Made by a program: the position numbers and the translations under genes. The notes under the pieces were generated by a model that was given only the letters and a program-made list of their open reading frames with translations, had not been told where the DNA came from and ran no database searches. Positions 1 through 64,000 of a stretch of DNA of 64,000 nucleotides are shown one piece after another. Source of the DNA: Microbacterium terricola (GTDB lineage Bacteria; Actinomycetota; Actinomycetes; Actinomycetales; Microbacteriaceae); NCBI RefSeq assembly GCF_027943945.1, contig NZ_AP027141.1:1364001-1428000 (forward strand), read 5' to 3'. How positions within the stretch are numbered: position 1 is the first letter of the stretch; each line of letters starts with the position of its first letter.

Positions 1-520
1 GCTGATCGGCCCGCAGCAGCTGCGCTGGGCACTGATCCGCTCGGTCTCGAAGTTCCTCGGGCCCGACATGTGCCTGGCGGTCACCGCATCCGATCCGGAG
101 ACCGCCGAGCGGCTCGCGATGCGGCTGAGCCCCGGCACGATCTGGGTCAGCCACCTGCTGCAGCGACTCGCGCACACGCTCGTGAGCGACGCGGACGTGC
201 TCGAGCGCATCCGCGCGGCCGCGGCGCACTACGCCGATCGCAACGCGGCGTTCGCCGGGAGGCTGTCCGCCCACGGCCTGCCGACCGAGGTCGGCGACGG
301 CCTCAACCTGTGGGTGCCGCTGCCGGTGCCCGCCCGCGGCGTGACCGCCCAGCTGATGCGCCGCGGCTGGCTCGCACGCCCCGGCGACGAGTTCGTGCTC
401 GCCGACGCCGCGGCCGCGAGCCACCTGCGCCTGACGGTGCACGACCTCGACGACGACGACGCCGAACGGCTGGCGCGGGACGTGGCAGCCGCGGTGTCCG
501 CCGTCTCGCGCGTGGGATGA
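1..520 (+). CDS. MocR/PdxR-type GntR-aminotransferase regulator, C-terminal part
   Basis: Only the last 172 residues are in the window; the gene begins upstream. The visible part matches the fold-type I aminotransferase domain of MocR regulators: the segment SVSKFLGP at about residues 14-21 carries the expected PLP-binding lysine, and it ends with the usual C-terminal small domain. The N-terminal GntR winged helix would lie outside the window. In this family the aminotransferase domain senses pyridoxal phosphate and controls vitamin B6 genes. The pyridoxal kinase gene starts 8 bases after this stop on the same strand, which supports a PdxR-like role. A true aminotransferase cannot be excluded without the N-terminus. 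Confidence 0.8.
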   Translation, partial: LIGPQQLRWALIRSVSKFLGPDMCLAVTASDPETAERLAMRLSPGTIWVSHLLQRLAHTLVSDADVLERIRAAAAHYADRNAAFAGRLSAHGLPTEVGDGLNLWVPLPVPARGVTAQLMRRGWLARPGDEFVLADAAAASHLRLTVHDLDDDDAERLARDVAAAVSAVSRVG

Positions 521-527
521 TCGAGCG

Positions 528-1379
528 GTGAAGATCCTCTCGATCCAGTCGGCCGTCGCGTACGGTCACGTCGGAAACTCCGCCGCCGTCTTCCCGCTGC
601 AGCGCATCGGCGTCGAGGTGCTGCCGGTCTACACGGTGAACTTCTCGAACCACACCGGATACGGCGCGTGGCGCGGTCCGCTCATCTCCCCCGACGACGT
701 GCGCGAGGTCATCACCGGCATCGAGGAGCGCGGCGTCCTCCCGGAGATCGACGTCGTCCTTTCCGGCTACCAGGGCGGCGAGGGCATCGGCGACGTCATC
801 CTCGACGCGGTCGCGCGGGTCAAGGCCGCGAACCCCGACGCCGTGTACGCGTGCGACCCCGTGATGGGCAACGCGAAGTCCGGATGCTTCGTGGCTCCGG
901 CCATTCCCGTGCTGCTGCGCGAGCGCGTGGTGCCGGCCGCCGACATCATCACCCCGAACCAGTTCGAACTCGGCTTCCTGACCGAGACCGAGCCGGCCGA
1001 CCTGGCGTCGACCCTCGCGTCAGCCGACCTCGCGCGCGACATGGGCCCGCGGACCGTGCTCGTCACGAGCGTCGAGCGCCCCGACCGGCCCACGGGCACG
1101 ATCGAGATGCTCGCGGTGACCGACGACGGCGCGTGGATCGTGCAGACGCCGCACATCCCGATGAAGGCGAACGGGTCGGGCGATGTGACGGCCGCGCTGT
1201 TCACCGCGCACTACCTTGCCAGCGGCGATGCCGCCGATGCCCTGGCGCGGACGACGTCGAGCGTGTTCGACCTGCTCACCCGCACGCACGTGTCCGGTCA
1301 GCGCGAGCTGCAGCTGATCGAGGCGCAGGAGTCCTACGCGCACCCGAGCATGCAGTTCGAGGTCACCCAGGTCCGCTGA
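528..1379 (+). CDS. pdxY: Pyridoxal kinase PdxY
   Basis: A 283-residue ribokinase-fold kinase that phosphorylates pyridoxal to PLP in the salvage pathway. The N-terminus (KILSIQSAVAYGHVGNSAA) matches the PdxK/PdxY start. GYQGGEGIGD, the DPVMGN segment near residue 110 and the NGSGD anion-hole/catalytic-Asp motif near residue 218 are all present, and the length is typical. The GTG start follows the upstream regulator stop by 7 bases, so the two are probably co-transcribed and linked by PLP homeostasis. Confidence 0.93.
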   Translation: MKILSIQSAVAYGHVGNSAAVFPLQRIGVEVLPVYTVNFSNHTGYGAWRGPLISPDDVREVITGIEERGVLPEIDVVLSGYQGGEGIGDVILDAVARVKAANPDAVYACDPVMGNAKSGCFVAPAIPVLLRERVVPAADIITPNQFELGFLTETEPADLASTLASADLARDMGPRTVLVTSVERPDRPTGTIEMLAVTDDGAWIVQTPHIPMKANGSGDVTAALFTAHYLASGDAADALARTTSSVFDLLTRTHVSGQRELQLIEAQESYAHPSMQFEVTQVR

Positions 1380-1392
1380 GCCCTCCCCCCGG

Positions 1393-1929
1393 TCAGGCCG
1401 GCCAGGCGGCCGCGACCGCCTCGCGCACCTCGCCGAGCAGCTGCGGCAGGGCCTTCGTCCTGGCGATGATCGGGAAGAAGTTCGCGTCCGCCGCCCAGCG
1501 CGGCACGATGTGCTGGTGCAGATGCTCGTCGACGCCGGCACCGGCGACGGCGCCCTGGTTCATGCCGATGTTGAATCCGTCGCACCGCGCGATCTCGCGC
1601 AGCACCTGCATCCCCGTCTGCGTCAGCGCGCCGATCTCGGCGACCTCTTCCGGCGTCGCCTGGTCGTAGGTGGGGATGTGCCGGTACGGGCAGACGAGCA
1701 GGTGCCCTGAGTTGTACGGGAACAGGTTCAGGAGCACGTACGCAGTCTCGCCGCGGTGCACGATCAGGCCGTCCGTGTCGGACTTGCCGGGCGCCGCGCA
1801 GAACGGGCAGTCCGCGCGCATGGCGTCGGCGCCGGCGTTGATGTACGCCATGCGGTGCGGCGTCCACAGGCGCTGGAACCCGTCGGGCACACCGGCGAGC
1901 GATGCGGCGTCGACGAGCTCCTCGGTCAC
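1393..1929 (-). CDS. HIT-family hydrolase, probable Ap4A phosphorylase
   Basis: A 178-residue protein of the histidine-triad superfamily. The triad is clear in [10 protein letters not shown] near the C-terminus, and a CPFC zinc-type pair lies near residue 42. The GTG start overlaps the stop of thrS (GTGA), so the two genes are translationally coupled. In Mycobacterium tuberculosis the homologous neighbour of thrS (Rv2613c) is a diadenosine tetraphosphate phosphorylase. Ap4A is a by-product of aminoacyl-tRNA synthetases, so the coupling makes biochemical sense. The substrate here is inferred from family and context. Confidence 0.88.
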
Positions 1930-3944
1930 GCCAGGTCCTCCGCGGAGTTCACGAGCACCTTGCCGTCGATCGCCGCGCGGATGAGCGCCACGGCGTCGTC
2001 GATCGGCACGCCGTTGGTCTGCGAGCCGTCGCGGAAGCGGAACGACACCGTGTTCGCCGAGCGGTCCTGCTCGCCCGCGATGAGCATGAGCGGGACCTTC
2101 TGCGTGGTGTGCGTGCGGATCTTCTTCTGCATGCGGTCGTCGCTGTGGTCGAGCTCCGCACGCACGCCGTCGGCCTGGAGTCGGGCGATGACCGCCTGCA
2201 GGTAGTCCGAGAACTCGTCGGCGACCGGGATGCCCACGACCTGCACGGGCGAGAGCCACACCGGGAACGCGCCCGCGTAGTGCTCGAGCAGGATCGCGAA
2301 GAACCGCTCAGCCGAGCCGAACAGCGCGCGGTGGATCATGACGGGACGGTGACGCTCGCCGTCGGACCCGGTGTACTCGAGCTCGAAGCGCTCGGGCAGG
2401 TTGAAGTCGATCTGCACCGTCGACAGCTGCCAGGTGCGGCCGAGCGCGTCCTTGGTCTTCAGATCGATCTTCGGCCCGTAGAAGGCCGCCTCGCCCGCGA
2501 CCTCGGTGAGCTTCAGGCCGGAGGCCTGCGCGACCCGACGGAGCGCGTCGGTGGCCATCGCCCAGTGCTCCTCGTCGCCGATCCACTTGTCCTTCTCGTC
2601 GTCGCGCATCGACAGCTCGAGCTCGAACTCGGTGAGGCCGAAGTCGCGCAGCATCGACAGCACGAAGTCGAGCACCTTCTCGGCCTCGTCCTCCAGCTGC
2701 TCGGGGGTGACGAACAGGTGCGAGTCGTCCTGGGTGAAGCCGCGCACGCGGGTCAGCCCGTGCAGCGCGCCGGAGAGCTCGTAGCGGTAGACCGTGCCGT
2801 TCTCGTACAGACGCATCGGCAGATCGCGGTAGCTGCGGCCACGCTCCTTGTAGATGAGGATGTGCATCGGGCAGTTCATCGGCTTGAGGTAGTAGTCGAC
2901 CCCCTGCTTCGTGACCTCGCCCTGCTCGTCCCGCTCCTCGTCCAGGTGGATGGGCGGGAACATGCCCTCCTTGTAGGTGACGAGGTGGTTGGACTTGATG
3001 AACAGGTCCTTCTTGGTGATGTGCGGGGTGTAGACGTAGGTGTACCCGCCCTGGCGGTGACGCAGCAGGGCGTGCTGCTCCATCTCCTGGCGGATGATGC
3101 CGCCCTTGGGGTGCCATACCGACAGGCCGGAGCCGATCTCGTCGGGGAACGAGAAGAGGTCGAGCTCCTTGCCGAGCTTCCGGTGGTCGCGCTTGGCGGC
3201 CTCCTCGAGGCGCTGCTGGTAGGAGCGCAGCTCGTCCTTGGTCGGCCACGCGGTGCCGTAGATGCGCTGCAGCTGCGGGTTCTTCTCGCTGCCGCGCCAG
3301 TAGGCGCCGGCGATCCGCTGCAGCGCCCAGCCGTTGCCGATCACCCGGGTGCTGGGCACGTGCGGGCCGCGGCAGAGGTCCTTCCAGACCGTCACGCCGT
3401 CGCGATCGACGTTGTCGTAGATGGTGAGCTCGCCCGCGCCGATCTCGACGGAGGCGCCCTCGGCCGCGTGCGCACCCGAGCCGGGCCCGCCGGCGAGGTC
3501 GATGAGCTCGAGCTTGAACGGCTCGTTCGCGAGCTCGGCACGCGCTTCGACGTCCGTCACGACCCGGCGGACGAAGCGCTGGCCCTCGCGGACGATGCGC
3601 TGCATCTCCTTGTCGATGGCCTTCAGGTCCTCGGGCGTGAACGGCTGGTCGACGCCGAAGTCGTAGTAGAAGCCGTTCTCGACCGGCGGCCCGATGCCCA
3701 GGTTCGCCTGCGGCTTGATGCGCTGCACCGCCTGCGCGAGCACGTGCGCGGCGGAATGACGGAGGATGCTGAGGCCGTCCGCGCTGTCGATCGTCACCGG
3801 CTCGACGGCATCCGTCGACTGTACGACGGTGGCGAGGTCTTTCAGCTCGCCGTTGACGCGGAGTGCGACGACGGAGCGATCGGGGAACAGGGCGAAGCCG
3901 TCGGCGGGGTACGGCACGTCCGACGGGATGACGACGTCAGTCAA
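1926..3944 (-). CDS. thrS: Threonyl-tRNA synthetase
   Basis: A 672-residue class II synthetase that charges tRNA-Thr. It has the N-terminal TGS-type segment, an editing (SAD) domain, the catalytic core with zinc-ligand Cys358 in the PMNCPMH motif, motif 2 around [11 protein letters not shown], and the C-terminal anticodon-binding domain beginning near SPVQVVGIP. Translation begins at TTG with a GGAGAA ribosome site 6 bases upstream. It is followed by an overlapping HIT hydrolase gene. A short ORF and a GC hairpin upstream may form a leader. Confidence 0.97.
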
Positions 3945-3989
3945 GGGAACTTCTCCAGGAGGGTTGCTCGGAAGGTGGTGCTCAGCTTC

Positions 3990-4006
3990 GGGCGCGCGCT
4001 GCGCCC
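3990..4006 (-). promoter_or_regulatory. GC hairpin between the leader ORF and thrS
   Basis: GGGCGC and GCGCCC arms flank a 5-base loop. The hairpin lies 7 bases after the stop of the putative leader ORF and about 45 bases before the thrS start. It could be an attenuator stem or merely a GC-rich fold; there is no U-run. Confidence 0.3.
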
Positions 4007-4013
4007 TGCCCGC

Positions 4014-4085
4014 TCAGGCCTGAAGCGTTCGCGTGCCGGCGGCCGCGACGACCGCCGCGAGAACGGTGATCCGGCGCTGTTCCAT
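4014..4085 (-). CDS. Putative 23-codon leader ORF upstream of thrS
   Basis: ATG to TGA, 23 residues, beginning MEQRRITVLAA and ending TRTLQA, with three threonine codons but no run of them. A TAGACT -10 hexamer ends exactly 6 bases before the ATG, which predicts a leaderless transcript starting at this ORF rather than at thrS. The ORF ends 69 bases before the thrS TTG. A regulatory leader is my inference. The peptide itself is not recognised and could be incidental. Confidence 0.35.
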   Translation of the reverse strand: MEQRRITVLAAVVAAAGTRTLQA

Positions 4086-4091
4086 CTTCCG

Positions 4092-4097
4092 AGTCTA
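4092..4097 (-). promoter_or_regulatory. -10 box for the thrS leader transcript
   Basis: TAGACT on the minus strand, 6 bases before the leader ATG. It contains the TAG stop codon of the upstream serpin gene. No convincing -35 is visible. Confidence 0.4.
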
Positions 4098-5408
4098 TCC
4101 GTGTCGGGGATCCCGTACGGCGGCGAGGAAGAGCGGCCATCCGGTCTCCGTGTGCGACACGGAGACGATGAACGGCCGGTCGAATGCGACCTCGTGATCC
4201 ACCACGTCTGCGGAGGTCGCCACGATGCCGAGTTCCGTGACCGCAGCAGCCACGGTGCCGTCCTCGTCGATCGTGAGCATGCTCTGCTGCGCGGCTTGAC
4301 CGAGGCACAGCTCGGCGTCCGCGATCCCGCGCAGATCTGTCCTGGACCCGCACCGGAGGCTGCCGAGGCCGAGGGCGGGCAGCATCGGCACCACGTCCAG
4401 CGCCGGCGGAGCGATGTCGAGCGTGGGCAGCGCGAGACCGATGCGCGCGAGTGCGGCGCTGTCGAGCGAGCTCGACACAGCGTCCAGCAGGTCGGGGGTC
4501 AGCGCGGCCGGGTCCGTTCCCGTGGGCGGCAGCAGGACGTCGGCGTGCAGCGCATCGGTGTAGGGCAGGCGCAGCGCCACCCAGCCGTCGACCTCCGCGT
4601 ATGCGGCGTGGAGGTCGTGGCTGCTCATGGTCTCGACATCGACCGTCTTGCCGTCGCCGAGCCTGAACGGAGCTGCTGAGGTGTTGGAGGCGTCGAACGG
4701 CGTCCGCCAGCGCGCCGCCAGGACGATCGCGTCCTGCAGGACGAGCTTCAGGTCACGGTTCGGAGTGATCGCCGACTCCTCGATCAGTCCCCCGGTGTGG
4801 CGGGCCACCCACTCGTCGAGCACCGCCTTGCCCGACGCAGAACTCAAGTCGGCATACTGCACGCCGGCGTCGAAGCCCGACGCGAGGGCGCGAAGATAGT
4901 CCTCGTGCACAGGGAAGCCTCCATGCACGACGACCTCGTCGGCGAGGTGCACGAGTGGGCGCTCCGGAAGGTCGCCTCCCGTTGCGGACGCGGGATCCCC
5001 GTCCCACTCGAGCAGTGCAGCCCGCAGGGCGGCGAAGGCATCGCGCCGCTCGGCTCCGGGCGCGCCGAGGACGTTCTCCAGCTCGGCGAGGCTCGCACCG
5101 CCGACGCCCTCGGCGAGCATCGCCAGCGCGGTCGCGAGGCCCGCCGGCGAGACCACCGCGTTCTGGTCCTGCGGGGCCAGCGACAGCGCCGTCGTGCCGA
5201 GCGCGCGGCTCGCTTCGACCACCGCAGGGACGGCGGTCGCCTCCGACAGGGTCACTGTCCGCAGCGCGACATCGTCGGCGCGCACGAATGCCGACTGCGA
5301 ACTGGGCGGAGTCGAAGAGCTCGCGCACGCGCCGAGCGACACGGCGGACGCCAGGGCGCACGCCGCCGCCGCGCCACGTCGCCACACCAGCGACCTCGGT
5401 GTCCCCAT
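4095..5408 (-). CDS. Serpin-family lipoprotein (serine protease inhibitor)
   Basis: A 437-residue exported lipoprotein. The N-terminus has basic residues, a hydrophobic stretch and a lipobox (LGAC, lipidated Cys near residue 25). The rest follows the serpin fold: NAVVSPAGLATALAM near the N-terminus, the central AARWRTPFDASNTS segment, a hinge of the form DGTVAAAVT, and the C-terminal RPFIVSVSHTETGWPLF. The Ala-rich hinge is typical of inhibitory serpins. By counting from the hinge, the scissile bond would fall near a Thr-Ser pair, but this is only an estimate. Its likely role is to protect the cell envelope from host or competitor proteases. The ATG is preceded by TATGAT with a 6-base gap, so it is probably leaderless. 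Confidence 0.9.
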   Translation of the reverse strand: MGTPRSLVWRRGAAAACALASAVSLGACASSSTPPSSQSAFVRADDVALRTVTLSEATAVPAVVEASRALGTTALSLAPQDQNAVVSPAGLATALAMLAEGVGGASLAELENVLGAPGAERRDAFAALRAALLEWDGDPASATGGDLPERPLVHLADEVVVHGGFPVHEDYLRALASGFDAGVQYADLSSASGKAVLDEWVARHTGGLIEESAITPNRDLKLVLQDAIVLAARWRTPFDASNTSAAPFRLGDGKTVDVETMSSHDLHAAYAEVDGWVALRLPYTDALHADVLLPPTGTDPAALTPDLLDAVSSSLDSAALARIGLALPTLDIAPPALDVVPMLPALGLGSLRCGSRTDLRGIADAELCLGQAAQQSMLTIDEDGTVAAAVTELGIVATSADVVDHEVAFDRPFIVSVSHTETGWPLFLAAVRDPRHG

Positions 5409-5414
5409 CCGCGG

Positions 5415-5420
5415 ATCATA
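5415..5420 (-). promoter_or_regulatory. -10 box of the serpin gene
   Basis: TATGAT on the minus strand, 6 bases before the ATG at 5408, consistent with a leaderless transcript. Confidence 0.5.
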
Positions 5421-5452
5421 CCGACGCGCGGCGCTCCGGTGTCGAGACAGGG

Positions 5453-7783
5453 TCAGCCGTCGGTCGACAGCGCGTACTCCCCCTCGGCGCAGCCGGTCAC
5501 GATCCAGCCACCGGGCACCTGAGCCGTGGCGACGTCGGTGACCCCCGACACGGTGACGTCGGGCTCGACCGCGCCAGGCACCCACACTTCCAGACCGCAG
5601 CTCTGCTCGTCTGCCCGCCCGGCGAGGTCGACGTGGGTGCCGTCGCCGGTGAGTGCCGTGAGCACCCCGGGCGCCGACCGGGGATAGGCCCGACCCAGGA
5701 TCTCGAGGAGGTCGGTGCGGGGTGCGACGTCTTCTCCTGTCGCGCAGTCCGTGCGCATGAGGGCATCGGTCACGTCGACGATCCCGCCCTGCGGGTCGCC
5801 GCACGCCTGCCGCCAGACCCAGTAGGCGCTGCCGAGCCGGTGCTGGTCCTCGAGGTCCGCGTAGCGCGTCAGCTTTTCCACGCGGTCGGCGTCCTCGCCC
5901 CAGTAGCCGTACTCCCCCGACCACAGCGGAGCGCCGTAGGCGTCGGCCGCGCGCTGCGCGAGGGTGAACTGACGCTCCATCGACACGATCGGCGGGAGGC
6001 CGAGCGCGCGGTCCATCGTGATCGACTCGGCGTAGAGGTGCGGGGAGAACACGATGTTGCGGTCCGAGGTGAACCGCGGCGGAGGGCCGCTGTCGAACCC
6101 GAGACCCGACCAGAGGATGCTCGGCTCGACGAACACGATCTGCGGCGCGCCGGCGTCGCGGATCGCCTGGATCGCGCGGTCATAGAACCGACCAAGGAGG
6201 AACGATGTCGTGACCGGCGCGGTCTCGCCGAAGCCCGGCTCGTTCATCAGGTCGAATCCCGCGACGGCCGGCTCGTCCCGGAACTCTGCCGCGAGCGCGG
6301 CCCATGTCGAGATCAGAGCGGTCTGGACGCCGTCGGCGTCGAAGTAGAAGTTCTGGAACGCCCGGTCGCTGGCGGGCGAGATGTCCCGACCCTGGAACTG
6401 GCAGCGTGGCGCGCCATCCGTCTTCGTGGCCCACGCCGGCGCTCCGTCGTATCCCCACATCGGATCCGTGCCGGCACGGCATTCCGCGTCGGCCGGGGTT
6501 CCCTCGTTCCACCACGAGTCCTGGTGCATGTCGAGCACGACGTACAGGCCGTGCGCGTCGGCGAGTTCGACCGCCTCGTCGATCTGCTTCAGGTACGCGT
6601 CGCTCAGGGTGCCCCTGGTCGGCTCGAGCGCCGACCAGGAGATGTTCAGCCGCACCACGTTGAAGCCCTGCGCCGCGATCCCGGCGACGTCGTCCTCGGT
6701 CAGGGGCGTGGTGTCGTCCACCTCGGGCCGGGGGCGGTAGAAGTCGACGAGCTGGTTGACGTTGACGCCGCGGAGCAGGACCTCGTTGCCCTCCCCGTCC
6801 GCGATCACGCCGGATTCGGCGCGCAGGAACCCTGAGTCGATCTGATCGTCGGATGCTGCCGCCGCACCGGTCGGAGGGGTCAGGGCCGTCACGGCCACTG
6901 CAATGACGGCCACCGCGGCGATACCCGCCGCGGCGAACCGGGGGGCGCGCACGCCGCTCTTGGCGAGCACTCGATCGGCGACGACGGCGCCCGCACCGGC
7001 GATCCAGCCCAGGCACGCTCCAAAGGACAGGCCGTCCGCGACGGCGACGTACGCCGACATCAGCGGCCACATGTCACCGTGGAACCCGTCGACGACGAGG
7101 GCGATCAGCGCCTGGAGCAGGCCGACGATGCCTCCGGCGACCAGCGCGGCCAGCCAGCCGGCGAGCACTCCGGGAACGCGGGCGCGCATCCACTGCAGGC
7201 ACAGTGCGGTGGCGCCGGCGATGAGCACCATCGCGACGACGACCGACAGCACGCCGCGGTCGGGGCGCGCCGCGGGCACGCCGGGGGCGTAGACCGTGCT
7301 CGTCCACCACAGGCCGGCGAGCAGGGGCGCGGTGGCTGCGAAGAGCGCGGCGGGCACCCAGATGGCGCCGGGTTCGTGCTTCTGGCGGTCGGAGGGGCCG
7401 CCGAACCATCGCGCGAACGCAGCGACGATCAGCGCCGCAGGCACCGCCTTGGCGGTGACGTACGCGGCGGCCCAGGCGGCGATCGCGGGATCCCAGGTCA
7501 TGACGAGGCCGGTGGCCGCCTGCGCCAGCATCACCGCGAGGACGACACCGGGTACGAGGGTCCAGAAGCGGTCCCCTGCGCGGACCGAGACCCACCACAG
7601 TACGCCGAGCAGGACGGGCAGGTAGACCACGTACGGTGCCCATGTCCAGGCGGCGTCGACGCGTGCGCCGGCGCCGGACCATCCCACGAGCGCGAGCAGC
7701 CCGGTGGGGTCGGCGATCGCCTGGACGGCGACCAGGGCGAGCATGGTGATGAGCGCGACGACGGGACGTCGGATGGGCCTCAT
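5453..7783 (-). CDS. Membrane-anchored GH5 glycoside hydrolase (endoglycoceramidase-like)
   Basis: A 776-residue two-part protein. The first ~320 residues are strongly hydrophobic, with about eight or nine predicted membrane segments. The remainder is a glycoside hydrolase family 5 domain: LLRGVNVNQL at its start, FNVVRLNISWSALEP, HGLYVVLDMHQD, the acid/base Glu in DLMNEPG, and the nucleophile Glu in WSGEYGYWG. A small beta-rich domain follows. The GH5 sequence most resembles endoglycoceramidase-type enzymes, which cleave the glycan from glycolipids. Substrate and orientation are inferred; the hydrolase is presumably outside the cell. The ATG is chosen because GGAG precedes it by 4 bases. Confidence 0.85.
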   Translation of the reverse strand: MRPIRRPVVALITMLALVAVQAIADPTGLLALVGWSGAGARVDAAWTWAPYVVYLPVLLGVLWWVSVRAGDRFWTLVPGVVLAVMLAQAATGLVMTWDPAIAAWAAAYVTAKAVPAALIVAAFARWFGGPSDRQKHEPGAIWVPAALFAATAPLLAGLWWTSTVYAPGVPAARPDRGVLSVVVAMVLIAGATALCLQWMRARVPGVLAGWLAALVAGGIVGLLQALIALVVDGFHGDMWPLMSAYVAVADGLSFGACLGWIAGAGAVVADRVLAKSGVRAPRFAAAGIAAVAVIAVAVTALTPPTGAAAASDDQIDSGFLRAESGVIADGEGNEVLLRGVNVNQLVDFYRPRPEVDDTTPLTEDDVAGIAAQGFNVVRLNISWSALEPTRGTLSDAYLKQIDEAVELADAHGLYVVLDMHQDSWWNEGTPADAECRAGTDPMWGYDGAPAWATKTDGAPRCQFQGRDISPASDRAFQNFYFDADGVQTALISTWAALAAEFRDEPAVAGFDLMNEPGFGETAPVTTSFLLGRFYDRAIQAIRDAGAPQIVFVEPSILWSGLGFDSGPPPRFTSDRNIVFSPHLYAESITMDRALGLPPIVSMERQFTLAQRAADAYGAPLWSGEYGYWGEDADRVEKLTRYADLEDQHRLGSAYWVWRQACGDPQGGIVDVTDALMRTDCATGEDVAPRTDLLEILGRAYPRSAPGVLTALTGDGTHVDLAGRADEQSCGLEVWVPGAVEPDVTVSGVTDVATAQVPGGWIVTGCAEGEYALSTDG

Positions 7784-8004
7784 GGCACTCCATCGTGACA
7801 AGGGGGCGGGGGGAACAGCCTGCACAGCATCCGCCATGGCGAGCCGCGATGTCAAACCGAGCGGCACTCGGTTCCGGGGACGACTCGGGTCTCCGTCTCG
7901 CCAGCCTTGCGGGGTGCGTTGTCGAGATCCCCCATGGAACGCGTGCGATAGCAGTCGCTGAGGGGACGAAGACCGTCGAGCTCAGCCGCGAATGATGGCA
8001 GTGG
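7784..8004. other. Spacer upstream of the GH5 gene with a 7-5-7 inverted repeat
   Basis: No gene is supported here. At 7855-7873 there is an inverted repeat, AACCGAG and CTCGGTT around a 5-base centre, about 70 bases before the GH5 start. It could be an operator or a hairpin; no regulator gene is nearby. Confidence 0.3.
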
Positions 8005-8268
8005 CTAGTCGTCGCCTTCCACGATGAGCGTGAACTGGACGGGCTCTAGTGCCGGGCCCGTCTCCTGCGGCTCCTCCTCGAGGTAGTACTCCTGCTCGTC
8101 GAGGGGCACGCCCAGGTTGGTGAGCTCCGTTGATCGGTCGACATACCCCGGGGGCGGCTCGGCGTTCCCGCTGGCGGGTGCCGCCGCCGTGAGGGTGATG
8201 AGTCCGCCGCCGATGAGTGCGGCAAGCGCGACAATCAGGCTCGCCCGTTGGGAGGTCCGCTCGGCCAT
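8005..8268 (-). CDS. Small exported protein, function unknown
   Basis: 87 residues with a membrane segment or signal sequence (about residues 10-32) ending near an Ala-rich site, followed by a short acidic, Pro-rich tail. The ATG overlaps the TAA stop of the larger secreted protein upstream (TAATG), so the two are translationally coupled. I do not recognise the family. It may be an accessory or partner of the upstream surface protein. Confidence 0.6.
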   Translation of the reverse strand: MAERTSQRASLIVALAALIGGGLITLTAAAPASGNAEPPPGYVDRSTELTNLGVPLDEQEYYLEEEPQETGPALEPVQFTLIVEGDD

Positions 8269-9455
8269 TACAGGACAGTCTTGCTTGCGCTGACGCTGGA
8301 CGCGGTCAGGTACGTGGACTTGCGTCCGGTGACCCTGACGGAGATCTTCTTGCCGCGGTCGGCGGTGGTCAGCTTGTAGCTCGCCGTGGTGGCCTTCGCG
8401 ATCGGCTTCCCGTTCCGGAGCCACTGGTACGAGAGAGCGACCGGTGCCGGCTTCCACGTGCCGGGCTTCACGGTCAGGGTCTTCCCGACCTTCACCGTCC
8501 CGCTGACGGTGGGGGTGCCCTTCGTGAGGACGCCACGGACGGTGAGGCTGTACGCCTTGCCTTTGACAGTGGTCCCGGAGCCGAAGCTGGAGTCCACCAT
8601 GATGTAGGCGTTTCCTGCCGGTGCGGCGATCGTCTTGGCGCGGAGCTTCGAGCCCGAGCACCAGCCGCCGGGGACGTCGTATGTCGTCAGGTACTCGTCT
8701 CCGACCCACACTTCGATGTCGTAGATGTCGTCGGTGCCGAGTCCGCACGGGAACCGGAAGTCGATCGAGATCTTGCGGGCCTTCGTCAGCGGCAGCCGAT
8801 AGTAGTCGCTGTCCATTCCCCACACGCTGTCCCCATACAGCACAGACCCGTTCACCTTGCCTCCGAGCGCGAGCAGATCCGCCGTCGCGGAGGTGCTGTT
8901 CGGCTCTGATTCGGAAGGCATCGCGGACGTCTTCACCGCGAGCGTGTACGGCTGGCCCTTCCAGATGGCGTTGCTCGAGAACCCGGTGACGCGTGCCTTC
9001 AGCGACACGTAGTACGTGCCCGGGCCTGCAAACAGCGCGAGGCCGCGCACCCTGGCACCGCTGTAGTCGGTGGTCTTCACGCTCTCGTACTGAATCGTCT
9101 TCCCCGCCCCATCCAGCACATGCAGATCGAGCTTCCCGTCCGTCCCGAGCGCGTCGGAGAACCGGAGGTCGATGACCACCCGGCCCGAGGTGCCGAGGGT
9201 CACGCGGTAGAAGTCGCAGTCGTATGCCCCGTTGTCGCAGTCACCGGAGGTCCCGAAGGTGGAGTTCACCGTCGTCGCCAAGGGGATACTCTGCGCCTGA
9301 GCAGACGTGCTGTTCGGCTCCACCTCCGTCACCGACGCGGCGGCAGCGGGCGGCGCAGCGACCATGGACACGGTGAGCGCGAGCGCGAGACCCGCCGCCC
9401 ATTGCCGGGCAGTACTGATGCGCGCACGCGCGACGAAGCTATTCCCCACAGCCAT
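8268..9455 (-). CDS. Secreted protein with two PPC-like domains and one Ig-like module
   Basis: 395 residues. A signal peptide (about residues 1-39, ending APPAAAA) is followed by two similar beta domains, each introduced by E(P)NSTSA and containing D(F/Y)YR..L; this resembles bacterial pre-peptidase C-terminal (PPC) domains. The C-terminal ~70 residues form an Ig-like module with GKTLTV, PGTW, YQWLRNG and ADRGKKI. The same module occurs three times in the divergent neighbour. No enzyme motif or sortase signal is visible. It is probably an adhesin or surface-binding protein. Confidence 0.75.
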   Translation of the reverse strand: MAVGNSFVARARISTARQWAAGLALALTVSMVAAPPAAAASVTEVEPNSTSAQAQSIPLATTVNSTFGTSGDCDNGAYDCDFYRVTLGTSGRVVIDLRFSDALGTDGKLDLHVLDGAGKTIQYESVKTTDYSGARVRGLALFAGPGTYYVSLKARVTGFSSNAIWKGQPYTLAVKTSAMPSESEPNSTSATADLLALGGKVNGSVLYGDSVWGMDSDYYRLPLTKARKISIDFRFPCGLGTDDIYDIEVWVGDEYLTTYDVPGGWCSGSKLRAKTIAAPAGNAYIMVDSSFGSGTTVKGKAYSLTVRGVLTKGTPTVSGTVKVGKTLTVKPGTWKPAPVALSYQWLRNGKPIAKATTASYKLTTADRGKKISVRVTGRKSTYLTASSVSASKTVL

Positions 9456-9751
9456 CTCCCCCAGAGAGATCCCCAGTGGCCCGAGATCGGACCTGGCTGA
9501 ACATTAGCGACACCCTGACTGGCGACGCCATCACTTTCTGCAGCGGCCGTAACCGCTCGGTGATCGGTCGCATGAGAAGTCCGCGACCTCCGGACATCTC
9601 TTTGGGTCGTATCCAGAACCGTCGACATAGCTCCAGCGGCGGTTCGACTAAGGCTCCCCATCCTCTGGTCGAAGATCTGCTGGCTGAAGCTGCGGCAATC
9701 CCAATATGCTCGGCTCGTCGGCTCCCCGAAGAGCCGCGGATTGGGGATCCG
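9456..9751. other. Divergent spacer between the two Ig-module surface protein genes
   Basis: About 296 bases of noticeably lower GC than the flanks, containing the promoters of both divergent genes. No small gene is convincing. The open frame continues upstream from the right-hand gene, but it encodes no plausible extra domain before the signal peptide. Confidence 0.5.
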
Positions 9752-11065
9752 GTGACCGGTAGTTTGACGCGCGCCGCACGGCGCATCACAGCTGGTGCGG
9801 TGACCGCAGTGCTCGCACTCGCAGGGGTGGTTGCCGTACCCGCCGCAGCGCAGGCACTCGACGCCTCGCCGCTCGCGCTCAGCATCGAGGTGCCTGAGTC
9901 GGCGTACATCTTCACCGCGGGCGAGCAGGTCTCCTTCACGTTCACCGCGAAGAACGCACAGTCCAGCGCCATCACTTTCCCTGAAAACGCGCGGGTCGTC
10001 GTGTCGATGATGCAGAACCGTAACGCCTCCGCGTTCACCGGCGGGTGCGAGATGGCTGGGGTCGGATTCCCCGACCCCTGGGTCGCGTACCAGCACGCTT
10101 ACGAACTCCCGGACACCATGCAGCCGGGTGAGACCATCACGTGCACGACGACGTACACCCCGAACGCGGAGGACGTCGCCGCCGGCGGTATCTTCGGCAC
10201 GCTCGAGTACCGGCCGGACTGGGATGTCGGCACGACCGGCTGGTGGTACTACACGCTCGCGGCGGAGGGTGGCTCGGACGAGCCGAACATCCCGAAGACC
10301 GCCACTGTCGGGAAGCCGCTGTCGGTTTCGCTCGGCTTCTGGGGCTGGTGGAACGAGAGCTTCGACTACCAGTGGCTCCGGGGCGGCACTCCGATCGCCG
10401 GTGCCGTCGCCAGCACCTACACACCCACGTCAGCGGATGCCGGCAAGGCCATCAGTGTGAAGGTCACCGGGTGGTCCGGGGACGGCAACATCACCAAGAC
10501 ATCCGCACCGACCAGTGCCGTTCTTGGCGCGTTCACCGCACCCGCCCCGAAGGTCTCCGGCACCGCGAGAGTCGGCGCGAAGCTCACCGCCCTCCCCGGC
10601 ACCTGGACGCCAGCCGCGACGACCGTGAAATACCAGTGGTACCGGGGCAACTCGGCCATCTCCGGCGCCACGAAGTCCGCGTACACCCTCAGCGCTGCCG
10701 ACAAGGGCAAGACGATCAAGGTGAAGGTCATCGGCTCGAAGGCCGGTTACGCCACCCTGTCGAAGGTCTCCGCATCGACGAAGACCGTCGCCGCCGGCAC
10801 CATCACCGCGGCGACCCCGAAGATCACCGGCACCACGAAGGTTGGCAGCAAGCTCACCTCGACGACGGGCACATGGAAGCCGTCCGGCGTCACGTTCACG
10901 CGCCAGTGGTACCGGGGCAGCACCGCGATCACGGGCGCGACCAAGTCCACCTACACGCTGACAGCGGCCGACCGGGGGAAGACCATCAAAGTGAAGGTCA
11001 CCGGCAAGAAGGCGGGCTACACGACCCTGGCGAAGGTCTCGAAAGCAACCTCCACGATCCGGTAG
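9752..11065 (+). CDS. Secreted protein with three tandem Ig-like modules
   Basis: 437 residues from the GTG at 9752, chosen because it immediately precedes the signal peptide (VTGSLTRAARRITAG, then a hydrophobic core ending AAAQA) and follows a GGGGAT ribosome site. A unique domain of ~140 residues comes first. It is followed by three modules of ~85-90 residues at about 10290-10540, 10541-10800 and 10801-11062. Each has VG(K/A/S)(P/K)L, G(T/F)W, YQW(L/Y)RG and D(A/K/R)GK(A/T)I. These modules are common in actinobacterial surface proteins. Function is unknown; adhesion or carbohydrate binding is plausible. Confidence 0.75.
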   Translation: MTGSLTRAARRITAGAVTAVLALAGVVAVPAAAQALDASPLALSIEVPESAYIFTAGEQVSFTFTAKNAQSSAITFPENARVVVSMMQNRNASAFTGGCEMAGVGFPDPWVAYQHAYELPDTMQPGETITCTTTYTPNAEDVAAGGIFGTLEYRPDWDVGTTGWWYYTLAAEGGSDEPNIPKTATVGKPLSVSLGFWGWWNESFDYQWLRGGTPIAGAVASTYTPTSADAGKAISVKVTGWSGDGNITKTSAPTSAVLGAFTAPAPKVSGTARVGAKLTALPGTWTPAATTVKYQWYRGNSAISGATKSAYTLSAADKGKTIKVKVIGSKAGYATLSKVSASTKTVAAGTITAATPKITGTTKVGSKLTSTTGTWKPSGVTFTRQWYRGSTAITGATKSTYTLTAADRGKTIKVKVTGKKAGYTTLAKVSKATSTIR

Positions 11066-11169
11066 CCCCGGCTGGTGAGCACGTAAGGCCGTCTGAGAAC
11101 GGTGCCACGGTCGAGGCGTGCCCCCCGCTCAGCGCCCAGGCTGCGGACCCGCCGGTTCAGGTATACAAG

Positions 11170-11195
11170 AAAAGCCCCGGTCACCCGGGGCTTTT
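11170..11195. terminator. Bidirectional terminator between the surface protein gene and the tRNA cluster
   Basis: Perfect 11-base arms AAAAGCCCCGG and CCGGGGCTTTT with a 4-base loop, giving A/T tails on both strands. It should end the tRNA transcript (minus) and the secreted protein transcript (plus). Confidence 0.85.
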
Positions 11196-11202
11196 CTTTC
11201 GG

Positions 11203-11274
11203 TGCGCGATACTGGGATCGAACCAGTGACCTCTTCCGTGTCAGGGAAGCGCGCTACCGCTGCGCCAATCGCGC
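11203..11274 (-). tRNA. tRNA-Val (anticodon GAC)
   Basis: 72-base cloverleaf read on the minus strand: acceptor GCGCGAT/ATCGCGC, anticodon stem CTTCC/GGAAG with loop CTGACAC, and T-arm GGTTCGATCC. Discriminator A; CCA is not encoded. Third gene of a Gly-Cys-Val cluster. Confidence 0.95.
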
Positions 11275-11301
11275 CTGTGAAGGCTGTTCAGTTATGAGGC
11301 G

Positions 11302-11372
11302 AGGTGGCGACGGGATTCGAACCCGTGTAAACGGCTTTGCAGGCCGGTGCCTAGCCGCTCGGCCACGCCACC
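11302..11372 (-). tRNA. tRNA-Cys (anticodon GCA)
   Basis: 71-base tRNA on the minus strand. The acceptor GGTGGCG pairs with CGCCACC, the anticodon loop is CTGCAAA, and the T-loop is GGTTCGAATCC. Discriminator U is as expected for tRNA-Cys. CCA is not encoded. Confidence 0.95.
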
Positions 11373-11425
11373 GTGTGTGGTTCGACCCACGGCGAGATCC
11401 TCTCGAAAGAGGATCACCGCACTCG

Positions 11426-11498
11426 AGCGGATGACGAGACTCGAACTCGCGACCCCAACCTTGGCAAGGTTGTGCGCTACCAACTGCGCTACATCCGC
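11426..11498 (-). tRNA. tRNA-Gly (anticodon GCC)
   Basis: 73-base tRNA on the minus strand: acceptor GCGGATG/CATCCGC, anticodon stem CAACC/GGTTG with loop TTGCCAA, and T-loop AGTTCGAGTCT. First gene of the Gly-Cys-Val cluster. CCA is not encoded. Confidence 0.95.
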
Positions 11499-11528
11499 GT
11501 GACCCGAATCGCTCCGGGCACTTGATCG

Positions 11529-11534
11529 ACTTTA
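11529..11534 (-). promoter_or_regulatory. -10 box of the Gly-Cys-Val tRNA cluster
   Basis: TAAAGT on the minus strand about 30 bases before tRNA-Gly, with a TTGCGT-like -35 sixteen bases upstream. Confidence 0.4.
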
Positions 11535-11616
11535 GCCGAAACTGACGCACACGCAAAACCAGGCGCGTCTCGCGCGTGTCTCGGGCAGGCGGTCAACGAG
11601 CACTCCCCGCATCCGG

Positions 11617-11622
11617 TAATAT
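11617..11622 (+). promoter_or_regulatory. -10 box of tRNA-Val(CAC)
   Basis: TAATAT on the plus strand, 24 bases before the tRNA 5' end, in an otherwise GC-rich spacer. Confidence 0.5.
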
Positions 11623-11646
11623 CGAGACTCCACCCCGCGGGGTCAT

Positions 11647-11722
11647 GGGCGATTGGCGCAGTTGGTAGCGCGCTTCCTTCACACGGAAGAGGTCATCAGT
11701 TCGAGTCTGGTATCGCCCACCA
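11647..11722 (+). tRNA. tRNA-Val (anticodon CAC)
   Basis: 76 bases including an encoded CCA: acceptor GGGCGAT/ATCGCCC, anticodon stem CTTCC/GGAAG with loop TTCACAC, T-loop AGTTCGAGTCT. It is divergent from the other three tRNAs and closely similar in the D-arm and anticodon arm to tRNA-Val(GAC), so the two form an inverted pair. Confidence 0.96.
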
Positions 11723-11726
11723 TCAG

Positions 11727-11750
11727 AAGGCCCGGGGAGACCCGGGCCTT
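11727..11750. terminator. Terminator shared by tRNA-Val(CAC) and the PemK-like gene
   Basis: Arms AAGGCCCGGG and CCCGGGCCTT with a GAGA tetraloop, followed by TCTTC on the plus strand. It begins 5 bases after the tRNA and 7 bases beyond the stop of the converging gene. Confidence 0.8.
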
Positions 11751-11756
11751 TCTTCG

Positions 11757-12269
11757 TCAGTAGGCCCTCTCCCAGCCGTAGCGGCGCTGGAGGACATCCG
11801 CGACGCGAACGAACACGGCGTGATCGAGTGCTCCGGCCTCCCGTCGGATGCCGTGCTGATGCACGCTGTACAGCTGGTCGATGTCGATCCACGACGGCCG
11901 GCCGCTCGCGTCCCACGGGCCTGCGCCGATCGCCAGGTGATCGCTGTCGCGGTCGCGGGGCCGGCTCGTGAGCTTGAGCGCGAGCACCCGCCGCGAGTCC
12001 TGCCGCGCGATCACGAGGAGCGGACGGTCCTTGCCCTGCGTGGGATCCTCCTGGAAGGGCACCCACGCCCACACGATCTCGCCCGCGTCGGCCATCCCGT
12101 TCCGTCTCGGCGCGTACTCGACCCGCAGGCCTCCGTGCGGCGGCAGCGTCACCTCGACGGTCGCGAGCGCGCCCGATCGCGACAGGTCGGCCTGCTTGGG
12201 CAGGCCACGCCGGGGCCGCAGTGTCGGACGAGGCCGGAAGAGGTCGAGGATCGCGGTGAGGAGACGCAC
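11757..12269 (-). CDS. PemK/MazF-like protein, copy B
   Basis: 170 residues. After a basic ~55-residue N-terminus comes a PemK/MazF-type domain: AGEIVWAWVPFQED, GKDRPLLVIAR, ALKLTSRPRD, then WIDIDQLYSVH and a helical end. MazF-family proteins are RNA endonucleases. The GTG start is 4 bases after the stop of the homologous gene upstream, so the pair forms an operon. No antitoxin gene is adjacent. The longer N-terminus differs from classical ~110-residue toxins, and a toxin role is not established. Confidence 0.7.
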   Translation of the reverse strand: MRLLTAILDLFRPRPTLRPRRGLPKQADLSRSGALATVEVTLPPHGGLRVEYAPRRNGMADAGEIVWAWVPFQEDPTQGKDRPLLVIARQDSRRVLALKLTSRPRDRDSDHLAIGAGPWDASGRPSWIDIDQLYSVHQHGIRREAGALDHAVFVRVADVLQRRYGWERAY

Positions 12270-12273
12270 CCCG

Positions 12274-12735
12274 TCACGATAGCGGGCCGGTCTCCCCCAG
12301 CGCCCAGCCGAAACGCTCGTGGAGCAGGGCGGCGACGTGGTCGAACGTCGCTTCGTCCAGCGCAGACCCCTCGCGGCGCATCCCGTGCACGTGCACGCTG
12401 TACAGCTGGTCGACGTCGACCCACGACGGCCGCCCCTGCGAATCCCACGGTCCGGGGCCGATCGGCAGGTAGTCGCGTTCGCCATCGTGCGAACGGCTCG
12501 TCAGCCGGACCGCGTAGACGCGATCCTCCATGTGTGCGCCGATCACCAGCACGGGGCGATCCTTGCCGCGCCCGTCCCGTTCGACGTACGGCACCCAGGT
12601 CCAGACCACTTCGCCCGCGTCCGGCGACCCATCGGCATCCGGTGCGTAGGCGATCCGCAGCGCGCCGGGCGCCGGGAGCTCCACCTCGATCGTCGCCGTG
12701 TCAGGGTCGTGCCCGTCACCGGGGTGCGCTTCCAT
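12274..12735 (-). CDS. PemK/MazF-like protein, copy A
   Basis: 153 residues and clearly paralogous to the gene 4 bases downstream: AGEVVWTWVPYVE, GKDRPVLVIGA, AVRLTSRSHD, WVDVDQLYSVHVHG and a C-terminal FDHVAALLHERFGW appear in the same order. PemK/MazF fold by sequence pattern. The ATG start is chosen at the beginning of the conserved region; the ribosome site is weak. Substrate, partner and toxicity are unknown. Confidence 0.7.
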   Translation of the reverse strand: MEAHPGDGHDPDTATIEVELPAPGALRIAYAPDADGSPDAGEVVWTWVPYVERDGRGKDRPVLVIGAHMEDRVYAVRLTSRSHDGERDYLPIGPGPWDSQGRPSWVDVDQLYSVHVHGMRREGSALDEATFDHVAALLHERFGWALGETGPLS

Positions 12736-12760
12736 GGGCGCCAGGCTACGCGCACGCGAG

Positions 12761-12794
12761 GAAGGGCGCCGCGGAGGAATCCGCGACGCCCTTC
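12761..12794 (-). terminator. Terminator after amtB
   Basis: Long imperfect stem (GAAGGGCG...CGCGGA paired with TCCGCG...CGCCCTTC, one mismatch) and a GGAA loop, 14 bases beyond the amtB stop. No strong U-run, as is common in high-GC genomes. Confidence 0.65.
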
Positions 12795-12808
12795 TCGGCT
12801 GGAACAGG

Positions 12809-14077
12809 TCAGGCGCGAGTCTCGGCCAGGACGTAGCCTTCTTCACCGTGCACGACGGTGTCGATGCCGGCGATCTCGTCCTCGTTCTTGACGCGGAAGC
12901 CGATCGTCTTCTCGATCGCGAAGCCGATGGCGTAGGCGAGCACGAACGAGTAGATGAGCACCGAGAAGGCGGCGATCGCCTGGACGAGCAGCTGGGTGCC
13001 GTCGCCGCCGGTGAACAGGCCGGTGCCGGTGGCGAAGAAGCCCAGGTACAGCGTTCCGATGAGGCCGCCGACCAGGTGGATGCCCACCACGTCGAGCGAG
13101 TCGTCGAAGCGGAGCTTGAACTTCAGCTCGATCGCCAGGGCGCAGACCGCACCGGCGATGAGCCCGAGCACGATGGCCCAGATCGGGGTGAGCGAGGCGC
13201 ACGCGGGGGTGATGGCGACGAGGCCGGCGACGGCACCGGATGCGGCGCCGACCGAGGTGGGCTTGCCGTCCTTGATCTTCTCGACGATCAGCCAGGCGAG
13301 CAGGGCTGCTGCCGGAGCGGCGATTGTGTTGACGAAGGCGAGTGCGGCGGTGCCGTCGGCGGCGAGCTCCGAGCCGGCGTTGAAGCCGAACCAGCCGAAC
13401 CACAGCAGACCGGCGCCGAGCAGGACGAACGGCGGGTTGTGCGGGACGTGGACGCCCTTCTGGAAGCCGACGCGCTTGCCGAGCACCAGGGCGAGGGCGA
13501 GCGCTGCGGCACCGGCGTTGATGTGCACCGCGGTACCACCGGCGAAGTCGATCGCGCCGAGTCCGAAGACATCCTGCAGGCCGTGCGTGATCCAGCCGCC
13601 GTAGGCGAAGCTGCCGTCCTCGGCCAGGCCGAAGTTGAAGACCCAGCTCGCGACCGGGAAGTACACCACGGTGGCCCAGATGGCCGCGAAGATCAGCCAG
13701 GAGCCGAACTTTGCGCGGTCGGCGATGGCGCCGGAGACGAGCGCGACGGTGATGATCGCGAACGTCGCCTGGAAGGCGACGAAGGCGAGCGGCGGGTACG
13801 CCGCGCCGTCGGGGGTCTCGAGCAGGCTCGTCAGGCCGATGGCGCTCCAGTCGATGGACCAGGGAGCGAGCGTGCCCTCAGCGCCCGGGAAAGCGATCGC
13901 GTAGCCGTAGATCACCCAGAGGACTCCGATGAGTCCGAGTGCGCCGAAGCTGAGCATCATCATGCTGATGACGCTCTTCGCCTTGACCAGGCCTCCGTAG
14001 AAGAACGCCAGTCCAGGCGTCATCAGGAGGACGAGTGCGGCTGCGAGGAGAATGAATGCGGTATTGCCTTGATCCAT
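12809..14077 (-). CDS. amtB: Ammonium transporter AmtB
   Basis: 422-residue polytopic membrane protein with about 11 membrane segments. It opens with the typical MDQGNTAFILLAAALVLLMT, contains FFYGGLVKAKS, and has the two pore histidines in FAGGTAVHINAG and VGIHLVGGLIG. It carries ammonium into the cell for glutamine synthetase. No glnK or glnD follows, unlike the common amtB-glnK-glnD order; a terminator lies directly downstream. A GlnR-like half site upstream suggests nitrogen control. Confidence 0.96.
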   Translation of the reverse strand: MDQGNTAFILLAAALVLLMTPGLAFFYGGLVKAKSVISMMMLSFGALGLIGVLWVIYGYAIAFPGAEGTLAPWSIDWSAIGLTSLLETPDGAAYPPLAFVAFQATFAIITVALVSGAIADRAKFGSWLIFAAIWATVVYFPVASWVFNFGLAEDGSFAYGGWITHGLQDVFGLGAIDFAGGTAVHINAGAAALALALVLGKRVGFQKGVHVPHNPPFVLLGAGLLWFGWFGFNAGSELAADGTAALAFVNTIAAPAAALLAWLIVEKIKDGKPTSVGAASGAVAGLVAITPACASLTPIWAIVLGLIAGAVCALAIELKFKLRFDDSLDVVGIHLVGGLIGTLYLGFFATGTGLFTGGDGTQLLVQAIAAFSVLIYSFVLAYAIGFAIEKTIGFRVKNEDEIAGIDTVVHGEEGYVLAETRA

Positions 14078-14166
14078 CTCGAATGGAACCTCTCTGCAGG
14101 GACGCAGGTGTCGCGTCGGGTGTCCCCAGTGTCGCGAGAGCGCATTTCAAGCGCCGCCCACCCCGT

Positions 14167-14182
14167 GTTTCCAGACGGTTAC
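14167..14182 (-). promoter_or_regulatory. GlnR-like half site upstream of amtB
   Basis: On the minus strand the sequence reads GTAAC-n6-GAAAC, one a-b unit of the actinobacterial GlnR motif, 90-105 bases before the amtB start. Compare the four-unit site before glnA1. Confidence 0.55.
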
Positions 14183-14242
14183 GCATGCCCGTCGGGTGTA
14201 AACATCACGTTTCGCGTTTCCGCGAAAGGACGGAGCGACCGC

Positions 14243-15277
14243 TCAGGAGAGGGTGGATGCGACCAGCCGGGAGACAGCGCGCAGGTACTTCTTGCGGTAT
14301 CCGCCGCCGAGCATCTCGTCAGGGAAGATCCGGTCGAGTGACAGCCCGGTGGCGCGGATCGGCAGCTGCGCGTCGTAGACGCGGTCGATGAACGCGACGA
14401 ACCGCAGGGCCGCGGACTGGTCGGAGAACTCCGCCACATCGCGGAGACCGACGACCGACAGTCCGTCGATCAGCCTGATGTAGCGCGACGGGTGCACCTG
14501 AGCGAGATGTCCGACGAGATCGGCGAAGGCGTCGTCCGAGGCGACGCCGGATGCTGCGGCCGCCGCGATCGCAGCGGTGTACGCCTCGTCGGTCAGGGTG
14601 GCGGCGTGACCGTCGACCGCGCGGTGGCGGTAGTCCGTGCCGTCGATGCGGATGGTGTCGAAGCTCGCCGACATGGCGTGGATCTCGCGGAGGAAGTCCT
14701 GAGCCGCGAACCTGCCCTCGCCGAGTGCGTTGGGGGGCGTGTTCGACGTGGCGGCCAGGCGGGTGCCGCTGCCGACCAGCTCGGCGAGCAGCCGGGTCAT
14801 CACCATGGTGTCGCCGGGGTCGTCCAGCTCGAACTCGTCGATGCAGAGCAGATCGGCGCCCCGGAAGAGCTCGACGGTGTTCTTGTAGCCGAGTGCGCCG
14901 ACGAGGGCGGTGTACTCGATGAACGAGCCGAAGTACTTCCGGCGTGCGGGCATGGCGTGGTAGACGGATGCCAGCAGGTGGGTTTTGCCCACGCCGAACC
15001 CGCCGTCGAGATACACGCCCGGCTTGAGCTCCGGCTCCTTCTTGGCGCGTCGGAACAGTCCGCCGCGCGCCGCGGGTGCGCCCACCCCGGCGAAGGCGAT
15101 CAGCCGATCCTTCGCGTCCTGCTGCGACGGGTAGGCCGCGTCGGCCCGGTACGAGTCGAAGGTCGCGTCGTCGAACTGCGGGGGTGGGACGAGGGCGGCG
15201 ACCATCTCGGCACCCGAGATCTGCGGTGCGCGCTCGGTGAGGTGCACGATCCCAATCGGTGACGCGGCAGCGGTCAT
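14243..15277 (-). CDS. zapE: ZapE/AFG1-type cell division ATPase
   Basis: 344-residue P-loop ATPase. Walker A (GGFGVGKTH) is at residues 92-100, Walker B is LLCIDEFEL, and the arginine-rich segment around [11 protein letters not shown] follows. The C-terminal FIDRVYD and DRIFPDEM match the AFG1/ZapE family. In E. coli ZapE modulates FtsZ rings. The start at MTAAASP is preferred over an upstream in-frame ATG that lacks family similarity. It is divergent from the sulfurtransferase gene. Confidence 0.88.
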
Positions 15278-15407
15278 GCGGGCAGTCCTGTATCGCAGTC
15301 TTACGGGCGGGGTGCACTCCCCCACCCGGGAATCCAGGATGGCAGGGAACGGTTCCACCCTATGCCGTCCGATCCGCGGCTCCGATCCGCGCTACCCAGG
15401 AGTGACC

Positions 15408-16313
15408 ATGCCCGTCGCACCCGACTCGACGTCGGCGAAGTTCGCCGAGTACGCCCATCCCGACCGCCTCGTCACCGCCGAGTGGCTGGCCGAGCACCTC
15501 GGCGAGCCGGGCCTCGTGGTCGTCGAATCCGACGAGGACGTGCTGCTCTACGAGGTCGGCCACATCCCGGGGTCCGTCAAGGTCGACTGGCACACCGAGC
15601 TGAACGACCCGGTGGTGCGCGACTACGTCGACGGCGCCGGCTTCGCCGAGCTTCTCTCCCGCAAGGGCATCGCCCGCGACGACACCGTCGTCATCTACGG
15701 CGACAAGAACAACTGGTGGGCCGCTTACGCCCTGTGGGTGTTCTCGCTGTTCGGCCACGAGGACGTGCGTCTCCTCGATCGGGGTCGCGACGGCTGGATC
15801 GCGGATGGGCGCCCGCTCACCACAGAGCCCACCACGCGCCCCGCGACCGAATACCCGGTGATCGACCGGGACGACCGCGCCCTGCGCGCCTACAAGGACG
15901 ACGTGCTCGCCCATCTGGGCAGCCCGCTGATCGATGTGCGCTCCCCGGAGGAGTACGACGGGACCCGCACGACCGCGCCCGCCTACCCGGAGGAGAGCGC
16001 CCTGCGCGCCGGCCACATCCCGTCCGCGCAGAGCGTTCCCTGGGGCCGCGCCGTCGCCGAGGACGGCGGCTTCAAGCCGCGCGCCGAGCTGGAGGCGATC
16101 TACCAGGGTGACGCAGGTCTGTCCGCAGGCGATGCGGTGATCGCGTACTGCCGTATCGGCGAGCGGTCCAGTCACACCTGGTTCGTCCTACACCACCTGC
16201 TCGGCTTCGACGGGGTGCGCAACTACGACGGCTCGTGGACGGAATGGGGCAGCGCGGTGCGCGTGCCGATCGTCACCGGATCCGCGCCTGGCGCTGTGCC
16301 GAAGCGCGCGTAG
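15408..16313 (+). CDS. sseA: Thiosulfate/3-mercaptopyruvate sulfurtransferase
   Basis: 301 residues with tandem rhodanese domains. The N-terminal one is inactive-type ([16 protein letters not shown]). The C-terminal one holds the catalytic Cys248 in [16 protein letters not shown] precedes the ATG by 7 bases. It transfers sulfane sulfur from thiosulfate or mercaptopyruvate to an acceptor. The SufE gene begins 24 bases downstream, suggesting delivery of sulfur to SufE or a shared role in sulfur trafficking. Confidence 0.92.
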
Positions 16314-16337
16314 TCGCTGCGTGGGATGATGGGCGCG

Positions 16338-16778
16338 ATGTCTGAATCCGCTCTTCCCGCCTCGCTCGCAGAGATCCGCGAGGAGTTCCTCGAGCTCGAG
16401 GAAACCGATCGTCTGCAGCTGCTGCTGGAGTACTCCCAGGACCTCCCGGCCGTCCCGCAGCGATATGCCGACCACCCGGAGCTCACCGAGCGGGTCGCGG
16501 AGTGCCAGTCGCCGGTGTACATCGTCGTGGAGGTCGATGAGCACGACGTCGTCACGATGCACGCCACCGCGCCGCCGGAGGCTCCCACCACGCGCGGATT
16601 CGCCAGCATCCTCGCCCATGGCCTGAGCGGCCTCGCCGCAGACGACGTGCTGGCGGTCCCTGACGACTACCCGCAGAGCATCGGCCTCACCCGGGCGGTC
16701 TCGCCGCTGCGCATCGCCGGGATGACCGGGATGCTGCTGCGTGTGCAGCGGCAGGTGCGCGAGAAGCGCGCGAGCTGA
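16338..16778 (+). CDS. sufE: SufE-like sulfur acceptor protein
   Basis: 146 residues of the SufE/YgdK fold: SLAEIREEFLELEETDRLQ at the N-terminus, the persulfide-bearing Cys56 in ECQSPVYIV, and FASILAHGLSG in the middle. It normally accepts sulfur from a SufS-type cysteine desulfurase. Here it sits directly behind a sulfurtransferase gene rather than in a suf operon. The second ATG (16338) is taken as the start because the alignment begins there. Confidence 0.9.
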   Translation: MSESALPASLAEIREEFLELEETDRLQLLLEYSQDLPAVPQRYADHPELTERVAECQSPVYIVVEVDEHDVVTMHATAPPEAPTTRGFASILAHGLSGLAADDVLAVPDDYPQSIGLTRAVSPLRIAGMTGMLLRVQRQVREKRAS

Positions 16779-16785
16779 CCGCTCC

Positions 16786-17505
16786 ATGATCGTCACAGAG
16801 GTCGTCCCCCGCACCGGCGCGTCCACCGACGTCACCTCGGACGAAGGACGCACCTGGATCGCCGAGCGCTACGCGCGACCGGATCCGGCCTACGTGCGCC
16901 TGAACATGATCACGAGCCTCACCGGCTCGGCGGCCGGCTCGGACGGCACGAGCGAGACGCTCACGAACCGCGTGGATCGCCGCATCCTCGGCGTCCTGCG
17001 GGCCGATGCCGATGTCGTGGTGGTGGGCGCGCAGAGCGTGCGGGCGGAGGGCTACGTCGTGCCCCGCACCGCGCGGCTCGCGATCGTCACCGGCTCAGGC
17101 GACCTGGCCGGCCACCGGCTGTCGCTCGAGGCGGGAGCCTCACCGGACCGCGTGCTGATCGTGTGCCCGCAGTCGCGCGCCGATGAGATCGCCGCGCGGG
17201 TCCTGCCGCACGGCGTGCAGGTCGTGGCGGTGCCGGACGACGGCGGCAGGCTCCAGCCCGCGGCGATCGTCGCTGCGCTCGCCGAGCGGGGCCTGCGACG
17301 TCTCGTCTGCGAGGGCGGTCCGACCCTCGCGGCGCAGTTCGCGGAGGCGGGACTCATCGACGAGTACTGCGTCACCGTGGCGCCTGCCCTCGAGCCGGCG
17401 GCGCACGCCTTCCTGCCGGTGCAGCGGCGACTCGCCACCGACGTCGCCGGGATGCTCGTCGACGAGGCCGGGTTCAGCTATCTGCGCCTGCGCGTGCGTC
17501 CGTGA
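16786..17505 (+). CDS. RibD C-terminal domain (pyrimidine reductase-like) protein
   Basis: 239 residues matching the RibD_C/dihydrofolate-reductase-like fold: YVRLNMITSLTGSAAGSDG near the N-terminus, DADVVVVGAQSVRAEGY, and CEGGPTLAAQFAEAGLIDEYCVTVAP near the C-terminus. There is no deaminase domain, so it is a stand-alone reductase-type protein. These occur widely in actinobacteria and need not act in riboflavin synthesis. Its 3' end overlaps the converging hydrolase gene by 32 bases. Confidence 0.82.
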   Translation: MIVTEVVPRTGASTDVTSDEGRTWIAERYARPDPAYVRLNMITSLTGSAAGSDGTSETLTNRVDRRILGVLRADADVVVVGAQSVRAEGYVVPRTARLAIVTGSGDLAGHRLSLEAGASPDRVLIVCPQSRADEIAARVLPHGVQVVAVPDDGGRLQPAAIVAALAERGLRRLVCEGGPTLAAQFAEAGLIDEYCVTVAPALEPAAHAFLPVQRRLATDVAGMLVDEAGFSYLRLRVRP

Positions 17506-18691
17506 TGCCGATCGCCTGAACCCAGTCCCGGATGCTGCTGCTCCACCGCTCCTGGTCGTAGTTCCACAGCTTCGCGTGACGCGCGGTGTCGAACACGCGC
17601 AGGTCGACCAGATCGGGTCGCGCCTGCGCCAGCGCGTGCGAGGCGTCCGAGGGCACGAAGCCGTCGTCGTCGCTGTGCAGGATGAGGATCGGATGCTGCA
17701 GCTCCGCCGCCCTGGCGACCACATCGAGCCGGTCGAACGGGATCGCGCCGCGGGTGAGGGGGGTCGCCCACTCCGCGCCGAGCGCGCCGATCGCGAGGTC
17801 CGACACTGCCTGCGGCAGCTTGGCCAGCTTCGCCTGGTAGTCCAGCACGACCCGCCAGTCGATCACCGGCGACTCCAGGACGACGCCGGCGATGAGATCG
17901 CCGTGACGCGACTGCAGAGCCGTCTGCAGAGCCACAGCGCCGCCCATCGACCAGCCCATCAGCAGGACCCGGCGGGCCCCGTGCGAGCGGGCGTACTCGA
18001 TGGCGGCTTCGACATCGCGCCATTCGGTGGCGCCGAGCGTGTAGGTGCCCGTGCGGCTCGCGGGAGCCTCACCGTCGTTGCGGTATGAGACCAGCAGCGA
18101 GGTGACACCGAGCGCGTGGAACAGCGGCACGGCGCGCAGGCACTCCGCCCGCGTGGTGCCACGGCCGTGCACCTGCACCACCCAGACATCGCCTCCGTCG
18201 GGCGCTGGGAACACCCACGCCGGCGCAGGTCCGAGTGGCGTCTGCACGGCGACGTCGGTGTACGGCAGCTGGAGCTCGTCCGCGCTGTCGTAGTACCAGC
18301 CGCTGAAGGCGGCGTCTGCGCCGAGCCGGGCGGTGGGGGCGACGTGGGTGAGCAGCTTGCGCTTGACGCTCCCGGCATCCTCGGCGAGGACCGACCCGAG
18401 CTTCAGATACTGCGAGGTGCCCGTCGTGAACAGGGCGTAGCGGCCCGGCAGGCCCGTGTCGGCCGTGCGCGTGAGCGTGATCGTCTGCGCCGCGGTGTCG
18501 AGATCGAGGATGCGGGTGTCCGGCACCCGGCCGGCAGGGGTGACGACGCGCCGTGCCGCCACGAGGCTCGCCAGCCCGATCGCGGCGAGCACGCCGGCGA
18601 GGGCGGTGCTGAGCACCATCAGAGCCGTGCGGACTGCGGCGATCGTGAGAGGTGAGGCGCCGGTCATCGCGGCGCGCCTGGGGACGACCAT
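17474..18691 (-). CDS. Membrane-anchored alpha/beta hydrolase
   Basis: 405 residues. One N-terminal membrane segment (about residues 15-45) is followed by a ~120-residue lead-in and an alpha/beta-hydrolase domain. The nucleophile elbow is GWSMGG, the oxyanion region is VQVHGRGTT, the acid lies in LILHSDDDGFVP, and the final His is in DTARHAKLWN. It resembles serine peptidase S9-like or BAAT-like hydrolases, but the substrate cannot be read. A second in-frame ATG at 18667 is an alternative start. Divergent from the DUF3000 gene. Confidence 0.8.
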   Translation of the reverse strand: MVVPRRAAMTGASPLTIAAVRTALMVLSTALAGVLAAIGLASLVAARRVVTPAGRVPDTRILDLDTAAQTITLTRTADTGLPGRYALFTTGTSQYLKLGSVLAEDAGSVKRKLLTHVAPTARLGADAAFSGWYYDSADELQLPYTDVAVQTPLGPAPAWVFPAPDGGDVWVVQVHGRGTTRAECLRAVPLFHALGVTSLLVSYRNDGEAPASRTGTYTLGATEWRDVEAAIEYARSHGARRVLLMGWSMGGAVALQTALQSRHGDLIAGVVLESPVIDWRVVLDYQAKLAKLPQAVSDLAIGALGAEWATPLTRGAIPFDRLDVVARAAELQHPILILHSDDDGFVPSDASHALAQARPDLVDLRVFDTARHAKLWNYDQERWSSSIRDWVQAIGITDARAGADS

Positions 18692-18704
18692 CGTGGCCTC
18701 ACTC

Positions 18705-18710
18705 TAGTCT
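18705..18710 (+). promoter_or_regulatory. -10 box of the DUF3000 gene
   Basis: TAGTCT six bases before the GTG at 18717; leaderless geometry. Confidence 0.5.
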
Positions 18711-18716
18711 GTCCGC

Positions 18717-19307
18717 GTGGCTGAGAATCCTCCCGCGGCGCCGTCCGCGTTCGCGCAGGCGGCTGCCGCCGTGCGGGCCACCGAATTCCGATCCGACTTC
18801 GTCGTTCGCGAGATCCCGGCCCCGACCGGTCTCGCTCCGGAGGCGCTGGCGCTCGCAGGCGACGTGCGCCCCGAAGAGGACGGGGTGGACTCCCCGTACG
18901 GCACCGGTCGACTCGTGCTGCTGCACGATGAGGACGAGCCGAGCCCGTGGGATGGGGCATGGCGGATCGTCTGTTTCGCGCAGGCACCGCTCGAGACCGA
19001 CATCGGCATCGATCCGCTCCTCGCCGATGTCGCTTGGTCCTGGCTCGTCGACGCCCTCGACTCGCGCGGCGCCGACTACCGCGCCGCGTCCGGCACGGCG
19101 ACCAAGACGCTGTCGAAGGGCTTCGGCACGCTCGCCGAGGAGGGCGATGGAGCACAGATCGAGCTGCGTGCCTCCTGGAGCCCGACGGGCGATCTGACGG
19201 TGCACATCGAGGCATGGGCTGAGCTCGTCTGCATGCTCGCGGGCCTCCCGCCCGGGTCGGAGGGGATCTCCGTTCTCGGATCGTCGCGCAAGGGGTCTCG
19301 TGGCTGA
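18717..19307 (+). CDS. DUF3000 family protein
   Basis: 196 residues, recognised as DUF3000 from AFAQAAAAVRATEFRSD, the long acidic middle and WVSWL-like segments, and from its position directly before ribonuclease D, a pairing conserved in actinobacteria. Function unknown. The GTG start is six bases after a -10 box, and the gene overlaps the next one by 8 bases. Confidence 0.8.
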   Translation: MAENPPAAPSAFAQAAAAVRATEFRSDFVVREIPAPTGLAPEALALAGDVRPEEDGVDSPYGTGRLVLLHDEDEPSPWDGAWRIVCFAQAPLETDIGIDPLLADVAWSWLVDALDSRGADYRAASGTATKTLSKGFGTLAEEGDGAQIELRASWSPTGDLTVHIEAWAELVCMLAGLPPGSEGISVLGSSRKGSRG

Positions 19308-20499
19308 ATACGTCGTACTCGCGGATGCTGTCGCTCTCGCCGAAGCCGCGGACGCACTGGCCGCGGGCCACGGACCCGTCGCCGTCGATGTCGAGCGGGC
19401 CTCCGGCTTCCGCTACTCGCAGCGCGCCTACCTGATCCAGGTGTTCCGGCGCGGCGCCGGCGTCTTCCTCTTCGACCCGCCGCCGATCGGCGACTTCACC
19501 GCCCTGCAGCGGGCCATCGGCGATGTGGAGTGGGTGCTGCACGCCGCCAGCCAGGACCTGCCGTCGCTGCGCGAGCTCGATCTCGTGCCGCCGACGATCT
19601 TCGACACGGAGCTCGCCGCGCGACTGCTCGGGCACGAGCGCGTCGGTCTCGGCGCGGTCGTCGAGGACACGCTGGGGATCACGCTCGCGAAGGCCCACTC
19701 GGCGTCGGACTGGTCGACCAGGCCGCTGCCGCAGTCGTGGCTCGAGTACGCCGCTCTCGACGTCGAGCACCTCATCGACGTGCGCGACGCGCTGGCAGCC
19801 GAACTCGACGAGCAGGGCAAGACCGCGTTCGCCGCGGAGGAGTTCGACGCGGTGCTGAACCGGCTCCCCAAGCCCGCACGGGAAGACCCCTGGCGCCGAC
19901 TCAGCGGTCTGCACGTGGTGCGCGGGCGCAAGTCGCTGGCGGTCGCGAGATCGCTGTGGCTCGCCCGCGAGGAGTACGCGCAGCAGCAGGACATCTCGCC
20001 CGGTCGGCTCGTGCCCGACCGCTCGCTGGTCGCCGCAGTCCTCGCCGACCCGAAGAGCAAGCAGGAGCTCGCGGCGATGCGGGACTTCACGGGACGCGCG
20101 AGCCGCACCCAGCTCGACCGCTGGTGGTCGGCCATCGAGCGAGGTCGCGCCGAGACCAACCTCCCGCCCGAGCGGGTCTCCGGCGGCGACACCCTGCCGC
20201 CGCCGCGCGCCTGGTCGGATCGCAACCCCGAGGCCGACGCGCGGCTGAAGGCCGCTCGACCCGCCGTCGAGACGGCGGCGCAGGAGCTCGGGATGCCGAC
20301 CGAGAACCTCCTTACGCCTGAGATGCTGCGGCGCGTCGCGTGGGCTCCGCCCGCACCGCTCGATGCCGCATCCGTCGGCGACGCGCTGCTCGCGCTCGGT
20401 GCGCGCCCCTGGCAGATTGCGCAAACCGCACAGGTGATCGTCGATGCCTTTGTGCATTCCGTGCAACCGCCGTCGGACGCCCCTGAAACCGCTTCGTAG
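19300..20499 (+). CDS. rnd: Ribonuclease D-like 3'-5' exonuclease with HRDC domain
   Basis: 399 residues. The DEDD exonuclease domain shows VAVDVERASGFRYSQRAYLIQ (Exo I), VLHAASQDLPSL (Exo II) and WLEYAALDVEHL (Exo III with the tyrosine). The HRDC domain follows (about 200-290), and a variable C-terminal tail completes it. It probably trims tRNA or other structured RNA 3' ends. Translationally linked to DUF3000 by an 8-base overlap. Confidence 0.9.
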   Translation: MAEYVVLADAVALAEAADALAAGHGPVAVDVERASGFRYSQRAYLIQVFRRGAGVFLFDPPPIGDFTALQRAIGDVEWVLHAASQDLPSLRELDLVPPTIFDTELAARLLGHERVGLGAVVEDTLGITLAKAHSASDWSTRPLPQSWLEYAALDVEHLIDVRDALAAELDEQGKTAFAAEEFDAVLNRLPKPAREDPWRRLSGLHVVRGRKSLAVARSLWLAREEYAQQQDISPGRLVPDRSLVAAVLADPKSKQELAAMRDFTGRASRTQLDRWWSAIERGRAETNLPPERVSGGDTLPPPRAWSDRNPEADARLKAARPAVETAAQELGMPTENLLTPEMLRRVAWAPPAPLDAASVGDALLALGARPWQIAQTAQVIVDAFVHSVQPPSDAPETAS

Positions 20500-20573
20500 A
20501 TTCGACCCAACCGATTCCGGGCGGTCGAGCCGCGCTCCTAGGCTCGGGGAGATCCCTGAAAATTGGAGGCAGA

Positions 20574-21779
20574 GTGGCCGAGCTTTCGGATGTCTACTTC
20601 GTCGATGGAATGCGCACCCCCTTCGGGCGCGCCGGCGAAAAAGGCATGTACTGGAACACCCGAGCCGATGACCTCGCCGTGAAGGCGACCATCGGGCTGA
20701 TGGAGCGGAACCCCGGCGTGCCGGCGGAGCGCATCGACGATGTCGCGATCGCGGCGACGTCGCAGACCGGCGACCAGGGGCTCACCCTCGGGCGCTCGGT
20801 GGCGATCCTCGCCGGCCTCCCGCAGACCGTGCCCGGCTTCGCCGTGGAGCGGATGTGCGCGGGCGCGATGACGAGCGTGACCACCATGGCCGGATCGATC
20901 GGGGTCGGCATGTACGACGTCGCCCTCGCCGGCGGCGTCGAGCACATGGGACACCACCCGATCGGCAGCAACGCAGACCCGAACCCGCGGTTCGTCGCAG
21001 AGAAGATGGTCGACCCGGGCGCGCTGAACATGGGTGTCACGGCCGAGCGCATCTTCGACCGCTTCCCGCACCTCACCAAGGAGCGCTCCGACCGCTTCGG
21101 CATGCTGAGCCAGCACAAGGTGCAGGCCGCGTACGACGCCGGCAAGATCCAGCCCGATCTCGTCCCGGTCGCCGTGAAGGGCGCCGACGGCGCGTGGGGT
21201 CTGGCCACCGAGGACGAGGGCCGCCGCCCTCAGACCACGATGGATGACCTCGCCGCGCTGAAGACCCCTTTCCGCCCGCACGGGCGCGTGACCGCAGGCA
21301 CCTCCTCCCCCCTGACCGACGGCGCGACCATGTCGCTGCTCGCCGGCGGCGGCGCGGTCAAGGAGTTCGGGCTCGCCCCGAAGATGCGTCTCGTCTCGTT
21401 CGCGTTCGCGGGTGTCCAGCCCGAGATCATGGGCATCGGTCCGATCCCGTCCACCGAGAAGGCCCTGAAGAAGGCCGGTCTCACCATCGACGACATCGGC
21501 CTGTTCGAGCTCAACGAGGCTTTCGCCATCCAGGTGATCTCGCTGCTCGACCACTTCGGCATCGCCGACGACGACCCGCGTGTGAACCAGTGGGGCGGCG
21601 CGATCGCCGTCGGCCACCCGCTCGCCGCGTCCGGCGTGCGCCTCATGATCCAGCTCGCCGCCCAGTTCGCCGAGCGCCCTGACGTCCGCTACGGCCTCAC
21701 CGCCATGTGCGTGGGCCTCGGACAGGGCGGCTCGGTCATCTGGGAGAACCCGTTCTTCGACGGCAAGAAGAAGAAGTAA
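20574..21779 (+). CDS. fadA: Acetyl-CoA acyltransferase (thiolase), beta-oxidation
   Basis: 401-residue thiolase. Active-site Cys95 lies in ERMCAGAMTS, the His is in GGAIAVGHPLAASG, and the second Cys is in TAMCVGLGQGGS. A GGAGG ribosome site precedes the GTG start by 4 bases. It performs the final thiolytic step of fatty acid beta-oxidation. The fadB-type gene starts 10 bases later, so the two encode the alpha and beta parts of a trifunctional-type complex. Confidence 0.95.
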   Translation: MAELSDVYFVDGMRTPFGRAGEKGMYWNTRADDLAVKATIGLMERNPGVPAERIDDVAIAATSQTGDQGLTLGRSVAILAGLPQTVPGFAVERMCAGAMTSVTTMAGSIGVGMYDVALAGGVEHMGHHPIGSNADPNPRFVAEKMVDPGALNMGVTAERIFDRFPHLTKERSDRFGMLSQHKVQAAYDAGKIQPDLVPVAVKGADGAWGLATEDEGRRPQTTMDDLAALKTPFRPHGRVTAGTSSPLTDGATMSLLAGGGAVKEFGLAPKMRLVSFAFAGVQPEIMGIGPIPSTEKALKKAGLTIDDIGLFELNEAFAIQVISLLDHFGIADDDPRVNQWGGAIAVGHPLAASGVRLMIQLAAQFAERPDVRYGLTAMCVGLGQGGSVIWENPFFDGKKKK

Positions 21780-21789
21780 GGCCGACTCG

Positions 21790-23934
21790 ATGACGAACTA
21801 CGAACAGATCGACTTCTCCCCCATCCTCGCGATGACCGACGGCGAGGTGATCACGCACTCCCCCGTGCGCGACATCCGTCTCGCCTCCGGCAAGGTGCTC
21901 GCACTGGTGACGCTCGACAACGGGCGCGACCACACCCGGCCCAACACGCTCGGGCCGGCCACGCTCCAGGAGCTCGGCGCCACGCTCGACGCGCTGAAGG
22001 TGCGCGCCGCTGCCGGTGAGATCCACGCGGTGGCCGTGACCGGCAAGCAGTACATCCTCGCGGCCGGCGCCGACCTCAGCGACATCACCAAGGTCGGCTC
22101 GAAGGACAACGCCAAGCTGGTCGCCCAGTTCGGTCACCACGTGCTCGGCAAGCTGAGCGAGCTCGGCGTCCCGTCGTTCGCGTTCATCAACGGGCTGGCG
22201 CTCGGCGGCGGACTCGAGATCGCACTGAACTCGAGCTACCGCACCGTGGATGCGTCGGCCGCAGCGATCGCCCTCCCCGAGGTCTTCCTCGGGATCATCC
22301 CCGGCTGGGGCGGCGCGTACCTGCTGCCGAACCTCATCGGGATCGAGAACGCGCTCGAGGTGGTCGTCTCCAACCCGCTCAAGCAGAACCGGATGCTGAA
22401 GCCCCAGCAGGCGTTCGACTACGGGATCGTCGACGCGATCTTCCCCGCAGCGAACTACCTCGAGGATTCGCTCCGGTGGGCGGATCGGGTCCTGACCGGC
22501 GCGACCAAGGTCGAGCGCCGGAACGAGCCGGGCAAGATCGAGCGCCTCACCAAATGGCCCATCGCGATCAAGATGGCCCGCGGGATGCTCGAATCGAAGA
22601 TCGGCACCGTGCCCCGGTCCCCCTACGTCGCGCTCGACCTGCTCGACAAGGCGAAGAGCGGCACCAAGGCGGAGGGATTCGCCCGTGAGGACGAGGCTCT
22701 CGCCGAGCTCGTCACGGGAGACCAGTTCGCCGCATCCATGTACGCCTTCGATCTCGTCCAGAAGCGCGCCAAGCGTCCGGTCGGGGCACCTGACAAGGCG
22801 CTGGCGAAGAAGGTCACGAAGGTCGGCATCATCGGCGCCGGGCTCATGGCCAGCCAGTTCGCCCTGCTGTTCGTGCGCAGGCTGCAGGTGCCGGTGCTGA
22901 TCACCGACCTCGACCAGGCGCGCGTCGACAAGGGCCTCGCCTACATCCACGACGAGATCGCCAAGCTCGAGGCCAAGGGACGCCTCGACGGCGACGCGGC
23001 CAACAAGCTGCGCGGTCTGATCCGCGGCACCACCGACAAGGCGGAGTACGCGGACTGCGACTTCGTCATCGAAGCCGTCTTCGAAGAGGTCGGCGTCAAG
23101 CAGGCGGTCTTCGGCGAGATCGAGCAGATCATCGCGGAGGACGCGATCCTCGCAACAAACACCTCGTCGCTGTCGGTCGAGGAGATCGGCGCGAAGCTGA
23201 AGAACCCCGAGCGCCTCGTGGGCTTCCACTTCTTCAACCCGGTGGCCGTCATGCCGCTGATCGAGATCGTGAAGACGCCGCACACGGCGGACGCCGCGCT
23301 GTCGACGGCCTTCGTGGTCGCGAAGGGCCTCGGCAAGAACGCGGTCCTCACCGCGGATGCGCCCGGCTTCGTGGTCAACCGTCTTCTGGCCAAGGTCATG
23401 GGCGAGGCCGCGCGAGCGGTCTACGAAGGCACGCCGGTCGCTGATGTCGAGAAGGCGTTCGCGCCCCTCGGTCTGCCGATGGGCCCGTTCCAGCTCATCG
23501 ACCTCGTCGGCTGGAAGGTCGCCGCGCACGTGCAGGACACGATGGTGCGGGCTTTCCCCGACCGCTTCTACGCGAACGAGAACTTCCACGCGCTGGCGGA
23601 GCTCGACGGCGTCGTGGAGAAGGACAAGGGCGGACGCGTCACCGGCTTCACGAAGGCGGCGGAGAAGGTGCTCAAGGGTCACGTCGGTTCGACGCCGGCG
23701 TCTGCCGCGACCATCCTCGGCCGGGTCCAGGACGGTCTCGCGCAGGAGATCAAGCTGATGCTGGATGAGGATGTCGTGCCCGAGGTCGAGGACATCGACC
23801 TGTGCCTGATCCTCGGCGCCGGCTGGCCGTTCATCGACGGCGGCGCATCGCCCTACCTCGACCGCGAGGGCGCGTCGGAGCGCGTGTTCGGCGCCACGTT
23901 CCACGAGCCGCCCATCCGCGGCATCGCGGGCTGA
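21790..23934 (+). CDS. fadB: Enoyl-CoA hydratase / 3-hydroxyacyl-CoA dehydrogenase
   Basis: 714-residue bifunctional protein. The N-terminal crotonase domain includes the oxyanion segments AAGADLSDI and NGLALGGGLEIAL. The central Rossmann domain starts VGIIGAGLMASQFALL near residue 342. The C-terminal dehydrogenase part contains VGFHFFNPVAVMPLIEI and PGFVVNRLLA. It catalyses hydration and NAD-dependent oxidation in beta-oxidation, working with the thiolase encoded just upstream. A strong hairpin terminator follows. Confidence 0.95.
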   Translation: MTNYEQIDFSPILAMTDGEVITHSPVRDIRLASGKVLALVTLDNGRDHTRPNTLGPATLQELGATLDALKVRAAAGEIHAVAVTGKQYILAAGADLSDITKVGSKDNAKLVAQFGHHVLGKLSELGVPSFAFINGLALGGGLEIALNSSYRTVDASAAAIALPEVFLGIIPGWGGAYLLPNLIGIENALEVVVSNPLKQNRMLKPQQAFDYGIVDAIFPAANYLEDSLRWADRVLTGATKVERRNEPGKIERLTKWPIAIKMARGMLESKIGTVPRSPYVALDLLDKAKSGTKAEGFAREDEALAELVTGDQFAASMYAFDLVQKRAKRPVGAPDKALAKKVTKVGIIGAGLMASQFALLFVRRLQVPVLITDLDQARVDKGLAYIHDEIAKLEAKGRLDGDAANKLRGLIRGTTDKAEYADCDFVIEAVFEEVGVKQAVFGEIEQIIAEDAILATNTSSLSVEEIGAKLKNPERLVGFHFFNPVAVMPLIEIVKTPHTADAALSTAFVVAKGLGKNAVLTADAPGFVVNRLLAKVMGEAARAVYEGTPVADVEKAFAPLGLPMGPFQLIDLVGWKVAAHVQDTMVRAFPDRFYANENFHALAELDGVVEKDKGGRVTGFTKAAEKVLKGHVGSTPASAATILGRVQDGLAQEIKLMLDEDVVPEVEDIDLCLILGAGWPFIDGGASPYLDREGASERVFGATFHEPPIRGIAG

Positions 23935-23945
23935 CATCGCCGTTC

Positions 23946-23982
23946 GGAGACGCCTCTGGCATGCGCTGCCAGGGGCGTTTCC
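23946..23982 (+). terminator. Terminator after fadB
   Basis: 16-base arms beginning GGAGACGCC and ending GGCGTTTCC (two wobble pairs) around a 5-base loop, 11 bases after the fadB stop. Confidence 0.7.
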
Positions 23983-24191
23983 GCTGTCCGAAGATCGGAC
24001 CCCGCCCCTCGTCGTGAGTGTCGGAGGTGGGTCGTATCGTGTGTGGTAGCGAGAGATCGAGTGGTTCGGGTGGGATGCCGGTGGCATCCGCCGGCGGGTG
24101 AGTGAGGACGCACGGGGCTGAGTGGGGGCGCGGGGGTTCGCGTCCGGGGGTGCTCTCGGCCCGTGTTCCTGTCTGCTCGGAGTTCCCGTTC

Positions 24192-25658
24192 ATGTCTGCT
24201 GTTCCTGCTCAGCCCGCCCCGGAGGGGCCGGTGCCCGAAGGCCCGGTGGGGCCGGTGCCCGGGGTGTCTGCGGCGGGGGCGGCGGAGCGTGGTCGGGTGG
24301 TGTCGCGGCGGGTGGAGCAGTTCGTGGACGAGTTCGTTGCGCTGCGGCGGCAGCGGGCCCGGGTGGAGGCTGCGGAGATCCGGCTGCTCGCCCGGGTCGG
24401 GACGCTGGTCGCGGAGGTCGCGGGGACCGGGAGGGCCACGGTCGGGGAGATGGCCCGCCGGTCCCTGGTCGCGGAGCTCGCGTGTGCGGTGCGGATGAGT
24501 GAGTGGACGGTGACCCGGCTGCTGACCGAGGCGACGGACCTGTGCGCCCGGTTCGGGCCGGTGGTGGACGCGGTGGAGCGGGGCGAGATCTCCCGGCAGC
24601 ATGCGGCGGTGATCCACGACGCCGGCGACCGGATCGACGACCATACCGACCGCGCCGCGTACATCCGGGCGGCTCTGGATCGGGCGGTCGGGGTCACGCC
24701 GGGCCGGCTGGGCCCGGTGGTGCGGGTGCTCGCGGAACGGTTCCTGCACCGGACCCTCGCGGAACGGCATGCGGATGCGGCCGGGACGCGGCGGGTGGAC
24801 GTGTCGGACCTTGCCGACGGGATGGCCGCGCTCACCCTGATCGCCGAAGCCGCCCTCGTGCACGGCATCGAAGCCCGCCTCACCGACCAGGCCCGCGCCC
24901 TCCGCAACGACAGCACCGACACGACATCCGACACAGATTCAGACGGCGATGCAGCCGACCGAGCCCACACCTCTGGCGACGGGACTGCCGACGCGGACCC
25001 GCGCACCATGGATCAGCTCCGTGCCGACATCGTCACCGACCTGCTGCTGACCGGCACGCCCGACCGGGCGGTCGCCGGTGACGGGATCGGGGGGATCCGC
25101 GCGACCGTGCAGGTCACGATCCCGGTGCTCACGATGACCGGGGCGGGCACGGAGCCGTGCCTGCTCGCCGGGCACGGACCCATCTCCCCCGACACCGCCC
25201 GCATCCTCGCCGCCCAGTCGCCCGTGTGGGAGCGGGTGTTCACCGACCCTGCTACCGGACAGATCCTCGCGGTGGACCGGTACCGGCCCACCGCCGCGAT
25301 CACCCGGTTCCTGCAGGTCCGTGACGAGCACTGCCGGTTCCCCGGCTGCCGACGCCGCGCGCACCGCTGCGACATCGACCACACCCACGATTACGCCACC
25401 GGCGGCAAGACCACCGTCTGCAACCTCGCCCACCTCTGCAAACGGCACCACACCCTGAAACACGCCGCACCCTGGACCGTGCAGCAGATCGCCGCCGGAG
25501 TGCTCGTGTGGACCAGCCCCTCCGGCCGAAAACACACCGACCGGCCCGAACCCCAGGTCAGATTCGTTCCAGACGAACCACTCCTCACCCGCCGCCGATA
25601 CCTCGACACACCCTGGCTCACCCCACCCGACCAATACGCCGACGCCATCGACTTCTGA
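24192..25658 (+). CDS. DUF222 / HNH endonuclease domain protein (13E12 family)
   Basis: 488 residues. The DUF222 helical region (VEQFVDEFVALRRQRARVEAAE onward) is followed by an acidic low-complexity linker (Asp/Thr-rich, about residues 237-270) and a C-terminal HNH nuclease motif: CRFPGC, CDIDHTHDYATGG, NLAHLCKRHH. This family is multicopy in many actinobacteria and is thought to include mobile-element-related nucleases; the role of individual copies is unknown. The first half of the gene is G-rich and the second half C-rich on the coding strand. The ATG start is taken after a long GC-rich spacer. Confidence 0.88.
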   Translation: MSAVPAQPAPEGPVPEGPVGPVPGVSAAGAAERGRVVSRRVEQFVDEFVALRRQRARVEAAEIRLLARVGTLVAEVAGTGRATVGEMARRSLVAELACAVRMSEWTVTRLLTEATDLCARFGPVVDAVERGEISRQHAAVIHDAGDRIDDHTDRAAYIRAALDRAVGVTPGRLGPVVRVLAERFLHRTLAERHADAAGTRRVDVSDLADGMAALTLIAEAALVHGIEARLTDQARALRNDSTDTTSDTDSDGDAADRAHTSGDGTADADPRTMDQLRADIVTDLLLTGTPDRAVAGDGIGGIRATVQVTIPVLTMTGAGTEPCLLAGHGPISPDTARILAAQSPVWERVFTDPATGQILAVDRYRPTAAITRFLQVRDEHCRFPGCRRRAHRCDIDHTHDYATGGKTTVCNLAHLCKRHHTLKHAAPWTVQQIAAGVLVWTSPSGRKHTDRPEPQVRFVPDEPLLTRRRYLDTPWLTPPDQYADAIDF

Positions 25659-25692
25659 CCCCGATCAGATCAGTTCAGCGACGCAAGCGGCC

Positions 25693-25698
25693 TAGACT
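25693..25698 (+). promoter_or_regulatory. -10 box of the TetR gene
   Basis: TAGACT six bases before the ATG; a leaderless transcript would start at or beside the ATG. Confidence 0.5.
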
Positions 25699-25712
25699 CT
25701 GAACATGTTCAG
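25699..25712 (+). promoter_or_regulatory. Perfect palindrome over the TetR start codon
   Basis: CTGAACATGTTCAG is a perfect 14-base palindrome centred on the ATG of the regulator and directly after its -10 box, where an autorepressor would block transcription. Confidence 0.5.
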
Positions 25713-26382
25713 CGCATCCGAGGTCCCGTCGACGAAGAGCGAGCGCACGCGCGCGCTGCTGCGCGGCATCGCCCTCACCTCGTTCCGCGAGCGTGGCTAC
25801 GACGCGACGACGATCAGGCAGATCGCCGCCGAGGCCGGAGTCTCGGTCGGCACGACCAACTACCACTTCGCATCGAAGAACCAGCTCGTCCAGGAGCTCT
25901 ACCTCGACGTGCAGCAAGGCCATCGGAGCGCCGCCGAGCCGCTGCTGGCAGCATCCGACGATCTCATCGAGCGCCTCGGCATCGTCTACCGCACCGGGCT
26001 CGAGCAGCTCGAGCCCTACCACCCGCATGCGGGTGAGTTACTCTCCGCCGCGGTCTCGCCGCGTTCGGCGATCAACCCGCTGTCGGTGCAGTCCGCGCCG
26101 GCTCTCGAGGTCGTCGAGGGGCTCTTCCAGGAGGCCGTCAGCGGGGCGACGCACCGGCTGCCGTCCGAGTTCGTCGACGCGCTCCCCCGCGCGCTCGTGC
26201 TCGCCCACCTGCTGCTCGCCCTGTTCTGGGTGTACGACTCGTCACCCGGTCAGGAGCGCACCCAGGCGCTGCTGAGCCGAGGGCTCCGGCTGCTGAAGCT
26301 CGCCCTCCCGCTCACGCGCGTGCCCGTGCTGCGCGCACCGCTGCGGGAGCTGCTCGAGATGGTCGGCGAGGTGCGAGCCTGA
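25705..26382 (+). CDS. TetR-family transcriptional regulator
   Basis: 225 residues. The N-terminal helix-turn-helix is typical (FRERGYDATTIRQIAAEAGVS, then VGTTNYHFASKNQL). The C-terminal ligand domain is unassigned. It is convergent with dxs and downstream of the HNH gene, so the neighbours give no clear target. A palindrome across its own start codon suggests autoregulation. Confidence 0.9.
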   Translation: MFSASEVPSTKSERTRALLRGIALTSFRERGYDATTIRQIAAEAGVSVGTTNYHFASKNQLVQELYLDVQQGHRSAAEPLLAASDDLIERLGIVYRTGLEQLEPYHPHAGELLSAAVSPRSAINPLSVQSAPALEVVEGLFQEAVSGATHRLPSEFVDALPRALVLAHLLLALFWVYDSSPGQERTQALLSRGLRLLKLALPLTRVPVLRAPLRELLEMVGEVRA

Positions 26383-26400
26383 CGATCCGCGTAGGCGCGG

Positions 26401-28350
26401 CTACGCCTCGGCTCGACCGCGCTCCCACGCGCTGAGCGGCAGCTCGGCCGTCGCGGGGCGGGCGACCGGGATGCGCGTCCCGAGCACCTGAGCCACGACA
26501 TCCTGCGCGATCTTGCCGGCGGTGAGTCCGGCGTCGGCAAGGATCTGCTCACGCGAGGCGTGCGCGATGAACTCGTCCGGCAGACCCAGCTCATCGACCG
26601 CCGTGTCGACCCCGGCCTCGCGCAGCACCTGACGGACGCGCGTGCCGACGCCGCCGACGCGGATGCCGTCCTCGATGGTGATCACCAGACGGTGGGATGC
26701 TGCCAGCTCGACGATCGAGGGCTGCACGGGTACGACCCATCGCGGGTCGACGACCGTGGCGCCGATCCCCTGCGCACGGAGCCGGTCGGCGACCTCCATC
26801 GCGAGATGCGCCATCGGGCCGATGCCGACGAGCAGGACGTCCTCGGTGTCCGCGCGGCGGAGCACGTCAACGCCGTCCGCGAGGCGCTCCACGGCGGGCA
26901 GCTCAGGGCTGACGGCGCCCTTCGGATAGCGGATGACGGTCGGTGCATCCTCGACGGCCACCGCCTCGCGCAGCTCCTCGCGCAGGCGGACCTCGTCGCG
27001 GGGAACCGCGATCCGGATGTGCGGCACCAGCTGCAGCATCGCGAGGTCCCAGATGCCGTGATGACTCGGGCCATCCGGCCCGGTCACGCCCGCGCGGTCG
27101 AGCACGAAGGTGACGCCGGCCTTGTGCAGCCCGACGTCCATCAGCACCTGATCGAACGCGCGGTTCATGAAGGTCGCGTAGATGGCGACGACCGGATGCA
27201 GACCGCCGAACGCGAGGCCGGCGGCCGAGGCGACCGCGTGCTGCTCGGCGATGCCGACGTCGTACACACGATCGGGGAACCGCTGCGCGAACTCGAGCAG
27301 ACCGGTGGGGCGCAGCATCGCCGCGGTCACCCCGATGATGTCCGCGCGCTCCTCGCCGATCGCGCGGAGCTCGTCGGAGAACACGTCGGTCCAGCCGAGT
27401 GCGGCCGACGTGCTGAGCGACTCCCCCGAGACCGGATCGATGCGTCCCACGGCGTGGAACTGGTCGGCCTCGTCCATGAGCGCAGGCGCGTAGCCGCGGC
27501 CCTTCTCGGTGATCGTGTGCACGATGACCGGCGCGCCGTAGTCCTTGGCGAGCTGCAGTGTCTCGATCATCGTGCCGAGATCGTGGCCGTCGACGGGGCC
27601 GAGGTACTTGATGTCGAGATTGGAATACAGCGCCGCGTTGTTCGTGAAGCGCGACAGGAAGCCGTGCGTGCCGCCGCGGACGCCGCGGTAGACCGCACGG
27701 CCGGCCGGGCCGAACTTGCCGAAGAACGACGACGAGCCCTCGCGCAGCGTGCGGTACGAGTCGGTCGTGCGCACACGGTTGAGGTAGCGTGCCATGCCGC
27801 CGATCGTCGGAGCGTACGAGCGGCCGTTGTCGTTCACGATGATGACGAGGTTGCGGTCGTTGTCGTCGGAGATGTTGTTGAGCGCCTCCCACGTCATGCC
27901 GCCGGTGAGGGCGCCGTCGCCCACGACCGCGACGACGTGCCGGTCCCGTCGGCCGGTGCGGGTGAGGGCGCGCGAGACGCCGTCGGCCCAGCTGAGCGAG
28001 CTGGAGGCGTGGGAGGACTCCACCACGTCGTGCACGCTCTCGGAGCGCTGCGGATAGCCGGCGAGGCCGTCGCGGTCGCGCAGCTTGGAGAAGTCCTGCC
28101 GCCCGGTCAGCAGCTTGTGCACGTACGACTGGTGTCCCGTGTCGAAGATGACGGGGTCGTTCGGCGAGTCGAACACGCGGTGCAGGGCGATCGTCAACTC
28201 GACGACGCCGAGGTTCGGACCCAGGTGCCCGCCGGTGCGGGCGACGTTCTCCACGAGGAAGTCGCGTATCTCCTGAGCGAGCTGCTCGAGCTGCTCCGTG
28301 GAGAGGGCGTCGAGGTCGCGAGGACCGCCGATCTCCTCCAGAAGGCCCAT
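26401..28350 (-). CDS. dxs: 1-deoxy-D-xylulose-5-phosphate synthase
   Basis: 649-residue thiamine-diphosphate enzyme that starts the MEP isoprenoid pathway from pyruvate and glyceraldehyde-3-phosphate. It has GGHLGPNLGVVELTIALH, the TPP site GDGALTGGMTWEALNNI, and the transketolase-type pyrimidine domain with DVGIAEQHAV and GPDGPSHHGIWDL. The ATG at MGLLEEIGG is preceded by AAAGGCGG; an earlier in-frame ATG would add an arginine-rich tail unlike the family. The aconitase terminator sits just upstream. Confidence 0.97.
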   Translation of the reverse strand: MGLLEEIGGPRDLDALSTEQLEQLAQEIRDFLVENVARTGGHLGPNLGVVELTIALHRVFDSPNDPVIFDTGHQSYVHKLLTGRQDFSKLRDRDGLAGYPQRSESVHDVVESSHASSSLSWADGVSRALTRTGRRDRHVVAVVGDGALTGGMTWEALNNISDDNDRNLVIIVNDNGRSYAPTIGGMARYLNRVRTTDSYRTLREGSSSFFGKFGPAGRAVYRGVRGGTHGFLSRFTNNAALYSNLDIKYLGPVDGHDLGTMIETLQLAKDYGAPVIVHTITEKGRGYAPALMDEADQFHAVGRIDPVSGESLSTSAALGWTDVFSDELRAIGEERADIIGVTAAMLRPTGLLEFAQRFPDRVYDVGIAEQHAVASAAGLAFGGLHPVVAIYATFMNRAFDQVLMDVGLHKAGVTFVLDRAGVTGPDGPSHHGIWDLAMLQLVPHIRIAVPRDEVRLREELREAVAVEDAPTVIRYPKGAVSPELPAVERLADGVDVLRRADTEDVLLVGIGPMAHLAMEVADRLRAQGIGATVVDPRWVVPVQPSIVELAASHRLVITIEDGIRVGGVGTRVRQVLREAGVDTAVDELGLPDEFIAHASREQILADAGLTAGKIAQDVVAQVLGTRIPVARPATAELPLSAWERGRAEA

Positions 28351-28427
28351 GCCGTCCGCCTTTCGTCGTCGTGCGCGGCGCGCCGCAGCATCCATCGAGT
28401 CTACGCGTCGTCGCATCCGACAACGGC

Positions 28428-28461
28428 GAGGGCTCCCGATCGCATGCGACCGGGAGCCCTC
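28428..28461 (-). terminator. Terminator after aconitase
   Basis: Perfect 11-base arms GAGGGCTCCCG and CGGGAGCCCTC with a 12-base loop that is itself nearly palindromic, 14 bases beyond the acnA stop and upstream of dxs. Confidence 0.75.
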
Positions 28462-28474
28462 GAGTGCAGGTGGA

Positions 28475-31303
<2,829 letters not shown>

Positions 31304-31380
31304 GTCTGTCTCCTTCGTCGGCGGCGGGAGGAGCGGGCGGAGCCCGTCACTGCCCATCTTCCCCCGCTCCGGCGGCCTCG

Positions 31381-31399
31381 GCTAGTGAGGCGAACCTAA
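31381..31399 (-). promoter_or_regulatory. DtxR/IdeR-like box upstream of acnA
   Basis: On the minus strand TTAGGTTCGCCTCAC starts a 19-base stretch that matches the DtxR/IdeR consensus at about 13 positions. The left half is nearly perfect; the right half is poor. It lies 78-96 bases before the acnA start. Confidence 0.4.
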
Positions 31400-31414
31400 C
31401 CCGAACGGAGGGAA

Positions 31415-31438
31415 ATTTATCTTGATGTCAAGATAAAT
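31415..31438. promoter_or_regulatory. AT-rich palindrome upstream of acnA
   Basis: Perfect 11-base arms ATTTATCTTGA and TCAAGATAAAT around a 2-base centre, starkly AT-rich in this genome. Length and symmetry suit a MarR-family dimer. It lies 112-135 bases before acnA and just beyond the stop of the DUF3159 gene. Confidence 0.65.
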
Positions 31439-31441
31439 GTA

Positions 31442-32185
31442 TCACTCCGCAGCGCGGGGATAGAGCGCGCGGACGGCGAGCCACGTGACCGCGACGAGGG
31501 GCGCGAACAGGGGCAAACCCATGATCAGCTTGAGCGTTCCGAGCGCCGTGACGTTGTCCGCGAAGTAGAGCGGGAGCTGCACGAGCAGGCGCGCGGCGAA
31601 CAGCCCCGCCCAGGCGATCGCCAGCCAGAAGAACGCACGGCGCTTGCGCTTGTCGCGACGCCAGGCCGTGCCCTCGCCCATCAGGAAGCCGACCGCGAGA
31701 CCGATCAGCGACCAGCCGACCAGGGCCGAGATGAGGAACGCCGACCCGTACAGCGCGTTGGTCACGAACCCGGGGATGAAGTTGTTGCTCGCCTCGCCGG
31801 TGAACGCCGCGAATGCCGCGGCGACTCCCGCGGCGACCAGTCCTCCGACGGCGGCGGTGATGGGCTGCCGGGCGATCAGGCGGACGACGGTGAACACCGC
31901 CGCGATGCCCACCGACAGGCCCAGGGAGAGCCAGAGGTCGCCGTCGCCGCTCTCGGGGTCGATCGTGAGCGTGTAGACCACGATGAACACGAGACCGGGG
32001 AGGACGGATTCCAGGATGCCGCGCCAGCCGCCCATGGCGTGCCAGACGACGTGGCCGGTGCTGGCCTCGGCCGCCGGGTCGAGTCCGGCGCGGCGCGCGG
32101 CGCTGCCGAGCGCTGCACCGAGCAGGTCGGATGCGGTGGGCTCCTGCTCGGGTTGGTCTTCGGGCGCCTGGTCGGGCGCGGTCAC
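31442..32185 (-). CDS. DUF3159 membrane protein
   Basis: 247 residues. A charged N-terminus is followed by about six membrane segments, matching the DUF3159 family. The GTG start overlaps the stop of the DUF3710 gene by 4 bases. The order dut-DUF3710-DUF3159 is conserved in actinobacteria, including mycobacteria (Rv2697c-Rv2696c, Rv2693c). Function unknown. Confidence 0.85.
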   Translation of the reverse strand: MTAPDQAPEDQPEQEPTASDLLGAALGSAARRAGLDPAAEASTGHVVWHAMGGWRGILESVLPGLVFIVVYTLTIDPESGDGDLWLSLGLSVGIAAVFTVVRLIARQPITAAVGGLVAAGVAAAFAAFTGEASNNFIPGFVTNALYGSAFLISALVGWSLIGLAVGFLMGEGTAWRRDKRKRRAFFWLAIAWAGLFAARLLVQLPLYFADNVTALGTLKLIMGLPLFAPLVAVTWLAVRALYPRAAE

Positions 32186-32829
32186 GCGCTGCCCGGGGTC
32201 GCCGGCATCTTCAGCGGGATGAGGTCGCGGGGCGGCATGGGCGATCCTCCGCGGACCACCACGATCGAGCGGAACAGGTCCTCGACCTTGGCAGCAGCAT
32301 CCACATCGGACGTGGCCGCTCCCCCGATGACGCCGCGGAGGAACCAGCGGGGACCGTCGACGCCGACGAAGCGGGCGAGCCGCTTGCCGGCAGCCGCGTC
32401 GGGACCGGCGACCACGGGCACCTCGGCGAGCAGCTCAGGGCCGAGCGGACCCTGGCGCTCCTGCACCCGGCCGCCCTGCTGGCGGATCTGCTCGCGGATC
32501 TGCTCGCGGGTCTCCTCCCAGAGCCCGGCGGAGCGGGGTGCCGCGAACGGCTGGACCTGCAGAGTCGAGTCTGCGTAGTCGAGGCCGACGGCGACGATGC
32601 GCTTGGTCTGCTCCTCGACCTCGAGTCGCAGGTTCAGGCCTTCGCGCGGCAGGACTTTCACTCCGCCGAGGTCGATGTAGGGCCGAACCGGATTGGCCTC
32701 GGTCTCGTCGAACGGGCCGCCGGCCGCGCGGGTCTCCTGGGTGAAGACGTCGGCCGTCTCTTCGGCAGTCTCCGTCTCTCCCTCGACCTGGTCCTCTGCG
32801 GCGTCGTCGGCGGGTGTCATTTCGGTCAT
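32182..32829 (-). CDS. DUF3710 family protein
   Basis: 215 residues. An acidic Glu/Thr-rich N-terminal ~45 residues precede the conserved domain (GPFDETEANPVRPYIDLGGV, LWEETREQIREQI, and RWFLRGVIGG near the C-terminus). The ATG overlaps the dut stop (ATGA), so it is coupled to dut. A conserved actinobacterial gene of unknown function. Confidence 0.88.
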   Translation of the reverse strand: MTEMTPADDAAEDQVEGETETAEETADVFTQETRAAGGPFDETEANPVRPYIDLGGVKVLPREGLNLRLEVEEQTKRIVAVGLDYADSTLQVQPFAAPRSAGLWEETREQIREQIRQQGGRVQERQGPLGPELLAEVPVVAGPDAAAGKRLARFVGVDGPRWFLRGVIGGAATSDVDAAAKVEDLFRSIVVVRGGSPMPPRDLIPLKMPATPGSA

Positions 32830-33278
32830 GCCGGAATTCCGTCCTTCTGGTAGCCCGTCGAGCCGAAGCCCCCCTCGCCGCGGACGCTGTCCGGGAGGGT
32901 GTCGACGGGGATGAATCGTGCGCGCGGGACGGGCATCACGATGAGCTGGGCGATCCGGTCGCCGACGGCGACGTCGAACGCGTGATCGGTGTCGGTGTTC
33001 AGCAGGGAGACCTTGATCTCGCCCCGGTAGCCGGCGTCGACCGTGCCGGGCGAGTTCACGATCGTGATCCCGTGCTTGGCGGCCAGGCCGCTGCGCGGCA
33101 CGACGAACGCGACGTAGCCCTCGGGGAGCGCGATGCGCAGGCCGGTGCCGACGAGGGCGCGCTGGCCGGGTTCGAGGCGCACCGCCTCCGCCGCCGTCAG
33201 GTCGGCGCCCGCGTCGCCGGGGTGGGCGTACACCGGTGCGTCGGATGCGATGATGGGGACGTCCACGCTTTCGGTCAC
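32826..33278 (-). CDS. dut: Deoxyuridine 5'-triphosphate nucleotidohydrolase
   Basis: 150-residue trimeric dUTPase that converts dUTP to dUMP. All family motifs are in order: AHPGDAGADLTA, VPRSGLAAKHGI, NSPGTVDAGYRGEIKV, GDRIAQLIV and the C-terminal RGEGGFGSTG arm. The GTG start is six bases after a TACCCT -10 box, and there is no ribosome site, so it is probably leaderless. Divergent from DUF3093 with only 12 bases between starts. Confidence 0.96.
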   Translation of the reverse strand: MTESVDVPIIASDAPVYAHPGDAGADLTAAEAVRLEPGQRALVGTGLRIALPEGYVAFVVPRSGLAAKHGITIVNSPGTVDAGYRGEIKVSLLNTDTDHAFDVAVGDRIAQLIVMPVPRARFIPVDTLPDSVRGEGGFGSTGYQKDGIPA

Positions 33279-33284
33279 GCAACG

Positions 33285-33290
33285 AGGGTA
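33285..33290 (-). promoter_or_regulatory. -10 box of dut
   Basis: TACCCT on the minus strand six bases before the GTG. It abuts the divergent DUF3093 start codon at 33291. Confidence 0.45.
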
Positions 33291-33788
33291 ATGCAGAAGA
33301 CAGCAGCGCGTGACGGCCGCACGACGGCCGTCGACTACCGCGAAAGACTCAGCCCATCTCTGTGGGCGATCGTGAGCGCCGCCGTGTGCGCGCCCATGGC
33401 CGCCCTCGTGTTCGCGCCGCTGGATGCGACCGTGTCGCTGACCGTGGGCGTCGTGGTGGGTGTGCTGATCATCCTCGTGATGGTCGCCGCATCCCCCGTC
33501 GTGCGGGTGAAGGACGGCGTCCTGTTCGCCGGGCGCGCCCATATCGACGTCGCCCTGCTGGGCACGCCTCGCGCGCTCACCGGCGAGGAGGCCAGACACG
33601 CGCGTGGAGGTGGACTCCCTGCGCATGCCTGGCACGTGATCCGCGGCGGCATCGACGGCATCCTCACGATCGACGTGGAGGATGCCGACGACCCCGCGCC
33701 GACGTGGGTGATCTCGTCGCGCACGCCCGACCGCCTCGCGGCGGCCGTCCGGCGGGCTCAGGCTACGCGGCGCACTCCTGGCAGATAG
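33291..33788 (+). CDS. DUF3093 membrane protein
   Basis: 165 residues with two membrane helices (about residues 24-68) and a soluble C-terminal part (GTPRALTGEEARHARG...). It matches DUF3093, whose gene is divergent from dut in mycobacteria too (Rv2698). GAGG precedes the ATG closely. The 3' end overlaps the converging DUF4193 gene by 26 bases. Function unknown. Confidence 0.85.
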   Translation: MQKTAARDGRTTAVDYRERLSPSLWAIVSAAVCAPMAALVFAPLDATVSLTVGVVVGVLIILVMVAASPVVRVKDGVLFAGRAHIDVALLGTPRALTGEEARHARGGGLPAHAWHVIRGGIDGILTIDVEDADDPAPTWVISSRTPDRLAAAVRRAQATRRTPGR

Positions 33789-34056
33789 GGCCGGTCTTCG
33801 TCTCGTGGTCGAGCTGCGAGCGGTGCTTCACCAGGAAGCAGTTCGAGCACGTGAACTCGTCCTCCTGGGGCGGCAGCACGACGACGTCGAGCTCGAGGTC
33901 CGACAGGTCGGCCCCCGGCAGCTCGAAGCCTGAGGGGTTGTCCGCGTCCTCGTCGCCGACCGCTCCCGACAGCTTGTCGGGGACCCGCTCCTTCAGGGCC
34001 TCGATCGACTCGCTGTCGTCTTCGGTCTTGCGGGGGGCGTCGTAATCGGTAGCCAT
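33763..34056 (-). CDS. DUF4193 zinc-ribbon protein
   Basis: 97 residues: an acidic N-terminal half and a C-terminal zinc ribbon with CSNC and CQEC pairs (FTCSNCFLVKHRSQL...PICQECAA). It matches DUF4193, a universal actinobacterial small protein (Rv2699c in M. tuberculosis). Zinc-ribbon content suggests nucleic-acid or RNA polymerase contact, but this is not established. Confidence 0.88.
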   Translation of the reverse strand: MATDYDAPRKTEDDSESIEALKERVPDKLSGAVGDEDADNPSGFELPGADLSDLELDVVVLPPQEDEFTCSNCFLVKHRSQLDHETKTGPICQECAA

Positions 34057-34268
34057 TTCGGCGGTCTCAACTTCCGGAGTATCTCGAGTATGCAGGCCCT
34101 GACGGGCGGCGACAGTTTGCACGACCTGGGGGCTTTTCGCAAATGCGCCGTGCGGTTTCATCGGGCTGTCAAGGCGGGAAACTCGCGGCGCGCGCCGGAT
34201 ATTCCCGGCTTGCGCACCGGGCTGTGAAACCATGGGCGCACACCGCTGGATCGGAGAGGCGATTCCCC

Positions 34269-35294
34269 ATGGAACAGCTCAAGGTGATCGGCACCGAGGA
34301 CGACGTGCTCGTCCTGGCGACCGAATCGGGAGAGCGATTCTCCCTCGCTCTGGACGACGTGCTGCGCATCGAACTGCGCAAGGTGCGTCGCGAGCGCGAG
34401 GGCGAGCAGAAGACGAGCACGCTCAGCCCGCGTGACATCCAGGCGCACATCCGCTCTGGTCTGTCCGCGCAGGAGGTCGCCGAGCTCCTCGGCGCGCGTG
34501 TCGAGGACGTCGCCCGCTTCGAGGGGCCTGTCCTGGCCGAGCGCGAGCACATCGTCGGACTGGCGCTCGCTGTGCCCGTGCTGCTGGGCTCCGACCTCGA
34601 ACACGACGTCAACCCCACATTCGGCGCCGCCGTCCGCGCGAAGCTCGCCGAGGCCGCCGCATCGGGTGAGCGCTGGACGAGCTGGAAGGAGCAGACCGGC
34701 TGGATCGTCAAGCTCGAGTTCACCTCCGCCGAGGTGGACCACGACGCGCGGTGGAGCTTCGACCCTCGCCGCTCGACCCTCTCGCCGCTGAACGCCGACG
34801 CGATCCAGCTCTCGCGCCAGGGCTCGCTCCCCGAGGGCCTGATCCCGCGCCTGCGCGCCCTCGACTCGGCCGCGCCGAAGGATGACTCCCGCTTCGACAG
34901 CGGCGCGTTCGGCCCTCGTCGCCTGCCCGACGCCGACCTCGATGCTCCCGAACTCCCTTCGCCGACCGCCCCTGCGGTGCAGCAGGCCGCCATCAAGCGG
35001 GCCGCTGAGACGAGCGTGACGTCGGCGGAGACCGCCGACCTGCTCGAGGCGCTGCGCCGTCGCCGGGGTCAGCGCGAGCCGCTGCCCGGCATGGTCGACG
35101 GCGACAGTGATCGCGGCCAGAGCCCCGTCGCACTGTTCGATGCGCTCGAGCCCGGTTACGACGAGGCGCCGCCGCTCCCTGAGCCCATCGCCGACGTGGA
35201 TCGGCCGGCCGTCGCGGAGGCGGGCCGCCGCAAGGGCCGTCCGTCGATGCCGTCGTGGGACGAGATCGTCTTCGGCGCCCGGACCGACGAGTAG
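34269..35294 (+). CDS. sepH: Septation protein SepH
   Basis: 341 residues. The N-terminal DUF3071 region includes a helix-turn-helix (SGLSAQEVAELLGARVEDVARFEGPVLAEREHIV, about residues 60-95). The C-terminal half is variable and disordered and ends in a short conserved tail near PSWDEIVFG. In Streptomyces SepH stimulates FtsZ assembly at division sites. GAGAGG lies about 9 bases before the ATG. Divergent from DUF4193. Confidence 0.88.
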   Translation: MEQLKVIGTEDDVLVLATESGERFSLALDDVLRIELRKVRREREGEQKTSTLSPRDIQAHIRSGLSAQEVAELLGARVEDVARFEGPVLAEREHIVGLALAVPVLLGSDLEHDVNPTFGAAVRAKLAEAAASGERWTSWKEQTGWIVKLEFTSAEVDHDARWSFDPRRSTLSPLNADAIQLSRQGSLPEGLIPRLRALDSAAPKDDSRFDSGAFGPRRLPDADLDAPELPSPTAPAVQQAAIKRAAETSVTSAETADLLEALRRRRGQREPLPGMVDGDSDRGQSPVALFDALEPGYDEAPPLPEPIADVDRPAVAEAGRRKGRPSMPSWDEIVFGARTDE

Positions 35295-35319
35295 CCCTCT
35301 TCGCGAAGAGCGGGCGCCG

Positions 35320-36444
35320 TCAGGCGAACGCCCCGAGCCGGATGAGCGGAACCACCCGCTCCTCGTTCGTGAGGGATCCGTGCTGGCCGACCATCTTCTG
35401 CGGCGCTTTGTCGGTGAGACGGTCGTCGTAGTACGCGATCCCCGCGCGCGCCGCGACGAGGACATCGCCGATCCGCGGCGCGACCGCGGCGTCGACATCG
35501 CCGAACAGGCCGGCTGAGATCGCCTCGTCCCGGCTCAGCACCCACGAGCGCCCCGACTCCGCCGCCCGCCACGCCGCGAGCACCGCGGCGGCCTGCCCGT
35601 CCTCGGCGTACAGGTGCAGCATCCGTGGTTCGCCCCCGATGTGGCGCACGCCGTCCACGAGCTCGTCACCGTCGGTCAGCAGCAGCTGCCGGTGCCGCGG
35701 CACATCGACCATCCCATGGTCTGCGGTCACCACCACACCGACGTCGGCCGGCAGGGCGCCGGCCAGGGTGCGGACGGCGCCGTCGATGCGCTCGAGCGCG
35801 TGCGTCCATCGCTCGGACTCCCACCCGTGCTTGTGTCCGATCGCGTCGAGCTCGTTCGCGTACAGATAGATCAGGGAGCCCGGATGCTGCGCAGACAGGT
35901 GCGCGGCGAGCCCGAACCGGTCGGCGAGATCGGCCGCACCGTGGAACTCGGCCCCGCGCATCGTCGCGGCGGTGAAGCCGGTGCCGGCGTACTCGGGCTT
36001 GGAGACGATGAAGCACGGGCGACCGGCGCCGGCCTCCCGCTCGAGCAGCGGCTGTGCGCGCTGCCAGGAGATCGGCAGGCCGTCGGTGTCCCATCCGCGC
36101 AGCTGGTTGATCACCTCGTCGCGCTCCGGGACGAGCGCACGGTAGCCCAGGATCCCGTGCCTGCCCGCGGGGGCACCCGTGAGGAGTCCGGTCAGGGCCG
36201 TCGCCGTCGTCGAAGGGAAGACCGTGCGCGCGGTGTCCTTCTTGGAGCTCGCTCCGCTGAGGAAGCGGGCGTGCCCGGCACGCGCGGCGAGGTTCTGTGC
36301 GCCGAGGCCGTCCACGAGCAGGACGATCGCGCTCGTCGCGGGTGCGAACCAGTCGGATCCCCCGCTCAGCGCGGCGATCATCTGCGGGACGACTCCGGTG
36401 AGGCTCCGGGCTCGCGGCGGGTCCACGGGTAGGCTGAGGGACAT
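35320..36444 (-). CDS. Alkaline-phosphatase-superfamily phosphodiesterase
   Basis: 374 residues of the nucleotide pyrophosphatase/phosphodiesterase type. Metal-site motifs are VLLVDGLG, the nucleophile Thr in FPSTTATALTGLLTG, ANELDAIGHKHGW, VVTADHGMVD, and the late His in QHGSLTNEE. No signal peptide is visible, so it is probably cytoplasmic. The substrate is unknown. It is divergent from parC. Confidence 0.85.
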   Translation of the reverse strand: MSLSLPVDPPRARSLTGVVPQMIAALSGGSDWFAPATSAIVLLVDGLGAQNLAARAGHARFLSGASSKKDTARTVFPSTTATALTGLLTGAPAGRHGILGYRALVPERDEVINQLRGWDTDGLPISWQRAQPLLEREAGAGRPCFIVSKPEYAGTGFTAATMRGAEFHGAADLADRFGLAAHLSAQHPGSLIYLYANELDAIGHKHGWESERWTHALERIDGAVRTLAGALPADVGVVVTADHGMVDVPRHRQLLLTDGDELVDGVRHIGGEPRMLHLYAEDGQAAAVLAAWRAAESGRSWVLSRDEAISAGLFGDVDAAVAPRIGDVLVAARAGIAYYDDRLTDKAPQKMVGQHGSLTNEERVVPLIRLGAFA

Positions 36445-36509
36445 CGGGGCCAGTCTCGCACAGGGGTTGCGTGCCCTGCCCGTTCGTCCACTCGAGGCCC
36501 GGAACAGTC

Positions 36510-38978
36510 ATGCCTGCACACCCTCCCCAGTCGCCGATCGCCGAGCGGATCGAGGACATCGATCTCTCCGCCGAGATGCAGGGCTCGTACCTCGAGTACG
36601 CCTACTCGGTGATCTACTCCCGCGCCCTCCCCGACGCCCGCGACGGGCTGAAGCCCGTGCAGCGCCGCATCCTGTTCCAGATGGCGGACATGGGTCTGCG
36701 GCCGGACCGCGGCCACGTGAAGAGCGCCCGTGTCGTCGGCGAGGTGATGGGAAAGCTCCACCCGCACGGCGACGCCCCCATCTACGACGCGCTCGTACGG
36801 CTCGCGCAGGCGTTCTCGCTCCGCGTGCCGCTCGTCGACGGCCACGGCAACTTCGGCTCGCTCGACGACGGCCCCGCCGCACCGCGCTACACCGAGGCAC
36901 GGCTGGCGCCCGCCGCCCTCGCCCTCACGGAGAACCTCGACGAGGACGTCGTCGACTTCATCCCCAACTACGACGGCCAGTTCCAGCAGCCGGAGGTGCT
37001 GCCCGCCGCCTTCCCCAACCTGCTCGTCAACGGCGCCGCCGGCATCGCGGTCGGCATGGCCACGAACATGGCCCCGCACAACCTGATCGAGGTCGTCGCA
37101 GCCGCCATCCACCTGCTCGAGAATCCCGACGCCACGGTCGAGGACCTGATGGCGTTCGTACCAGGTCCTGACCTTCCGTCCGGCGGCATCATCACGGCGC
37201 TGGAGGGCATCAAGGACGCCTACGCCACCGGGCGGGGCACCTTCCGCACCCGCGCCAAGGTGGCGGTCGAGCAGCTCGGTCCACGGCGCACGGGCCTCGT
37301 GATCACCGAGCTGCCGTACCAGGTGGGTCCCGAGCGCGTGATCGAGAAGATCAAGGATGCGGTCGGTTCGAAGAAGCTGACCGGCATCGCCGACGTGACC
37401 GACCTGACCGACCGCAGGAACGGGCTGCGGCTGGTGATCGGCATCAAGACGGGCTTCGACCCGCAGGCCGTGCTGGAGCAGCTGTACCGCTTGACCCCGC
37501 TCGAGGACTCCTTCGGCATCAACAACGTCGCGCTCGTCGACGGCCAGCCGCAGACCCTCGGACTGCGCGAACTGCTGCGCGTCTACCTCGACCACCGGCT
37601 GCGGGTCGTGACCCGCCGCAGCGAGTACCGTCTGGCGCGACGTCGCGAGCGGCTCCACCTCATCGAGGGCCTTCTGATCGCCATCCTCGACATCGACGAG
37701 GTCATCCAGGTGATCCGCTCGTCCGACGACGGCGAGCAGGCGCGCACGCGGCTCATGCAGGTCTTCGAGCTGTCGCAGGCGCAGGCCGAGTACATCCTCG
37801 AGCTGCGGCTGCGCCGCCTCACGAAGTTCTCCCGCATGGAGCTGGAAGCGGAGCGGGACGCACTCCAGGCGGAGATCGCCCAGCTGGTCGAGCTGCTCGG
37901 CAGCGAGGTGCTGCTGCGCGCGCAGGTCGCGAGCGAGCTGGATGCCGCTGCCGAGGCGTATGGGACGCCCCGGCGCACGCTGCTGCTGAACGGCGGACCC
38001 GTCGCCACCCGGCCCTCCCGCGCCGCGGCGGCAGCCGACCTCCAGATCGCCGACGCGCCGTGCCGGGTGTTCCTCTCCGCCACCGGGCGGATGGTTCGGG
38101 CCGATCTGCGTCAGCCGCAGGAGCTCGACGCCGAAGGCGTCGGCAACGGCATCGTGCCCCCGACGCGGCGCTCCAAGCACGACGCGATCCGCTCCTCGGT
38201 CGACACGACGACCCGGGGCGACATCGGCGCCCTGACGAGCGCGGGACGCCTCGTGCGCTTCTCCCCCGTCGATCTGCCGTCGGTGCCGGGCAACTCCGTG
38301 CAGCCGGCCGCGGGCGTGCGCGTGGACCAGTACCTCGGGCTCGGCAAGGACGAGCACGTCGTGGCGCTGGTGCCGCTGGTCGAGTCGCCGCCGATCGCCC
38401 TCGGCACGGCGCAGGGCGTCGTCAAGCGCGTGGCGGCGAGCGAGATCGGCACCAAGCCCGACATCGAGGTCATCGCCCTGAAGCCCGGCGACCGCGTCGT
38501 CGGCGCCGCCCCCGCCCCCGACGACACGGAGCTCGTGTTCGTCACCAGCGACGCGCAGCTCCTTCGATTCGACTCCGGCGCGGTGCGGCCGCAGGGGCGT
38601 TCGGCCGGTGGCATGGCCGGCGTGCGGGTGACCCCGGACGCGCAGGTCATCCACTTCACCGTCATCGACCCCACAGCTGACGTCTCGGTCGTCACGATCG
38701 CCGGCTCGACGCAGGCGCTGCTCGGTGCCGATGCCGGGTCGGGCAAGGTCTCGGCGCTGGGCGAGTTCCCGCCGAAGGGACGAGCCACCGGCGGTGTGCG
38801 GGCTCAGCGGTTCCTGCGCGGGGAGGACACCCTCACGGTGGCCTGGGTGGGCGAGGAGCCCAGGGCGGTCGGCGCGGACGGCTCGGTGCGCACCCTGCCG
38901 CCGACCGGCGCGAAGCGCGACGCGTCGGGGCAGCCGCTCGACGGCGTCATCGCCGCGGTGGGCACCGCGATCCGGTGA
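36510..38978 (+). CDS. parC: Type II topoisomerase A subunit (ParC-like)
   Basis: 822 residues. The winged-helix core contains DARDGLKPVQRRILF, GDAPIYDALVRLAQ, and catalytic Tyr127 in PRYTEARL. The C-terminal half forms the beta-pinwheel. With the B subunit at 40-42 kb it forms a second type II enzyme besides gyrase, used for decatenation or supercoil control. Actinobacterial annotations often call this gyrase A or topoisomerase IV A; the local ParE partner and the lack of dnaA/recF neighbours favour topoisomerase IV. Confidence 0.9.
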   Translation: MPAHPPQSPIAERIEDIDLSAEMQGSYLEYAYSVIYSRALPDARDGLKPVQRRILFQMADMGLRPDRGHVKSARVVGEVMGKLHPHGDAPIYDALVRLAQAFSLRVPLVDGHGNFGSLDDGPAAPRYTEARLAPAALALTENLDEDVVDFIPNYDGQFQQPEVLPAAFPNLLVNGAAGIAVGMATNMAPHNLIEVVAAAIHLLENPDATVEDLMAFVPGPDLPSGGIITALEGIKDAYATGRGTFRTRAKVAVEQLGPRRTGLVITELPYQVGPERVIEKIKDAVGSKKLTGIADVTDLTDRRNGLRLVIGIKTGFDPQAVLEQLYRLTPLEDSFGINNVALVDGQPQTLGLRELLRVYLDHRLRVVTRRSEYRLARRRERLHLIEGLLIAILDIDEVIQVIRSSDDGEQARTRLMQVFELSQAQAEYILELRLRRLTKFSRMELEAERDALQAEIAQLVELLGSEVLLRAQVASELDAAAEAYGTPRRTLLLNGGPVATRPSRAAAAADLQIADAPCRVFLSATGRMVRADLRQPQELDAEGVGNGIVPPTRRSKHDAIRSSVDTTTRGDIGALTSAGRLVRFSPVDLPSVPGNSVQPAAGVRVDQYLGLGKDEHVVALVPLVESPPIALGTAQGVVKRVAASEIGTKPDIEVIALKPGDRVVGAAPAPDDTELVFVTSDAQLLRFDSGAVRPQGRSAGGMAGVRVTPDAQVIHFTVIDPTADVSVVTIAGSTQALLGADAGSGKVSALGEFPPKGRATGGVRAQRFLRGEDTLTVAWVGEEPRAVGADGSVRTLPPTGAKRDASGQPLDGVIAAVGTAIR

Positions 38979-39011
38979 GAGACCCGGCGGCAGGTCGCGG
39001 CGTCGCCCGCG

Positions 39012-39884
39012 TCAGCCCCTGGCGTCGAACCCGCGCTCCCGGTAGAGGTCGATGCTGTCGAGGAGCGCCTTGAGAACGTACGGCGGGTAGTCCATGCCGT
39101 TGCGGTCCGCCCACAGGAGCTGCGCTTCGATACGTCCGACCTCGCGGGCGTACTTCTCCACGTCGGCGTCGAATCCCAACGCGTGGGCGACGCCGCCCAC
39201 CTGCGCCCGATAGCGGTCCTGCCCGTTGGTGCCGACCAGGTTGTAGCTCTTCTCGCGCATGATTCTGGCCAGGTGCAGCTGCCACGGCCGCAGCGCGCCG
39301 CTCTGCACGAGCTCCGTGGCGCTCATCCGGTAGAACGCGAAGTGTCCGGGCTCCTGCCGCCGGATCGGGGCGATGATCGTCTCGGCGATCGCCCCCTCCC
39401 CCATGCCGTGCATGCCGTCGTAGAGCACGTTGTAGGCGAGCACGGCCTGACGCTCGGTGCTGGCGCCGGTCAGGTAGTACAGGAGCCGGGCGATGTCCTG
39501 GATCGCGGAGAAGTGGGCCAGGGCGCCCAGGATCTTCATCTTGAACGACACCTCGAGCTCCGGTTCGGCCGCGGGACGCCCGAGGTCCTGCTGGAGCCGG
39601 TCGAGGATCAGCCCGTGCTGGATCTCCTGTGGCTGCCAGACGTCCGCGTAGAACATCCGGTCCACCTCGCTCACGTCGGGCAGGAGGACGAGCAGCTCGA
39701 GGACGTTGCGATCCACCTCGAGCTCCACCCGGGCGAGGTAGTCGATCACATGGCCGTATCGGCCCGCGACCGCGCGAGGATCGTGCACGTGCCGGTCGAC
39801 GGAGGCGAGCTCGATCGGCGGATGCTGCTCGCCGAGGCGCTGCACGTGCTCGAGGATGCGTGCGGAGGAGACCTGATCTGCCAT
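39012..39884 (-). CDS. Ferritin-like diiron protein (acyl-ACP desaturase-like), orphan
   Basis: 290 residues, almost entirely helical. Two ExxH motifs (EIQH near residue 87 and EPGH near residue 178), with further Glu on the paired helices (GEGAIAETI), have the layout of a ferritin-like diiron site as in acyl-ACP desaturases and related oxygenases. The substrate is unknown. The gene stands alone between convergent parC and parE, 100 bases or less from each. Confidence 0.65.
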   Translation of the reverse strand: MADQVSSARILEHVQRLGEQHPPIELASVDRHVHDPRAVAGRYGHVIDYLARVELEVDRNVLELLVLLPDVSEVDRMFYADVWQPQEIQHGLILDRLQQDLGRPAAEPELEVSFKMKILGALAHFSAIQDIARLLYYLTGASTERQAVLAYNVLYDGMHGMGEGAIAETIIAPIRRQEPGHFAFYRMSATELVQSGALRPWQLHLARIMREKSYNLVGTNGQDRYRAQVGGVAHALGFDADVEKYAREVGRIEAQLLWADRNGMDYPPYVLKALLDSIDLYRERGFDARG

Positions 39885-39961
39885 CGACTCGATCCTCTCA
39901 CCGTCCCCATCCCGACAGCCAGGCTTCGATGCCGGCCATGGAGGCTGAGGGCGGTGGCGAG

Positions 39962-42046
39962 TCAGGCGTCGATGCGGTCGCGGTCGAGCCGGGCGGAAGC
40001 ATCGACGATGAACTCGCGACGCGGAGCCACCTCGTTGCCCATCAGCATCTCGAACACCGAGGCGGCGGCCTCAGCATCCTCCAGCCGGACACGGCGCAGC
40101 GTGCGACCGCTGCGGTCCATCGTCGTGGTGGCCAGCTGGTCGGCATCCATCTCGCCGAGCCCCTTGTAGCGCTGCACCGGCTCCTGCCAGCGGCGGCCGG
40201 ACTTGGTGAGCTTGGCCAGCAGCGCATGCAGCTCCTGCTCGCTGTACGTGTAGATCGTCTCGTTCGGCTTGCTGCCGGGATTCACGACGATGACGCGGTG
40301 CAGCGGCGGCACGGCCGCGAAGACGCGCCCTGCCTCGATGAGCGGCCGCATGTAGCGGAAGAAGAGCGTCAGCAGCAGCGTGCGGATGTGCGCGCCGTCG
40401 ACATCGGCGTCGCTCATCATGATGACCTTGCCGTACCGCGCCGCGTCGATGTCGAACGAGCGCCCTGATCCGGCGCCGACGACCTGGATGATCGACGCGC
40501 ACTCGGCGTTGCCGAGCATGTCGCTGATGGACGCCTTCTGCACGTTGAGGATCTTGCCCCGGATCGGCAGGAGGGCCTGGTACTCGCTGTTGCGGGCCAG
40601 CTTCGCGGTGCCGAGCGCGGAATCGCCCTCGACGATGAACAGCTCGGAGTCGGCGACGTCGTTCGAGCGGCAGTCGACGAGCTTCGCGGGCAGCGAGGAC
40701 GACTCGAGCGCGTTCTTGCGACGCTGGGTCTCCTTGTGCGTGCGCGCGGAGATGCGCGCCTTCATCTCGGAGACCACCTTGTCGAGCAGCAGAGCCGTCT
40801 GCGACTTGTCGTCGCGCTTGGGCGACGAGAAGCGGGCGGCGAGCTCCTTGGCGACCACCGACGAGACGATCTGACGCGCGGCAGGGGTGCCCAGCACCTC
40901 CTTCGTCTGGCCCTCGAACTGCGGCTCGGGCAGGCTCACCGTGATCACCGCGGTGAGTCCGGCGAGGATGTCGTCCTTCTCCAGCTTGTCGTTGCCCACC
41001 TTGAGCTTGCGGGAGTTCTGCTCGATCTGCGCGCGCAGCACCTTCATCAGCGCCTGCTCGAAGCCCTGCTGGTGGGTGCCGCCCTTCGGCGTCGCGATGA
41101 TGTTCACGAACGATCGGGATACCGTCTCGTACCCGGTGCCCCAGCGCACCGCGACGTCGACGTGGCACTCGCGTTGCACCTCGGTGGCCACCATCGCCCC
41201 GCCCGGCTGCAGCACGGGCACCGTCTCGGTGAAGTGTCCGGTGCCGCTCAGGCGCCAGGTGTCGGTGACCCCGGCGTCGGGTGCGAGGAACTCGGCGAAT
41301 TCGGAGATGCCGCCGTCGTAGCGGAAGCTGCGCTCGATGGGCGCGTCGCCCTCCGCCGCGGCCGGCCGCTCGTCGCGGATGACGAGCTCGAGCCCTGGAA
41401 CGAGGAACGCCGTCTGCCGGGCGCGCTGCTCGAGCTCGGCGACGTTGAACCCGGCGTCCTTGGTGAAGATCTGCGTGTCCGCCCAGTAGCGGATGCGCGT
41501 GCCCGTGGAGCCCTTCGCGGCGCGCCCTGCGACCCGCAGCTCCGAGCTCTTGTCGAACGGGGTGAAGGCGGACTGCGGGGTGTCGCCGGCGAACACGCCA
41601 GGCTCACCGCGGTGGAACGACATGGCCCAGGTCTTGCCGCCCCTGTCGACCTCGACGTCGAGGCGCTCCGAGAGGGCGTTGACCACCGACGCGCCGACAC
41701 CGTGCAGGCCGCCCGATGCCGCGTACGAGCCGCCGCCGAACTTGCCGCCCGCGTGGAGCTTCGTGAAGACCACCTCGACGCCGGACAGGCCCGTGCGCGG
41801 CTCGACGTCGACGGGGATGCCGCGGCCGCGGTCGCGCACCTCGACGCTGCCGTCGGGGTGCAGGACGATGTCGATGCGCGTGCCGTGGCCGCCGAGGGCC
41901 TCGTCGACGGAGTTGTCGATGATCTCCCAGAGGCAGTGCATCAGGCCGCGGGAGTCGGTCGAGCCGATGTACATGCCGGGGCGCTTGCGCACGGCCTCGA
42001 GCCCTTCCAGGACCTGGAGGTGATGGGCGGAGTACTCGGCTGTCAC
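39962..42046 (-). CDS. parE: Type II topoisomerase B subunit (ParE-like)
   Basis: 694 residues. It has a GHKL ATPase domain (EIIDNSVDEALGGHG, RGRGIPVD, GGLHGVGASVVNALS), a transducer domain, and a Toprim domain with FIVEGDSALGTAK and the metal cluster SDADVDGAHI. The C-terminal QRYKGLGEMDADQL closes it. It provides ATP hydrolysis for the ParC partner encoded 3 kb away. The GTG at 42046 is chosen because upstream codons give an arginine-rich sequence foreign to the family. Confidence 0.92.
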   Translation of the reverse strand: MTAEYSAHHLQVLEGLEAVRKRPGMYIGSTDSRGLMHCLWEIIDNSVDEALGGHGTRIDIVLHPDGSVEVRDRGRGIPVDVEPRTGLSGVEVVFTKLHAGGKFGGGSYAASGGLHGVGASVVNALSERLDVEVDRGGKTWAMSFHRGEPGVFAGDTPQSAFTPFDKSSELRVAGRAAKGSTGTRIRYWADTQIFTKDAGFNVAELEQRARQTAFLVPGLELVIRDERPAAAEGDAPIERSFRYDGGISEFAEFLAPDAGVTDTWRLSGTGHFTETVPVLQPGGAMVATEVQRECHVDVAVRWGTGYETVSRSFVNIIATPKGGTHQQGFEQALMKVLRAQIEQNSRKLKVGNDKLEKDDILAGLTAVITVSLPEPQFEGQTKEVLGTPAARQIVSSVVAKELAARFSSPKRDDKSQTALLLDKVVSEMKARISARTHKETQRRKNALESSSLPAKLVDCRSNDVADSELFIVEGDSALGTAKLARNSEYQALLPIRGKILNVQKASISDMLGNAECASIIQVVGAGSGRSFDIDAARYGKVIMMSDADVDGAHIRTLLLTLFFRYMRPLIEAGRVFAAVPPLHRVIVVNPGSKPNETIYTYSEQELHALLAKLTKSGRRWQEPVQRYKGLGEMDADQLATTTMDRSGRTLRRVRLEDAEAAASVFEMLMGNEVAPRREFIVDASARLDRDRIDA

Positions 42047-42230
42047 AATCCTCAAGCGTATCCGCGGGCTCCGACGTCGGGCTGCACAGACACGGGGGCC
42101 TCGGGCGCGGGTACGCGCTGAGCGAAATGTCACCCGTTCGCGGCATTCTCGAAACATCGGCGTGGTTGTATGTCATGACCCGCAAGGGTGAAACGGACTG
42201 AGAACGCGACGCGCACGAGGAGGACCCGAA

Positions 42231-42455
42231 ATGACCACGCTATCGACACCGACCGAGCAGACCGCCCTCCTCGAGTACCGCCTCACGGCCGCCGACCGCT
42301 GCGATTCGTGCGGCGCGCAGGCGTACATCGCCGCTGAGGTCAATGGGAGCGAACTGCTTTTCTGCGCCCACCACGGCCGCAAGTACGAAGAGAAGCTCCG
42401 CGCGATCGCGACCAGCTGGCACGACGAGACGGCCCGGCTCTCCGAGACGGTCTGA
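42231..42455 (+). CDS. Small zinc-binding protein (DUF7455-like)
   Basis: 74 residues: LTAADRCDSCGAQAYIAAEV followed by a C-x2-H pair (FCAHHGRKYEEKL), a compact zinc-ribbon layout. GAGGAGG lies 8 bases before the ATG, an unusually strong ribosome site. Homologous small genes accompany parE or sigma-factor genes across actinobacteria. Function unknown. Divergent from parE. Confidence 0.8.
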   Translation: MTTLSTPTEQTALLEYRLTAADRCDSCGAQAYIAAEVNGSELLFCAHHGRKYEEKLRAIATSWHDETARLSETV

Positions 42456-42459
42456 CCGT

Positions 42460-43488
42460 TCAGCTCGACCGGTAGTCCCTGTCCACCAGGGGTGAGATCC
42501 GCAGCGCGATCTCCTCGCCGATCGACCCGATCCGCTCGGCCAGATCGGTCGCGGACGCCGCGCCTTCGCCGTAGACGGTGACGACGTCGCCGACGGCGGC
42601 GTCTTCCCAGCGGTCGACGATGCTCTGCTCGAGACCGAGGGCCCGCAGCGGCCGCATGCCGCCGGGTGTGCGCACGTCGACCAGCCCGGCCAGGGTGGAC
42701 GGCAGGCCGTCCAGCGCGCCGATGCCGATGACGGCGTGCTCGTCGTCAAGGCGGATGACGGATGCCGTCAGCGCCGCGATCGGGCGGACCCCCAGTTCCG
42801 GCTCCCCCGGACCGCCGGCGGGGCGGATCCCGTAGGCGAACGCGCCGATGCGCGCGAGGTCGTACCGGAACTCCGGCCGCGCGAACGCGGCGGCGCTCGC
42901 GGACAGATGCCGCAGCGAAGGCCGGAGGCCGGCCTCCTGCGCCGTCTGCACGGCGGCGTCGAACGCGGCACGAGCGGCGTCGTCCTCGGCATCGGAGGCC
43001 TCGGCGATGTGGCTCCAGATGCCGACGACCTCGAGGATGCCGTCCGCCTCCAGCGCGGCCGCGCGCGCGACGAAATCCGGCCAGTGCTCCGGCCGCACGC
43101 CGTTGCGGTGCAGGCCGGAGTCGATCTTCAGGTGCACGCGGGCGCGTCCGCCCGCTGCCGCGACGTCCTCGAGCAGGAGGGCGTCGCCGACACCGATGTC
43201 GAGATCGGCGGCGACGGCGCGCGCCGCCTCCTCCGCGGTGGCGACGATCCACACGAAGATCCGGGCCTCGGGGCCGAGCTCGGCGCGCACCTGCAGGCCG
43301 GTGCGGACGTCGAAGGCGCCGAACCACTGCACGCCCTCGCTCCACGCGCGGGCGACGATCGGCGCGAGGCCGTGGTTGTAGGCGTCGTCCTTCACGACGA
43401 GCATGTGCGCGGCGGGCGCGACCTGCGCGCGGACGCGGCGCAGGTTCTCGGCGAAGGCGTCGAGGTCGACGCGCAGGACGGCGCTCAC
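42460..43488 (-). CDS. Alanine-racemase-like protein with PLP lysine but no catalytic tyrosine
   Basis: 342 residues. The N-terminal TIM barrel is complete: PLP Lys33 in VVKDDAYNHG, HLKIDSGLHRNGV and RIGAFAYGIRP. In the C-terminal beta domain, the position where racemases have the catalytic Tyr motif VSYG is occupied by unrelated sequence (IGIGALDG region), and the GRxxMD substrate-site motif is replaced by RALGLEQ. The GTG start overlaps the stop of the next racemase-like gene (GTGA), so the two are translationally coupled. It could be a non-racemase PLP enzyme or one half of a heterodimer. Confidence 0.8.
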   Translation of the reverse strand: MSAVLRVDLDAFAENLRRVRAQVAPAAHMLVVKDDAYNHGLAPIVARAWSEGVQWFGAFDVRTGLQVRAELGPEARIFVWIVATAEEAARAVAADLDIGVGDALLLEDVAAAGGRARVHLKIDSGLHRNGVRPEHWPDFVARAAALEADGILEVVGIWSHIAEASDAEDDAARAAFDAAVQTAQEAGLRPSLRHLSASAAAFARPEFRYDLARIGAFAYGIRPAGGPGEPELGVRPIAALTASVIRLDDEHAVIGIGALDGLPSTLAGLVDVRTPGGMRPLRALGLEQSIVDRWEDAAVGDVVTVYGEGAASATDLAERIGSIGEEIALRISPLVDRDYRSS

Positions 43489-44228
43489 GACGTGTGCTCC
43501 CGCTGACTGCGGGTGCCGACCGCGGTGACGATCTCGGCAGCCGTCAGGCCTGTCGCGGCGGTCCAGGGTGCGAGCGACGGGTGCCCGGAGTCGGGGTCGC
43601 CGAAGAACTCCACGTGGTCGCCGCGCTCGACGGAGGCATCGCCGATGTCGACGACGCACACGTCCATCGCGACGCGTCCGATGAGGGGCCGTCGCGCACC
43701 GGCGACGAGCACGTCCACCGCGCCGCCCAGCGAGCGGACGATGCCTTGGGCGTAGCCGCCGGTGACGAGCGCGATCCGCGTGTCGGCCGGCGCCCGATGC
43801 AGGTACCCGTACGAGACGCCCTCGCCGGCACGGAGCTCCTTCACGCTCAGCACGAAGCCGCGCAGGTGCATGACCGGCCGTCCGCCCGAACCAGGGAGGC
43901 CGTAGAGGGCGGCGGCGTCGAGCGTGGCGCCGGCATCGGCGCCGGCATCGGGCTCGGCACGGTAGCGCGCAGCATCCGCTCCGTCGCGCCCGCCCGGCAG
44001 GCTCGACTGCTTCACGATCACGGCGTCGACCCCCACCCCGAACAGCGTGCGGGCGACGAGTCTCTCGCCATGGCCCCACGCATCGTGGCGCAGGTCGGCG
44101 ACCGTCTCTCCTCCGCCTGCCGCCGCGAGGAGGGCCGCCGCGTTCGCGCGGAGAGCGCTGTGATCGATCGAGGCGACGGGTGCGCTCCTGCGCGGACCGG
44201 GGGTCTCGCCCAGGGTCGCCGCAGTCAC
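43485..44228 (-). CDS. Alanine-racemase C-terminal-domain protein with reduced barrel and no PLP lysine
   Basis: 247 residues. The short N-terminal part keeps the outline of a racemase start (ASIDHSALRANAAALL) but reads LRHDAWGHG where racemases have VKADAYGHG, so Arg47 replaces the PLP lysine. About 170 residues of barrel are missing before LYGLPGSGG. The C-terminal domain is intact: Tyr140 in GVSYGY, GGYAQGIVR and GRVAMD. The features are complementary to those missing from the overlapping downstream gene. A TAGTCT -10 lies 7 bases before the GTG. Confidence 0.8.
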   Translation of the reverse strand: MTAATLGETPGPRRSAPVASIDHSALRANAAALLAAAGGGETVADLRHDAWGHGERLVARTLFGVGVDAVIVKQSSLPGGRDGADAARYRAEPDAGADAGATLDAAALYGLPGSGGRPVMHLRGFVLSVKELRAGEGVSYGYLHRAPADTRIALVTGGYAQGIVRSLGGAVDVLVAGARRPLIGRVAMDVCVVDIGDASVERGDHVEFFGDPDSGHPSLAPWTAATGLTAAEIVTAVGTRSQREHTS

Positions 44229-44234
44229 GCTGAC

Positions 44235-44241
44235 TAGACTA
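44235..44241. promoter_or_regulatory. Overlapping divergent -10 boxes between the racemase-like and ATP-grasp genes
   Basis: The 7-base stretch TAGACTA gives TAGACT on the plus strand and TAGTCT on the minus strand, so the two promoters would compete for the same bases. Confidence 0.45.
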
Positions 44242-44272
44242 TCGGGGTCCCCGTCCCGATCCCGGAGCATCC

Positions 44273-45295
44273 ATGTCACAGCAGGGCCTCGGCCTCTCGT
44301 CCCGCCTCCGCTACCTCGCCGGCCGCGCCCGCCGCATCGACGTCGGGTCCGTGGTCGACCGCGCGAAGGAGGCCGCCGAGCTGCACGACAAGTGGACGCC
44401 GGCGGTGCTGGTGGACATGCTGTGGCAGGCCGGGTTCCGCAACGTCGGGTTCCAGGACTACATCGACTACGACTTCGCCATCCTGACCCGCGCCGAGCGC
44501 GACACGTACATGACGCACCCGGTGTCGAACCAGATCTCGCAGAAGTACGACCACCCCGACTTCCGGCACCTGTTCCAGGACAAGATCGCCTTCGACCGCA
44601 CGTTCGACCCGTTCCTGCGCCGTGAGTGGATGGTCGTCGAGCCGGGCAACGCCGCCGAGGTGCGCGCTCTCGCGGAGCGTCTCGGCACCATCGTCACGAA
44701 GGAGCCGGTCGGTCAGGCCGGCACCGGAGTGCACCGCTACCACGCCGCCGAGATCGACGACTGGGACGGCTTCCACCGGGGTCTGCTCGAGCGCGGCGAG
44801 CTGCTCATCGAAGAGGTCATCCGCCAGCATCCCGATCTGGCCGCGGTCTGCCCCGGCACCGTCAACACGACGCGGGTGACGGCGTTCTTCGACGGAGAGC
44901 GGACCCACATCCTGGCGATGGCGCAGAAGTTCGGCCGTGGCGCCGTCAGCGACCAGATGACGTTCGGCGGCTTCTACACGATGCTCGACGAGCACGGACA
45001 TGCGACCGGCCCCGGGTACGACTCGCACGGCCACGTCCACGCGACGCACCCGGACTCGGGGGCGGTCATCGCCGACTTCCAGCTGCCGCTGTTCGACGAG
45101 GTCGCCGCGTTCGTCGACCAGGTCGCCCGCGTCGTGCCCCAGGTGCAGTACGTCGGCTGGGACATCGTGGTCACCCCCGAGGGTCCCGTGCTCGTGGAGG
45201 GCAACTGGGGCGCAGGGGTGTACGAGAACAAGCCCAGCGTCACCGGCATCCGCACGGGCCACAAGCCGCGCTACCGCGCCGCGATCGGGTTTTGA
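44273..45295 (+). CDS. ATP-grasp protein, sugar-transfer-associated type
   Basis: 340 residues of the ATP-grasp superfamily: VTKEPVGQAGTGVHRY (ATP-binding loop), LLIEEVIRQHPDLAAVCPGTVNTTRV, and a C-terminal metal segment ending VLVEGNWGAGVYENKP. It resembles the sugar-transfer-associated ATP-grasp family found in capsule and polysaccharide loci. GGAG precedes the ATG. The carboxylate and amine or hydroxyl substrates are unknown. The shared promoter with two racemase-like genes hints at D-amino-acid or cell-wall chemistry, which is inference. Confidence 0.75.
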   Translation: MSQQGLGLSSRLRYLAGRARRIDVGSVVDRAKEAAELHDKWTPAVLVDMLWQAGFRNVGFQDYIDYDFAILTRAERDTYMTHPVSNQISQKYDHPDFRHLFQDKIAFDRTFDPFLRREWMVVEPGNAAEVRALAERLGTIVTKEPVGQAGTGVHRYHAAEIDDWDGFHRGLLERGELLIEEVIRQHPDLAAVCPGTVNTTRVTAFFDGERTHILAMAQKFGRGAVSDQMTFGGFYTMLDEHGHATGPGYDSHGHVHATHPDSGAVIADFQLPLFDEVAAFVDQVARVVPQVQYVGWDIVVTPEGPVLVEGNWGAGVYENKPSVTGIRTGHKPRYRAAIGF

Positions 45296-45347
45296 CACGA
45301 GATGACTCAATGCGAGCGAAGCCCGCGTTGAGTCATCTGCGTGTCAA
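45292..45347 (+). terminator. Large hairpin over the ATP-grasp stop codon
   Basis: Arms beginning TTGACAC and ending GTGTCAA, with GATGACTCAA paired to TTGAGTCATC, one unpaired base, and a ~10-base loop. The left arm includes the TGA stop. It may be a terminator or part of a repeated palindromic element. Confidence 0.6.
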
Positions 45348-45382
45348 GGTCGAGTAGCGAGCTTGCGAGCGTATCGAGACCC
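45348..45382. repeat. Microbacteriaceae-type intergenic palindrome
   Basis: Imperfect palindrome GGTCGAGTAGCGAGC then GCGAGCGTATCGAGACC. I recall this GGTCTCGATACGCTCGC...GCTACTCGACC pattern as recurring between genes in Microbacterium and relatives; this is the only copy I see in the window. Confidence 0.6.
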
Positions 45383-45406
45383 CCCGTCCGTCCCGGAAAC
45401 GCCGAA

Positions 45407-45465
45407 ACCCACCTCTCGGCGTGAGACCTCGCCGCGGGGCGTGGGTCTCGACGCGAGAAGTGGGT
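45407..45465. repeat. Second inverted repeat in the same spacer
   Basis: Arms starting ACCCACCTCTCGGCGTGAGACC at 45407-45428 and complementary sequence at 45441-45465 (three differences). The 45.30-45.48 kb spacer thus holds three palindromes in a row and no gene. Confidence 0.55.
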
Positions 45466-45483
45466 CTCGGTGAGGTGTGCGGG

Positions 45484-46197
45484 TCAGGCCGGGCGGACGA
45501 TGCCGAGCGGGGTCGACTCGTGGCCCTGGCCGAGCGGATTGTCGCGGAGGATCGCGACGAGGCGCTTCTCCCCCGCCTTGTCCAGGGTGGACCCGAGGAT
45601 GTTGCCGCCCAGGTCGTTGATGTCGACGACCGCGACGTCCGCGTCCACCCCGAGCAGCGCCTTGAGGCGCTTCGCGACCTCGGTGGGCTTGTCGGGTCCG
45701 AGCACGACGGCCTTGTTGTAGGGCGGGATCGTGCCCTTGGTCGGCCCGTCGATCGCGCGCGCCTTGTCACCGGCGATGCGGTAGAAGTCACCCTTGCGTC
45801 CGAACGCCTTCGTGACCGCGGCGACGGCGGCGGCGAGCAGGATGCGGGGCGTCCCGCATTCGCGCAGGGCCATCTCCATCGTCTCGGGCATGCCGAGCCC
45901 GATGCCGTAGGGCGTGCGGGTGACGTACTTCGACAGGAAGAACGCGAGCCTGCGCGGCTGCACGGAATCGATCGGGAACGACCGGCCCTGCGTGATGGCG
46001 ACGATCTTCTCGGTCACGAACAGCAGGTCGCCCTGCTGCACCTGGTCACCCGCGTACTCGGTGATGAACGCATCGAGGTCGTCACCGGGCATGACCACCC
46101 TGGTGCGGATCGGCACGCGCGCGTACGCGGTGCCCTCGATCGTGACCGTGAGGGACTTGCCGGCGTTCGCCTGCCCGGCCGTGGCGTCGCCGCTCAT
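45484..46197 (-). CDS. CofE-like protein (coenzyme F420:L-glutamate ligase family)
   Basis: 237 residues with the CofE/F420-0 ligase pattern: [37 protein letters not shown], and the late [17 protein letters not shown]. Its ATG overlaps the stop of the primary sigma factor gene (ATGA). No other F420 genes (fbiA, fbiC, cofC) are in the window. It may act on another folate-like or gamma-glutamyl substrate; the name is from family only. Confidence 0.75.
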
Positions 46198-47615
46198 TCG
46201 AGGTAGTCCCGCAGCGACTGCGACCGCGAGGGGTGACGGAGCTTGGCCATCGTCTTGGACTCGATCTGGCGGATCCGCTCACGGGTGACGCCGAACGTGT
46301 CGCCGATCTGGTCGAGCGTCTTGGGCTGACCGTCGCCGAGGCCGAAGCGCATGCGGATCACGCCCGCCTCGCGCTCGCTGAGCGAGTCGAGGAGCGACTC
46401 GAGCTGACGCTGCAGCATGGTGAAGCCCACCGCGTCGGCCGGGACGACCGCCTCGGTGTCCTCGATGAGGTCTCCGAACTCGCTGTCGCCGTCCTCACCG
46501 AGGGGCGTGTGCAGCGAGATCGGCTCGCGGCCGTACTTCTGCACCTCGATGACCTTCTCGGGGGTCATGTCGAGCTCGCGGCTGAGCTCCTCGGGCGTGG
46601 GCTCGCGGCCCAGGTCCTGGAGCATCTGCCGCTGCACGCGGGCGAGCTTGTTGATGACCTCGACCATGTGGACCGGGATGCGGATCGTGCGGGCCTGGTC
46701 GGCCATCGCGCGGGTGATCGCCTGACGGATCCACCACGTCGCATAGGTGGAGAACTTGAAGCCCTTCGTGTAGTCGAACTTCTCGACGGCACGGATGAGG
46801 CCCAGGTTGCCCTCCTGGATGAGGTCGAGGAACTGCATGCCGCGACCGGTGTAGCGCTTGGCGAGCGAGACGACCAGTCGCAGGTTCGCACCGAGCAGGT
46901 GGCTCTTCGCGCGCTGGCCGTCGCGGGCGACCCACTGCAGGTCCAGACCCAGCTGCTTCGACTTCTCGGCGGCCGACATGTGCGACAGCTTCTCTTCGGC
47001 GAACAGGCCCGCCTCGATGCGCATCGCGAGCTCGACCTCTTCGGCCGCGTTCAGCAGCGGCACCTTGCCGATCTGCTTCAGGTAGTCCTTGACCGGGTCG
47101 GCGGTGGCGCCGGTGATCTGGGTCGAGTAGACCGGGACGTCGTCCTCGTCCGAGGTGGAGATGACGATCGCGCCGGTGGGAAGCGGCTCGGAGAAGGCCG
47201 GCTTGGTCTCGGCCTCGTCGTCGTCCTCATCGGCGTCGGTGTCGGCGTCCGCGGGCGCCGTGGTCTTCGCGGCTGCGCCCTTGGCGTCGGTGTCGTCGTC
47301 CGTCTCGAGGTCGGTCGCGTCGATCTCGACGTCGTCCTCGAGCACGTCCTCTTCGTCTGACTCGTCCGCGGCCGTGGCCTTGGACGCCTTACGAGGGGCT
47401 GCCTTGGCCTTCGGCGCTGCCTTCGGTGCCGCCTTGGGCGCTGCCTTCGCCGCGGCGGGCGCCTTGGCCGCCGTCGTCTTCGCGGCCGGCTTCTTGGCTG
47501 CCGCGGCGGTGGTCTTCTTCGCGGGCTCCGCCTTCGTCGCGGCGCCTCCGGTCGTCTCGTCGGACGCGTCGGTGTCCTTCGCGGTGCGGGTGGTGGTCTT
47601 CGTGCCTGCGGTCAC
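46194..47615 (-). CDS. sigA: Primary sigma factor (RpoD/SigA type)
   Basis: 473 residues. The first ~150 are a low-complexity Lys/Ala/Asp-rich extension (repeated [13 protein letters not shown] units). Region 1.2 starts [21 protein letters not shown], region 2 holds [20 protein letters not shown] and [13 protein letters not shown], region 3 follows, and region 4.2 is [13 protein letters not shown]. Such a full set identifies the housekeeping sigma. The GTG start has AAAGGCG five bases upstream. Co-transcribed with the CofE-like gene. Confidence 0.96.
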
Positions 47616-47856
47616 GGTTCGCCTTTCACCGGCGGACGGGGTGAACCGTCCGCGGTTGGGTTTCGGACACTAGTAAGACCCTTGTCAAGTCCCGGATGAC
47701 GGCGCACCAGGCGCCGAACCGGTTTGACAACGGGTCAGATGGTCTATTCTCGCACACTTGTCGCGCGCTGCTTGCGCCGGCGCACGCCTGTGGAGTATCA
47801 CAACCTTCAACCGCGCGCCGTGGCACGGCATTCCCCGCGACGAGTGCCGGTGGCGG
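47616..47856. other. Spacer between sigA and the PAC2 gene
   Basis: About 240 bases. It contains the sigA promoter region, including a TTGACA on the minus strand at 47683-47688 without a clear -10. A plus-strand TTGACA (47724-47729) and TATTCT (47745-47750) are 15 bases apart and face the PAC2 gene antisense. No gene is supported. Confidence 0.4.
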
Positions 47857-48777
47857 TCAGGAGCGGCGGTCGTCGTCGCCGTGCGGGCGCGTGGCCAGGA
47901 AGCGCTCCAGCTCGGCCGCGAGTTCGTCGGCGCTCGGCAGATCGCCCGTGTGGATCATCGGCGTGGCCAAGGTCGATCCGGCCATGTAGGCGTCGTAGCG
48001 CTCCTCGAGGCCCTGCAGCATCCGGGCGAGCTCATCGCTGCCGGACACCTGGTCGTCGACCTTCGCGAGGTACTCGCGGTTCTCGTCGCGCAGCGAGTCG
48101 CCGCTGAAGACGAGACCCGTGGCTGCGGTCAGGCTGTCGAGCCCCGCCAGGGCCGCTGCGGGATAGTCCGTATCGGCCAGATAGTGCGGAACGAGCAGGG
48201 CGAACCCGGCGACCACGGCGCCGGCCTCGGCGAAGCGGTACTCCAGCAGGTGGCCGATGCTCGCGGGGACCTGGGTGTGCGGCTTCCAGACCGAGTGGGC
48301 CTCGGTCAGCTCCGCGCGTGTGCCGCTCACGGTCGCGCCGATCGGGCGGGTGTGCGGCACCGGCATGGGGATCGCGTGCACCCATGTCACGGTCGACACC
48401 TCGTAGGCCTCGGCCAGCGCCAGCACCGCCTGGGTGAACGCATCCCAGGCGAAGTCGGGCTCGTAGCCGGCCAGGCTCAGGAACGGCTGACCGAACGCGT
48501 CGTGCGCGAGCGCGAGCTCGAGGCGAGCAGGGCGGTACCCGGTGAGGTGGTCCTGGTCGAACGAGATGAGCGGACGCCGCGCGCGATAGTCGAGCAGCAC
48601 ATCGTTCGAGAACGACGCGATTGGCGCGAGGTCGAGGTCGTCACGCAGGTAGTCGACCAGACGGGCGACGGCGCCGCCCGCGTCGGTGAAGCCGGTCAGC
48701 GTGATGACCAGCGGCAGGCCGCGCGGAACGCTCGGCGCGGTGGCGACGGTCTCATACAGCGCGGCGGACGAAGGCAT
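47857..48777 (-). CDS. PAC2 family protein
   Basis: 306 residues matching the PAC2 (proteasome assembly chaperone 2-like) family: LVITLTGFTDAGGAVARLVDYL near the N-terminus, the central FAEAGAVVAGFALLVPHYL segment, and a C-terminal helical tail with SADELAAELERFLA. Bacterial PAC2 proteins are common in actinobacteria and may act with Pup/proteasome or other assemblies, but this is unproven. TAGCAT lies six bases before the ATG, so it is probably leaderless. Confidence 0.85.
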   Translation of the reverse strand: MPSSAALYETVATAPSVPRGLPLVITLTGFTDAGGAVARLVDYLRDDLDLAPIASFSNDVLLDYRARRPLISFDQDHLTGYRPARLELALAHDAFGQPFLSLAGYEPDFAWDAFTQAVLALAEAYEVSTVTWVHAIPMPVPHTRPIGATVSGTRAELTEAHSVWKPHTQVPASIGHLLEYRFAEAGAVVAGFALLVPHYLADTDYPAAALAGLDSLTAATGLVFSGDSLRDENREYLAKVDDQVSGSDELARMLQGLEERYDAYMAGSTLATPMIHTGDLPSADELAAELERFLATRPHGDDDRRS

Positions 48778-48783
48778 GACTCA

Positions 48784-48789
48784 ATGCTA
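48784..48789 (-). promoter_or_regulatory. -10 box of the PAC2 gene
   Basis: TAGCAT on the minus strand six bases before the ATG at 48777. Confidence 0.45.
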
Positions 48790-48867
48790 CGAGCCGCCCG
48801 GGACGGACGGCGCGCGCGCGTCCCGCTCACAGCGAACATCCGCGGCGGGGCCCGCGCGGCGCGTCCC

Positions 48868-48873
48868 TAGGAT
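48868..48873 (+). promoter_or_regulatory. -10 box of pepA
   Basis: TAGGAT six bases before the ATG at 48880; leaderless geometry. Confidence 0.5.
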
Positions 48874-48879
48874 GGGTGC

Positions 48880-50355
48880 ATGTCGCTCCCCGAGCTCACC
48901 TTCAGCACGTCCCCCCTCCGAGACTCCGACGCCGACGCGATCCTCCTCGCCGTGCCCGCCCTGGCTGGTGCCGCGCCGGGGGCGTTCGACGGCTGGCCCG
49001 GGCTGGAGGCGACGCTGCAGGCGGTCGGCTTCACGGGTGCCGTCGGCTCGTATCAGCGGCTCCACGTCCCCGCGAGCGTCGAGCGACCCCTCGCGGTCGT
49101 GGGGCTCGGCGGCAGCACTGACGTCGCCGCCGTGCGGGATGCCGTCGGCGCAGGTCTGCGTCAGCTGACCGGGTTCGCCACCGTCGCCGTCGGGCTGCTC
49201 GTCGACGACGCCGCACTGACGCAGGCGGCGGCCGAGGGCGCGACGCTGGGTGGCTACCGGTTCGACGGCTACAAGACCGAGGCCCCGAAACCCCGCGCCG
49301 CGCAGGTCGTCGTGCACGGCGCATCCCTGACCGACGAGCAGGTCGCCGCCGTGCGCGCGGGAGCTGCGGCCGTGGCGCTCGTGAAGGACCTCGTGTCGAT
49401 CCCGGCCGAATGGCTCGGGCCGGACGACTTCGCGCAGCGCGCCGTCACGGCCGTGGCGGACCTCCCCGTCGAGGTGACGGTGCTCGACGAGCAGGCGCTG
49501 CGCGACGGCGGCTACGGAGGCATCGTCGGGGTCGGGCAGGGATCCGACCGGCCGCCACGACTCGTGCGGCTGGATTACGCACCGGCCGGCGCCTCGCGCC
49601 ATATCGCTCTGGTCGGCAAGGGCATCACGTTCGACACCGGCGGCCTCTCGCTCAAGCCCGCTGCCGGCATGGTCGGCATGAAGTACGACATGTGCGGCGC
49701 GGCGACCGCCCTGGCCGTCCTGCGCGCGATCGCCGAGCGCGGCCTCCCCATCCGGGTGACGGCCTGGCTGTGCGTCGCGGACAACATGCCGTCGGGCCGG
49801 GCGACCCGCCCGGGAGATGTCGTGCGCATCCTCGACGGCACGACGGTCGAGGTGCTCAACACCGATGCGGAGGGGCGCCTCGTGCTCGCGGACGGACTCG
49901 TCGCCGCCAGCCGGGAGCACCCCGACGTGATCGTCGACGTCGCCACGCTCACCGGTGCCATCACCGTCGCGCTGGGCACCCGGCACGCCGGGGTCATGGG
50001 CGATGACGACGCGGTCGCCGGCTACCTCGCCGCCGCCGAGGCCGCAGGGGAGCTCGCGTGGCGACTGCCCCTCCCCGCCCACATGACCGAGGAGCTGGAC
50101 TCCCCCATCGCCGACCTCCAGAACGCGAAGATCGGCGATCCCGCCGGTGGATCCCTGTTCGCCGGTCTCTTCCTGCGCCACTTCGTCGGTCGCGTGTCGG
50201 ACGAGGCCGATGCCCCCCGCATCCCGTGGGTGCACCTGGATATCGCCGGCGTCGGCATGAACAAGGGCGGCGGGTTCGGCTACACGGACAAGGGACCGAC
50301 CGGAGCGACCGTCCGATCGCTGATCGGCTACATCGAGGGCGAGGCGGCAGCATGA
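48880..50355 (+). CDS. pepA: Leucyl aminopeptidase (M17)
   Basis: 491-residue M17 metallo-aminopeptidase. The two-metal centre is visible: LVGKGITFDTGGLSLKP, the middle Asp in MKYDMCGAATAL, and the family signature NTDAEGRLVLADGL. It removes N-terminal residues from peptides. Its stop overlaps the lpdA start (ATGA), an unusual but consistent coupling. Confidence 0.95.
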   Translation: MSLPELTFSTSPLRDSDADAILLAVPALAGAAPGAFDGWPGLEATLQAVGFTGAVGSYQRLHVPASVERPLAVVGLGGSTDVAAVRDAVGAGLRQLTGFATVAVGLLVDDAALTQAAAEGATLGGYRFDGYKTEAPKPRAAQVVVHGASLTDEQVAAVRAGAAAVALVKDLVSIPAEWLGPDDFAQRAVTAVADLPVEVTVLDEQALRDGGYGGIVGVGQGSDRPPRLVRLDYAPAGASRHIALVGKGITFDTGGLSLKPAAGMVGMKYDMCGAATALAVLRAIAERGLPIRVTAWLCVADNMPSGRATRPGDVVRILDGTTVEVLNTDAEGRLVLADGLVAASREHPDVIVDVATLTGAITVALGTRHAGVMGDDDAVAGYLAAAEAAGELAWRLPLPAHMTEELDSPIADLQNAKIGDPAGGSLFAGLFLRHFVGRVSDEADAPRIPWVHLDIAGVGMNKGGGFGYTDKGPTGATVRSLIGYIEGEAAA

Positions 50356-51725
50356 CCGAGCACACGTTCGACCTGGTGGTCCTCGGCGGCGGGAGCGGCG
50401 GCTACGCAGCCGCGCTGCGTGCCGCCGAGCTCGGGCGCTCCGTGGCACTGATCGAGAAGGACAAGGTCGGCGGGACGTGCCTGCACCGCGGCTGCATCCC
50501 CACGAAGGCGCTGCTGCACGCCGCAGACGTCGCCGAATCCGCGAAGGATGCTGCGGCTGTCGGTGTCCGCGCGACGTTCGAGGGTGTCGACCCCGCCGGT
50601 GTGCGGACCTATCGCGAGGGGATCGTCGCCAAGAAGTACAAGGGACTGCAGGGGCTCGTCGCCGCACGCGGGATCACCGTCGTCGCCGGCGAGGGGCGGC
50701 TCGAGGCCGGTCCGGCTGTGCGGGTCGGCGACGACCTCTACCGGGGCACCGACGTCGTGCTGGCGACGGGCTCGTACAGCAGGAGCCTCCCCGGCCTCGA
50801 GATCGGCGGCCGCGTCCTCACCAGCGAGCACGCGCTCGAGCTCGACGAGATCCCCGGTCGGGTGGTCATCCTCGGCGGCGGCGTGATCGGGGTCGAGTTC
50901 GCGAGCGTGTGGCGCTCCTTCGGCTCGGACGTCACGATCGTCGAGGCGCTCGACCACCTCGTGCCCAATGAGGACATCGCTCTGAGCAAGGCGGTCGAGC
51001 GCGCCTTCCGCAAACGCGGCATCGTCTCTTCGCTGGGCGTTCGATTCGCCGGCGTGACGCAGACCGACGACACCGTGACCGTCAGCCTCGAGAACGGCAC
51101 CGCCATCGAGGCCGACTACCTCCTCGTCGCCGTCGGGCGCGGACCTGCCACCGATGGGCGGGGATACGCCGAGACGGGCGTCGAGCTCGACCGCGGTTTC
51201 GTCCGCACGGACGAGCGCCTCCGCACCGCCGTGCCGCATGTGTGGGCCGTGGGCGACATCGTGCAGGGTCTCCAGCTGGCGCACCGAGGATTCCAGCAGG
51301 GCATCTTCGTCGCGGAGGAGATCGCAGGACTGTCGCCGGTGCTCGTGCCGGATGTCCAGATCCCGCGCGTGACCTACTCGAGTCCCGAGGTCGCATCGGT
51401 CGGGCTCACCCAGGCGCAGGCCGTCGCCGCGCACGGCGAAGCCGGGGTGGTGGCCTACGAGTACAACCTGGCGGGAAACGGCCGCAGCGAGATCATCGGA
51501 ACGGCGGGCCTGGTGAAGGTGGTGCGTGCCGTCGACGGCCCGGTCCTCGGCGTGCACCTGGTCGGCGATCGGGTCGGCGAGCTCATCACGGAGGGTCAGC
51601 TCGCGGTCGGGTGGGAGGCGCATCCGGAAGACATCGCGCCGTTCATCCACGCGCACCCGACCCAGAGTGAGGCCCTGGGCGAGGCCTTCCTCGCGCTCGC
51701 GGGCAAGCCGCTGCACGCGCTCTGA
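50352..51725 (+). CDS. lpdA: Dihydrolipoyl dehydrogenase
   Basis: 457 residues, E3 of 2-oxo acid dehydrogenases. The FAD dinucleotide motif LVVLGGGSGGYAAALRA, redox Cys pair in GGTCLHRGCIPTK, NAD motif VILGGGVIGVEFASV, and the active-site HAHPTQSEALGEA near the C-terminus are all present. It reoxidises the lipoyl arms of the E2 encoded 70 bases downstream. Confidence 0.97.
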   Translation: MTEHTFDLVVLGGGSGGYAAALRAAELGRSVALIEKDKVGGTCLHRGCIPTKALLHAADVAESAKDAAAVGVRATFEGVDPAGVRTYREGIVAKKYKGLQGLVAARGITVVAGEGRLEAGPAVRVGDDLYRGTDVVLATGSYSRSLPGLEIGGRVLTSEHALELDEIPGRVVILGGGVIGVEFASVWRSFGSDVTIVEALDHLVPNEDIALSKAVERAFRKRGIVSSLGVRFAGVTQTDDTVTVSLENGTAIEADYLLVAVGRGPATDGRGYAETGVELDRGFVRTDERLRTAVPHVWAVGDIVQGLQLAHRGFQQGIFVAEEIAGLSPVLVPDVQIPRVTYSSPEVASVGLTQAQAVAAHGEAGVVAYEYNLAGNGRSEIIGTAGLVKVVRAVDGPVLGVHLVGDRVGELITEGQLAVGWEAHPEDIAPFIHAHPTQSEALGEAFLALAGKPLHAL

Positions 51726-51795
51726 ACGCAGACACCCCCGGCTCCGCGCATCACTAAGCTAGACACAGACATCGAATCTTGAAGGAGACAAGTCC

Positions 51796-53517
51796 ATGAG
51801 CACTTCCGTGGTCCTCCCCGCGCTCGGCGAGAGCGTCACCGAGGGTACGGTCACCCGCTGGCTCAAGCAGGTCGGCGACACCGTTCAGGAGGACGAGGGA
51901 CTCCTCGAGATCTCCACCGACAAGGTCGACACCGAGATTCCCTCGCCCGTCAGCGGCGTGATCGAAGAGATCCTCGTGCAGGAGGACGAGACCGTCGAGG
52001 TCGGCGCCGTCCTGGCGAAGATCGGCGACGGCTCGGGTGCGGCCGCGGAGGCCCCCGCTGAGCAGCCCGCTGAGGCTCCTGCCGCTGAGGCCCCCGCCGA
52101 GCAGCCCGCTGCCGAGCAGCCTGCTGCGGAGGCACCTGCGGCCGAGGCCCAGCCCGCGGCGAGCGGCGAGGGCAAGGACGTCGTCCTCCCCGAACTCGGC
52201 GAGAGCGTGACCGAGGGCACCGTGACCCGCTGGCTCAAGGCCGTCGGCGACAGCGTCGAGGTCGATGAGCCGCTGCTGGAGATCTCCACCGACAAGGTCG
52301 ACACCGAGATCCCGTCGCCCTTCGCGGGCGTGCTCCAGGCCATCCTGGTCGGCGAGGACGAGACCGTCGAGGTCGGTGCAGCGCTCGCGCGCATCGGCGA
52401 CAGCGCCGCACCCGCGGCCGAGACTCCTGCCGCCCCGGCGGCTGAGGCGCCGGCGGAGACGCCTGCTCCCGCGGCCGAGGCTCCGGCGCCCGCCGCCCCG
52501 GCTCCCGCAGCTCCGGCTCCGGCCGCTGCTGCTCCTGCCGCTGCCGCTGCCGCTCCGGCTCCTGCCGCTGCTCCGGCCGCTGCTGCCGCAGCCGCCGTCG
52601 GTGAGGACGTCGCGTACGTCACCCCGCTGGTGCGCCGCCTGGCTCAGCAGCAGGGTGTCGACCTCGGCACCGTGACCGGCACCGGCGTCGGCGGACGCAT
52701 CCGCAAGGAGGACGTGCTGAAGGCCGCCGAGGCGGCGAAGGCGCCGGCCGCGCCCGCAGCCGCACCGGCCGCTCCGGCTCCCGCACCGCTCGAGGTGTCG
52801 CCGCTGCGCGGCACGACGCAGCCGTTCTCCCGCCTGCGCAAGGTCCTCGCCGAGCGCGCTGTCGCCTCGATGCAGCAGACCGCACAGCTCACGACCGTCG
52901 TGAAGGTCGACGTCACGAAGGTGGCCGGCTACCGCACCGCGGTGCAGTCCGACTTCGTCGCCAAGACGGGCGGCAAGCTGTCGTTCCTGCCGTTCTTCGT
53001 GCTCGCCGCGGCCGAGGCCCTCCAGGCCTACCCCGTCGTGAACGCGACGGTCGACGGCACGAACATCGTGTACCCGCAGACCGAGAACATCTCGATCGCG
53101 GTCGACACGGAGCGCGGACTGCTCACGCCGGTCCTCCGCGACGCGGGCACCAAGACGCTCGCCGAGATCTCGGGTGAGATCGCCGACCTGGCCGCACGCA
53201 CGCGCGAGAACAAGCTGAAGCCCGACGAGCTCGCCGGCGGCACCTTCACGGTGACCAACACCGGTTCGCGCGGCGCCCTGTTCGACACGCCTGTGGTGTT
53301 CCTGCCGCAGTCGGCGATCCTCGGCACCGGCGCGGTCGTCAAGGAGCCCGGTGTCGTGAAGGTCGACGGCGTCGACGCCATCGGTATCCGCTCGTACGTG
53401 TACCTCGCGCTGTCGTACGATCACCGCATCGTCGACGGTGCGGATGCTGCGCGCTTCCTCGGTGCGGTCAAGGCCCGCCTCGAGGCGGCCGACTTCCAGG
53501 GCAACCTCGGCATCTGA
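51796..53517 (+). CDS. sucB: Dihydrolipoamide succinyltransferase (2-oxo acid dehydrogenase E2)
   Basis: 573 residues. Two lipoyl domains each carry STDKVDTEI, with lipoyl Lys43 and Lys167. Long Ala/Pro/Glu linkers follow both. The peripheral-subunit-binding domain ([16 protein letters not shown]...) lies near 275-310, and the catalytic domain ends with the active-site [12 protein letters not shown]. This is E2 of the 2-oxoglutarate or pyruvate complex; actinobacterial E2 is often shared by both. A GGAG ribosome site precedes the ATG, with a TAAGCT-like -10 upstream. Confidence 0.93.
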
Positions 53518-53534
53518 GGCTGCGCAGCCCGTGA

Positions 53535-54809
53535 TCATGGCTGCTCCGCGACGTCGTGGACGTCGCGGAGCAGCCATTTTCCGTCCCTGGCGACGAGCAC
53601 GATGAGCTGAGATGCCGTCTTCCGCGCACGGGCATCGACGCGGAGCACGGCGGCACCGCCGAAGGAGTCCAGCAGGGTGATCTCCCGCTGATCCGCGGGA
53701 AGGTCCGTCACCCCCGCGGGAAACGTGCGTGAGGGGTCCTCGACCACGGCGCTCAGGCAGCTGGCCTCGCCCGCACACGCGGTGCGTGCGGTCAGCACGG
53801 CGTCGCCCGCGGCATCCAGGTCGCCGTCCGTGGACGCGACCGCGCTCGGCGCGGCGTCGGGCGGGCGCGGGGTGGCGGTCACGGAGGGCTGCGCCGCATT
53901 CCCCGTCGGAGCTGCCGTCGCCGGCTCCCCCGCGTCCGGCTCGGCCGGCCACAGCATCCCCACGGCCAGGACGACGCCGCACGCGGCCGCGGCGGCCACC
54001 CAGGCGCCGCGGCGACGTCCTCGAGGGCTGCCGGGAGCAGGCCGCAGTCGGCGCCACAGCCCGGTCGTCGCCCGAGAGACCATGTCGGCCAGCTCGCCGT
54101 CGACGTGACGGGCGATCGCACCGGCGAGCCATCCGCCGGCGCGGGCGACCTCCGCCGGTTCGTCCGAGCGCCACCGGTCGCCCGAGCCGGAGCTCGGGCC
54201 TGCGACGCCCAGCGCGCGCGGCTCGGACTGAGCGAAGAGCTCGGCCTCGAGCGCGTCCCACGCCACACGCGCGAACGGGTCGTCTCGCAGGGCGCGAGCC
54301 GCGGCGTCGAGAGCACCCTCGTCGCCCGCATCGTCCGCCAGCCGCCGGAGGAGATCGGCGGTCACCGTGAGGGCGGGGCTGTCGCCGACGTCGGTGGCCA
54401 GCACGGGGCGCCCGCCGTCCGTGAGCCACCACTGGCCGATCGTGTCGGCGCCGGCCTCTCTCGCGCCGCGCAGCACGCTGACCGCGAGGGTGACGGCCTC
54501 CCCCGCGGACAACGGGGCGTCCTGCCGCCTGTCGAGGAAGGCGTCGAGGCGCTCGGTGCACACCGGCAGCAGGACGCAGTGTCCCTCCGGCGTCCGCAGC
54601 ACGTCGATCGGCGCGAGCAGGTGCTCCGCCTCTGTGCAGCCCCATCCCGTCCAGTCCGCGCCGAGGTCGGATGCGTCGACGCGGAGGCGCAGGGTGCCGT
54701 CGGCCGTGCGCACGAGCACTCCCGGCCACGGCGCCTCCGCAGCATCCATCCGCCGGACGTGACGGAGGACGCCCGTGAGCACGTCCGCGCCGGTCGGCGC
54801 TGTCGACAT
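53535..54809 (-). CDS. Membrane protein with a degenerate protein-kinase-like region
   Basis: 424 residues. The N-terminal ~270 are soluble and loosely follow a kinase C-lobe order: a hinge-like stretch (GHCVLLPVCTERLDAFL), a helix (SAGEAVTLAVSVLRGAREAG) and WLTDGGRPVLATD. There is no HRD or DFG motif, so any such fold would be a pseudokinase. A single membrane helix (WVAAAAACGVVLAVGMLW) and a ~130-residue extracytoplasmic domain follow. The 3' end overlaps the sucB terminator. Function unknown; the kinase resemblance is an eye-level judgement. Confidence 0.6.
   Translation of the reverse strand: MSTAPTGADVLTGVLRHVRRMDAAEAPWPGVLVRTADGTLRLRVDASDLGADWTGWGCTEAEHLLAPIDVLRTPEGHCVLLPVCTERLDAFLDRRQDAPLSAGEAVTLAVSVLRGAREAGADTIGQWWLTDGGRPVLATDVGDSPALTVTADLLRRLADDAGDEGALDAAARALRDDPFARVAWDALEAELFAQSEPRALGVAGPSSGSGDRWRSDEPAEVARAGGWLAGAIARHVDGELADMVSRATTGLWRRLRPAPGSPRGRRRGAWVAAAAACGVVLAVGMLWPAEPDAGEPATAAPTGNAAQPSVTATPRPPDAAPSAVASTDGDLDAAGDAVLTARTACAGEASCLSAVVEDPSRTFPAGVTDLPADQREITLLDSFGGAAVLRVDARARKTASQLIVLVARDGKWLLRDVHDVAEQP
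53537..53577 (+). terminator. sucB terminator inside the converging gene
   Basis: Perfect 19-base arms (ATGGCTGCTCCGCGACGTC and its complement) with a 3-base loop, followed by TTTT on the plus strand. The same bases encode the last 13 or so codons of the converging minus-strand gene. Confidence 0.85.
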
Positions 54810-54922
54810 CATCCTCGTAGGCTCGCGCACGCTGCGTGTCGCGGGCGCGTTCCGCGCCGATCCGGGCACTCGGGCGTGCCGGGAGACCGTGGGGAGGAGC
54901 AGGCGCGAGGGCGACAAGTGGG

Positions 54923-54928
54923 TAGGCT
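54923..54928 (+). promoter_or_regulatory. -10 box of the DUF4191 gene
   Basis: TAGGCT seven bases before the ATG at 54936; probably leaderless. Confidence 0.45.
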
Positions 54929-54935
54929 GGGGGGT

Positions 54936-55646
54936 ATGGCAGCTCGCAGTACCGCGCCGGAGAAGCGCCCCGGCTTCTTCTCGCAGATCCGGTCCCTCTA
55001 CACGTTCACGCACGAGGCATACCGCTGGCTGCCGTTCCTGCTGGCGGGCATCCTGCTCGCCGGGATCGCCGCCGGCGTCGGCATCGGATTCCTGGTCCCG
55101 CCCGTTGCGGTCTGGAGCGTCATCCTGTGGGGCGTCACGGGCCTCATGGCGGGCGTCCTGGGCTCGCTCATGACGATGACACGACTGTCGACGCTGGCGA
55201 TGTACCGCAAGCTCGACGGGATGCCGGGGGCCGCCGGTCACATCATGTCCACCGCGCTCGGGCGCCACTGGCAGGGCTCCGACATGCCGGTCGGCATCAA
55301 CCCGAAGACGCAGGAGGCGGTCTACCGCGCCATCGGGCGCGGAGGCGTCGTCATCGTCGGCGAGGGCTCACGCGGCCGGCTCACCCGCCTGATCAACGAC
55401 GAGCGCTCGAAGGCGCAGCGAGTGGCCTCCGGGGTGCCCGTGACGGTGCTCTACGTCGGACACGGCGACGATGATGTGCCGATCTCGAAGCTGGCGCCCA
55501 CGATCAAGGCGCTGCCGAAGAAGATCGACCGCACCACGATGGCTGCGGTCATCAAGCGGGTCGACTCGGTGTCGCAGTCGCTCGCCTCCCTGCCCATCCC
55601 GAAGGGCATCGACCCCTCCAGGGTGCGCGCACCGCGCCCGCGCTGA
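54936..55646 (+). CDS. DUF4191 membrane protein
   Basis: 236 residues. A basic N-terminus (PGFFSQIRSLYTFTHEAYRW) precedes two membrane helices (about residues 34-85) and a soluble C-terminal domain (GRHWQGSDMPVGINPKTQEA, VVIVGEGSRGRLTRLINDE). It matches DUF4191, typically encoded near lipoate or glutamine synthetase genes in actinobacteria. One base separates it from the RDD gene. Function unknown. Confidence 0.85.
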   Translation: MAARSTAPEKRPGFFSQIRSLYTFTHEAYRWLPFLLAGILLAGIAAGVGIGFLVPPVAVWSVILWGVTGLMAGVLGSLMTMTRLSTLAMYRKLDGMPGAAGHIMSTALGRHWQGSDMPVGINPKTQEAVYRAIGRGGVVIVGEGSRGRLTRLINDERSKAQRVASGVPVTVLYVGHGDDDVPISKLAPTIKALPKKIDRTTMAAVIKRVDSVSQSLASLPIPKGIDPSRVRAPRPR

Positions 55647-55647
55647 C

Positions 55648-56076
55648 ATGACCTCGACGGACAACGCCTACCCGGGCGAGCGCCTCGGTCTGCCCGCCAC
55701 CGGCAGCGGCTCGGTCGCGCGCTTCGGCCGCAGGGCCGGCGGCCTGATCGTCGACTACATCGCCGCCTCGCTCATCGCGACGGCGTTCCTCGGGTACGAC
55801 CAGTTCGCGCTGCCGTCGGAGGCGGGGCTCACGCTCTTCTCCCCGCTGCTCGTCTTCGCGATCCTGCATCTGGTGTTCATCCCCACGATCGGCGGGAGCC
55901 CGGGGCACCGCATCTTCGGTCTGCGCCTGCAGCTCGTGAGCGGCGGCTGGGTCGGCCTGATGCGGCCCATCATCCGCACCCTGCTGCTGCTGATCGTGAT
56001 CCCCGCGGTGATCTGGGATGCCGACCAGCGCGGCCTGCACGACAAGCTCGCCGGCACCGTGCTGGTGCGCGCGTAA
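55648..56076 (+). CDS. RDD family membrane protein
   Basis: 142 residues with about three membrane helices. The RDD signature Arg-Asp pattern is in FGRRAGGLIVDYIAA, and GGSPGHRIFGLRL and DADQRGLHDKLAGTVLV complete the family. Adjacent to DUF4191 and upstream of glnA1, a conserved actinobacterial order. Its TAA stop lies inside the GlnR box of glnA1. Confidence 0.9.
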   Translation: MTSTDNAYPGERLGLPATGSGSVARFGRRAGGLIVDYIAASLIATAFLGYDQFALPSEAGLTLFSPLLVFAILHLVFIPTIGGSPGHRIFGLRLQLVSGGWVGLMRPIIRTLLLLIVIPAVIWDADQRGLHDKLAGTVLVRA

Positions 56077-56110
56077 CATCCCGGAAACATTTGCGTCACT
56101 GCCGGGCAAT
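56073..56110 (+). promoter_or_regulatory. GlnR box upstream of glnA1
   Basis: GTAAC-n6-GAAAC-n6-GTCAC-n6-GCAAT with exact 6-base spacings, matching the actinobacterial GlnR motif (gTnAC-n6-GaAAc repeated). It lies 69-106 bases before the glnA1 ATG and overlaps the stop codon of the RDD gene. Confidence 0.85.
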
Positions 56111-56178
56111 GCCCTCCCGATAGCGTGCAGGTCAAGCCCCCTCGAGGTGGCCGTTCCTCACCCGATCTTGGAGACTCC

Positions 56179-57603
56179 ATGTTCAAAGATTCATCCGAGG
56201 TGCTCGCGTTCATCAAGGACGAGGACGTCAAGTTCCTCGACATCCGCTTCACGGATCTTCCCGGTGTCCAGCAGCACTTCAACATCCCCGCTGCCACCGT
56301 CGATGAGGAGTTCTTCACCGTCGGCCAGCTCTTCGACGGCTCCTCGATCCGCGGATTCGCCAACATCCACGAGTCCGACATGCAGCTGATCCCCGATGTC
56401 ACCACCGCGTACATCGATCAGTTCCGCGAGGCGAAGACCCTCATCATGATCTTCGACATCTACAACCCGCGCACCGGGGAGATCTACCACAAGGACCCGC
56501 GCCAGGTCGCGAAGAAGGCGGAGAAGTACCTCGCCTCGACCGGCATCGCCGACACCGCGTTCTTCGCCCCCGAGGCGGAGTTCTACATCTTCGATGACGT
56601 CCGCTACGAGGTGAAGCAGAACTCCAGCTTCTACAGCGTCGACTCCGAAGAGGGCGCATGGAACACCGGCCGCGTCGAAGAGGGCGGCAACCTCGCCAAC
56701 AAGACCCCGTACAAGGGCGGCTACTTCCCGGTGAGCCCGGTCGACAAGACGGCCGATCTCCGTGACGACATCACGCTCAAGCTCATCGAGGCCGGCTTCG
56801 TCCTCGAGCGCTCGCACCACGAGGTGGGCACCGGCGGCCAGCAGGAGATCAACTACCGCTTCGACACGATGGTGCACTCGGCGGACGACATCCTGAAGTT
56901 CAAGTACATCGTCAAGAACACCGCAGAGCAGTGGGGCAAGGTCGCGACCTTCATGCCCAAGCCGCTCTTCGGCGACAACGGCTCCGGCATGCACACGCAC
57001 CAGTCGCTGTGGCTCGACGGCAAGCCGCTGTTCTACGACGAGCAGGGCTACGGCGGCCTCTCCGACACCGCCCGCTGGTACATCGGCGGCCTGCTCGCGC
57101 ACGCGCCCGCGGTCCTCGCGTTCACCAACCCGACGATCAACTCGTACAAGCGCCTGGTCAAGGGCTACGAGGCCCCGGTCAACCTGGTCTACTCGGCCGG
57201 AAACCGCTCGGCGGCCATCCGTATCCCGATCACGGGCACGAACCCCAAGGCCAAGCGCATCGAGTTCCGCGCGCCGGACGCCTCGGGCAACCCGTACCTC
57301 GCCTTCGCGGCGCAGATGATGGCGGGCCTCGACGGCATCCTGAACCGCATCGAGCCGCACGAGCCCGTGGACAAGGACCTCTACGAGCTGCCGCCCGAGG
57401 AGGCCAAGAACATCCCGCAGGTGCCGAACTCGCTGCTGGACTCGCTCGAGGCGCTGCGCGCGGACAACGAGTTCCTGACGCGCGGCAACGTGTTCACGCC
57501 CGAGCTCATCGAGACGTGGATCGAGTACAAGATCGAGAACGAGATCAAGCCGATCGCGGCACGCCCGCACCCGTTCGAGTACGAGCTGTACTTCGGGGTC
57601 TGA
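56179..57603 (+). CDS. glnA1: Glutamine synthetase type I (GlnA1)
   Basis: 474 residues. Metal and substrate motifs are [40 protein letters not shown] and [18 protein letters not shown]. The adenylylation site Tyr402 lies in [11 protein letters not shown], so it should be controlled by GlnE, which is encoded 1.2 kb downstream. GGAG is 5 bases before the ATG. It makes glutamine from glutamate and ammonia. A GlnR box and a perfect terminator bracket the gene. Confidence 0.98.
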
Positions 57604-57700
57604 CCTGGAATTTAGTGCCTAATCAGGTCTTTGCGACCTCCTCAGGACGCCCATAGTCCGGTCGAGCTCGCGAAACGAGCCTGTCTTCGGCTACCGCGCA

Positions 57701-57741
57701 GAGAAGGCCCCCTCCGTGACTGTCACGGAGGGGGCCTTCTC
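57701..57741 (+). terminator. glnA1 terminator
   Basis: Perfect 20-base complementary arms starting GAGAAGGCCCCC and ending GGGGGCCTTCTC. It is the strongest hairpin in the window, about 100 bases after the glnA1 stop. It can also terminate the opposing transcript. Confidence 0.9.
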
Positions 57742-57862
57742 GATGCGCGCGGGGCGACCCGGACGGGGGTGTCCCCGAATCGCACCCACGCACGAACGCG
57801 CCGAGACGGCTTCGGGTCAATGGTGATGGGCACCTCAGGCTTGGTCCACTCGTACGGGGGAT

Positions 57863-58630
57863 CTAGTCGACGTCGTAGATCCCGATTCCGTCCCAGCCCC
57901 CGGGGTACGAGTTGAACACCTGTCTCGGGGTAAGCGTCTTCGTCTTCTCCGAAGACATCACCCACCCGGACGCGCTCCACGTGGACGTGGTGAACTTTGC
58001 CGTCCACTGCGAGTCGGTAGCCAGCCGAGTCTGGTACCGCTGCACATACCGCGTGCCGTCCTTCGAGTAGAAGATGTAGCCGTTCGTTTCCGTCGCCGTC
58101 CCCAGAATGTCCTCATCCGTCGCCAGACTGTCCTCATCCTGCGTCGGCCCCGATATGCGCCAGTGGTAGTTGTTTCCAGACGCGTTGTCACGCGGATACG
58201 GCGTCGCCTCGCGCGTGAGCGCGCCCTTGCGCCACGTGAGTACGACGTACGAAAGGGCCATGCCGCCCGAAATGTCGCGTGAGCTGGCGACGAACATGAG
58301 CTCGTGGCCACTTGCGTCATCGAGCCTGGCAGCATCCGCCAGGACGGCCCAACCCTTCTGTTCGATCGTCGATGTGATCGTCGTGGAGTCCGTCTGCTGC
58401 GTCGCCGTTCGGACGGCGACTCTGTACTTGTTCGCGGCGACCTTCTTGACGGCGACTTTGTCCTTCTTGCCGTCGCCGTCGACGTCGACGTAGCCAGCGT
58501 CGACCGTTGTGCCCACGGGGACCTGCGCCTTCGACTGGATCGTCGGTGCGGCTGCCGCCGGGACCGCCGCGATGAGCGCGCCCGCCAGCGCGATACACGC
58601 GCACGATGCGATGAGCGATGTGACTCTCAT
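57863..58630 (-). CDS. Secreted protein of unknown function
   Basis: 255 residues. A signal peptide (about residues 1-30, ending VPAAAAA) is followed by a calcium-loop-like DVDGDGKKDKVAVKK, reminiscent of FG-GAP/dockerin-type loops, and a domain rich in Tyr, Trp and Thr. GGAAGG lies about 8 bases before the ATG. The local sequence is less GC-biased than the neighbouring glnE. No family recognised; placed between glnA1 and glnE without obvious link to nitrogen. Confidence 0.7.
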   Translation of the reverse strand: MRVTSLIASCACIALAGALIAAVPAAAAPTIQSKAQVPVGTTVDAGYVDVDGDGKKDKVAVKKVAANKYRVAVRTATQQTDSTTITSTIEQKGWAVLADAARLDDASGHELMFVASSRDISGGMALSYVVLTWRKGALTREATPYPRDNASGNNYHWRISGPTQDEDSLATDEDILGTATETNGYIFYSKDGTRYVQRYQTRLATDSQWTAKFTTSTWSASGWVMSSEKTKTLTPRQVFNSYPGGWDGIGIYDVD

Positions 58631-58781
58631 TACGGGGCCTTCCGGTCGAGATTCGTGGATCAACCCTACGCGCCGCCGTCGTCCTCAAGGCCGTCATCGC
58701 ATGGACGAAGGATTGTCAGCGAGCCTCCAGGGCTAGCCGACCGTCACGCTCCTCGGCGTTCGTAACCAGCACCGCAGACGC

Positions 58782-58813
58782 AGAAGGGGATCCCGGGAAC
58801 GGGGTCCCCTTCT
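58782..58813 (-). terminator. Terminator after glnE
   Basis: Arms AGAAGGGGATCCC and GGGGTCCCCTTCT (one wobble) with a 6-base loop, 18 bases beyond the glnE stop. Confidence 0.75.
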
Positions 58814-58831
58814 TGCTTCCCGGTCGGCGCG

Positions 58832-61828
58832 TCAGCCGTAGAACAGCTTCTCGAAGATGCGGCGGGCGCGGCGCGTGGTCCGCAGGTAATCCTCCTCGAC
58901 CTGGCTCGCCGAGCGCGGCGGGTAGCCCAGTAGGCGGCCGATGCCGTCCAGCCGCATGCGGTCGCTGGGCAGCACGTCGCTGGTCTGACCGGACAGCAGC
59001 GTGTTGGCCGAGCGCAGCCTGCTCGCCAGCCGCCAGGCCTCCGCCAGCAGGTCGGCCGACTCCGCGGGCACCAGTGCGGCCGTCTCTGCGGCCCGCAGGG
59101 CGTCCATCGTCGAGGTCGTCCGCAGCCCTGGCACCTGCGCCGCGTGCTCGAGCTGGAGCAGCTGCACGAGCCATTCCACGTCGCTCAGCGTGCCGGGCCC
59201 GAGCTTGAGGTGCCTCGTGGGGTCGGCGCCCTGCGGCAGCCGCTCGTTCTCGACCCTCGCCTTGATGCGCTTGATCTCGCGGAGGCCCTGCTCCTGCACC
59301 TGAGCCGGATACCGCACGTCGTCCGCCAGCGCGGTGAAGGCACGGATGAGCTTCACGCTGCCTGCGACCCCTCGCGCGCGCAGCAGGGCCTGCGCCTCCC
59401 ACGACAGCGACCACCGGCGGTAGTACTCGGCGTACGAGTCGAGCGATCGGGCCAACGGGCCGTTGCGACCCTCCGGCCGGAGGTCGGCGTCGAGGTCGAG
59501 CGGCACCCTGTGGTCCTCCGAGTGCGTGCGCAGGCCCGCCACGAGCTGCAGAGCGAGGTCGTTCGCGCGCTGGGGGTCAAGACCGTTGGCCCGGTAGACG
59601 TACATCACGTCCGCGTCGGATCCGAAGCCGAGCTCCGCGCCCCCGAAGCGGCCCATCGCGATCACCGAGAAGTCCAGCGCGGAGTCCTCCGGCGGCACGA
59701 TCTCCCGGCGGACCGCCCGCAGCGTCGCCTGGATGGTCACCTCGGTGATCGTCGTGAGGGATGCGGCGACGCCTTCGATCGTCAGGTCGGTCAGCAGCGC
59801 CGACATGGCCGTGCGGAGCAGCTCCCGCCGGCGCAGCGCCCTGACGGCGCGCATCGTGTCGGCCGTCGAGTCGTGCCGCGACTGGATGGCCCTGGCCTCC
59901 TCCTGCAGGACGGTGCCCTTGCGCGGGCGCAGCGCCTCCGGATCGTCCAGCCAGGCGACCGACTCGGGCGTCCACTCCATCAGCTCACCGACGTAGCGCG
60001 AGCCGGACAGCACGTGCGTGAGACTCTCGGCCGCCGCGGACGAGTCGCGCAGCATCCGCAGGAACCATGGCGTGTCGCCGAGGCGTTCGCTGATCCGCCG
60101 GAACGCGAGCAGCCCGTAGTCCGGGTCGACGCCGTCGGCGAACCACCGGATCATCACGGGCATCAGGTGCCGCTGGATGGTCGCCTTGCGGCTGATGCCG
60201 CTGGTGAGGGCGGCGATGTGCCGCAGCGCCCCCGCGGGGTCCGTGAACCCGATGGCGGCCAGACGGTCGTGGGCCTGGGCGGTGGACAGCGCGCGCTCCT
60301 CGGCCGGGAGGGCCGCGACCGCCGACAGCAGCGGACGGTAGAAGATGCGGACGTGGATGTCGCGCACCTCCCGCTTGACCGACTCCCAGAGACCCCAGAT
60401 CGCGGGGCCGGAGTCGGCGAGGCGTGTGGACCTGGCCAGCACCCGGAGGTCCTCCTGCCGCGAGGGCATCAGATGGGTGCGGCGCAGCTGCCGCAGCTGC
60501 CCGCGGTGCTCGAGCAGGCGGAGGATGCGGTAGTCGCGTGCGAAGGCCGCGGCGTCGCTGCGTCCGATGTACCCCTCGGCGACGAGCGCGTCGAGCGCGT
60601 CGAGCGTGCCGCGCTGGCGGATGCCCTCGTCGGACATCCCGTGGACGAGCTGCAGCAGCTGCACCGTGAACTCGATGTCGCGGATGCCGCCGGGGCCGAG
60701 CTTGATCTGGAAGGCGACCTCGTCCGGCGGGATGTGCTCGGTGACGCGCTCGCGCATGCGCTGGACGCTGTCGACGAAGTTCTCCCGCGCCGAGCTGGAC
60801 CAGATCTTCGGCTGGACGGCGGCCACGTACGCGGCGCCGAGCTCGGGATCTCCGGCGATCGGCCGCGCCTTCAGCAGCGCCTGGAACTCCCAGCTCTTCG
60901 CCCAGCGGTCGTAGTACGACAGGTGCGAGTCGAGCGTCCGCACGAGGGCCCCCTGCTTCCCCTCCGGGCGCAGGTTCGCATCGACCTCCCACAGCGGCGG
61001 CTCCACCTCGACCTCGGACAGCCCGCGCATCGTCTGCACGGCCAGACGGGTGGCGATGTCGATGAAGCGGCTCTCACCGGCCTCCTCGATCGCGTCATCC
61101 GGTGCGCCGCCGACGAAGATGATGTCGACGTCGCTGACGTAGTTCAGCTCGCGCGCCCCGGTCTTGCCCATGCCGATGATCGCGAGCTGGGTCGCCGCGA
61201 CCTGCTCGCGCGGGAACAGCCCGGTGCCCGCTCCCCCGCTCGACACGCGGGTCCGTGCCACCGCGAGCGAGGCCTCGAGCGCGGCACCGGCGGCATCCGC
61301 CAATCGCGCCGCCACGACGGGCACGACCTCCTCCGGCGCCTCGCTGAGCAGATCGAATGCGGCGATCCGCGCCAGCATGCGCCGGTAGCGCACCCGCAGC
61401 GCGACCCACGCGGAATCGTCCGCCCGCGCCGCGAAGCCCTCGTAGGCACCTACGGAATCGAGGAGCTCGGCGGTGAGCTGGCCCGGTTCAGGGAGGACCG
61501 TGCCGGCGCTCGTGAGATCGGCGAGCTCCTCCGGATGCCGCAGGTAGAAGTCGCCGAACCCGCTCGAGGCACCCAGCAGCGCCCACAGCGTGCGACGGCT
61601 CGTGGGCTCCCGGATCGCTGCGGCGACGGCGCCGGCGTCGCGTCGGGCGACGCGCTCGATGGCCACGAGCGCCGCATCGGGGTCCGCGGCGACGGCCACG
61701 TCCGCGGTGAGCTCGTCGCGGGAGACCCCGAGGACGCCTTCCAGCTCGGTGAGCAGCGCGTCCGCGCCGGTCAGGTCGCCGAACCCCAGCCGGGCGAGAC
61801 CGGTGAGGGCGGAGGACCGTTCGCTCAT
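58832..61828 (-). CDS. glnE: Bifunctional glutamine synthetase adenylyltransferase/deadenylase GlnE
   Basis: 998 residues with two nucleotidyltransferase domains: the N-terminal one around NYVSDVDIIFVGG (deadenylylase) and the C-terminal one around GFGSDADVMYVYRA (adenylylase), separated by a helical linker. It attaches and removes AMP on the GlnA tyrosine in response to nitrogen status. It follows glnA2 with a 16-base gap, so glnA2-glnE is an operon. Confidence 0.96.
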   Translation of the reverse strand: MSERSSALTGLARLGFGDLTGADALLTELEGVLGVSRDELTADVAVAADPDAALVAIERVARRDAGAVAAAIREPTSRRTLWALLGASSGFGDFYLRHPEELADLTSAGTVLPEPGQLTAELLDSVGAYEGFAARADDSAWVALRVRYRRMLARIAAFDLLSEAPEEVVPVVAARLADAAGAALEASLAVARTRVSSGGAGTGLFPREQVAATQLAIIGMGKTGARELNYVSDVDIIFVGGAPDDAIEEAGESRFIDIATRLAVQTMRGLSEVEVEPPLWEVDANLRPEGKQGALVRTLDSHLSYYDRWAKSWEFQALLKARPIAGDPELGAAYVAAVQPKIWSSSARENFVDSVQRMRERVTEHIPPDEVAFQIKLGPGGIRDIEFTVQLLQLVHGMSDEGIRQRGTLDALDALVAEGYIGRSDAAAFARDYRILRLLEHRGQLRQLRRTHLMPSRQEDLRVLARSTRLADSGPAIWGLWESVKREVRDIHVRIFYRPLLSAVAALPAEERALSTAQAHDRLAAIGFTDPAGALRHIAALTSGISRKATIQRHLMPVMIRWFADGVDPDYGLLAFRRISERLGDTPWFLRMLRDSSAAAESLTHVLSGSRYVGELMEWTPESVAWLDDPEALRPRKGTVLQEEARAIQSRHDSTADTMRAVRALRRRELLRTAMSALLTDLTIEGVAASLTTITEVTIQATLRAVRREIVPPEDSALDFSVIAMGRFGGAELGFGSDADVMYVYRANGLDPQRANDLALQLVAGLRTHSEDHRVPLDLDADLRPEGRNGPLARSLDSYAEYYRRWSLSWEAQALLRARGVAGSVKLIRAFTALADDVRYPAQVQEQGLREIKRIKARVENERLPQGADPTRHLKLGPGTLSDVEWLVQLLQLEHAAQVPGLRTTSTMDALRAAETAALVPAESADLLAEAWRLASRLRSANTLLSGQTSDVLPSDRMRLDGIGRLLGYPPRSASQVEEDYLRTTRRARRIFEKLFYG

Positions 61829-61844
61829 CGTCGCCTGGCGGGCA

Positions 61845-63182
61845 TCAGAGCATCTCGAGGTTGCTCTTCAGCTCGAACGGGGTCACCTGCGACCGGTACT
61901 CCTGCCACTCGCGGCGCTTGTTGAGCAGCACGTAGTTGAACACCTGCTCGCCCAGCGTCTCGGCGACGAGCTCGGACTCCTCCATGAACTCCAGCGCGTG
62001 GTCGAGGCTCGCCGGAAGCGGCGCATAGCCGAGTGCGCGGCGCTCGGCGTCGGTCAGCGACCACACGTTGTCCTCGGCCTCCGGAGGCAGCTCGTAGCCC
62101 TCCTCGATGCCCTTGAGGCCCGCGGCCAGCATGAGTGCGTAGGCGAGATACGGGTTGGCGGCGGAGTCCAGCGCCCGGTACTCGACGCGGGACGACTGGC
62201 CCTTGCTCGGCTTGTACATCGGCACGCGCACGAGGGCGGAACGGTTGTTGTGTCCCCACGTGATGAAGCTCGGCGCCTCGTCGCCGCCCCAGAGGCGCTT
62301 GTACGAGTTGACGAACTGGTTGGTGACGGCCGCGATCTCGCTGGCGTGCTTGAGCAGACCCGCGATGAACTGGCGGCCGACGCGGGAGAGCTGGTACTGC
62401 GCACCCTCCTCGTAGAAGGCGTTGACGTCGCCCTCGAACAGGGACATGTGCGTGTGCATGCCGCTGCCCGGCTTGCCGCTGAGGGGCTTCGGCATGAAAG
62501 TCGCGTAGACGCCCTGCTCGATCGCCACCTCCTTGATGACGGTCCGGAAGGTCATGATGTTGTCCGCCGTCGCCAGTGCGTCGGCGTACCGGAGGTCGAT
62601 CTCGTTCTGGCCGGGTCCGCCCTCGTGGTGGCTGTACTCGACCGAGATGCCGAGGTCCTCCAGCATCCGCACCGAGCGACGACGGAAGTCGTGCGCCGTG
62701 CCGCCGGGGACGTTGTCGAAGTAGCCGGCGGAGTCCACGGGCTCTGGGCCGTCCGGACCGTAGGCGGAGGACTTGAGCAGGTAGAACTCGATCTCGGGGT
62801 GCGTGTAGAACGTGAACCCGGCGTCCGCGGCCTTCGCGAGCGTGCGCTTGAGGACGTGGCGCGGGTCGGCGACGGCCGGCTGGCCGTCGGGGGTCGTGAT
62901 GTCGCAGAACATGCGGGCGGTCGGGTCGATCTCGCCGCGCCACGGAAGCGTCTGGAAGGTGGTGGGGTCCGGGTGGGCGAGCAGGTCCGACTCGTACGAG
63001 CGGGTGAGGCCTTCGATGGCGGAGCCGTCGAAGCCGATCCCCTCGGTGAACGCGCCCTCGACCTCGGCAGGGGCGATCGCGACCGACTTGAGGGTCCCGA
63101 TCACATCGGTGAACCACAGCCGCACGAACTTGACCCCGCGCTCCTCGATCGTGCGCAGGACGAAGTCACGCTGCTTGTCCAT
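61845..63182 (-). CDS. glnA2: Glutamine synthetase (GlnA2 type)
   Basis: 445 residues, shorter than GlnA1. Motifs: GIGFDGSAIEGLTRSYESD, HPEIEFYLL, HHEGGPGQNEIDLRY, KPLSGKPGSGMHTHMSLF, and an adenylylation-like GYELPPEAED. The ATG at 63182 is used; a GTG directly before it would add one residue. It lacks the full extension of GlnA1, as expected for mycobacterial-type GlnA2, whose preferred role may be glutamine-related or D-amino-acid amidation rather than bulk assimilation. Confidence 0.95.
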   Translation of the reverse strand: MDKQRDFVLRTIEERGVKFVRLWFTDVIGTLKSVAIAPAEVEGAFTEGIGFDGSAIEGLTRSYESDLLAHPDPTTFQTLPWRGEIDPTARMFCDITTPDGQPAVADPRHVLKRTLAKAADAGFTFYTHPEIEFYLLKSSAYGPDGPEPVDSAGYFDNVPGGTAHDFRRRSVRMLEDLGISVEYSHHEGGPGQNEIDLRYADALATADNIMTFRTVIKEVAIEQGVYATFMPKPLSGKPGSGMHTHMSLFEGDVNAFYEEGAQYQLSRVGRQFIAGLLKHASEIAAVTNQFVNSYKRLWGGDEAPSFITWGHNNRSALVRVPMYKPSKGQSSRVEYRALDSAANPYLAYALMLAAGLKGIEEGYELPPEAEDNVWSLTDAERRALGYAPLPASLDHALEFMEESELVAETLGEQVFNYVLLNKRREWQEYRSQVTPFELKSNLEML

Positions 63183-63397
63183 CACTCCCCTTTCTCATCG
63201 GTCGCGGTGCCCCAGGCATCCTCTTGTGCGTCGTCGTCCGCCCACGCGCGCGAGCGCTCACGAAGGATGTCGGGAGCCTTCGCAGCCTCCTCGGCGGTGT
63301 CGAACGGGCCTGCGCGATCCACTGCGGGTGACGCGAAGCCCTTCTCCACCTGACCGGTGGACAGGTTGTACCAGTACTTCTCGCTGTCGCTCGTCAC
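63182..63397 (-). CDS. Small conserved protein, function unknown
   Basis: 71 residues starting at GTG with AGGAG six bases upstream. KYWYNLSTGQVEKGFASPAVDRAGPFDTAEEAAKAP is a pattern seen in small actinobacterial proteins sometimes annotated as SPOR-like. Its stop overlaps the glnA2 start (TGATG), so it is coupled to glnA2. The C-terminal half is acidic. Confidence 0.7.
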   Translation of the reverse strand: MTSDSEKYWYNLSTGQVEKGFASPAVDRAGPFDTAEEAAKAPDILRERSRAWADDDAQEDAWGTATDEKGE

Positions 63398-63471
63398 CGC
63401 GTCTCCTGTCGAAGCCGAGCCCACGCAGGGTCGGATGCTTCGATCCTACTGATCGACGGCTCGGTGCTGGA

Positions 63472-63477
63472 TAGGCT
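63472..63477 (+). promoter_or_regulatory. -10 box of ppgK
   Basis: TAGGCT six bases before the ATG at 63484. Confidence 0.5.
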
Positions 63478-63483
63478 GGCCCC

Positions 63484-64000
63484 ATGGCATCGGAAGGCGC
63501 GCGCGCAGTCGGAGTGGACATCGGCGGAACCGGCATCAAGGCGGGTGTGGTCGACCTCGCGGAGGGCGTTCTGATCAGCGATCGGGTCAAGGTCTCGACG
63601 CCCGCAGGCGCTGAGCCCGACGACGTCATCGGCGCGGTCCGCGAGGTGCTCGATCGGCTGGGCGTGGCCGACGACGCGTCGGTTCCGCTCGGCGTCGCCT
63701 TCCCGGCGATCGTGAAGGGCGGCCGAACGCTGTCGGCGGCGAACGTCTCCGACAAGTGGATCGATTTCGCCGCGGAGGACTTCTTCGAGCAGGGCCTCGG
63801 ACGCGACATCCACTTCGCCAACGACGCGGACGTCGCGGGCATCGCGGAGGTGCGCTACGGCGCGGCGCGCGGCCAGAAGGGCCTCACGATCCTCACGACG
63901 CTCGGCACCGGAATCGGGTCGGCGATGATCTACGACGGCGTCCTCGTGCCCAACAGCGAACTCGGCCACGTCCAGCGCGCCAAGCACGGCAAAGACGCTG
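63484..64000 (+). CDS. ppgK: Polyphosphate glucokinase, N-terminal part
   Basis: 172 residues are visible before the window ends. ROK-family features are clear: GVDIGGTGIKAGVVD (phosphate-1), FPAIVKGGRTLSAANVS, HFANDADVAGIAEVRYGA, LTTLGTGIGSAMI, and ELGHV. It phosphorylates glucose using polyphosphate or ATP. Probably leaderless; divergent from the small glnA2-linked gene. Confidence 0.93.
   Translation, partial: MASEGARAVGVDIGGTGIKAGVVDLAEGVLISDRVKVSTPAGAEPDDVIGAVREVLDRLGVADDASVPLGVAFPAIVKGGRTLSAANVSDKWIDFAAEDFFEQGLGRDIHFANDADVAGIAEVRYGAARGQKGLTILTTLGTGIGSAMIYDGVLVPNSELGHVQRAKHGKDA

Follow-up and report, generated by a model that had tools for sequence, protein, structure and literature searches.

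An overlapping pair of alanine-racemase-like genes in Microbacterium terricola very probably encodes an obligate heterodimer with a single composite active site

Alanine racemase (Alr) is the textbook case of a homodimer with shared active sites, and it is a drug target. Each site of the dimer combines the barrel and gate tyrosine of one subunit with the C-terminal domain of the other, and the partner side contributes the catalytic tyrosine, a second tyrosine, two arginines, a methionine and an aspartate (PMC3146814 and PMC4517790, both available in part). The gate tyrosine is held to restrict the pocket to alanine (PMC3485190 and PMC4517790, in the parts available), and in the fold-type III racemases Lyr and Bar another residue stands in its place and the preferred substrate is lysine (PMC3485190, same part). 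Another kind of partnership has been described for the deoxyhypusine synthase and AdoMetDC prozymes of trypanosomatids, in which an enzyme was duplicated and paralogs that are each inactive or nearly so work only in combination (PMC3663545, partial text). In the open-access literature searched, with subscription papers mostly outside its range, no heterodimeric or split alanine racemase was reported among the matches listed. The fold and chemistry of the enzyme proposed below are known, and its subunit architecture would be new.

The window analyzed here, a stretch of 64,000 nucleotides from the genome of M. terricola (NZ_AP027141.1, positions 1,364,001 to 1,428,000), contains two overlapping genes, termed A and B (Table 1). 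The original prediction had described A as a full barrel with the PLP lysine Lys33 that has lost the VSYG tyrosine and the GRxxMD motif, and B as a protein that keeps Tyr140 and a GRVAMD-type motif, carries Arg47 in place of the lysine and lacks about 170 barrel residues. This description held when the codons were read and the proteins were compared with Pfam. A matched Ala_racemase_N (PF01168) over positions 1-220 of 220 with 171 bits and Ala_racemase_C with only 26.5 bits from position 31, and both the VSYG hairpin and the GRxxMD motif were missing from it. B matched Ala_racemase_C (PF00842) over positions 1-126 of 127 with 110.6 bits, whereas its match to Ala_racemase_N reached just 12.8 bits and covered positions 1-54 of 220, leaving about 166 barrel positions unmatched, which is near the estimate. 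The pattern was also seen in 120 sequences each of A and B, and the predicted GTGA overlap was found at 43488-43485. With the barrel PF01168 and the C-domain PF00842, the pair belongs to the fold-type III PLP racemase superfamily. The PLP lysine and the catalytic tyrosine are not on one polypeptide in the pair, with Lys only in A and Tyr only in B, whereas the two are joined in the natural fusions described below. Moreover, a separate canonical alr of full length was found elsewhere in the 3.25-Mb single-contig genome, at about 489.9-490.97 kb, with the lysine, VSYG, GRIAMD and a TINYE gate. The closest named relatives at the protein level were from Microbacterium.

Table 1. Features of the A/B pair in the window, and loci of the related tandem genes.
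Feature	Position in the window, or locus	Strand	Remarks
Gene A, racemase half	42460..43488	-	342 aa from the GTG at 43488, ending at 42460; intact PLP barrel, degenerate C-domain
Gene B, racemase half	43485..44228	-	247 aa; short barrel stub, intact C-domain
GTGA, B stop and A start shared	43485..43488	-	4 nt; read on the sequence
Lys33 of A, PLP lysine (VVKDDAY)	43390..43392	-	Codon read; Lys in 120/120
Glu325 of A, Alr Tyr354 gate position	42514..42516	-	GSIGEE vs GTINYE; 1vfh and 2dy3 alignment
Arg47 of B at the PLP lysine position (LRHDAWGHG)	44088..44090	-	Codon read
Tyr140 of B (GVSYGY), equivalent to Alr Tyr265'	43809..43811	-	Codon read; 120/120, family-wide 41/41
C-terminal partner-side domain of B, residues 119-244	43497..43874	-	PF00842 span
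Tandem alr + alr2 loci	L132, L133, L134, L135, L136, L137, L168, L169, L170		Glu/Asp gate in alr2

The conservation of the site residues was then compared between the two proteins. For each protein, 120 sequences were counted, namely the query together with the 119 best of the other matches listed; motif positions were mapped onto P0243, and the gate position was taken from the 1vfh and 2dy3 alignments. The alignment numbering of A (P0001) is the GTG-start numbering plus one, so that K34 is Lys33 and E326 is Glu325. In this numbering, Lys34, Tyr38, Lys122, Arg129, His161, Ala165, Ser199, Arg214 and Gly216 of A were invariant (120/120). The position of the second tyrosine held no Tyr in any of the 120 A sequences (Ala in 64, Ser in 45), and that of the first entryway arginine held no Arg (Ser in 117, Thr in 3). 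The A protein of the window lacks all six partner-side residues, two being deleted and four replaced by Ala, Ser, Leu and Glu. B has the reverse pattern: Tyr140, Tyr159, Arg165, Arg185, Met188 and Asp189, which all lie in its C-domain, were invariant (120/120), and position 47 was never Lys (Arg 85, Glu 15, Ala 7, Thr 4, Pro 4, Asp 3, Ser 1, Gln 1).

The pattern was less strict across the family. Among 42 A rows of the family sample, Tyr265', Arg309' and Met312' were lost in all 42 and Arg290' in 41, and Tyr284' was still present in 11 and Asp313', the Asp of GRxxMD, in 31. The catalytic tyrosine was kept in all 41 B rows and the PLP lysine in none, with the second tyrosine changed to Phe in 4, Arg185 to Ala in 1 and Asp189 to Asn in 8. 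All six partner-side residues were retained in 25 canonical Alr rows, with Asp or Asn at the last position. As judged from these alignments, Lys33 and Tyr140 are members of two residue sets whose segregation is complete in the genus and almost complete across the family.

A and B very probably form an obligate heterodimer, a fold-type III PLP-dependent amino-acid racemase with a single composite site. A would carry PLP on Lys33 in its barrel, and the C-terminal domain of B would dock on the mouth of this barrel and supply the second acid/base Tyr140 together with Tyr159, Arg165, Arg185, Met188 and Asp189. The mirror-image site, made of the barrel of B and the C-domain of A, appears to be dismantled on both sides; the heterodimer would therefore have one site, compared with two in the Alr homodimer. 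The pair shares with homodimeric Alr (TIGR00492) the fold, the PLP lysine motif, the partner-side tyrosine, the entryway residues and the cross-subunit site (PMC3146814, available in part). However, Alr consists of two identical subunits, while A and B are two unlike genes that each provide one half of the only possible site, and the gate Tyr354 of Alr is replaced by Glu or Asp in A. We infer that the two proteins pair physically at a ratio of 1:1 and catalyze a two-base racemization; the substrate discussed below is inferred as well.

A prozyme-like pair was considered, in which A would be weakly catalytic alone and B an inactive activator or stabilizer whose tyrosine is chemically unused. 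Dead paralogs do activate their partners in trypanosomatids (PMC3663545, as far as available) and B is a degenerate paralog, but B keeps all six partner-side residues in 120/120 sequences and the A of the window has lost them. An allosteric activator would not need six invariant site residues, and this reading is thus quite unlikely. The prozymes also differ in being eukaryotic, with one partner dead, the other impaired and activation described as allosteric, whereas the loss in A and B is reciprocal and their genes overlap or fuse. The strict co-occurrence reported below fits a mutual dependence of the prozyme type.

The distribution of the two genes was examined in 149 genomes of the genus of the window, with thresholds of 1e-60 for A and 1e-33 for B. 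A was found in 124 genomes and B in 122, and the two genomes with A only at these thresholds also have B when read, as a split pair in G352 and as one fused frame in G383. All 124 A-positive genomes therefore contain B, and in the 25 genomes without A, B was likewise not found at 1e-33. The original prediction had named relatives with only one of the two genes and no canonical racemase as evidence against it, and in none of the 149 genomes did either gene occur by itself; its proposed checks by co-occurrence and adjacency came out in its favor, as did the one for a separate canonical alr in this genome. This co-occurrence inside one genus is partly shared descent.

The adjacency of the two halves was analyzed in 40 of the B-like loci among the matches listed in a sample of 299 genomes of the family. 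The partner half was next door in all 40. By automatic start calls, the genes overlapped by 4 nt in 29 loci, by 1 nt in 3 and by 8 nt in 2, and were separated by 5-44 nt in 4; the gene order was reversed in 2 of the 40. parE lay within the examined stretch in 37 loci, and one more had a neighbor that we take to be sigA. Of 80 named parE loci, 27 had both halves, a further 2 lay at a contig end and showed a tail of A, and 51 had neither half within the examined stretch. Whole-genome searches of 33 of these 51 revealed the pair elsewhere in 2 and a tandem alr2 in 9. The pair lies away from parE in M. schleiferi FXH-192 and in a record titled Planococcus sp. APC 4015 (L142 and L143). In an order-wide search with the A1 alignment, which includes a canonical row, the matches were mostly canonical Alr and no B outside Microbacteriaceae was among those listed, which is weak evidence; the best match listed from outside the family, with 202 bits, was a 405-aa frame that represents a whole Alr.

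Natural single-chain B-A fusions occurred in several lineages. Two of them were modelled, with pTM values of 0.89 and 0.88, which mean a confident placement and do not tell where the parts sit. It is for these fusions that the complex model proposed as a check was obtained. Most rows in the fold comparison of the models span the A part only. For the fusion alignments, A3 contained fusions and A rows only, with 6 rows over the B part, and A5 contained P0244 with A and B rows, in which the last part of B drifts; MAFFT alignments that mixed A, B and fusions placed B rows on the A part. Both the 1:1 fusions found in nature and the close overlap of the genes are consistent with one A per B, and the GTGA overlap may enforce equal synthesis of both halves, as had been proposed; the fusions fit this as well. 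The fusions also bear on the possibility that A and B are two separate proteins, non-racemase PLP-barrel or PLP-free, that are no more than neighbors. Both scores do fall below the NCBIfam alr cut-off of 168 bits (134.7 for A, 102.2 for B). However, fusions in several lineages and co-occurrence in 124/124 genomes contradict it, and B could not bind PLP alone in the known way, since most of its barrel is absent. We regard two such separate proteins as very unlikely.

It is also conceivable that A and B are functionless remnants of an alr duplication, since they are alr paralogs with large deletions and the same genome has a complete canonical alr. A single in-frame stop within the matched span was observed in 3 of 124 A rows (G332, G387, and G429) and 1 of 122 B rows (G379). 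This stop may be real decay, or it may belong to B and have been read at the boundary of A. Nevertheless, no stop was seen in 121 of the 124 matches to A or in 121 of the 122 genomes with B, residues were invariant across 120 sequences, the halves were strictly retained together, with tight overlaps in many genera and natural fusions, and in seven genomes of another genus only such halves were found. The reading as a decaying duplicate is already strongly contradicted and is extremely improbable. In Homoserinibacter gongjuensis (L104), A was read in two frames (5305-6354 and 5138-6232), which indicates a frameshift, either of the gene itself or of its database record.

The other genus, g78, whose nearest named parE region is that of Herbiconiux, has split its housekeeping racemase too. 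In 7 of 8 g78 genomes, exactly four Ala_racemase_C domains were detected at 1e-3, two good and two degenerate; at an E value of 10, a fifth match of 16 bits appeared in one of five genomes. The barrel family was searched in 5 of the 7, and each had two barrels above 170 bits, with the rest at or below 66 bits. The first pair is the usual B/A with an acid gate, and it adjoins parE in both loci inspected. The second consists of A', a canonical-type barrel with a Tyr gate in which VSYG and GRxxMD are missing by pattern in 7/7, followed by B', with Thr at the PLP lysine position in 7/7, VSYG in 7/7 and GRIAMD in 6/7 by pattern. An intact Alr with Lys and Tyr in one gene was not found in these seven genomes, which are 99-100% complete (barrel search in five). 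D-amino acid transaminase above the TIGR01121 cut-off of 277 was detected in none of five g78 genomes, nor in the genome of the window, the best score being 64 bits. Nothing else of the Alr fold that appears able to supply D-alanine was found in the seven genomes. On these negative results, g78 would require its split racemase for D-alanine. G711, the eighth genome, contains just two C-domains. They belong to an unsplit tandem of alr (TINYE gate) and alr2 (TIGDE gate), and both genes carry Lys, VSYG and GRIAMD.

In quick trees with SH-aLRT as the only support, both A' barrels included grouped with canonical alr (100), four B' C-domains were nested among the acid-gate alr2 sequences (88 where they branch with three alr2 rows, and 100 for B' itself), and B formed one separate group (96). 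Because A'/B' thus fall apart from A/B, reciprocal decay arose at least twice, and we conclude that the putative obligate heterodimeric architecture evolved at least twice in Microbacteriaceae. The predicted heterodimer with one shared site is supported by the complementary conserved residues, joint presence and absence, adjacency, natural fusions and their confident models, and the g78 case. If true, a natural heterodimer with one composite site would show in a clear form how complementary degeneration can bind two paralogs to each other. The unsplit tandem, the split pairs and the re-fused forms are all represented within a single bacterial family, and the system would permit direct experiments on the origin of obligate heteromers and on interface specificity.

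Full-length acid-gate alr2 genes in tandem with alr were found in nine genomes, five of Curtobacterium and one each of Herbiconiux, Frigoribacterium, Frondihabitans, and Subtercola. Alr2 resembles A in that its barrel groups with A in the tree and both have Glu or Asp at the gate. Unlike A/B, it is a complete single gene that carries Lys and Tyr together and presumably encodes a homodimer, and it adjoins alr rather than parE. The C-domain of alr2 groups with canonical alr rather than with B, and this divided grouping suggests a history of recombination or repeated splitting.

The gate was then considered with respect to the substrate. Glu occupied this position in 120/120 A sequences of the genus-type set, and the 42 A rows of the family had Glu in 22, Asp in 18 and Tyr in 2, both of the latter being A' rows of g78. 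B likewise had no Tyr at the position of Tyr354 (GTIxYE) in 120 sequences and mostly Ala, Gly or Ser, whereas the gate was Tyr in 25/25 canonical Alr rows. Lyr and Bar resemble A in the replaced gate tyrosine and in the Asn next to the PLP-orienting Arg; this Asn (N130 of A) was present in 120/120 and also in the canonical Alr of the genome. However, Lyr and Bar are homodimers with Thr or Ala at the gate and no Lys129, while the gate of A is acidic and the equivalent of Lys129 is kept (Lys122, 120/120). An acid at the gate suggests a basic side chain of the substrate. The substrate of the window pair is probably something other than alanine, as the genome has its canonical alr and Glu stands in place of Tyr354. 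If the enzyme is a racemase, it may act on ornithine or lysine, to which we give somewhat less than an even chance.

Group B peptidoglycan is a classical chemotaxonomic marker. Walls of Microbacteriaceae contain D-Lys, Orn, D-Orn, Lys or DAB (PMC7033078, available in part; PMC10757982). In favor of ornithine or lysine, an acid-gate enzyme was present in the one genome searched of each of the B2-beta genera Frigoribacterium and Frondihabitans, whose walls have D-Lys and Orn, respectively (PMC7033078, same part). In addition, M. testaceum has an A/B pair, and D-Orn was found in three of four species of its clade (PMC10757982). The acid gate was absent in two genomes of Salinibacterium, a genus with Lys and Orn, which is against this reading or neutral. 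The wall of Curtobacterium contains D-Orn, and acid-gate Alr2 was found in 5/5 of its genomes, which is again in favor. Whole searches of five Agromyces genomes gave the Tyr-gate Alr only in 5/5. The wall of Agromyces is of the DAB type and, if this is right, misfits the ornithine or lysine reading. Five Cryobacterium genomes searched whole also had the Tyr-gate Alr only (5/5), which is against this reading or neutral: Cryobacterium walls contain diaminobutyric acid (PMC7033078, partial text), and strain 1639, which is outside these five, was reported with ornithine too (PMC12113805, available in part). The match between gate type and wall diamino acid is partial. No D-ornithine or D-lysine racemase of Microbacteriaceae was named among the matches listed in the literature searched. 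Should the substrate guess hold, the pair would identify where D-ornithine or D-lysine of group B peptidoglycan can come from. The joint reading, that decay occurred at least twice in Microbacteriaceae, that one genus has both of its racemases as heterodimers only and relies on a split enzyme for cell-wall D-alanine, and that the window pair makes D-Orn or D-Lys for the group B cross-bridge, is possible and on balance rather doubtful.

Several minor features were also recorded. A divergent ATP-grasp gene of the sugar-transfer type (PF14397, window 44273-45295, plus strand) and an F420-ligase-like gene (PF01996, window 45484-46197, minus strand) lie near the pair. A role in ligation chemistry is conceivable for each of them, and their adjacency is poorly conserved; the PF14397 gene was rejected as a partner of the pair, as it was detected beside it in only 6 of 40 loci. 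In the AlphaFold model m01eacf4da61b, the barrel stub of B (residues 21-120) had block means above 90 pLDDT and formed an ordered strand-helix unit. The stub is thus predicted to be ordered despite the lost catalytic lysine, and it was dropped in the fusions P0245-P0248. The canonical GYADG was changed to GYAQG in 118 of 120 Microbacterium-type B proteins (residues 158-162 of B, window 43743-43757), an Asp to Gln change that adjoins the second tyrosine; many B rows in other genera retain the Asp. Furthermore, an Alr-like paralog type with a His gate and mostly VGYG or VGYD was observed in Okibacterium, Salinibacterium, and Curtobacterium (L138, L139, L140, and L141).
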